A DNA stretch of 26,492 nucleotides, from IMG/VR virus record IMGVR_UViG_3300017726_000068, positions 1 through 26,492 of that record; one strand, 5' to 3'. The notes beneath the pieces are model-generated. The model saw nothing but the letters and a program-made list of their open reading frames with translations. It made no database searches and was not told where the DNA came from. Of the stretch, positions 1 to 26,492 are shown piece after piece (the first letter of the stretch is position 1; each line of letters begins with the position of its first letter). The DNA comes from a virus. Made by a program: the position numbers and the translations under genes.

Positions 1-125
1 CACACGGGGGAGCTTTCATTTTTCTTACGCAAAATTAAATCTAAATCGTGTGGGTATAGATATACCAAACTAAAACCAGTTTAAGTTCAGTATGTTAGTT
101 GTAATATGGCCAAGCTAAAAATAAA
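1..125. other. Left genome end, putative cos-flanking and terminase-binding region
   Basis: This non-coding leader precedes the small terminase gene. Seen in sequence: the first 11 bases contain CACGGGGGA, which recurs at 26463-26471 near the right end. CACACG at 1-6 is the inverse complement of CGTGTG at 47-52. GGTATA-GA-TATACC at 53-66 is a perfect 6-bp inverted repeat. AAACT at 67-71 pairs with AGTTT at 78-82 across a 6-nt loop. Dyad-rich DNA beside terS, with an HNH gene near the other end, is the normal setting of a cos site, so this may be where the terminase binds. That role is inferred. I see no TAnnTTTG promoter here. Confidence 0.5.
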
Positions 126-599
126 ATGAGAGGGAGAAAAAAAATGCCAACAAAAGTAAAGGAGCTAAAAGGCACACTAGAGAAATCCAGATTGGTGGGA
201 AATGAAATGGAAACTTCTCAAGTTGTTAGTATGCCTTCAGCTCCCTCCTTTCTCAATAAACAAGGCGCAGACGAATGGGACTTAGTCACTAATGAACTAG
301 CTAATATAAAGATGTTACACTTGACAGACTTATCAATCTTAGCAGCGTACTGCAATGAGATAGGTATTTACCGAGAGATAGCTCAAGAGTTACAAGGCAA
401 CTTTACCGAGCAGACCGTTGACAAAGATGGTCGGTTGAGGTCTAGTAAGATTGCACCTAAGTACAAGGTAATGCAAAACGCTTTACAAAACGCTATGAAA
501 ATTGCTACGCAATTTGGATTCACTCCAAGCTCAAGAGCATCTCTTAGTATGCCAGAGCAAGATGAGGAAAGGACTGACGATTTTAACTTCTTTGACTAA
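126..599 (+). CDS. terS: Terminase small subunit, P27 family
   Basis: The 157-residue protein is the DNA-recognition subunit of the packaging motor. It should bind near the genome end and hand DNA to the large subunit. The N-terminus MRGRKKMPTKVKELKG matches the conserved opening of P27-family small terminases (GRKPxPxxLKxLxG). This favours the ATG at 126 over the in-frame ATG at 144, which would cut the motif. The rest is helical and charged (WDLVTNEL near residue 51, then LTDLSILAAYCNEI near 66-79), as in the family. The acidic C-terminal tail is also usual. The stop at 597-599 overlaps the following ATG by one base. The leader is A-rich with no clear Shine-Dalgarno site. Confidence 0.88.
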   Translation: MRGRKKMPTKVKELKGTLEKSRLVGNEMETSQVVSMPSAPSFLNKQGADEWDLVTNELANIKMLHLTDLSILAAYCNEIGIYREIAQELQGNFTEQTVDKDGRLRSSKIAPKYKVMQNALQNAMKIATQFGFTPSSRASLSMPEQDEERTDDFNFFD

Positions 600-1366
600 T
601 GATTGACTTATATAACGGAGATTGTTTAGAGGTAATGAAATCTATTAAAGATAATAGTATTGATGCTATAATTACAGACCCACCATACGGAACGACAGCG
701 TGTAAATGGGATAATGAAATTCCTTTTGAAGAAATGTGGGAACAATTAAATAGAATAATAAAACCTAACGGTGCTATAGTTTTATTTGGTAGTGAGCCGT
801 TTAGTAGTGCTTTAAGAATGAGCAATATTAATAACTTCAAATATGACTGGATATGGGAAAAATCAATGCCTACTGGAATGGCTCAAAATTCATATATGCC
901 TATGAAGTACCACGAAATAATAAGCGTATTTGTAAATAAAAGCAAACCAACTTTTAACAAACAATTAGCTGAAAGAAACAAAACCAGCTTATTGAGGGCT
1001 AAATATAAAATACAAGGAAGTCCAAATAAATCGAATCACATAAATATAGGAAAAAGAGAACCTACCTATTATGATAATACAAAAGTAAATCCTAAAACAG
1101 TATTAAAATTTAAAAGTGTACCTAACACTCCCAAAGGAAGTAAAAAACACCCAACACAAAAACCTGTAGCTTTAATGGAGTATCTCATCAAAACTTATAC
1201 AAACGAAAACGAAACAGTATTAGATTTTACTATGGGTAGTGGAACAACTGGAGTGGCTTGTAAAAATTTGAATAGAAATTTTATAGGGATAGAAAAAAAT
1301 AAAAACTATTTTGATATAGCTAGTACAAGAATCAAAGAACATCAATCTCAACTTAGGCTAATATGA
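599..1366 (+). CDS. DNA methyltransferase 1 (N4/N6 type, motif order IV then I)
   Basis: This 255-residue protein should transfer a methyl group from S-adenosylmethionine to an exocyclic base amine. DPPYG at residues 27-31 is catalytic motif IV, and DFTMGSGTTG from 209 is the SAM-binding motif I. Having IV before I marks the beta-type arrangement with the target-recognition region between them. THPTQKP-like residues (KHPTQKPVALMEYL) just before motif I are typical of this family. The gene lies between terS and terL, an unusual place for a methyltransferase. It overlaps terS by 1 nt and the next methyltransferase by 4 nt (ATGA). Its last 38 nt nearly duplicate the end of that neighbour. The target base and site cannot be read from the sequence. 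Self-protection against restriction is the likely use. Confidence 0.85.
   Translation: MIDLYNGDCLEVMKSIKDNSIDAIITDPPYGTTACKWDNEIPFEEMWEQLNRIIKPNGAIVLFGSEPFSSALRMSNINNFKYDWIWEKSMPTGMAQNSYMPMKYHEIISVFVNKSKPTFNKQLAERNKTSLLRAKYKIQGSPNKSNHINIGKREPTYYDNTKVNPKTVLKFKSVPNTPKGSKKHPTQKPVALMEYLIKTYTNENETVLDFTMGSGTTGVACKNLNRNFIGIEKNKNYFDIASTRIKEHQSQLRLI
1329..1366 (+). repeat. Direct repeat copy 1, at the 3' end of methyltransferase 1
   Basis: This 38-nt stretch matches 1979-2016 at 36 of 38 positions, including 25 consecutive identical bases (1329-1353 and 1979-2003). It encodes the shared C-terminal residues RIKEHQSQL and runs through the ATGA stop/start overlap. The rest of the two genes is much less alike. 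Confidence 0.9.
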
Positions 1367-2016
1367 TAAACATTTACAATCAAGATTGTTTAGAAGCTAT
1401 GAAGTCAATGCAAGACAATCAATTCGACTTGGCGATAGTAGACCCACCTTATGGAATAGGTATAAGTGGACAAAAAGAAGTTAAAAAAAAAAGAGTTCAA
1501 AGAAATAGAAGTTCAGCACAAAACAGAAAATATCATAAAGAAAAAAAATGGGATAACGATATTCCAACAAAAGAATATTTTACAGAATTGCAAAGGGTTT
1601 CAATAAATCAGATAATATGGGGAGCTAACTACTTTGTTAAACATATCAACAAAGGAACAAAAGGTTGGATTATTTGGGATAAACAACAAAAGGGTTTATG
1701 GAGTTCTGATGCAGAAATAGCATATAGCAGCTACAATAAACCTACAAGAATATTTTTGCAAAATAGAATTATTTTACAGCAAGAGGGTGGTACAATACAC
1801 CCAACACAAAAGCCAGTTAAGTTATACAAATGGCTTTTAATGAACTACGCAAAGGAAGGTGATAAGATACTAGACACGCATTTAGGCAGTGGTTCAATAG
1901 CTATTGCTTGTCATAATCTAGGATATGACTTAGAAGGTTATGAGTTAGATAAGGGGTATTATGATAATGCTTTAAAACGAATCAAAGAACATCAATCTCA
2001 ACTAAAGCTAATATGA
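1363..2016 (+). CDS. DNA methyltransferase 2 (N4/N6 type)
   Basis: This 217-residue methyltransferase is a relative of the preceding gene. DPPYGIG at residues 27-33 is motif IV, at exactly the same position as in methyltransferase 1. DTHLGSGS (about 170-177) is motif I, preceded by the HPTQKPVKLYKWLL block typical of the family. The central region is lysine-rich and differs from that of methyltransferase 1, suggesting a different recognition sequence. FGGAN/WGANYF-type residues are visible as NQIIWGANYF. It overlaps both neighbours by 4 nt, so the terS-MTase-MTase-terL block is probably translated as one coupled message. Target site unknown. An anti-restriction role is inferred. Confidence 0.83.
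   Translation: MINIYNQDCLEAMKSMQDNQFDLAIVDPPYGIGISGQKEVKKKRVQRNRSSAQNRKYHKEKKWDNDIPTKEYFTELQRVSINQIIWGANYFVKHINKGTKGWIIWDKQQKGLWSSDAEIAYSSYNKPTRIFLQNRIILQQEGGTIHPTQKPVKLYKWLLMNYAKEGDKILDTHLGSGSIAIACHNLGYDLEGYELDKGYYDNALKRIKEHQSQLKLI
1979..2016 (+). repeat. Direct repeat copy 2, at the 3' end of methyltransferase 2
   Basis: Partner of the repeat at 1329-1366, with 36 of 38 identical bases. It abuts the terL start, so each methyltransferase cassette ends in the same sequence. A deletion or exchange between the two copies would remove exactly one methyltransferase and keep the ATGA junction intact. Confidence 0.9.
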
Positions 2017-3581
2017 AACTCAAAGAGGACAAGACTTTTTACTTTGATGATAAGGCAGCAGATAGAGTAGTCTACTTTATTGAGAATCACATCAAGCACA
2101 TCAAGGGAGAGTTGGGAGGTCAGCCATTTAAGTTAGAGCAATTTCAGAAAACAATAGTTAGAGATTTATTCGGTTGGAAGTATAGAGATAGTGGGCTAAG
2201 AAGATTTAGAACTGCTTATATATGTCTACCAAGAAAGAACGGAAAGTCTACTCTTATAAGTGCTATTGCTTTGTATATGTTACTAGCCGACAACGAGCCT
2301 TCGGCTGAGTGTTATATCGCTGCTGGAGATAGACAACAAGCTGGAATTATATTTGACGTTGCTAGTTCAATGGTTAGAGCTGACAATCAACTAAACAAGA
2401 ATTTGAAAGTATTTAAGAACTCAATTATCCACGAGAAAAGCAACTCAGCATTCAAAGCTATTAGCTCTGAGGCAAGTTCTAAGTTTGGCTACAACGCTAG
2501 TTTTATTTGTATGGATGAGTTCTTTGTTCAGAAAGATTCTAGTCTGTGGGATGCTTTGACTACATCGGTTGGTAGTAGGAGACAGCCAATGACAATTGCT
2601 ATTACTACTCCAGGATATAATAGAGAATCTATATGCTATAAGACTGAGGAGTATGGTCGTAAAGTATCAGAGGGAATTATAAAGGATGATTCTTTTTATT
2701 ATGTAAAATACTTTTGCGATTTAGAAACAGACTGGACAAGTGAGGAAGCATTAAGAATAGCAAATCCAGGAATAGAAACTGGTATTGTAAAATTAGACTA
2801 TCTTAAAAGAGAACAAGAGAAAGCTATCAAGCTACCAAGCTACGAGAATACCTTTAGAATGCTCCATCTAGGACAATGGATGTCATCAGCTAGTAAGTGG
2901 CTATCAGACCAACAATGGATGGAGTGCAACAAAGCTCCAATCAACTTAGAGGATTATAAAGGAATGACTGCTTACGCTGGATTAGATTTAGCTAGTGTTC
3001 GAGATGTTTCTGCTTTTGTTTTAATCATTCCAGAAGATGATAGGTTTACGGTAATCCCTTACTTCTTTGCTCCTAAAGAAAATGCTTTTATTCGTTCAAG
3101 ACGTGACCAAGTAGACTACATAGGTTGGTCTAAGGAGAATCTACTTGAACTCACAGAGGGCGATGTCACCGATTACAATTACATCAAGAAAAAAATTAAA
3201 GAAGTCGCTGAGGTTGTTAACATTAAGTCGATAGCCTATGACCGTTGGAACTCAAGCCAATTAGTTATAGACTTGACAGAGGATGGATTGCCAATGGAAA
3301 GCTATGGTCAAGGCTTTGCTAGTATGTCAGCACCAACTAAAGAACTTGAGAAGCTAATACTAGGCAAACAGATTAACCACGCTGGTAACAAAGTACTACG
3401 TTGGATGTGTAGTAACTTAGCTATGAAAACAGACCCAGCTGGTAATATAAAAATGGATAAGAGTAAGTCAAGTGAGAAGATTGATGGAATGGTAGCTCTT
3501 GTTATGGCTCTAGGATGTTATATGAATGACGATAGTAGAGACAATTCTACTTATGATGACAGAGGAATAGTTTGGATTTGA
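2013..3581 (+). CDS. terL: Terminase large subunit
   Basis: This 522-residue ATPase-nuclease pumps DNA into the prohead and cuts genome ends. PRKNGKST at residues 73-80 is the Walker A motif. FICMDE at 164-169 is Walker B with its catalytic glutamate. TTPG near 198 fits the coupling motif. The C-terminal nuclease begins with YAGLDLAS, where the Asp near 325 is an expected metal ligand. AYDRWNS near 409 and the SEKIDGMVALVMALG block near the end provide the usual later acidic residues. The length and motif order match the HK97/phi-Sa3-like Terminase_1 family used by cos phages. The ATG overlaps the stop of the preceding methyltransferase (ATGA), which fixes the start. Confidence 0.95.
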   Translation: MKLKEDKTFYFDDKAADRVVYFIENHIKHIKGELGGQPFKLEQFQKTIVRDLFGWKYRDSGLRRFRTAYICLPRKNGKSTLISAIALYMLLADNEPSAECYIAAGDRQQAGIIFDVASSMVRADNQLNKNLKVFKNSIIHEKSNSAFKAISSEASSKFGYNASFICMDEFFVQKDSSLWDALTTSVGSRRQPMTIAITTPGYNRESICYKTEEYGRKVSEGIIKDDSFYYVKYFCDLETDWTSEEALRIANPGIETGIVKLDYLKREQEKAIKLPSYENTFRMLHLGQWMSSASKWLSDQQWMECNKAPINLEDYKGMTAYAGLDLASVRDVSAFVLIIPEDDRFTVIPYFFAPKENAFIRSRRDQVDYIGWSKENLLELTEGDVTDYNYIKKKIKEVAEVVNIKSIAYDRWNSSQLVIDLTEDGLPMESYGQGFASMSAPTKELEKLILGKQINHAGNKVLRWMCSNLAMKTDPAGNIKMDKSKSSEKIDGMVALVMALGCYMNDDSRDNSTYDDRGIVWI

Positions 3582-3619
3582 CTTTTGCGATTTCTCTTAT
3601 CTTTGTAATGTAATTACAA
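3571..3619 (+). promoter_or_regulatory. Bacteroidota-type promoter for the head genes, with dyad at the start region
   Basis: TATCTTTG at 3598-3605 is an exact TAnnTTTG -7 element. Two TTTG candidates lie upstream: 3577-3580 (17-nt spacing) and 3571-3574 (23-nt spacing), both within the known range for Bacteroidota sigma factors. Just downstream, TGTAATTACA at 3609-3618 is a perfect palindrome, and TTGTAA (3603-3608) pairs with TTACAA (3614-3619). Transcription would start near 3612, inside this dyad, so a repressor could act here. The portal ATG follows at 3624. Confidence 0.65.
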
Positions 3620-3623
3620 TTTT

Positions 3624-4814
3624 ATGGGGCTATTTGATTTCTTGCGTTCTGAGAAAAGGGGCGATAATTTTTTAAGAGCTGTATTTGGTGGCTATGGTGC
3701 AGCCAACAAAACAGCAGTAAATAGAGATACATCTTTAACATTTAGCGCAGTCTTTGCTTGTGTTAGAGTTATTAGCGAATCAATAGCAAGTCTACCTATA
3801 AAAGTTTACAGAGTCGAGGAGGATGACGACAAGATTACTGACGTTAGCCATCCAATCTACCGACTACTAGCTCGTAATCCAAACGAGTATATGACACCAT
3901 ACACATTCCTAGATACTCTAATGACCAACTTATTGCTAGAGGGGAATGCGTATTTTTATATTGAGAGAGATGGCAACGCAAGACCAATCTCACTTATTCC
4001 TATCAATCCAGAAGATGTCAAAGTAATTAAGCACGATGGCCAAATATACTACGACATTAAAAACTATGAGATAGGAGTAATGAAAGAAGATATGTTACAC
4101 TTCTTCAACTTATCGTTTAATGGTTGTGAGGGAGTAAGCGTATTGAAAGCACAGAACACAACAATAGCAACTTCTATAGCTGCTAACGATACAGCAAATA
4201 GTTATCTAGGAAACTCTGCTCAAGTTGGTGGAGTTATTAAACATCCTGGCAAACTAAGCAAAGAAGCAGTATCAAGATTAAAGAACTCTTGGAATCAAAA
4301 CTACTCTGGCTCGTTTGTAGCTGGTAAGACCGCTATACTTGAGGAAGGTATGACGTTCGAGCAAACTAACATTGATGCTAATAAGTATCAGCTTTTAGAA
4401 ACTCGTAGATTCCAGATTGAAGAAGTGGCAAGAATATTTAAAGTACCATTGTCTTTGATTGGTCATCTCGAGAAGGCAGCTAACTACTCATCTATTGAGG
4501 CTTTAAGTATTGACTTTGTAAGATTTACGTTGATGCCTTATATGGTAATGATAGAGCAAGAGCTTAACAGAAAGCTATTTAGGGAAACAGAATTTGGTTC
4601 ATTTACTATTAAGCTAGATGCTAATGCTTTACTAAGAGGAGATAGTTCTTCTCGTGCAAGTTATTACAGAGAGATGGCTAGTATAGGTGCTTTGTCTATT
4701 AATGAGATAAGACGAATGGAGGACTTGAACAGAGTAGGTCCAGAAGGCGACCAATTATTTATGCCATTAAACTTTGCTCCAATTGGAGACGTAGAAGAGG
4801 AGGACAAAGAATAA
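3624..4814 (+). CDS. Portal protein, HK97 family
   Basis: This 396-residue subunit forms the ring at the head vertex through which DNA enters and leaves and to which the connector attaches. Family hallmarks are visible in order: MGLFDFL at the N-terminus, the AVFACVRVISESIASLPIKV helix near 41-60, NPNEYMTPYTF near 91, LLLEGNAYFYI near 107-117, LETRRFQIEEVARIF and VPLSLIG in the second half, and LRGDSSSRASYYREM with LSINEIRRMEDL near the end. The length is normal for the family. A promoter sits directly upstream. The next gene begins one base after the stop. The confident call rests on the dense match to the phage portal HK97 family. Confidence 0.94.
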   Translation: MGLFDFLRSEKRGDNFLRAVFGGYGAANKTAVNRDTSLTFSAVFACVRVISESIASLPIKVYRVEEDDDKITDVSHPIYRLLARNPNEYMTPYTFLDTLMTNLLLEGNAYFYIERDGNARPISLIPINPEDVKVIKHDGQIYYDIKNYEIGVMKEDMLHFFNLSFNGCEGVSVLKAQNTTIATSIAANDTANSYLGNSAQVGGVIKHPGKLSKEAVSRLKNSWNQNYSGSFVAGKTAILEEGMTFEQTNIDANKYQLLETRRFQIEEVARIFKVPLSLIGHLEKAANYSSIEALSIDFVRFTLMPYMVMIEQELNRKLFRETEFGSFTIKLDANALLRGDSSSRASYYREMASIGALSINEIRRMEDLNRVGPEGDQLFMPLNFAPIGDVEEEDKE

Positions 4815-6497
4815 ATGCCGATACCTACAAAAAATATAGACGAAACTAACGAGGAGTTCATTGAGAGATGTATGGCTGATGATACTATGGTAGAGGAGTA
4901 TGAAGATGACCAAAGGTTAGCTATATGTTCTTTACAATTAGATGAGGAAATAAGACAAACTAACTTTCCTAACAAGGGAGATGATAAAAAGATAAGTCTT
5001 AGAAATAGTGAAGAACCTCAATTCGACTTTGACTTCGCTAAAACTATAAAAGAACAAACTCCAGAGATTTGGAAAGCTGGAGGTAACATAAGAGGAAATG
5101 AGGCTTTTATGTTATGGGAAAGAGCTAGAGATGGTCAAGATACTGAGGCTATCAGAGAATGGATAAAAGAGAGAGAGGCTTGGATAAAAAGACACTTTGA
5201 AGATGGTAAACAATTCAAGGGAGATACAGAGCCAAATCTATCTAATGTTGGTGGAGTTGTTGCTCAAATTAAATGGGGAACGATTGGAACTCTAGGAGAG
5301 CAAGGAATGAAAGACGTAATTTTAGAACTAACTAAAAAGCTAGAGGGCAAGAAAGAGGAGAATCAAGTTACTGCTAAAATTAAAAAGGCTTTAGAAAATA
5401 AAGTTGAAAAACATAACGAAGAAATAAAAAAGCTTGATTTAGCTTGGAATGGTCGTACTACTTATGCTGAACTTAAAAAGGTTTTTGATAGAGGAGTTGG
5501 AGCATACAATACAAATCCAGGCTCGGTTAGACCAAATATGACTCCAGAGAGTTGGGGTTTAGCAAGAGTTAACTCGTTTTTATTTGCTCTAAAAAAAGGT
5601 AGATTTCAAGGTGGTAAACACGATACAGATTTATTACCAGACAATCATCCAGTAAAAAAAGAAATGGAAGAAAATAATAGATTTATGAAAAAGCACGATT
5701 TAAGACACATTCAAAAGATTGAGGAAACTGATGACTCAATCATTATCTACTATGGTAAAAATGTCGATGACGTTGAAATGATAGACGAACAAGATGACGA
5801 GATGGATGAAGCAGACCACTATCCAGGACACGAGGAAGAAAAAACAGAAATAAGAACTAATCCAAACGCTGAAGTAAGAACTTTTGACGTTCAAGACTTA
5901 GAGCTTAGAATGGATGGAGACAAGCCAACAGTTGTAGGTTATGGTGCTGTATTCAACTCAATGTCTAACGACTTAGGTGGATTTAGAGAGTTTATAGCTC
6001 CTAATGCTTTTGAAGGTAGACTTGAAGATGATGTTAGATTCCTAATTAATCACGATGGTATGCCATTAGCTAGAACAACAAACGGAACGTTAAGACTTTC
6101 TGTTGATGAGAAGGGATTAAGATATGAGGCAGATATGCCAAACACATCAACAGCTAGAGATTTGATGGAACTACTAAAGAATGGTACAATCAATCAATCT
6201 AGCTTTGCGTTTACCGTTGAAGAAGATAGTTGGGAAGTAAAAGATGGAATGAACATCAGAACTATTGATAAGGTATCTCAACTTTACGATGTAAGCTCTG
6301 TAACTTATCCAGCATATAATGCTGCTAGTTCTTCTGTCGCTTTACGTTCTATGGAAGAATGGCAAGAAAAAGAAAAAGCTAAGAAACTAGAAGAAAGTTT
6401 AGAGGCTGAAAAATTAGAGGGTATAAAAGAAGAAGAAGATTTAAAGCAACGCTCCCTCAATGAAATGCGTTTAAAAATCTTGAAAAATAAATATTAA
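4815..6497 (+). CDS. Prohead protease with long N-terminal extension (HK97 gp4/S78-type C-terminus)
   Basis: This 560-residue protein is about three times the length of a simple prohead protease. The C-terminal part (about 358-515) is the protease that trims the capsid during maturation: VVGYGAVFNS at 373-382, INHD with the likely catalytic His413, and NQSSFAF with the likely nucleophile at Ser462 or Ser463. Upstream are two other blocks. One, around residues 12-45, has EEFIERCMADD and QRLAICS. The other, around 215-290, has KKVFDRGVGAYN, WGLARVNSFLFALK and DLLPDNHPV. I recognise both blocks as recurrent in phage morphogenesis proteins, but their functions are not known to me. A very acidic stretch separates them from the protease. 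The tail is a charged helix. Self-cleavage between the parts is possible. Confidence 0.85.
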   Translation: MPIPTKNIDETNEEFIERCMADDTMVEEYEDDQRLAICSLQLDEEIRQTNFPNKGDDKKISLRNSEEPQFDFDFAKTIKEQTPEIWKAGGNIRGNEAFMLWERARDGQDTEAIREWIKEREAWIKRHFEDGKQFKGDTEPNLSNVGGVVAQIKWGTIGTLGEQGMKDVILELTKKLEGKKEENQVTAKIKKALENKVEKHNEEIKKLDLAWNGRTTYAELKKVFDRGVGAYNTNPGSVRPNMTPESWGLARVNSFLFALKKGRFQGGKHDTDLLPDNHPVKKEMEENNRFMKKHDLRHIQKIEETDDSIIIYYGKNVDDVEMIDEQDDEMDEADHYPGHEEEKTEIRTNPNAEVRTFDVQDLELRMDGDKPTVVGYGAVFNSMSNDLGGFREFIAPNAFEGRLEDDVRFLINHDGMPLARTTNGTLRLSVDEKGLRYEADMPNTSTARDLMELLKNGTINQSSFAFTVEEDSWEVKDGMNIRTIDKVSQLYDVSSVTYPAYNAASSSVALRSMEEWQEKEKAKKLEESLEAEKLEGIKEEEDLKQRSLNEMRLKILKNKY

Positions 6498-6514
6498 TAT
6501 TAATTTTCTATAAA

Positions 6515-7726
6515 ATGAAAACATCAAAACTTTATAAAGAGGAAAGAGCTGAGGTTATCGAAAAGATGGAAGGACTTGTAGCATCTGCTGAAGGTCGTGA
6601 CTTATCTTCTGATGAGCAAAGCAACTTTGATTCTTTAAATGAAAAAGTAGAGGAGTTAAATAAGATGGCAGTACGTGCTGAATCTTTTGAGAAACTTCAA
6701 GCTACTAAAGCTGTTAAAGAAGTAACAGAAAACACTCCAAGCGAAGTTAGAGATTATTCTTTTGCTGATGCTATGAAACAAGCTGCAACTGGTCGTTTAG
6801 AAGGTCTTGTAAAAGAAATGGACCAAGAAGCTCGTAATGAGGCTCGTTATACTGGTCAATCTTACAAGGGTATAGGTATTCCAGCTTCAGTATTATCAAG
6901 AGCTGCCGTAGCAACTGCTGCTGGTAACTCTACTGAAGTAATGGCTTGGACTGACCAATTAGAGGCTAACTTAGTTTTAGCTTCTGCTGGTGCTAATTTC
7001 TATTCTTCTGTTGCAAACCAAAAATTCCCAGTATTTAGTGCTATCAACTCTGGATTCGTTGGAGAAACTGGTGGAACTGCTCCAGCTGCTAATGGTACTG
7101 CTACAAGTGTAACATTATCTCCTAAGAAACTTATCTCTATCGTTAATGTTTCTGCTGAAGCTGTTGCTCAGAATAGTGCTATCGAGGCTGCATTGAGAAG
7201 AAATATGGCTGCATCTGTAGCATCTACGTTAGAGTTGGCTTTACTAGGCGATGCTGATATTACTGATGCTCCAACATCTATTTTCTTAGATGCTGCAACT
7301 CAATCTGTCGCTGGTGCTGCTCCAACTGTAGCAGAGCTTTTAAATATGGAAGCTACTCTACTAGGTAACGGAGTAAACTTACAAGGTGCTAGAATGGCTT
7401 GGTTATTAGACTCTGGTGCTTTAGCTGAAGCTAAGCAACTTGCTCAAGTTTCTTCTGTTTCTCCAGCTTATGACAATGTTGATAAGTCATTCTTTGGCTA
7501 CTTTGCATTCAGTTCATCAAACGTAGGTGGAACATCTGGTTCAGGTACTAACTATATGTTACTTGATGCTAGTAAAGTACACATTGCTCAGTTCGGTGGT
7601 TTAGACGTTATTTATGACATCTATACTGGAGCTGGAACTGGTGAGCCAAGATATATTTTGACTAGCCTTGTGGATGGTGATATGGTACAAAATGATACGG
7701 CTGCTGTGAAAATAGCAAACGCTTAA
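6515..7726 (+). CDS. Major capsid protein, HK97 fold
   Basis: This 403-residue protein builds the icosahedral shell. Residues 1 to about 105 form a charged, coiled-coil-prone segment (RAEVIEKMEGLV, LNEKVEELNKM), like the delta domain that serves as an internal scaffold and is removed by the protease encoded just upstream. The capsid core follows: FPVFSAINSGFVGETG and SPKKLISIVNVSAEAV are typical of the phage capsid family, and the C-terminus (ASKVHIAQFGGLDVIYDIYTGAG) is the usual closing strand region. Codon use is unusually even and translation-friendly (many GCT, GGT and CGT codons), as expected for the most abundant product. A hairpin terminator follows directly. Confidence 0.94.
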   Translation: MKTSKLYKEERAEVIEKMEGLVASAEGRDLSSDEQSNFDSLNEKVEELNKMAVRAESFEKLQATKAVKEVTENTPSEVRDYSFADAMKQAATGRLEGLVKEMDQEARNEARYTGQSYKGIGIPASVLSRAAVATAAGNSTEVMAWTDQLEANLVLASAGANFYSSVANQKFPVFSAINSGFVGETGGTAPAANGTATSVTLSPKKLISIVNVSAEAVAQNSAIEAALRRNMAASVASTLELALLGDADITDAPTSIFLDAATQSVAGAAPTVAELLNMEATLLGNGVNLQGARMAWLLDSGALAEAKQLAQVSSVSPAYDNVDKSFFGYFAFSSSNVGGTSGSGTNYMLLDASKVHIAQFGGLDVIYDIYTGAGTGEPRYILTSLVDGDMVQNDTAAVKIANA

Positions 7727-7738
7727 TTTGTTTTTAAT

Positions 7739-7776
7739 TGGAGGGAGGAGAAATCCTCTCTCCATTAATTTTTTTT
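7739..7776 (+). terminator. Rho-independent terminator after the capsid gene
   Basis: GGAGGGAGGA (7740-7749) pairs with TCCTCTCTCC (7754-7763) through one G-T wobble, closed by a GAAA tetraloop and extended by T7739-A7764. A T-rich run reaches 7776, and the next gene starts at 7779. Since the tail genes downstream have no visible promoter of their own, this is probably a partial terminator that raises capsid mRNA over connector and tail mRNA. Confidence 0.85.
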
Positions 7777-7778
7777 AA

Positions 7779-8408
7779 ATGGAATACTACAACTACAACT
7801 TTAACACATTAAGAGGCACTAACTATGTACCTTATGGTAAGTTAGTTCTAAAGACTGGTCCAGCTTCAACTGTTATATCACTAGCAGAAGCTAAGGCATT
7901 TTTAAGAATAGACTCAGACTATGATGATGACGATAACTATATCACGTCTTTAATTAATGTTGCTACTGGTGTAGTTGAGGAATTTACTAGACGTAGATTA
8001 ATTACACAGACTTACAATATATTTTACGATGAGTTTCCTCCTTACATTGACTTACAGATAGGCGATGTTGCTAGTGTTACTCACATTAAGTATTATGATA
8101 CCAACAATTCTTTACAAACTTTAGCAGCATCTGAATACGATGTAGATACAAAGATAAGACCAGGAAGAATATATCAATCGGAAACTGGTGACTTTCCAAA
8201 CACTTACGAAAGACCAAACGCAGTAGAAGTTGAGTTTGTTGTTGGTAGTGCTACTAGTGACGTACCAGCTCCAATAGTACAAGCTGTATATATAATCGTT
8301 GGTCGTTACTATGAGAATCGTCAAGACGTTGTTATGGGAACTCAAGTAAATGAATTACCTTTAATGGTTGACCACTTATTAACTCCTTACCGATTGCTTG
8401 AACTATGA
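7779..8408 (+). CDS. Head-tail connector, gp6-like
   Basis: This 209-residue protein resembles the HK97 gp6-type connector (phage QLRG/DNA-packaging family), which forms a ring under the portal. Family features: SLAEAKAFLRID near 36-47, an acidic loop (DSDYDDDDNY), LINVATGVVEEFTRR near 58-72, the TYNIFYDEFPPYIDL strand, and a C-terminal helix PAPIVQAVYIIVGRYYENR. It is the first gene after the capsid terminator, and its stop overlaps the next start by 4 nt. The order connector, adaptor, gp10-like, tail terminator is the standard one. Confidence 0.85.
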   Translation: MEYYNYNFNTLRGTNYVPYGKLVLKTGPASTVISLAEAKAFLRIDSDYDDDDNYITSLINVATGVVEEFTRRRLITQTYNIFYDEFPPYIDLQIGDVASVTHIKYYDTNNSLQTLAASEYDVDTKIRPGRIYQSETGDFPNTYERPNAVEVEFVVGSATSDVPAPIVQAVYIIVGRYYENRQDVVMGTQVNELPLMVDHLLTPYRLLEL

Positions 8409-8743
8409 TAATAGGCAAACTAGATAGAAAGTTAAGACTATTCAAAAGAACTTTCAACAACGACTTATATGGGGCAAGGAGTGTAAATGTTCAAACTTCT
8501 GTTACTATCTATGGTAGCTTTGATTTTAAAAGTGGCGATACTAAATATGATGCAGATGCTTTAATCAACAAACAAATGATAGAATGTCTAGTAAGATACA
8601 GAACAGACATTGGAGTAAGTCCAGAATACGCAATAACTTTTGGCAATACGGTTTATTCAATCAAAAGCATTAAAGAGGTTGGAAGAAAAGATAAATTAAT
8701 ACTTACATTGGTTGAAACCGATGCTCAAGATTTAACGGTGTAA
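8405..8743 (+). CDS. Head closure / head-tail adaptor protein
   Basis: This 112-residue protein has the length and pattern of the phage head-tail joining family (SPP1 gp16-like): an N-terminal IGKLDRKLRLFKRT, a middle small beta barrel (VTIYGSFDFKSG), and YRTDIGVSPEYAITFGNTVYSIKSIKEVGRKDKLILTLVE near the end. The last block, in which a field value is converted to a strand pair, is typical of these adaptors. It would close the portal channel after packaging. It overlaps its left neighbour by 4 nt and abuts the next gene. Confidence 0.8.
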   Translation: MIIGKLDRKLRLFKRTFNNDLYGARSVNVQTSVTIYGSFDFKSGDTKYDADALINKQMIECLVRYRTDIGVSPEYAITFGNTVYSIKSIKEVGRKDKLILTLVETDAQDLTV

Positions 8744-9171
8744 TGATGGTATCAGCTCAAATAGACAAAAAACAACTCAATTCTTTGATTAAGGATTTAG
8801 AGAAACTTAATATGTCTGATAGTAAAAACAAGACGCTACTTAAACAAGGTATGCGTAAAGCTGCCAAGCCTATTTTACAAGAGCTTAAAAATATTGTACC
8901 AGTTGAATCTAAACAACTTAGAAAATCTTTAGCTGTAATTAGTGGTAAAAACAGAAAGGGTGTGTCTCCTAGTGTTTTTGTAGGACCAAGAGTTAAAAAA
9001 TCATTTGCTGCTATGGATAAAAGTGGATTTTATTTCTATTTCTTAGAGTATGGATTTAGAGGAATACCAGGTCTGAGAATGTTGGATAAAGCTGCTGCTA
9101 GTAAAGGTAACACAGCTATCAATAGCGTAATATCTGAAATAAAAAAAATCATTGACAAAAGATTTAAATAA
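8743..9171 (+). CDS. HK97 gp10-like neck/tail protein
   Basis: This 142-residue protein belongs to the HK97 gp10 / tail-component family, found between the head adaptor and the tail terminator. Visible features: LIKDLEKLN near the start, KQGMRKAAKPILQELKNIVPVESKQLRKSL near 46-75, SPSVFVGPRVK near 95-105, and FYFYFLEYGFRGIPGLRMLDKAA, the family's aromatic YxFxEYG-type block. The stop overlaps the next ATG by one base. Two adjacent ATG codons (8743 and 8746) could each start it. Confidence 0.82.
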   Translation: MMVSAQIDKKQLNSLIKDLEKLNMSDSKNKTLLKQGMRKAAKPILQELKNIVPVESKQLRKSLAVISGKNRKGVSPSVFVGPRVKKSFAAMDKSGFYFYFLEYGFRGIPGLRMLDKAAASKGNTAINSVISEIKKIIDKRFK

Positions 9172-9590
9172 TGGAAGTAGGTAAAGCAGTATTTGAAATT
9201 TTATTTAATGACTCAGATGTAATAGCTTTAGTTTCTGAGAGTGGTTCTAATCCTAGAATCTTTCCAAGTCGTTATGACTTTCCTAGTAATGTTTTATTGC
9301 CTTATATTACTTATCAAGTAGTATCAGACGAGCCAAACAACACAAAAAACGGAGTAAGCACTTATGACTATGTTACAGTTCAAATAAGTATATATGATAT
9401 AAGATATAGTACTTTAGTGGATTTAGCTGGTAAAGTTAGAACAGCTTTAGATTATACAAGTGGAACGTTTAGAGGGGTTGTAGTGGATAAGATATTTTTT
9501 GAAAATCAGAACGAAACTTTTGACGATTCTGCTGGAGAGCAAGGGTTTTACGGAATAGCACAAGATTACAGATTTAACATAAATAGATAG
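9171..9590 (+). CDS. Tail terminator / completion protein (DUF3168-like)
   Basis: This 139-residue protein fits the DUF3168 tail-terminator family, which caps the tail tube and joins it to the head. Typical features are the N-terminal helix VGKAVFEILFNDSDVIALV, the RIFPSRYDFPSNVLLPYITYQVVS block, the YDYVTVQISIYDIRYSTLVDLAGKVRTAL segment near 63-91, and a C-terminal FYGIAQDYRFNI strand. Its position between the gp10-like gene and the tail tube supports the call. Confidence 0.8.
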   Translation: MEVGKAVFEILFNDSDVIALVSESGSNPRIFPSRYDFPSNVLLPYITYQVVSDEPNNTKNGVSTYDYVTVQISIYDIRYSTLVDLAGKVRTALDYTSGTFRGVVVDKIFFENQNETFDDSAGEQGFYGIAQDYRFNINR

Positions 9591-9592
9591 AT

Positions 9593-9769
9593 ATGTATAA
9601 AGTAAAAATAAAAAAAGATATTGAATGTAGAGGAGTAGAATACAAAGAAGGCGAATCTTACAAGGTTGGTCGTGTTGTAAGAAACTTTTTAGAAGCAAAC
9701 GATGCAATAGATACAACAAAGAAAAAGTCTAAAAAGAAGGTAACTTCTGAGGATTTAGATATTAGCTAA
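9593..9769 (+). CDS. Small basic protein of unknown function
   Basis: This is a 58-residue ORF beginning MYKVKIKKDIECRG and ending with the acidic EDLDIS. Residues 43-50 are almost all lysine (KKKSKKK). It starts 2 nt after the tail-terminator stop and ends 24 nt before the tail tube gene, so it fills the gap and is very likely translated. I do not recognise a family. The VEYKEGESYKVGRVVRNFLEANDAI segment looks like a small beta-rich fold with a helix. Small proteins at this spot occur in many siphoviruses. Confidence 0.65.
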   Translation: MYKVKIKKDIECRGVEYKEGESYKVGRVVRNFLEANDAIDTTKKKSKKKVTSEDLDIS

Positions 9770-9793
9770 TTATAAATTTTAAATTAAAAGAAA

Positions 9794-10219
9794 ATGGCAA
9801 TTTTTAACGGAACGGATTTAATCCTAAAAGTTTCTCCTAGTAATGGAGGATCACAAGCGAAATTGATGCATTCTCAGAATGTTTCACTTTCAGTCAATGT
9901 AGATACTATAGACATCTCAACAAAAGACTCTAGTGGTTTTAGAGACTTACTAGGTGGTCAAAAATCTTTCATTCTTAGTGCTGATGGACTTATGGACTTT
10001 GCTGGTGTTGCTGGTGATACTGAGGTAGATGAGTTATTGGACCAAATGATGGCAAGAACAGCAGTTACATTTACTTTTGCTCTAGCTACTCCAGCTGGTT
10101 ATACTATTACTGGTAGTGGTTTTTTAACTTCTCTAGAGATTTCTGGTGGTACAGAAGATGCTCCAACTTATTCTTGTTCAATCGAGGGTAGTGGAACATT
10201 AACTAGAACAGATGTGTAA
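9794..10219 (+). CDS. Major tail (tube) protein
   Basis: This 141-residue protein has the pattern of TP901-1-type tail tube proteins: AIFNGTDLILKV at the N-terminus, VDTIDISTKDSSGFRDLLGGQKSF near 36-60 (the family's swap from a substrate strand to the GG-turn), a central helix DTEVDELLDQMM, and the closing strand block ISGGTEDAPTYSCSIEGSGTL. It stacks in hexameric rings to form the tail tube. Use of GCT and GGT codons rises here, as in the capsid gene, which fits high expression. A strong RNA hairpin follows. Confidence 0.88.
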   Translation: MAIFNGTDLILKVSPSNGGSQAKLMHSQNVSLSVNVDTIDISTKDSSGFRDLLGGQKSFILSADGLMDFAGVAGDTEVDELLDQMMARTAVTFTFALATPAGYTITGSGFLTSLEISGGTEDAPTYSCSIEGSGTLTRTDV

Positions 10220-10226
10220 TTGATTT

Positions 10227-10290
10227 CTTTGTTGGTTGGGGATTGTGCTACGGCACGTCTCCCAACTAGCAATAACTTAAACTAACAAAG
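10227..10290 (+). promoter_or_regulatory. Structured RNA element with cUACGg tetraloop after the tail tube gene
   Basis: Inner hairpin: GTTGGG (10235-10240) with CCCAAC (10261-10266), GA (10241-10242) with TC (10258-10259), then GTGC (10245-10248) with GCAC (10253-10256) closing a TACG loop. C(UACG)G is one of the most stable RNA tetraloops known. Outer helix: CTTTGTTGGTT (10227-10237) can pair with AACTAACAAAG (10280-10290) with one wobble; it shares three bases with the inner stem. There is no T run, so this is not a standard terminator. It may stabilise or process the tail tube mRNA, or attenuate the next gene, whose ATG is at 10293. Confidence 0.6.
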
Positions 10291-10292
10291 AT

Positions 10293-10643
10293 ATGTACGA
10301 AGTAGTTATAATAAACGGAAAAGATTACCCAGTAAGATTTGGAATGAACTCGTTGAGGTTATTTTGTAAAGATACTGGAAGAAGTTTAGCTGACTTAGAT
10401 AAGCTAGGAGATGGAATAAGCTTAGATGATGCTTGTTTTTTAATCCTAAACGGTATAAAAGATGGCTCACGAGTGAGTGGTCAAGAATGTTCTTTAAATG
10501 TTGATGATGTCGCTGACTTGCTAGACGAAGATTTTGAGGCTTTGAATAAAGTGTTAGAAGTATTCTCAGAGCAATTCTCTGCTAAATTTGAAACGGAGGG
10601 AAACGAGAAAGCCACGAAGAACGTGGCAAAGAAGAAGAAGTAA
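10293..10643 (+). CDS. Tail assembly chaperone, short form (gpG-like)
   Basis: This 116-residue protein lies between the tail tube and the tape measure, where lambda G sits. It would coat the tape measure protein during tail assembly. Residues 1-95 have the family feel: an N-terminal two-strand start (YEVVIINGKDYPVRFGMNSLRLFCKDTG), then helical acidic segments (DDACFLILNGI, DDVADLLDEDFEALNKVLEVF). The tail is lysine-rich (KKKK). It ends at TAA 10641-10643 unless the ribosome slips at 10598-10604, giving the longer product described next. Confidence 0.82.
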   Translation: MYEVVIINGKDYPVRFGMNSLRLFCKDTGRSLADLDKLGDGISLDDACFLILNGIKDGSRVSGQECSLNVDDVADLLDEDFEALNKVLEVFSEQFSAKFETEGNEKATKNVAKKKK

Positions 10644-10981
10644 CTTGGGATAAGTTAGAGGCTATTGCTTATGGTCTCGGTTTATTACCTACAGACTTTT
10701 GGAGTTTAACTTTTCACGAGTTTCTATGTACTCAAAAAGGTATTAATGACCGATTTGAACTAGAACAACGTCAAGAGTGGGAACGAGTGCGATGGTTGGC
10801 TTGTGTTAATTTACAGCCACACACTAAGAAAGGACAAAACCTAACTCCTCAGAAACTTGTTAAGTTTGATTGGGAGAAAAAGAAAGTAAAGACCGACATC
10901 GAGAAACAAAGAAAAAGAGCAGAATATATTAAAAAGAAATACGAATTGCTAAATAAAGACAATGGCACAGAAGAATCTTAG
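10293..10981 (+). CDS. Tail assembly chaperone, frameshifted form (gpGT-like)
   Basis: A -1 slip at G GGA AAC joins the first 104 codons to an open frame running from 10604 to the stop at 10979-10981, giving about 229 residues. That second frame has no good start near its beginning. Its first residues after the junction, EVTWDKLEAIAYGLGL and TDFWSLTFHEF, are the signature of the T domain in phage tail chaperones. It ends in a basic helix. The T part would contact the tape measure and tail tube, as in lambda GT. The second frame overlaps the tape measure start by 20 nt. Confidence 0.85.
10598..10627 (+). promoter_or_regulatory. Programmed -1 ribosomal frameshift signal
   Basis: The heptamer G GGA AAC (10598-10604) is in the correct register of the gpG frame (GAG GGA AAC) and is a known efficient X XXY YYZ slippery site. 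Six bases later GCCACG (10611-10616) and CGTGGC (10622-10627) form a perfect 6-bp stem with a 5-nt loop. That spacing is within the usual 5-9 nt for a stimulatory hairpin. Confidence 0.88.
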
Positions 10982-12878
10982 CGTAAAATTATCACTTAAC
11001 GATAAGCAATTTCAGAGCAGCTTAAAAAGAGCTACTAGGTCAATGAAGAAGTTTGGTTCTTCTATGAAAAGGACTGGACAGACACTTTCACGAAACTTGA
11101 CTTTGCCATTATTAGCTTTTGGTGCAGCTAGTATTGCTGCTTTTGACAAACAACAAAAGGCAATAGCACAAGTAGAGGCTGGTATTAAGTCAACTGGTAT
11201 GGCTGCTGGATTTACTTCTAAGCAACTTCAAAAGATGGCTTCTGAGTTGCAAGGTAAGACTTTATTTGGCGATGAGGTAATTTTAAAAGATGCTACTGCT
11301 CAACTATTGACTTTTACTAATATAGCTGGAGAGCAATTTGAAAGAACACAACTAGCAGCGTTAAACTTAGCGACTAGACTTGATGGAGATTTAAAATCAG
11401 CTAGTATTCAATTAGGTAAAGCATTAAACGACCCAATAGCAAACTTATCAGCTCTAAGTCGTAGTGGTATTCAATTCTCAGAGGAACAAAAGAAAGTAAT
11501 TAAAGAACTAGCAGAAACAAATAGACTAGCAGAGGCTCAAAGTTTAATATTAGATGAATTAGATAAGCAATATGGTGGAGCTGCTGAGGCTGCTGCTAAA
11601 GCTGGTGCTGGTGGCTTAAAGCAACTACAAAATCAATTTGGCGATTTGATGGAAGAGATAGGGGGTATGCTTATACCTATTGTTATTGACTTAGGAAATC
11701 AATTTAAATCTTTTTTAGAAAGTTTTAGCAAACTTGACCCAGAAGTTAAAAAAATGATTGTTACTGCTGGTATTTTAGCTGGAGCTTTAGGACCTTTGCT
11801 AGTTATTTTAGGAAGCATTGTTACTATTGTTGCTGCTCTAAGTATTAAATTTATTGCTATTGCTGCTGCGATTGCTGGATTAGCTTTAGGTATTCTTTAT
11901 GTCAATGATAATTGGGACGCTTTTAAAGAGAGATTTCAAGATATTAGATGGTGGAAGAATACTCTACTTGAGATGACTGCAACTCTATTAGACACTCAAA
12001 ATAGCCCATTTAGTTTACTTTTAGATGCTTTTAACGAGATTTTTGATAAAGAAATTGAAAACCCATTCAAAGGAAAAACAGCTGATTTTTTCCGAGATAT
12101 GAAAACAGAAGTTGATGACTACGAAACAGAGTTTGATGACTTTACAACTTTTCTAGAAAATCAAAGCAAAAAAATTGAAAAAACTTTTGAAAACTTAGGA
12201 AAATCACTAAATGTAGGTGGACCTAGTGGGGGTACAAGTTCAACAAGTTCGAATCCAGCAGCAATAAATAAAAGACAAATAAAACAGCCTGGAATGATGG
12301 CTGGAGCTATGACTCAAGCAGTATTGCCAGATGATTTAATAAAACAAATGGAGCTTTTTGAGCAACAACAAAAAAACATAGTTTCTTTAAATGAAGAATT
12401 AGACCAAAGTTTTATGAGCTTTGGTAATGTTTTGCAAGGTACATTTGCTCAAGCCTTGCAGAGTTCAGATGGCTTTTTTAAATCGTTTGTATCTGGTGCA
12501 AAACAAGCTATGTCAGCTCTATTAGCACAACTAGCTGCAACTGCTGCCCTTAATGCTTTACTTGGTGGAGCTGATTTAGGTGGAGCTATGGGATTTAAAG
12601 ACATTGGAGGTTTTGGAGGAATAGGAAAACTAATAAAAAATTTACCATTTTTTAGTGACGGTGGTATGGTTACTGGAGCAACTCTAGCTATGGTTGGAGA
12701 AGGACCAGGAACGTCAATGAGCAATCCAGAAGTCATCGCTCCATTAGATAAATTAAAGTCTATGATTGGTGGTAATGGTGCTGGATCTGTTCAAGTATTT
12801 GGAACAATAAGTGGTCAAGATATATTACTAAGCTCAGATAGAGCAAGAAACAATAGAACTAGAACAAGAGGTTATTAA
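10962..12878 (+). CDS. Tail tape measure protein
   Basis: This 638-residue protein sets tail length and is ejected with the DNA. The N-terminus (NLSVKLSLNDKQFQSSLKRATRSMKKFG) is the usual tape measure opening. Residues 37-200 contain a long Ala- and Gln-rich helical core, including LNDPIANLSALSRSGIQFS, a common tape measure block. A hydrophobic stretch at 265-315 (ILAGALGPLLVILGSI, then an Ala/Ile run) should insert into the host membrane. The C-terminal third is Gly/Ser-rich and ends basic (RARNNRTRTRGY). Using the known rule of about 0.15 nm per residue, the tail would be near 95 nm long. It overlaps the chaperone and the next gene (ATGG within TAATGG). Confidence 0.9.
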   Translation: MAQKNLSVKLSLNDKQFQSSLKRATRSMKKFGSSMKRTGQTLSRNLTLPLLAFGAASIAAFDKQQKAIAQVEAGIKSTGMAAGFTSKQLQKMASELQGKTLFGDEVILKDATAQLLTFTNIAGEQFERTQLAALNLATRLDGDLKSASIQLGKALNDPIANLSALSRSGIQFSEEQKKVIKELAETNRLAEAQSLILDELDKQYGGAAEAAAKAGAGGLKQLQNQFGDLMEEIGGMLIPIVIDLGNQFKSFLESFSKLDPEVKKMIVTAGILAGALGPLLVILGSIVTIVAALSIKFIAIAAAIAGLALGILYVNDNWDAFKERFQDIRWWKNTLLEMTATLLDTQNSPFSLLLDAFNEIFDKEIENPFKGKTADFFRDMKTEVDDYETEFDDFTTFLENQSKKIEKTFENLGKSLNVGGPSGGTSSTSSNPAAINKRQIKQPGMMAGAMTQAVLPDDLIKQMELFEQQQKNIVSLNEELDQSFMSFGNVLQGTFAQALQSSDGFFKSFVSGAKQAMSALLAQLAATAALNALLGGADLGGAMGFKDIGGFGGIGKLIKNLPFFSDGGMVTGATLAMVGEGPGTSMSNPEVIAPLDKLKSMIGGNGAGSVQVFGTISGQDILLSSDRARNNRTRTRGY

Positions 12879-15028
12879 TGGCAATAAATAATAGAATACA
12901 ATACAAGTTTAGAAGCGATAGAGGAACTTATTACAGAATTACAATCATTGACACTCTTAGCTCAACATCTACATTATATGATGATGTATTTGCTAACGAT
13001 GACGGTTTCAAATTAACTTATGAAACCAATGACGATGACCGATTTACTGGATTAATACCATCTAAAGTTGATTTAGGTTTTTTTATCGATGAAAATTCTG
13101 GAGATGGAAATCCTAGTAATGTTATATCTATAATAAACTCTATTAGTTCTAGCGACTATAAAAGGTGGCAGCTAAAGATTGAAAATTCAACAAACGACTC
13201 TACTTATTATTTATTTTGGGTTGGTAACTTGCTAAATGATATTAACTCTGAAGAAGATATATCTTTGCCAAGACAAATTAAATTAACTGCAATTTGTGGA
13301 CTAGGTGCTTTAGATAATATACCCTTTGATGAAGAAATACCTTACACTTTTACTGCTTCTTATACTCTATATAGATATATATACAACTCTTTAGCTACTG
13401 ACATAAATACTACTAACAACTGGGATTCAACAGACGTTTTTATAAGAACGGTTGTAGATTGGACACCATACCCAGCTTCTAGAACTTCTAGTAGAGACCC
13501 ACTTAATATATCAAAATTTAGAGCTGCTGCTTATGCTCCAATTGATGATAATGGAGTAAGAAGACCTAAAACAGCTTTTAAGTTATTGAATGATATTTGT
13601 AAGGTAGTTGGAGCTAGATTGTTTTTAAGTAATGGGATTTGGACTTTCATACAAGTTAATACTTATGATGAAATGCAATCATCAAACCAATTCTTTAGAG
13701 ATTATGTAAAAGGAAACAATGGAAGTACATCTACACCAGACGATGATGGTACTTATTCAGAAAACAAAACTGAAGATGGCACTAACATACAACGATTAGC
13801 TGGTAATGAGTTTGACAATTTAGCGATACTAAAAGAAGCTAATTTAATATATGAAATGTTTAGAGCTTATGACTTAGTACCTATAACTGTTGCACAAACA
13901 GGAGTTAGTAATAATGCTGTCAACAATTCTTTGGTTGCTTGGAATGGTTGGCATAGTGTTGGAGAAGGTTTTAATACTGATGGTGGTATTTATGGCATAG
14001 CTGACACTTTTAGTGCCAGAGCAAGATATTATTTAGGAGAATTGACTCAGCTAGATGGACAAACTATAAGATTTAAAAGAAGATTTAATAGAGCTTTTAA
14101 TGGTACAAATTCACAACTAGATGCTATTGTTACTGGTCTTGGTTCTATTTTATTTTATCATAGGCTAAGATTAGTTGGCACAAGCTCTACTGTATATGCT
14201 CGTTCTAATTATACAAGTGGAGGAGCAGCAACTTGGACTTCAACAAGTTTTTTTGGTAATGCTCCTGACTATGGTGTCCCTTATACTTATATAAATGGAT
14301 TTAATAATACTACTCCAGCTAACTTTTTTGAATTAGATTTTGAAACTAACGAAGTCCCTTTTAGTGGTGATTTGTTTTTTGATTGTTACGCTCAAGTATA
14401 TCACAATTACGGTCAAAACGACCCAGATACTGGTACTGAGGTCACAACACTATCAGACCAACAAAAGATTTACATTTACTCAGCTCCAGAGAATGCTAAC
14501 GACCAACTTATACAAGCATACATTAACGGAGAGTCAACAAGTCAACAATTTTTTAAAACTACTCAAAATATATCAAATGGTGTAACATATGAAGTTGGTG
14601 AGGTTTTCATAGGAACTGGACCATTATCAGCTCAAGGAGTTATATCTGTGTTTGACCATAGTGCTGGTAGTTATGATAATGGAAACGTTGCAACGTGGGT
14701 AGCTTATGGAAGTGGAACAGGTAAAAAAATAAGCAACTTATTACTTAATCAAATAATGAAAGGGCAACATAATGGAGCAAGTATATTTAATGGAAGTCTA
14801 AAAATACTAACAAACAATATTACAACAAATGGCTATAAGTACAATAATGGTATTGTGATAGATAGTAAATTATATATACCTTATGAATGTTCATTTATTG
14901 CTAATCAAGACACTTGGGAGGGTGAATGGTATGAGATTAATACAAGCGCAGCAACATTAACAGATTCATTAGATGCTTTAAGTCTTAATAATAACACTAA
15001 TAACACTTCATCTACTAATAGCTGGTAA
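12878..15028 (+). CDS. Large tail-tip / baseplate protein
   Basis: This 716-residue protein directly follows the tape measure, where distal tail and tail-associated proteins are found. The first 150 residues (YKFRSDRGTYYRITIID, a TLYDDVFANDDGFKLTYE strand block, then FFIDENSG) look like a beta-sandwich seen at the start of tail hub proteins. Around residues 215-265, FRAAAYAPIDD, TAFKLLNDICKVVGARLFLS and GIWTFIQV resemble the segment that packs against the tail tube in hub proteins. The rest is rich in Asn, Thr and aromatic residues and probably beta. A role in adsorption or baseplate assembly is inferred from position. I cannot name an exact family. It ends 1 nt before the next ATG. Confidence 0.65.
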   Translation: MAINNRIQYKFRSDRGTYYRITIIDTLSSTSTLYDDVFANDDGFKLTYETNDDDRFTGLIPSKVDLGFFIDENSGDGNPSNVISIINSISSSDYKRWQLKIENSTNDSTYYLFWVGNLLNDINSEEDISLPRQIKLTAICGLGALDNIPFDEEIPYTFTASYTLYRYIYNSLATDINTTNNWDSTDVFIRTVVDWTPYPASRTSSRDPLNISKFRAAAYAPIDDNGVRRPKTAFKLLNDICKVVGARLFLSNGIWTFIQVNTYDEMQSSNQFFRDYVKGNNGSTSTPDDDGTYSENKTEDGTNIQRLAGNEFDNLAILKEANLIYEMFRAYDLVPITVAQTGVSNNAVNNSLVAWNGWHSVGEGFNTDGGIYGIADTFSARARYYLGELTQLDGQTIRFKRRFNRAFNGTNSQLDAIVTGLGSILFYHRLRLVGTSSTVYARSNYTSGGAATWTSTSFFGNAPDYGVPYTYINGFNNTTPANFFELDFETNEVPFSGDLFFDCYAQVYHNYGQNDPDTGTEVTTLSDQQKIYIYSAPENANDQLIQAYINGESTSQQFFKTTQNISNGVTYEVGEVFIGTGPLSAQGVISVFDHSAGSYDNGNVATWVAYGSGTGKKISNLLLNQIMKGQHNGASIFNGSLKILTNNITTNGYKYNNGIVIDSKLYIPYECSFIANQDTWEGEWYEINTSAATLTDSLDALSLNNNTNNTSSTNSW

Positions 15029-15029
15029 T

Positions 15030-15833
15030 ATGTCACTACAACAATATTTAAATAATAAAGTATTAGCTACTGTATCAGATTCCTCAGAAGGTGATGCAAC
15101 AACATTTTTACAGATATTCCCATTAACACAAACTATGGCATTAAGTGGTGACGTAGTTAAATTAATACATAAGGGAACGGGTAGAGAATACGACTTAACA
15201 TTAAGTGCTGACTTAGATAGTTCGGTTGCAAGATGTAATTTTAGCTCTGTGACATTTGACACTAATATTCCAGTTGGAAGTGTTATAATTGAATCTAAAG
15301 ACAAAGGATTTGACAGAACACACTCTAGCCTACAATACATAGTTTTTTCTAGTCAAGCAGCAGCAGAAGAATCGTGGAAAACATTTAGCACGTCTGGTAT
15401 ATCTAATCACACTTGGAACACTACAACTACTGACAAAGGAACAACCGTAGGTACAAGTGAGTTAACTAACATATCAACTTCTATTCAATCGGTTGGTATT
15501 GTTGTACCTTATGATTGTACTTTAGTAGGATTTAGAGCTACTATTTACAGAGTCGGAAACTTTCAAACTGCTGTAGGTTTATTTTGTGGAACTCCAGCTT
15601 ATAATGACAACGCAACTCAAGACTTTACTTTAAGAGCTTATGCTGCTGCTGATAACTCTGCTGGACCAGATTCTAATTATTCACAGCGACCAGTAAAAGC
15701 AGAAGATTTAACAAGGTCACATTCTTTATCTGCTGGAGATATAATTATACCAGCTTTCAATAGTGTTACAAATAATGGAGGTAATGCTAGAATAAGTTAT
15801 ACAATAGTTTTAAAAACACTTAAAATATTATGA
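15030..15833 (+). CDS. Tail or receptor-binding protein, unassigned
   Basis: This 267-residue protein closes the tail module. The N-terminal 100 residues (SLQQYLNNKVLATVS, GREYDLTLSADLDSS) may anchor it to the tail tip. Residues 110-267 look like an all-beta domain with many Thr, Ser and Asn residues (TSIQSVGIVVPYDCTLVGFRA, AVGLFCGTP, SLSAGDIIIPAFNSV, ISYTIVLKTLKIL), a pattern like the jelly-roll tips of receptor-binding proteins. This is by composition and position only. Its stop overlaps the next small gene by 4 nt. Confidence 0.5.
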   Translation: MSLQQYLNNKVLATVSDSSEGDATTFLQIFPLTQTMALSGDVVKLIHKGTGREYDLTLSADLDSSVARCNFSSVTFDTNIPVGSVIIESKDKGFDRTHSSLQYIVFSSQAAAEESWKTFSTSGISNHTWNTTTTDKGTTVGTSELTNISTSIQSVGIVVPYDCTLVGFRATIYRVGNFQTAVGLFCGTPAYNDNATQDFTLRAYAAADNSAGPDSNYSQRPVKAEDLTRSHSLSAGDIIIPAFNSVTNNGGNARISYTIVLKTLKIL

Positions 15834-15955
15834 TAAAACAAGAAATAGAAAAATTAAAAATAGACATAGAGGATGCTATGCTATCTGGTGACTATGAAAG
15901 TGTTGTAGCAGTATTAAAATTAATTATAGATAAAATAGAAGAACTAGAAAAATGA
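15830..15955 (+). CDS. 41-residue helical protein
   Basis: The ATG at 15830 overlaps the preceding stop (ATGA), and the TGA at 15953-15955 overlaps the next ATG, so the ORF is tightly packed between two genes and probably real. It reads MIKQEIEKLKIDIEDAMLSG and then a second helix ending KIEELEK, i.e. a charged helical hairpin. No family is recognised. Small helical proteins of this kind often sit at the border of tail and lysis modules. Confidence 0.55.
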   Translation: MIKQEIEKLKIDIEDAMLSGDYESVVAVLKLIIDKIEELEK

Positions 15956-16116
15956 AAACTTTATTAAAAGAATGCGCTGACGTTCTAACCCTAAACATAA
16001 CAACATTAGCAATTAGTTTCACTCAAGTTGAAATGATATTGAAAATAGTTTTATTAGTTTTATCTATAATATATACTGCCGATAAGCTAATCAAAAACAG
16101 AAAGAAAAATGGCTAA
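15952..16116 (+). CDS. Small membrane protein, possible holin or lysis helper
   Basis: This 54-residue protein has hydrophobic segments near residues 11-24 (VLTLNITTLAISFT) and 28-44 (MILKIVLLVLSIIYTAD), then a basic tail (KLIKNRKKNG). One or two membrane passes with a positive C-terminus fit a small holin-like protein. Its place just ahead of the endolysin supports a lysis role. The larger 3-TM holin downstream could be the main holin, so this one may be an antiholin or helper. Overlaps the previous stop (ATGA). Confidence 0.55.
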   Translation: MKTLLKECADVLTLNITTLAISFTQVEMILKIVLLVLSIIYTADKLIKNRKKNG

Positions 16117-16224
16117 AGGATTATAATTTACATTTAGAAAGAAACCTAAAGTAAAACGTAAAAGAGTACACTCAAAAAACCTTAGTAAATCACAAAGAAA
16201 AAAACCAACTAAAGGACAAGGATG
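16109..16224 (+). pseudogene. Degenerate small basic ORF between the holin-like gene and the endolysin
   Basis: The start MAKGL (ATG 16109) meets TAA at 16124-16126. Past it the same frame continues FTFRKKPKVKRKRVHSKN, very basic, then runs into an A6 run (16198-16203); one extra A would give the ending KPTKGQG and a TGA at 16222-16224. I recall a small Lys/Arg-rich phage protein family that starts MAKGL.FTFRK and ends GQG. So this looks like that gene with one nonsense change and one frame change, or with sequence errors. Confidence 0.35.
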
Positions 16225-16641
16225 AATCTAAATATTTGGAAGAAAAGCATAGATAAGATAGAGAAAGAAATGGCATTAAAATACTTTAAGCTAAGTGAGT
16301 TTGACTCTCCAGACTCTAAGGGTAGTGGTAAGAATATGACAAAAGATTTTCTCAAGAAATTAGATAGAGCTAGAGATATTGTTAATATACCATTCAAAAT
16401 ATCGTCTGGCTTTAGAACACCACAACACAATGTTAATTTAAGAAAGCAAGGCTATAAGGCTAGTGCTAACTCAAGCCATTTAAAAGGCTGTGCTGCTGAT
16501 ATAGTTTGCAAAGATAGTGGAACTAGACAAAAGATAGTAAAAGGTCTAATACAAGCTGGATTTACTCGTATTGGCATAGCTGATACTTTCATTCATTGTG
16601 ATACTGATAAAGATAAAAATGATGCAATATGGCTTTACTAA
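16222..16641 (+). CDS. Endolysin: M15-type D,D-peptidase
   Basis: This 139-residue protein should cut peptide cross-links in the cell wall (D-Ala-D-Ala carboxypeptidase-like, peptidase M15_3). Zinc ligands are visible: His86 and Asp93 in SSHLKGCAAD (S-x-H-x(6)-D pattern) and His125 in FIHCD. Before them come YFKLSEFDS near 21-29, the usual N-terminal pattern of this family, and ISSGFRTPQHN near 61-71. No signal peptide is seen, so it needs a holin for release. It overlaps the preceding degenerate ORF's TGA and the downstream holin gene, showing a compact lysis cassette. Confidence 0.9.
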   Translation: MNLNIWKKSIDKIEKEMALKYFKLSEFDSPDSKGSGKNMTKDFLKKLDRARDIVNIPFKISSGFRTPQHNVNLRKQGYKASANSSHLKGCAADIVCKDSGTRQKIVKGLIQAGFTRIGIADTFIHCDTDKDKNDAIWLY

Positions 16642-17024
16642 AAAAACTTTTCAGCTCTGGAGCTAAAGAGCTAGTTGACAGCGTAGGTAACGCTATTGAC
16701 AAAATACACACATCAGCAGAAGAAAAAGAACTTGTAAAAGCTGATATAGAAAAACACATTTTTGATTATGAAGAAAAAATACAGCAAGAAGTTACAAAAC
16801 GTTGGGAGTCAGATAACCAAGGAGACAATGTCTTGGCGAAATCCGTACGGCCTCTTAGCTTACTTTTTCTGCTTTTTGTTCTTAGTGTATTTACTCTCGT
16901 TGATTTTAGTTTTATTGACCTAGAAATTAAAGACTCTTGGATTGACCTCTGGCAACTACTTGCCATTACAGCCTTTGGAGCATACTTTGGGGGAAGGTCG
17001 TACGAAAAGATAAAAAGAAAATGA
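16629..17024 (+). CDS. Holin, GTA-type 3-TM family
   Basis: This 131-residue protein has an amphipathic, charged N-terminal half (about 1-66) and a hydrophobic half. SVRPLSLLFLLFVLSVFTLV (67-86) is the first clear membrane pass, preceded by a KRWESDNQGDN segment. WQLLAITAFGAYFGGRSYEK near the end contains the AYGAYFGGRS-like motif that I associate with the gene-transfer-agent 3-TM holin family. It would make inner-membrane holes that let the neighbouring endolysin out. The start lies inside the endolysin's last codons (13-nt overlap), and its stop overlaps the next ATG by 4 nt. Confidence 0.82.
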   Translation: MALLKKLFSSGAKELVDSVGNAIDKIHTSAEEKELVKADIEKHIFDYEEKIQQEVTKRWESDNQGDNVLAKSVRPLSLLFLLFVLSVFTLVDFSFIDLEIKDSWIDLWQLLAITAFGAYFGGRSYEKIKRK

Positions 17025-17758
17025 AAGACTTTAAGAGGTATAGACTTAAACCAGATGAATGGAGTCTGATAGATAAATATAGACACTATAAAAAACAAAA
17101 CAATGAAGAAATCAATGTGCTTGTTATTGGCGATTTACACGAGCCTTTCTGTCTTGAGGGTTACTTGGAGTTTTGTCTCGATACCTACCATCATTATAAG
17201 TGTACTGACGTAATCTTTATAGGCGATATTATAGACAATCACTATTCTAGCTATCACGAAACTGATGCAGATGGTTTAGGTGGTGGAGATGAGCTAGAAC
17301 TAGCAGTCAGTAAGATAGCGCATTGGTATAAGGCTTTTCCAGAGGCTAAGGTATTAATAGGTAATCACGATAGAATGATTATGAGAAAGGCACAAACATC
17401 AGCTATTCCTAGTAAATGGATTAAAAGCTATCAAGATGTCTTAGAAGTGCCTAACTGGGAGTTTCTAGAAAGATATGTCTTAAATGATGTTCAGTATATA
17501 CACGGAGAAGCTGGAACAGCTAGAACTAAGTGTAGAGCTGATATGATGAACACAGTACAAGGTCACTTACATACTCAATGTTATACAGAGAACTATGTAG
17601 GTGCTAAATATAGAATCTTTGGAATGCAAGTAGGTTGTGGTATAGACCACGAATCTTATGCTATGGCTTATGCTAAGGCTGGAAAGAAACCAGCTATAGC
17701 TTGTGGTGTAATCCTAAATAATGGAAAAACACCAATAAATGTTATGATGCAATTATAA
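17021..17758 (+). CDS. Calcineurin-like metallophosphoesterase
   Basis: This 245-residue protein carries the complete metal-binding set of the family: GDLH (Asp38, His40), GDIID (Asp69), GNHD (Asn115, His116, Asp117) and GHLH (His182, His184). The last part (YRIFGMQVGCGIDHESYAMAY) is common in phage-encoded members. The substrate cannot be read; such enzymes act on phosphodiesters, including nucleic acids or nucleotides. It is the last gene of the late operon, translated by an ATGA overlap with the holin gene. A promoter and terminator follow. Confidence 0.88.
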   Translation: MKDFKRYRLKPDEWSLIDKYRHYKKQNNEEINVLVIGDLHEPFCLEGYLEFCLDTYHHYKCTDVIFIGDIIDNHYSSYHETDADGLGGGDELELAVSKIAHWYKAFPEAKVLIGNHDRMIMRKAQTSAIPSKWIKSYQDVLEVPNWEFLERYVLNDVQYIHGEAGTARTKCRADMMNTVQGHLHTQCYTENYVGAKYRIFGMQVGCGIDHESYAMAYAKAGKKPAIACGVILNNGKTPINVMMQL

Positions 17759-17779
17759 TTTGTATATATTTGCACGTTT
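17742..17779 (+). promoter_or_regulatory. Candidate promoter upstream of the 17826 terminator
   Basis: TATATTTG at 17765-17772 is an exact TAnnTTTG element, followed by CAC, lying in the 3' end and just after the stop of the phosphoesterase gene. The -33 element is poor (TTATG at 17742-17746 is the best at this spacing). If active, transcription would start near 17779. Confidence 0.5.
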
Positions 17780-17858
17780 TTGGTTAGCAAATTAGTGTGA
17801 TTAACCTGTTTATTAGTTTGTTTTAGGGGGATATTTTAACGAATATCCTCTTTTTTTT
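17779..17858 (+). ncRNA. Candidate small RNA between promoter and terminator
   Basis: The stretch from the predicted start near 17779 to the end of the terminator T run is about 80 nt and has no ORF worth keeping. It could fold a 5' hairpin: GGTT (17782-17785) with AACC (17803-17806) and AAT (17790-17792) with ATT (17800-17802). The 3' hairpin is the terminator. Expression is unproven. The alternative is that the terminator simply ends the late operon. Confidence 0.35.
17826..17858 (+). terminator. Rho-independent terminator at the end of the late operon
   Basis: GGATATT (17829-17835) pairs with AATATCC (17842-17848) around a 6-nt loop. The outer G17828-T17849 and G17827-C17850 pairs extend it, and eight T residues follow (17851-17858). 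It separates the late and early operons. Confidence 0.85.
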
Positions 17859-17933
17859 GTGCTCATATTTGAAAAACTTTAACATTTTTTTACTCTAGTA
17901 AACTAAAATAAATACACTTTTTTTGTTAAAAAG

Positions 17934-17965
17934 TTAGCACAGAAGTTTAGAATGTATTACTTTAG
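17934..17965 (+). promoter_or_regulatory. Early-operon promoter
   Basis: TACTTTAG at 17958-17965 matches TAnnTTTG in 7 of 8 positions counting free sites. TTAG at 17934-17937 is a TTTG-like -33 element at 20-nt spacing. The start would be near 17972, and the first early gene begins at 17990. GCACC follows the -7 box, as GCACG follows the one at 17765. A strong terminator lies just upstream, so a promoter is needed here. Confidence 0.55.
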
Positions 17966-17989
17966 CACCATAATTTAAAACAACTAACA

Positions 17990-18220
17990 ATGCAAGATTT
18001 ACACAAACCTACATACTTAGATGCTAAATTAGAACTTGGAACACAAGTACAATTCTTTAGCTTTACATTAACTCAATTATGCTCTTATTTAATGATTTTA
18101 GCGTTTCTAACGCTACTTCTATTAAATTTGATACCAACATACTACACAGAGGTGTTAAGCCTTTATAGTGGCTCTTTTATCACTATGGTAGTATTTTACA
18201 TTAAATACGGAACTAATTAA
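17990..18220 (+). CDS. Small early membrane protein
   Basis: This 76-residue protein is the first gene of the early operon. Two hydrophobic segments are visible: about 22-48 (FFSFTLTQLCSYLMILAFLT and onward) and about 53-72 (TEVLSLYSGSFITMVVFYIK). The N-terminus (MQDLHKPTYLDAKLELG) is soluble. No family is recognised. Membrane proteins made first after infection sometimes block superinfection, but nothing in the sequence shows that here. Confidence 0.7.
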   Translation: MQDLHKPTYLDAKLELGTQVQFFSFTLTQLCSYLMILAFLTLLLLNLIPTYYTEVLSLYSGSFITMVVFYIKYGTN

Positions 18221-18226
18221 ACTAAT

Positions 18227-18442
18227 ATGGAAGATAGAAAAGAACTAATAGAAAAGCTAAGAGTAACAGCAAATCGCATAGAAAGAAATAGACTAGACTA
18301 TCGTTATGCTTGTGACAGAATAATTTTAGATAAATTATATGAGGAACTAACTCAGACTTTTAATGATTATCTAAAAATTAAAGATGAAAATGAAAACAAA
18401 GTTAAATCAATAAAATTTATGAATTATGGAAAAGGTTGTTAA
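18227..18442 (+). CDS. 71-residue early protein, unknown
   Basis: It is mostly helical and charged: EDRKELIEKLRVTANRIERN, then DRIILDKLYEELTQTFNDYLKIK. It could form a coiled coil. It starts 6 nt after the previous gene and overlaps the next by 17 nt, so expression in the operon is likely. I do not recognise a family. The C-terminus (FMNYGKGC) lies within the overlap and may simply follow from it. Confidence 0.6.
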   Translation: MEDRKELIEKLRVTANRIERNRLDYRYACDRIILDKLYEELTQTFNDYLKIKDENENKVKSIKFMNYGKGC

Positions 18443-18860
18443 ATCAGTTAAACAAGCAGGGGATTTTGAATCTCAATACGGACACTTTTACAAGTGGCTA
18501 TTAGAATTTGAAGATGGATTTAAGGGCGAGTACCTATCCAAGACAGAAACTCAAAACAAATTTATAGAAGGACAAACAGCTTTAATAGAAGTAACGACAA
18601 GAGACTATAACGGTACTAAAATTAATAAGATAAAACCAGCATCAACGTTTCAAGGTGGAGGCAAAAGCTATACACCACTTCCAAAGGACAATAAGACTCA
18701 AGAGTATATTATCAAGCAAAACGCATTGACAAACGCTTGTAATATAGTCGGAGAGGCTGATATACCTAAGATAATAGAAATAGCTGACGCATTCAAAGAA
18801 TACGTTTTAAATGATGTAAAACCAAAATCAACAAACAATGGCACAGACTTACCTTTTTAG
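18426..18860 (+). CDS. Putative single-stranded DNA-binding protein
   Basis: The 144-residue protein ends in NGTDLPF, very close to the acidic-hydrophobic tip (DDDLPF) with which bacterial SSBs recruit partner proteins. The first 80 residues read as beta strands that could form an OB-like barrel (FYKWLLEFEDGFKGEYLSK, GQTALIEVTTRDYNGTKINKI). Residues 95-130 are helical. The early-operon setting, ahead of DnaA-like and helicase genes, supports a replication role. No closer family match can be made by eye, so the call rests on the tip, length and context. Confidence 0.6.
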   Translation: MEKVVKSVKQAGDFESQYGHFYKWLLEFEDGFKGEYLSKTETQNKFIEGQTALIEVTTRDYNGTKINKIKPASTFQGGGKSYTPLPKDNKTQEYIIKQNALTNACNIVGEADIPKIIEIADAFKEYVLNDVKPKSTNNGTDLPF

Positions 18861-19107
18861 TAAACAATCACGTGACGCAGTATATGACCACGACACTAGC
18901 TACTGTTTTAAATTAAGACGTGGCAAAGGATGGTTACATTTAAACAAGAAAGCAACAGAGCTAATAGAACACGATGACCACTTTGAGCTTAGACTAGCTG
19001 ATTGGTACATAAATGTAGGAGATAAATTTGTCTCACAAACAATAATAAGACAAGAGCAGTGTCAAGAGCTTCAAGAATGGTATTACAAAATAAAAGTAAA
19101 TGAATAA
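18838..19107 (+). CDS. 89-residue early protein, unknown
   Basis: Its start lies within the last codons of the SSB-like gene, a 23-nt out-of-frame overlap. It has many aromatic and charged residues (YCFKLRRGKGWLHLNKKAT, DHFELRLADWYINVGDKFVS) and looks like a small beta-rich fold, with a final helix (EQCQELQEWYYKIK). No family recognised. The tight overlap with both neighbours (8 nt with the next gene) argues that it is translated. Confidence 0.6.
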   Translation: MAQTYLFSKQSRDAVYDHDTSYCFKLRRGKGWLHLNKKATELIEHDDHFELRLADWYINVGDKFVSQTIIRQEQCQELQEWYYKIKVNE

Positions 19108-19540
19108 ATTAGATAGAATAGTAGAAACAGCTTGTTACATTGGTAACATATCTACAAAAGACTTTAAAAGTAGGTCAAGAGAACGACATATAGTAGACAT
19201 TAAGCGTATGACATACGCCATAGCTAGAGATGTTCTTAGAATGCCTTATCTACACATTGCAAAGTATTTTAAAGTAAATCACGCTACTGTAATACATCAT
19301 TATAAACTGAATATGCAGTTAGTTGATACAGATACTTATTACTTTAAAAAATATAATACTATATTGCAGATGGTAAAAAGTGACTTAAATTTAGTAGAAA
19401 TAGAAGAGTTAATGGAACTCGTACAAAGACTACAAGCTAATAAAGAATCACAACTAGAACTAAAAGAAAAATTAACTAAATTTTACAACAAAGATGAAAA
19501 CCAAACTAACACAGAAACAACAAGTATTAAACCATCTTAA
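19100..19540 (+). CDS. DnaA domain IV-like DNA-binding protein
   Basis: Residues 24-68 match the DNA-binding domain IV of DnaA: SRSRERHIVDIKRMTYAIAR corresponds to the helix that precedes the HTH, and VNHATVIHHY to the DHTTVLHA signature that reads DnaA boxes. The AAA+ ATPase part is missing, so it cannot work as a full initiator. The last 60 residues form a charged, coiled-coil-like tail (EELMELVQRLQAN, ELKEKLTKFYN). It may bind the phage origin or occupy host DnaA boxes. It overlaps the next gene by 47 nt. Confidence 0.75.
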   Translation: MNKLDRIVETACYIGNISTKDFKSRSRERHIVDIKRMTYAIARDVLRMPYLHIAKYFKVNHATVIHHYKLNMQLVDTDTYYFKKYNTILQMVKSDLNLVEIEELMELVQRLQANKESQLELKEKLTKFYNKDENQTNTETTSIKPS

Positions 19541-19721
19541 AAGTCAAAATTCTATTACAAGCTGGGATGCTATAATGGAATATGGTATAACTAGATTATC
19601 TCATCATATTTATTGTCTTAGAAATGATGGATATATAATACCAGATGAAAGAATAAAAGTAAAGACAAGACTAGGAAGAGAAACTAATATATCTAAATAC
19701 ACTTTAAGAGATGCAGTATAA
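19494..19721 (+). CDS. Helix-turn-helix protein (HTH_39-like)
   Basis: This 75-residue protein matches the small winged-helix family found in many phages: LTQKQQVLNHLKSQNSITSWDAI, then MEYGITRLSHHIYCLRNDGY, where the second is the recognition helix, and a wing near IKVKTRLGRET. It probably binds DNA as a regulator in the early operon. Target unknown. It starts inside the DnaA-like gene and overlaps the following helicase gene by 11 nt. Confidence 0.72.
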   Translation: MKTKLTQKQQVLNHLKSQNSITSWDAIMEYGITRLSHHIYCLRNDGYIIPDERIKVKTRLGRETNISKYTLRDAV

Positions 19722-21891
19722 AGAATTTTTAAAAACAAAAGAAAAAAACTTTATATCGAGTGGATTTAAAGTTAAAGATAAAGATTTAAATATAAATTTA
19801 TTTGACTTTCAAAAGCATATATTAAAAATAGCATTAGATAAAGGTAGATTTGCAATATTTGCAGACTGTGGCTTAGGAAAAACATTAATGCAATTAAGCT
19901 GGGCAGAATGTATATTTAAAAAAACAAATAAAAAAGTTTTAATATTAGCTCCTTTAGCTGTTGTAAATCAAACTAAAAATGAAGCATCAAAGTTTAACAT
20001 AAATGTTGATAGTTTTGATATATATAATTTTGAACAATTAAAAAACATTGACATATCAATTTATGCTGGTATTGTATTAGATGAATCATCTATTTTAAAA
20101 GGTAGAGATGGTAAATTGAGCAGATTAATTATAGATAGCTTTATAAATACTCCATATAAGTTATGTTGTACTGCTACACCTTCTCCAAATGACCATATGG
20201 AACTTGGACAGCATTCTGAATTTTTAGGGTCTATGAGTTATTTAGAAATGTTAGCTATGTTTTTTGTTCACGATGGAGGAGAAACTTCAAAATGGAGATT
20301 AAGGAAACACGCTCAAGATGATTTCTGGAACTTTGTATGTACTTGGTCAATATCTTTAGACAATCCAAAGTCTTTAGGATTTAAAGGAGATGGATATAAT
20401 TTGCCAGACATAGAATATATAGAGCATATTATTCCAGTAGAAAATAATACTAATACTTTATTTGGTGATGTTGCAGTTTCTGCTACTGATTTACATAAAG
20501 ATTTAAAAAGGTCTTTAAATAAAAGAATTGATAAAACCATCGAGCTGGTAAATAGTTCTAATGAACAATGGATAATATGGACCTTAAAAAATGATGAAGC
20601 AAATCAACTTAATAAAGTTATCAATGATAGTATAAATGTTCAAGGTAGTGATAAACCAGAATATAAAGCTAAATATTTAAATGGTTTTGCCAATAAAGAA
20701 TTTAAATCATTAATAACAAAAACAAGTATAGCTTCTTTTGGAATGAATTATCAGAATTGTTTTAATATGATTTTCACTTCTTATGATTTCAAATTTGAAG
20801 CATTTTATCAAGCAGTAAGAAGATGTTATAGATTTGGTCAAAAAAATAAAGTTAAAGTACATTTATTAGTGCCACAAAGTCAAATAAATGTTAGAAAGAC
20901 TATTCTAGAAAAAGAAAATAAACATAAAACAATGATAAAAGAAATGAGTAATTATAGCAGTAAAACTGATTATAAACTAAACAAAACAAACATTATTATT
21001 AATAACAAAGAAATTAAAACTAACAATTACCATTTATTTAATGGAGATTGTGTAGAGGAATCAAAGAAAATAAATACTAATGAAGCTGATTTAGTAGTTT
21101 TTAGTCCTCCATTTGCTGAATTATATGTTTATTCTGATAAACCAGAAGATATGGGAAATGTAAAGAATTATAAAGAATTTGAAAATCATTTTAAATATTT
21201 AATACCACAAATAAAAAGAGTTTTAAAGCCTGGCAGAATATGCGCTATACATTGTATGGATTTACCTATTCAAAAAGGTAAAGAAGGATATATTGGTTTG
21301 AGAGATTTCTCTGGAATGTTAATCGAATGGTTTACTAATGAGGGTTTTATATATCACGCTAAAACTACTATATGGAAAAATCCAGTAACTGAAATGCAAA
21401 GAACTAAAGCATTAGGACTATTACATAAAACAATAAAAAAAGATAGCGTGATGTCAAGAGTTGGAATACCAGATTATGTATTATTTTTTAGAAATGAAGG
21501 AGATAATTTATTACCAATACAACATCAAGATGAATCTGAAAGTTTACCCAATTATTTGCCAGTTGACTTATGGCAAAAGTATGCTTCTCCAGTATGGAAT
21601 GATGTTGATTATAGTAGAACTTTACAATACAGAAGTGGTAGAGATGGTAATGATGAAAAGCATATATGTCCATTACAATTAGATACAATTGAAAGAATTA
21701 TACATTTATATTCAAATGAAAATGAAGTTGTTTTTTCTCCTTTTGGTGGTATTGGTTCTGAGGGATTTCAAGCTATAACAATGAACAGAAAAAGCATATC
21801 AATTGAATTAAAAGAAAGCTATTTTAAATTAAATGCTAAAAATCATAGAGATGTAGATAATGAAAAAAAATCTACTTTAACATTATTTTAA
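19711..21891 (+). CDS. SNF2-type helicase fused to an N4/N6 DNA methyltransferase
   Basis: This 726-residue two-part protein starts with an SF2/SNF2-type ATPase: CGLGKT (53-58) is Walker A, DESS (124-127) replaces the DExH box, TATP (154-157) is motif III, and QAVRRCYRFGQ from residue 367 is motif VI. Residues 440-726 are a methyltransferase with SPPFAELY (motif IV, 465-472) and SPFGGIGSEGF (motif I, 676-686), again IV before I. The first position of motif IV is Ser rather than Asp or Asn, as in one cytosine-N4 branch. The whole gene is visibly more AT-rich than its neighbours. It could act in phage DNA modification, or at forks as a remodelling enzyme. The target is unknown. Confidence 0.85.
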   Translation: MQYKEFLKTKEKNFISSGFKVKDKDLNINLFDFQKHILKIALDKGRFAIFADCGLGKTLMQLSWAECIFKKTNKKVLILAPLAVVNQTKNEASKFNINVDSFDIYNFEQLKNIDISIYAGIVLDESSILKGRDGKLSRLIIDSFINTPYKLCCTATPSPNDHMELGQHSEFLGSMSYLEMLAMFFVHDGGETSKWRLRKHAQDDFWNFVCTWSISLDNPKSLGFKGDGYNLPDIEYIEHIIPVENNTNTLFGDVAVSATDLHKDLKRSLNKRIDKTIELVNSSNEQWIIWTLKNDEANQLNKVINDSINVQGSDKPEYKAKYLNGFANKEFKSLITKTSIASFGMNYQNCFNMIFTSYDFKFEAFYQAVRRCYRFGQKNKVKVHLLVPQSQINVRKTILEKENKHKTMIKEMSNYSSKTDYKLNKTNIIINNKEIKTNNYHLFNGDCVEESKKINTNEADLVVFSPPFAELYVYSDKPEDMGNVKNYKEFENHFKYLIPQIKRVLKPGRICAIHCMDLPIQKGKEGYIGLRDFSGMLIEWFTNEGFIYHAKTTIWKNPVTEMQRTKALGLLHKTIKKDSVMSRVGIPDYVLFFRNEGDNLLPIQHQDESESLPNYLPVDLWQKYASPVWNDVDYSRTLQYRSGRDGNDEKHICPLQLDTIERIIHLYSNENEVVFSPFGGIGSEGFQAITMNRKSISIELKESYFKLNAKNHRDVDNEKKSTLTLF

Positions 21892-22595
21892 TGAAAAGAA
21901 TAAGAGTAGAGAAGTCAAAGAACTTTACCACAATCAACAATGAGTTCATCTTTAACAAGAACTTGTCTTTAAAAGCTAAGGGGTTGCTGTGTCACCTATT
22001 GGCTTTACCTAACGATTGGAAGCTTTATGTTGAGGAGGTTGAGAAATGGAGTACAGATGGCAAATCTGCTATCTACTCAGCGTTTAAAGAGCTGACATCT
22101 AATGGCTATATGAAACGAGAGCAAAAACGTAAAAAAGGTAAGATAGTTTCTTGGGATTATATAGTCTTTGAGAAACCACATACCGATTTTCAAGAAGTAG
22201 AAAATCAAGATTTAGAAATTCTAGATGTTGAAAATCGACCACTACTAAATACTAATAATACTAAATACTTAAATAAACTAAATACTAATAATACTAAAAC
22301 AGAGAGGGATTATCCTTTTGAATTAAATTCAGATGCTTGGAATTTATGGAAAGAATTTAGGAAAGAGCAGTTTAGAACTACCTACAAACCACTAGGAGAA
22401 TCTGCTGCTATTTCTAAGCTATTAAGAATCTCCAACAACAACAAAGAACACCAGGCGCAAATTATCCAGCAGTCTATAGAAAATGGATGGAAGGGATTGT
22501 TTGAGCTTAAAACAGAAAAACAAACTAAAGTCCAAAAGATATTAAGCAACTATCATAAAGGACTAGAAATGATAAACAAAGAACACAATGACTAA
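21891..22595 (+). CDS. Replication initiation protein, winged-helix plus DnaD-like
   Basis: This 234-residue protein fits the phage replication-protein plan. Residues 1-90 are a winged helix (NNEFIFNKNLSLKAKGLLCH, STDGKSAIYSAFKELTSNGY). Residues about 119-137 are a low-complexity Asn/Thr/Lys linker encoded by AT-rich repeats. Residues 140-215 are a helical part with DAWNLWKEFRKEQ and WKGLFEL, like the C-terminal domain of DnaD/DnaB2 proteins. It would melt the origin and recruit the host helicase. It starts at the stop of the helicase gene (TAATG). Similar in layout to lambda O, whose gene also holds the origin. Confidence 0.72.
   Translation: MKRIRVEKSKNFTTINNEFIFNKNLSLKAKGLLCHLLALPNDWKLYVEEVEKWSTDGKSAIYSAFKELTSNGYMKREQKRKKGKIVSWDYIVFEKPHTDFQEVENQDLEILDVENRPLLNTNNTKYLNKLNTNNTKTERDYPFELNSDAWNLWKEFRKEQFRTTYKPLGESAAISKLLRISNNNKEHQAQIIQQSIENGWKGLFELKTEKQTKVQKILSNYHKGLEMINKEHND
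22244..22298 (+). repeat. AT-rich iterons in the replication gene, candidate origin
   Basis: Two exact 22-nt repeats at 22244-22265 and 22277-22298 are offset by 33 nt. Within them the 8-mer AATACTAA occurs four times (22248, 22257, 22281, 22290) with a fifth variant, AATACTTA, at 22264. No G occurs in the whole 55-nt stretch. Iterons inside the linker of the initiator gene are the lambda O arrangement, so this is the best origin candidate in the window. Confidence 0.6.
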
Positions 22596-22836
22596 AGAAC
22601 ACACAACAGACTTACTTTTATTGATAGCTATGTTTAGATGCTTTAACGAGCAACTATACAATTTAAAAGGCTCACATTCTAAAAAAGTAAAATTAAAGTT
22701 TAATAGACTTTTAAAAGTATCAGCACAATATGAGAGAGAGATAACACAATGGACAGAGGGTAGTAAGGAATTAGAACTCATATATGACAGCCTTATGGAA
22801 GTATTAATAGAAGTAAAAAAGCAAGTCAATGATTGA
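22588..22836 (+). CDS. 82-residue helical protein, unknown
   Basis: It is helical and charged: LLLLIAMFRCFNEQLYNLKG, then KVKLKFNRLLKVSAQYEREI, ending in LMEVLIEVKKQVND. It overlaps the replication gene by 8 nt and the next small gene by 8 nt. No family recognised. Its place after the initiator gene would fit a helicase loader or accessory factor, but nothing specific shows this. Confidence 0.58.
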   Translation: MTKEHTTDLLLLIAMFRCFNEQLYNLKGSHSKKVKLKFNRLLKVSAQYEREITQWTEGSKELELIYDSLMEVLIEVKKQVND

Positions 22837-22993
22837 TTATTTAGATATAAAAGAGCGCAAAGACGTTACAGTAAAAAATATGTTTAAGATATATAAGACT
22901 GATAACAAATATCGTAACAGAATAACTTGGGATGCACATTATTTGATAACTGGGTGGAAACACATACAACAAACTAAAGATGACAAAAAATAA
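22829..22993 (+). CDS. 54-residue protein, unknown
   Basis: This short ORF runs MIDYLDIKERKDVTVKNMFK to HIQQTKDDKK. It overlaps the genes on both sides by 8 and 14 nt and fills what would otherwise be a gap of about 140 nt, so it is probably real. Basic, with tryptophans near TWDAHYLITGW. No family recognised. Confidence 0.55.
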   Translation: MIDYLDIKERKDVTVKNMFKIYKTDNKYRNRITWDAHYLITGWKHIQQTKDDKK

Positions 22994-23399
22994 GACTAAT
23001 CAAGTTTGGTATCTATACGCAAACGACATTAAAGAACTTAAGAGACAATGCTATGACGTTATATCTACTCTTTATGTTCAGCTAGGACAAGCTCCAGAAG
23101 CTGAGATAATAGTACAGATGACTAACTTATTTTGTAATGACTTGGCTACCAACTATGGCTCAATGGAATTAGATGAGGTTAGATTTGCCTTAAATAAACA
23201 CATAAGAGAGAATGACGGACCACACTTTGTTAATGTTCCAACGTGGAATGAAGCTCTTAGAAGTTACAAGATGTCAAAAGCACTTAAAAGACAGACTAAT
23301 CAAATAGACCAATATGAAGTCTATAAAAAGAGAGTAGAGTCTTTTAGCAAGGTAATAGATAAAAGAGAGATAAAAAAAATAGGAAAAAGTGAATTATAA
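22980..23399 (+). CDS. 139-residue early protein, possible replication accessory factor
   Basis: Two parts are visible: a helical N-terminal half (NDIKELKRQCYDVISTLYVQ, AEIIVQMTNLFCNDL, MELDEVRFALNKHIREN), then a loop with PTWNEALRSYKMSKALKRQ. A helical bundle with a basic C-terminus fits a helicase loader or DNA-binding accessory protein, but no catalytic motif is present and I do not recognise the family. It overlaps the next gene by 11 nt. Confidence 0.55.
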   Translation: MTKNKTNQVWYLYANDIKELKRQCYDVISTLYVQLGQAPEAEIIVQMTNLFCNDLATNYGSMELDEVRFALNKHIRENDGPHFVNVPTWNEALRSYKMSKALKRQTNQIDQYEVYKKRVESFSKVIDKREIKKIGKSEL

Positions 23400-24015
23400 A
23401 GTCAAATCAATAAAATCAGAAGTCTGTAAAGATTGGCTATTAAATAAACATTATGCCAAAAGACAATGTAGTATTTCTTTTTCATTTGGTTTATTTGATA
23501 ATAAAATATTAATAGGTATTTTAACAATAGGTAAACCAGCTTCAAATCCTTTATGTATAGGAGTATGTGGTAAAGAAAATACTCAATTTGTTTACGAATT
23601 AAATAGACTATGCGTAAATGATAATTTACCAAAAAATACACTTTCTTTCTTTGTAAGTCAATGCTTAAAGATGCTCCCAAAAATGATTCTAGTTAGTTAT
23701 GCAGATACTTCTATGAACCATAACGGTTACATATATCAAGCTACTAACTGGATTTATACTGGTAAAACAAAAGAGAGAACAGACATAGGAAAAGAAAATG
23801 GAAAGCATAGCAGACACTATGATAAGACAATAGATTACAAATTGAATAGAATTTTTAGAAGTTCTAAACATAGATACATTTACTTTTTGGGAAGTAAAAA
23901 AGATAAAAGGTTATTTAAGCAATCTTTAAAATATCAAGTATTAAGTTACCCAAAAGGACAAAATAAAAGATACGATTCAAGTTATAAACCAACAATTCAG
24001 ACTGAACTATTTTAA
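23389..24015 (+). CDS. mom: Mom-like DNA-adenine modification enzyme (GNAT fold)
   Basis: This 208-residue protein matches the Mom family, which in phage Mu converts adenine to a methylcarbamoyl (acetamido-type) derivative that blocks many restriction enzymes. Visible family blocks: KHYAKR (20-25), FGLFDNKILIGILTIGKPAS (33-52), YELNRLCVNDNLPKN (69-83), SYADTS with GYIYQATNWIYTGKT (103-127), and HSRHYDKTIDY. The start is GTG at 23389, inside the preceding gene's end; the conserved N-terminus needs it. Base composition is much more AT-rich than the genes before and after. It sits in the early or middle operon, so the modification could be ready before packaging. Substrate and site are not proven. 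Confidence 0.72.
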   Translation: MNYKVKSIKSEVCKDWLLNKHYAKRQCSISFSFGLFDNKILIGILTIGKPASNPLCIGVCGKENTQFVYELNRLCVNDNLPKNTLSFFVSQCLKMLPKMILVSYADTSMNHNGYIYQATNWIYTGKTKERTDIGKENGKHSRHYDKTIDYKLNRIFRSSKHRYIYFLGSKKDKRLFKQSLKYQVLSYPKGQNKRYDSSYKPTIQTELF

Positions 24016-24410
24016 TGCCCATAACAATAAGTAAACTAAAGAAAAAGCTAGACAAAGTATTTAGCGAGTACATTAGAAAGCGTGATAGCGATTATAAAGG
24101 TAATTGCAAGTGTATTAGTTGTGGTAAAGAATATCCAGCTTTTGGAGGTAGTACTCACGCTGGTCATCTATTTTCTAGACGTTACCTTAGCATAAGATAT
24201 GATGAGAAAAATGTTAATAGCCAGTGTTCGTATTGTAATACTTTTCTTAATGGGAATCAGCTCTTAGCAGCTAGAGGAGTAGAAAATAAATGGGGTAAGG
24301 GTACAGTAGACGAGTTAGAAAGTAGAATGCATATAGTAGTAAAATTAACAAGAACTGATTATGAAGAAGCAATCGAAAGGTATAAACAAAAGATTAGAGA
24401 GCTGGATTAA
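24015..24410 (+). CDS. ninG: NinG/Rap-like recombination endonuclease
   Basis: This 131-residue protein resembles lambda NinG (Rap), a Holliday-junction and D-loop endonuclease. The first 25 residues form a basic helix (ISKLKKKLDKVFSEYIRKRD). Then come C31, C33 and C36 (CKCISCG), the HAGHLFSRRYLSIRYDEKNV segment with His48 and His51, and C72/C75 (CSYC): together a zinc-binding HNH-like core. The C-terminal helix matches family members. In this window it lies between the Mom-like gene and small unknown genes, so it is likely used in phage recombination. Confidence 0.8.
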   Translation: MPITISKLKKKLDKVFSEYIRKRDSDYKGNCKCISCGKEYPAFGGSTHAGHLFSRRYLSIRYDEKNVNSQCSYCNTFLNGNQLLAARGVENKWGKGTVDELESRMHIVVKLTRTDYEEAIERYKQKIRELD

Positions 24411-24478
24411 CAATCGGTTGTTTAAAACTTTAAACTTCGAAGATTGGATAATTGAATCTATTTTATATATTTACAAAG

Positions 24479-24844
24479 ATGAAAAAGACAGTAATATTCG
24501 AGGGAGGAGTAAACAAAGTAAGCACTCTAGCAGACGGAACTCTTAGTATTAACATACATACTCAAGAGCTACCAGAAGAAACAATGATGAGAGTTTTTAG
24601 CTTACGTAAATCTCCTGGAATGGTTCTAATAAGCTCAGACGATATAAGCAAGGCTGAGCAAGATGAAGTTGAAAAGTTTACTACAGACTTTGAAGTAGGT
24701 AAGACTAAAACAGCTTCACAAAGATTAAGAGCTGTATTGTATAGAGTATGGGAGCAAAGCGAACAAGCATACGACTTTCCAATATGGTATGAGTCACAGA
24801 TGGAAAGGATAATAAATAAATACAAATCAACTCTTGAAGTCTAA
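24479..24844 (+). CDS. 121-residue conserved phage protein, unknown function
   Basis: The start MKKTVIFEGGVNKVS is preferred over the in-frame ATG 27 nt upstream, because the beta-rich opening (GTLSINIHTQELPEETMM) then follows naturally and AAAG precedes the ATG. Two parts are seen: an N-terminal strand region (1-50) and a C-terminal helical one (SQRLRAVLYRVWEQSEQAYD, then ESQMERIINKYK). I have seen this plan in proteins from flavobacterial phages, always without a known function. Confidence 0.65.
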   Translation: MKKTVIFEGGVNKVSTLADGTLSINIHTQELPEETMMRVFSLRKSPGMVLISSDDISKAEQDEVEKFTTDFEVGKTKTASQRLRAVLYRVWEQSEQAYDFPIWYESQMERIINKYKSTLEV

Positions 24845-25064
24845 TAGGGCAACCAGACACCAAGAGATTTATAAAAGAACGAAGAACGGACTAGAGTTAG
24901 TATTGCCTAAAAAGATAACAACAGACATAGGATTTCAATTAATGTTTGGATATAGAGAAGATTACAGATTAGAAGAACAAAGACTAGAAGATAACGCTAA
25001 TAGATACAATGCTAAAACCTACAAACGATTTTGGGATGATGAAGATAGGGAAAAGTATTTTTAG
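24834..25064 (+). CDS. 76-residue protein with TTG start, unknown
   Basis: The ORF opens with TTG at 24834 in the 3' end of the preceding gene (11-nt overlap); the first in-frame ATG is far inside. It is rich in Arg and acidic residues: RATRHQEIYKRTKNGLELVL, LEEQRLEDNANRYNAKTYK. No family recognised. Use of TTG makes the start less certain, though the reading frame is well filled. Confidence 0.5.
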   Translation: MKSNRATRHQEIYKRTKNGLELVLPKKITTDIGFQLMFGYREDYRLEEQRLEDNANRYNAKTYKRFWDDEDREKYF

Positions 25065-25191
25065 AACATTAATAGCCTTAATAATACTATTGAGCTGTTT
25101 ACCTATATTTGTTGTAATATTTATACACTATTTTATAGTAGGCTTTATAGCAGAAGAAAATAAAAGAAATGAAGATAATTGCGAGTGTTAG
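25036..25191 (+). CDS. Small single-pass membrane protein
   Basis: This 51-residue protein (MMKIGKSIFRTLIALIILLS) has one long hydrophobic segment (about 9-35), flanked by Lys/Arg on the N side and followed by a charged tail (EENKRNEDNCEC). The start at 25036/25039 is chosen over the ATG at 25009 because it removes a poor nine-residue leader (which overlaps the neighbour) and puts positive residues just before the membrane segment. Function unknown. Confidence 0.5.
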   Translation: MMKIGKSIFRTLIALIILLSCLPIFVVIFIHYFIVGFIAEENKRNEDNCEC

Positions 25192-25366
25192 CATAGAGAT
25201 TAAGTTAGACGATACAGAACTATTAGACGATGCTAAAGATAGAGCAGTAGATAATTTAATAGATAACCTAGATGATTGGCTGAACAATAACGGTATACCT
25301 CCAATAATATCAATTGAGTATAAGCTACCAGAATACGATGACAATGATATAGAATTTTTAAATTAA
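25169..25366 (+). CDS. Acidic 65-residue protein, unknown
   Basis: It begins MKIIASVSIEIKLDDTELLD and ends EYDDNDIEFLN. Roughly a quarter of the residues are Asp or Glu. A beta strand followed by an acidic helix (DNLIDNLDDWLNNNG) is visible. No family recognised. It overlaps the membrane-protein gene by 23 nt, and its TAA (25364-25366) overlaps the HNH start codon at 25366 by one base. Confidence 0.5.
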   Translation: MKIIASVSIEIKLDDTELLDDAKDRAVDNLIDNLDDWLNNNGIPPIISIEYKLPEYDDNDIEFLN

Positions 25367-25706
25367 TGCCTAATCTACCAAAGGGAAAAAAAAGAAATGG
25401 ATAGCAAGTAGCAAAAAGACTACTGGCTTTACTGAGAAGCATAAGTCTGAGAACTATGATTTCTATAATAGTAGAGCTTGGAGAAACCTTAGGAAGTGGC
25501 ACATAGAACGAGAACCACATTGTAGATGGTGTACAGAAGAAGGCAAAGTAAATTATAAAGATAAGATAATCATTGACCACATTATAGAGATTAAAGATGG
25601 TGGAGATAGACTGAATCAAGATAACCTAATGACTTTATGTCTACCACATCATAATCAGAAAACAGCGTGGGCAAAAGCAAAACGTAAAAGAAATGGCAAA
25701 GAGTAA
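25366..25706 (+). CDS. HNH endonuclease split by a -1 frameshift (packaging-associated)
   Basis: The first frame is MPNLPKGKKRNG followed by TAG (25402-25404). The -1 frame, open from 25374 to the stop at 25704-25706, encodes the rest: DFYNSRAWRNLRKWHI, CRWC, the DHIIEIKDGGD histidine block, then NLMTLCLPHHNQKT. This is a full HNH domain with two CxxC/CxxH-like zinc ligands, like the gp74-type HNH that helps HK97-family terminases cut cos. The -1 frame has no start codon of its own. A slip at the A8 run (25386-25393) joins the two frames exactly as in family proteins (MPxLPxxKKKxWI). It could be a real programmed shift, or one missing A in the sequence. The gene is the last enzyme before the genome end. 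Confidence 0.72.
25386..25427 (+). promoter_or_regulatory. Possible -1 slippery site A AAA AAA with weak hairpin
   Basis: The A8 run at 25386-25393 gives A AAA AAA in the register of the first frame, followed by AGA. After the run, AGTAG (25407-25411) can pair with CTACT (25420-25424), with GC/GC outside a mismatch (25404-25405 and 25426-25427). The hairpin is only 5 bp and starts 11-14 nt after the slippery run, so stimulation would be weak. Confidence 0.35.
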
Positions 25707-25980
25707 ATATTATTACGACTATACAAGGAATATAGATGAGGCTAAAGAAGTTATACAAGACTTAAATAGCAATCCTATACCAAACTACTATGTTGGTAGT
25801 ACTTATGGCTATGAAGCTAGGAAAGTATGTGAGGACTGGGATTTAAGTTATAACATAGGCACAGCAGTAACCTATCTACTTAGAAGTAGTTACAAGCACG
25901 ACAGCCCATACGATTGCATACAGAAAGCAATCAATCATCTTAACTTTGAACTAGATAAACTAAACAATAGAGAACAATGA
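25693..25980 (+). CDS. DUF3310-like protein
   Basis: The 95-residue protein matches the small phage DUF3310 family: GYEARKVCEDWDLSYNIGTA, VTYLLRS and SPYDCIQKAINHLNFELDKL correspond to the family's YxFxCxxWxLxxxLGNAVKYixRag.k.....DlxKAixYLexei pattern. Members are often near nucleotide-metabolism or host-takeover genes, with no proven activity. The start overlaps the HNH gene's end by 14 nt, and its stop overlaps the next ATG by 4 nt. Confidence 0.75.
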   Translation: MAKSKYYYDYTRNIDEAKEVIQDLNSNPIPNYYVGSTYGYEARKVCEDWDLSYNIGTAVTYLLRSSYKHDSPYDCIQKAINHLNFELDKLNNREQ

Positions 25981-26219
25981 TAGATAAAATAAAAGAGATT
26001 ACTAAAGATAAAATACTACATCGACTATTAGATACTACCGTACTATATAAATCAGATGGTACTGGTATAATACTTTCGGACTTAATGAATATGATAGACA
26101 TATATACATTAGATTCAATAATAAATAATAAAAAGTCTGTTGAAGAACTAACTATTGAGTTAGACAAAAGGTTAGCAGAAACTAATAATAAAATAAAACA
26201 TCTAAACGAAGAAGAATGA
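25977..26219 (+). CDS. 80-residue protein, unknown
   Basis: This charged, mostly helical protein runs MIDKIKEITKDKILHRLLDT, continues through SDLMNMIDIYTLDS, and ends with IELDKRLAETNNKIKHLNEE. A coiled coil near the end is likely. Overlaps on both sides (ATGA at 25977 and ATGA at 26216) show that it is translated with its neighbours. No family recognised. Confidence 0.55.
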   Translation: MIDKIKEITKDKILHRLLDTTVLYKSDGTGIILSDLMNMIDIYTLDSIINNKKSVEELTIELDKRLAETNNKIKHLNEEE

Positions 26220-26443
26220 CAAGCGAACTACTAGACTTATTCGATGAAGCAAAAAGAATAATAGACAAGCAAGAGCAACTAATTAAGATGCAACAATCTT
26301 TAATTAAGACAATGCAACAAGGACTGCAAGGAGTAGAACTAAACGAGCTACTACTAAAGAAACAACTAGCAGACTTACAAGAGGAGTTAGAAACTATAAC
26401 TAAAGACTATATAGATGTTATGGGGGGGGGCGAAAAAGTATAA
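26216..26443 (+). CDS. Coiled-coil protein at the right end
   Basis: This 75-residue protein has clear heptad-like helices: LLDLFDEAKRIIDKQEQLIK, MQQSLIKTMQQGL, LNELLLKKQLADLQEELETI. It ends MGGGEKV, encoded by the G9 run at 26422-26430. A change in the number of G residues would alter the last residues. Function unknown; its place next to the cos end is typical of small late/early border genes. Confidence 0.55.
   Translation: MTSELLDLFDEAKRIIDKQEQLIKMQQSLIKTMQQGLQGVELNELLLKKQLADLQEELETITKDYIDVMGGGEKV
26422..26430 (+). repeat. G9 homopolymer run
   Basis: Nine consecutive G residues in a very AT-rich genome, inside the end of the last ORF. This is the longest G run that I find in the window; the other long runs are G5. 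Confidence 0.9.
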
Positions 26444-26492
26444 CGAGTATGTAAGTACATCGCACGGGGGACCTTCTCTCCTCTTTCCTCTC
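26444..26492. other. Right genome end with G5 repeat and pyrimidine tract, putative cos side
   Basis: No gene is present. CACGGGGGA occurs at 26463-26471, matching 3-11 at the left end. It is followed by a 20-nt stretch of C and T only (26473-26492). If the two ends join, the two copies lie 32 nt apart in the same orientation. This fits a cos/terminase recognition site. A sequence-assembly edge remains possible. Confidence 0.5.

What the first reader, a model, noticed from the sequence alone, without database searches (positions are those of the whole stretch)
23389..24015. Mom-like DNA-adenine hypermodification gene in a flavobacterial-type phage
The protein keeps the Mom family's main blocks, including ELNRL, SYADTS and GxIYQATNWIYTG. 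Mom from phage Mu makes adenines resistant to many restriction enzymes. Here it lies next to ninG and starts at GTG within the preceding gene; unlike Mu, no com gene is obvious. It gives this phage a fourth DNA modification function.
Basis: partly seen in the sequence, partly recalled or inferred. Interest (0 to 1): 0.63.

Follow-up and report, generated by a model that had tools for sequence, protein, structure and literature searches.

The report
Phage Mom enzyme with clamp-binding tail
The gene is an ordinary member of the Mom family of phage DNA-modifying enzymes, but it and several unrelated phage DNA-modification enzymes end in the same short signal that bacterial proteins use to hold on to the replication clamp, which suggests these phages modify their DNA as the host machinery copies it.

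Summary
The 208-aa GTG-start ORF at 23389-24015 is a full-length Mom protein (Pfam PF25680 E=9e-37, PHROG 1384 E=3e-65). Its best PDB fold match is phage Mu Mom (8bv8), and Mu's S124, mutated in that 'inactive' structure, is S86 here.

New here: the protein ends in QTELF. Across its subfamily the last five residues read Q-x-x-[L/I]-F (26 distinct DNA versions; Q in all, F in 25), the bacterial beta-clamp (DnaN) binding pentapeptide. The same ending occurs on unrelated phage modification enzymes: N6/N4 and C5 methyltransferases and a glucosyltransferase. In ten isolated phages chosen beforehand, 10 of 26 modification genes have it and 0 of 521 other ORFs. None of 58 flavobacterial chromosomal methyltransferase ORFs has it, yet the DnaE polymerase there carries QVSLF/QISMF in 13 of 13. 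The gene sits in a slot beside ninG; in close relatives 23 occupied slots all hold modification genes and 27 are empty.

Best reading: a Mom-type adenine modifier tethered to the host clamp. Clamp binding and the chemistry are inferred, not shown.

The parts
23389..24015 (+). mom gene, 208 aa, GTG start
   Evidence: PF25680 E=9.4e-37; PHROG 1384 E=2.7e-65; PDB 8bv8 by sequence and by fold
23449..23454 (+). H21-Y22, invariant in the Mom alignment including Mu
23644..23646 (+). S86, equivalent of Mu S124 (the residue mutated in the 'inactive mutant' structure 8bv8)
   Evidence: 38 of 40 rows
23695..23706 (+). SYAD block, residues 103-106; S103 and D106 invariant
23998..24012 (+). C-terminal QTELF (residues 204-208), putative beta-clamp-binding peptide
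   Evidence: disordered in the AlphaFold2 model, pLDDT below 50 at 205-208
22980..23399 (+). upstream backbone gene of unknown function, left flank of the variable slot
24015..24410 (+). ninG-like gene, right flank of the variable slot
   Evidence: PF05766 E=6e-19
599..1366 (+). N6/N4 DNA methyltransferase, ends QLRLI (near-variant of the tail)
   Evidence: PF01555 E=6e-40
1363..2016 (+). N6/N4 DNA methyltransferase, ends QLKLI; 55 of 90 members of its viral family end in strict QxxLF
   Evidence: PF01555 E=6e-16
19711..21891 (+). SNF2-type helicase fused to N6/N4 methyltransferase, ends TLTLF (no Q)

Best explanation
It is a Mom-family DNA-adenine modification enzyme of a small tailed phage, probably of Bacteroidota. 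The GNAT-fold domain (residues 1 to about 190) makes a Mom-type modification on adenine that blocks restriction enzymes. The flexible C-terminal tail ends in QTELF, a beta-clamp-binding peptide, which tethers the enzyme to the host sliding clamp DnaN, so that new phage DNA is modified as the host polymerase makes it, before host restriction can act. The gene was swapped in as a cassette in a slot between two early genes that in close relatives holds only DNA-modification genes. Shown: family, fold, conserved catalytic serine, tail conservation, its near-restriction to phage modification enzymes, the same motif in host-family DnaE, and the cassette. Inferred: clamp binding, timing at the fork, the exact base product, the host.
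For: Mom family and fold. Tail: positions 1, 4 and 5 fixed while 2 and 3 vary over 26 distinct DNA tails; matches the published clamp consensus QL(S/D)LF (PMC9690074); a Mom subclade carries the motif at the N-terminus instead. Sharing by unrelated modification enzymes; test on genomes named beforehand 10/26 against 0/521. Chromosomal methyltransferase ORFs of Flavobacteriaceae 0/58. DnaE of Flavobacteriaceae QVSLF/QISMF 13/13; Pol IV ends QLKFEF-type. Disordered tail. Slot: 23 occupied, all modification genes; 27 empty. Precedent: T4 alpha-glucosyltransferase binds the T4 clamp (PMC13216743).
Against: No binding or activity data. Mu Mom and about half of the Mom relatives sampled lack the C-terminal motif. 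In T4 the clamp contact was not the main determinant of modification level. The window's other three modification enzymes have only near-variants. Dependence on the host polymerase could not be correlated with the tail on fragmentary contigs.
Confidence: 0.62

Rival explanations
1. Ordinary Mom only: the enzyme modifies adenine as in Mu, and the shared QxxLF ending is a recombination footprint (a conserved 3' junction next to ninG) without protein function.
For: Within the slot, cassettes of different families end with similar DNA just before ninG, for example ACTGAACTATTTTAATGCC, which could serve as microhomology.
Against: The same peptide is written by 26 different DNA tails and occurs in Mom genes that do not lie next to ninG; it is found in phages of other hosts, including Streptococcus; slot-resident long C5 methyltransferases next to ninG do not have it; one subclade has it at the N-terminus.
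Confidence: 0.1
2. The tail is a docking peptide, but for another partner (another replisome protein, a phage protein, or a protease or chaperone), not the sliding clamp.
For: Short C-terminal peptides serve many adaptors; the consensus here tolerates T, K or A at position 2, looser than QL(S/D)LF.
Against: The pattern fits the published clamp pentapeptide; variants in MAGs of other phyla (SQLILGI, TQMVLEL) resemble the hexapeptide clamp form; host-family DnaE has QVSLF.
Confidence: 0.2
3. A Mom-fold enzyme with a different chemistry: it transfers another acyl group or acts on another target, and is not a methylcarbamoyl-adenine maker.
For: Identity to Mu Mom is only about 24%, and other acyl donors have been proposed for the family (PMC7824862).
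Against: H21, Y22, G48, E70, R73, S103, D106, G113, Y116 and H140 are invariant including Mu, and S86 matches Mu S124.
Confidence: 0.25

Closest known systems
Mom of bacteriophage Mu (Pfam PF25680; PDB 8bv8)
   Same: Full-length domain match, same fold, catalytic serine and main invariant residues; GTG start in both (for Mu)
   Different: About 24% identity; no com gene and no start-codon hairpin; QTELF tail that Mu Mom lacks (it ends FKVQPYPK)
Mom-like DNA modification proteins of phages (PHROG 1384), e.g. Acinetobacter phage JeffCo, Listeria phage A511
   Same: 50-62% identity over residues 2-196
   Different: The isolated-phage homologues listed align only to about residue 200; JeffCo has a different tail (NTGEIFYQ)
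T4 alpha-glucosyltransferase bound to gp45 (PMC13216743)
   Same: A phage DNA-modification enzyme that binds a sliding clamp
   Different: The phage's own clamp, a different enzyme fold; here the host clamp is inferred and binding is untested
Plasmid methyltransferases M.EcoGIX / M.BceJIII associated with Pol I (PMC7736820)
   Same: Anti-restriction modification tied to replication proteins
   Different: Partner is Pol I on single-stranded DNA; no clamp peptide reported
Bacterial beta-clamp-binding proteins (Pol III alpha, Pol IV, transposases)
   Same: Pentapeptide pattern; host-family DnaE carries QVSLF
   Different: Those are polymerases, repair proteins or transposases, not DNA-modification enzymes

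Membership tests
Mom DNA-modification family | Matches the curated profile above its cut-off over its length | tested here: met
   PF25680 127 bits against 27.1, profile positions 2-202 of 202
Mom DNA-modification family | Same fold as the solved Mu Mom | tested here: met
   8bv8 best Foldseek hit, TM 0.71, other GNATs at or below 0.50
Mom DNA-modification family | Catalytic serine (Mu S124) and family invariants | tested here: met
   S86 aligned with Mu S124; ten invariant residues
Mom DNA-modification family | Makes N6-(carbamoylmethyl)adenine in DNA | not testable with these tools
   Needs LC-MS
Mom operon of Mu type | com gene and start-codon hairpin upstream | tested here: not met
   No com-like ORF; RNA fold z=0.25. 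Not a defining trait of the protein family
NCBIfam XF1762 family | Score above the curated cut-off | tested here: not met
   24.5 bits against 50
Bacterial beta-clamp-binding proteins | QL(S/D)LF-like pentapeptide in a flexible terminus | tested here: met
   QTELF at the C-terminus, predicted disordered; consensus from PMC9690074
Bacterial beta-clamp-binding proteins | Motif conserved under protein-level selection | tested here: met
   26 distinct DNA tails; positions 1, 4, 5 fixed, 2 and 3 variable
Bacterial beta-clamp-binding proteins | Clamp partners of the presumed host group use the same peptide | tested here: met
   DnaE QVSLF/QISMF 13/13; host group itself is inferred
Bacterial beta-clamp-binding proteins | Physical binding to DnaN | not testable with these tools
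   No complex modelling or binding assay available

The most novel reading that the evidence does not exclude
Phages that depend on the host replisome widely fit unrelated DNA-modification enzymes (Mom, N6/N4 and C5 methyltransferases, a TET-associated glucosyltransferase) with a terminal peptide that docks on the host sliding clamp. Anti-restriction modification would then be coupled to host-driven replication, with the peptide gained convergently at the C- or N-terminus and such genes exchanged among phages as cassettes.
Probability: 0.6. Interest if true: 0.75.

Novelty: new variant of a known kind. Interest (0 to 1): 0.58.

Why it matters
It is an open question how a phage modifies all its DNA fast enough to escape restriction while the host polymerase is still copying it. 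A clamp-docking tail shared by enzymes of unrelated folds, and absent from the chromosomal methyltransferases sampled, would be a general and directly testable answer. It would also give a simple sequence mark for finding unknown phage DNA-modification genes.

Tried and rejected
Com gene and Mu-like hairpin: not found. XF1762 family: below cut-off. Tail as a DNA recombination footprint: rejected as the main account. Link between the tail and lack of a phage DNA polymerase: inconclusive; no family A polymerase above the cut-off in either group, and the contigs are fragments. N-terminal motif as a general mark: loose N-terminal matches are background (12 of 521 other ORFs, 0 of 26 modification genes), so only the conserved N-terminal QKSLF of one Mom subclade is used. 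Nearest isolated phage by whole DNA: no match. Literature: all 10 searches used, open-access library only; no report of clamp motifs on phage methyltransferases or on Mom was found; two look-ups of Mu Mom papers by a remembered DOI found nothing held.

Full report
1. The observation. The ORF at 23389-24015 (+) starts with GTG, encodes 208 aa and contains the quoted blocks. It overlaps the upstream ORF by 11 nt and the ninG start by 1 nt. Pfam Mom (PF25680) matches over the whole protein with E=9.4e-37, PHROG 1384 'Mom-like DNA modification protein' with E=2.7e-65, and the only PDB sequence hit is 8bv8, 'Methylcarbamoylase mom'. An AlphaFold2 model (mean pLDDT 84.9) has 8bv8, the Mu Mom S124A structure, as its best PDB fold match (TM 0.71; other GNATs at or below 0.50). 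In a 40-member alignment S86 corresponds to Mu S124 (38/40), and H21, Y22, G48, E70, R73, S103, D106, G113, Y116 and H140 are invariant. Relatives lie in 265 deposited phage records, many already annotated Mom-like. In 395 genomes of the class of a Winogradskyella MAG, a Mom above cut-off occurs once, in that MAG itself, so this is essentially a phage gene.

2. The surroundings. Three backbone genes (the upstream ORF 22980-23399, ninG, and the replication gene 21891-22595) were used to fetch related viral contigs. Between the upstream ORF and ninG lies a variable slot. In 27 distinct close relatives the two genes abut or nearly so. In 23 others a cassette sits there: a Mom in 3 (this one; L171, about 50% identical; L183, a distant Mom confirmed by Pfam) and C5-type cytosine methyltransferases of three kinds in 20 (one member of each checked against Pfam PF00145; the rest assigned by reading the sequences). 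No other gene class was seen there in close relatives; more distant relatives (upstream ORF below 46% identity) carry further genes. The junctions are clean: empty ...AAAAAGATAGGCA|ATGCC..., and here ...AAATAGG[AAAAAGTGAATT...CTATTTTA]ATGCC... A second site just after the replication gene carries Mom (L006, 70% identical although flanking genes are 79-91% identical) or an N6 methyltransferase (L116, L163). The gene is therefore a swappable cassette, and its GTG start inside the neighbour is part of the cassette edge.

3. The tail. The protein ends ...YKPTIQTELF. In relatives the end is Q-x-x-[L/I]-F while the residues between drift. Over 26 distinct DNA tails: Q 26/26, position 2 six residue kinds, position 3 ten, position 4 L/I 26/26, position 5 F 25/26. 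This fits the bacterial beta-clamp pentapeptide (consensus QL(S/D)LF; PMC9690074). A subclade without it carries M-QK[ST]LF-ENE or MQQNLFENE at the N-terminus instead (7 members). Mom homologues in MAGs assigned to other phyla end TQTTLF, TQGVLF, SQLILGI and TQMVLEL; the last two resemble the hexapeptide form of the clamp motif (own knowledge, for example E. coli Pol IV QLVLGL).

4. It is shared by unrelated modification enzymes and by little else. In the discovery set (1877 unique ORF products, 466 sequence clusters) exact C-terminal Q-x-x-[LIM]-F occurs in 70 proteins in six clusters: Mom 35/71, N6/N4 methyltransferases 16/33, short C5 methyltransferases 14/18, helicase-associated methyltransferases 3/9, a family that looks methyltransferase-like but has no Pfam match 1/4, and one unknown 115-aa ORF. 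Ten isolated, annotated phage genomes were then named in the notebook before looking. The motif within two residues of the C-terminus is in 10 of 26 annotated modification genes and 0 of 521 other ORFs (Fisher p=9e-15). The positives include a Streptococcus phage methyltransferase (QIKLF) and the TET-associated glucosyltransferase of Nonlabens phage P12024L (QLEIF; PF20691). Many positives are homologous, so the p-value is overstated; the number of unrelated folds (GNAT, N6/N4 and C5 methyltransferase families, glycosyltransferase) is the safer argument. In a second viral set (1050 further proteins) N6 methyltransferases have it in 55/90 and C5 methyltransferases in 52/66; outside them it occurs in one winged-helix family (7/10), one PAPS-reductase-like protein and one Mom fragment. 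As a control, 0 of 58 chromosomal ORFs matching the N6/N4 or C5 methyltransferase models in Flavobacteriaceae genomes carry it; some of these N6/N4 hits are below the curated cut-off, so that half of the control is weaker.

5. The presumed host side. In 13 of 13 Flavobacteriaceae DnaE polymerases there is a conserved QVSLF or QISMF at one alignment position, and Pol IV ends in QLKFEF-type hexapeptides. The clamp of this bacterial family is thus expected to bind such peptides. The Mom tail is predicted disordered (residues 205-208 pLDDT below 50), as a docking peptide should be. No unassigned ORF in the window is large enough for a replicative DNA polymerase, so replication by the host polymerase and clamp is likely (inference).

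6. Mechanism. Most likely the enzyme rides on host DnaN and modifies adenines in newly made phage DNA. Shown: family, fold, catalytic serine, tail conservation, occurrence on phage modification enzymes, cassette. Inferred: clamp binding, timing at the fork, identity of the modification, host. Precedents exist: T4 alpha-glucosyltransferase co-purifies with the T4 clamp gp45, although the clamp contact was not the main determinant of modification level (PMC13216743); plasmid methyltransferases associate with Pol I (PMC7736820); Dnmt1 binds PCNA (PMC9690074). A host-clamp tail shared by several kinds of phage modification enzyme was not found in the literature searched, but that library holds open-access papers only, so novelty is not established.

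7. Weak points. There are no binding data. Mu Mom and many Mom proteins lack the tail. The link to dependence on the host polymerase could not be tested on fragmentary contigs. The window's own two simple methyltransferases end in near-variants (QLRLI, QLKLI) and its helicase-methyltransferase in TLTLF, not the strict motif. The host is presumed to be Bacteroidota from methyltransferase similarity only.

Noticed in passing
window 18838-19107 (+): Small early protein beginning MAQTYLFSKQ; the N-terminal QTYLF is kept in about 14 relatives. It may be another clamp binder.
   Followed up: partly
window 24015-24410 and L083, L155, L158, L191: The ninG-like gene comes in two alleles only about 52% identical although the flanking genes are 90% or more identical, as if swapped as a unit.
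   Followed up: no
L288:1039-1410: A 123-aa winged-helix-like protein family ends QLTIFD or QLSIFE in 7 of 10 members; function unknown.
   Followed up: partly
L273:711-1505: PAPS-reductase-like phage protein ends QLNLF; it could be a further, sulfur-based DNA modification enzyme.
   Followed up: no
L237:17279-18037 (Nonlabens phage P12024L): TET-associated glucosyltransferase (PF20691) ends QLEIF, a fourth unrelated fold with the tail.
   Followed up: partly
window 19711-21891: Helicase and methyltransferase are one ORF here, while in relatives such as L083 and L135 they are two adjacent ORFs, the second ending EQKELF or EQKEIF.
   Followed up: no
L027:2169-2813 and L027:3953-4642: In one contig the C5 methyltransferase ends QLTIL and the Mom ends QLSIL, the same departure from QxxLF in two unrelated enzymes.
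   Followed up: no
window 3-11 and 26463-26471: The string CACGGGGGA occurs close to both ends of the 26.5-kb record, and some related contigs have nearly the same length; it may mark a packaging end.
   Followed up: no
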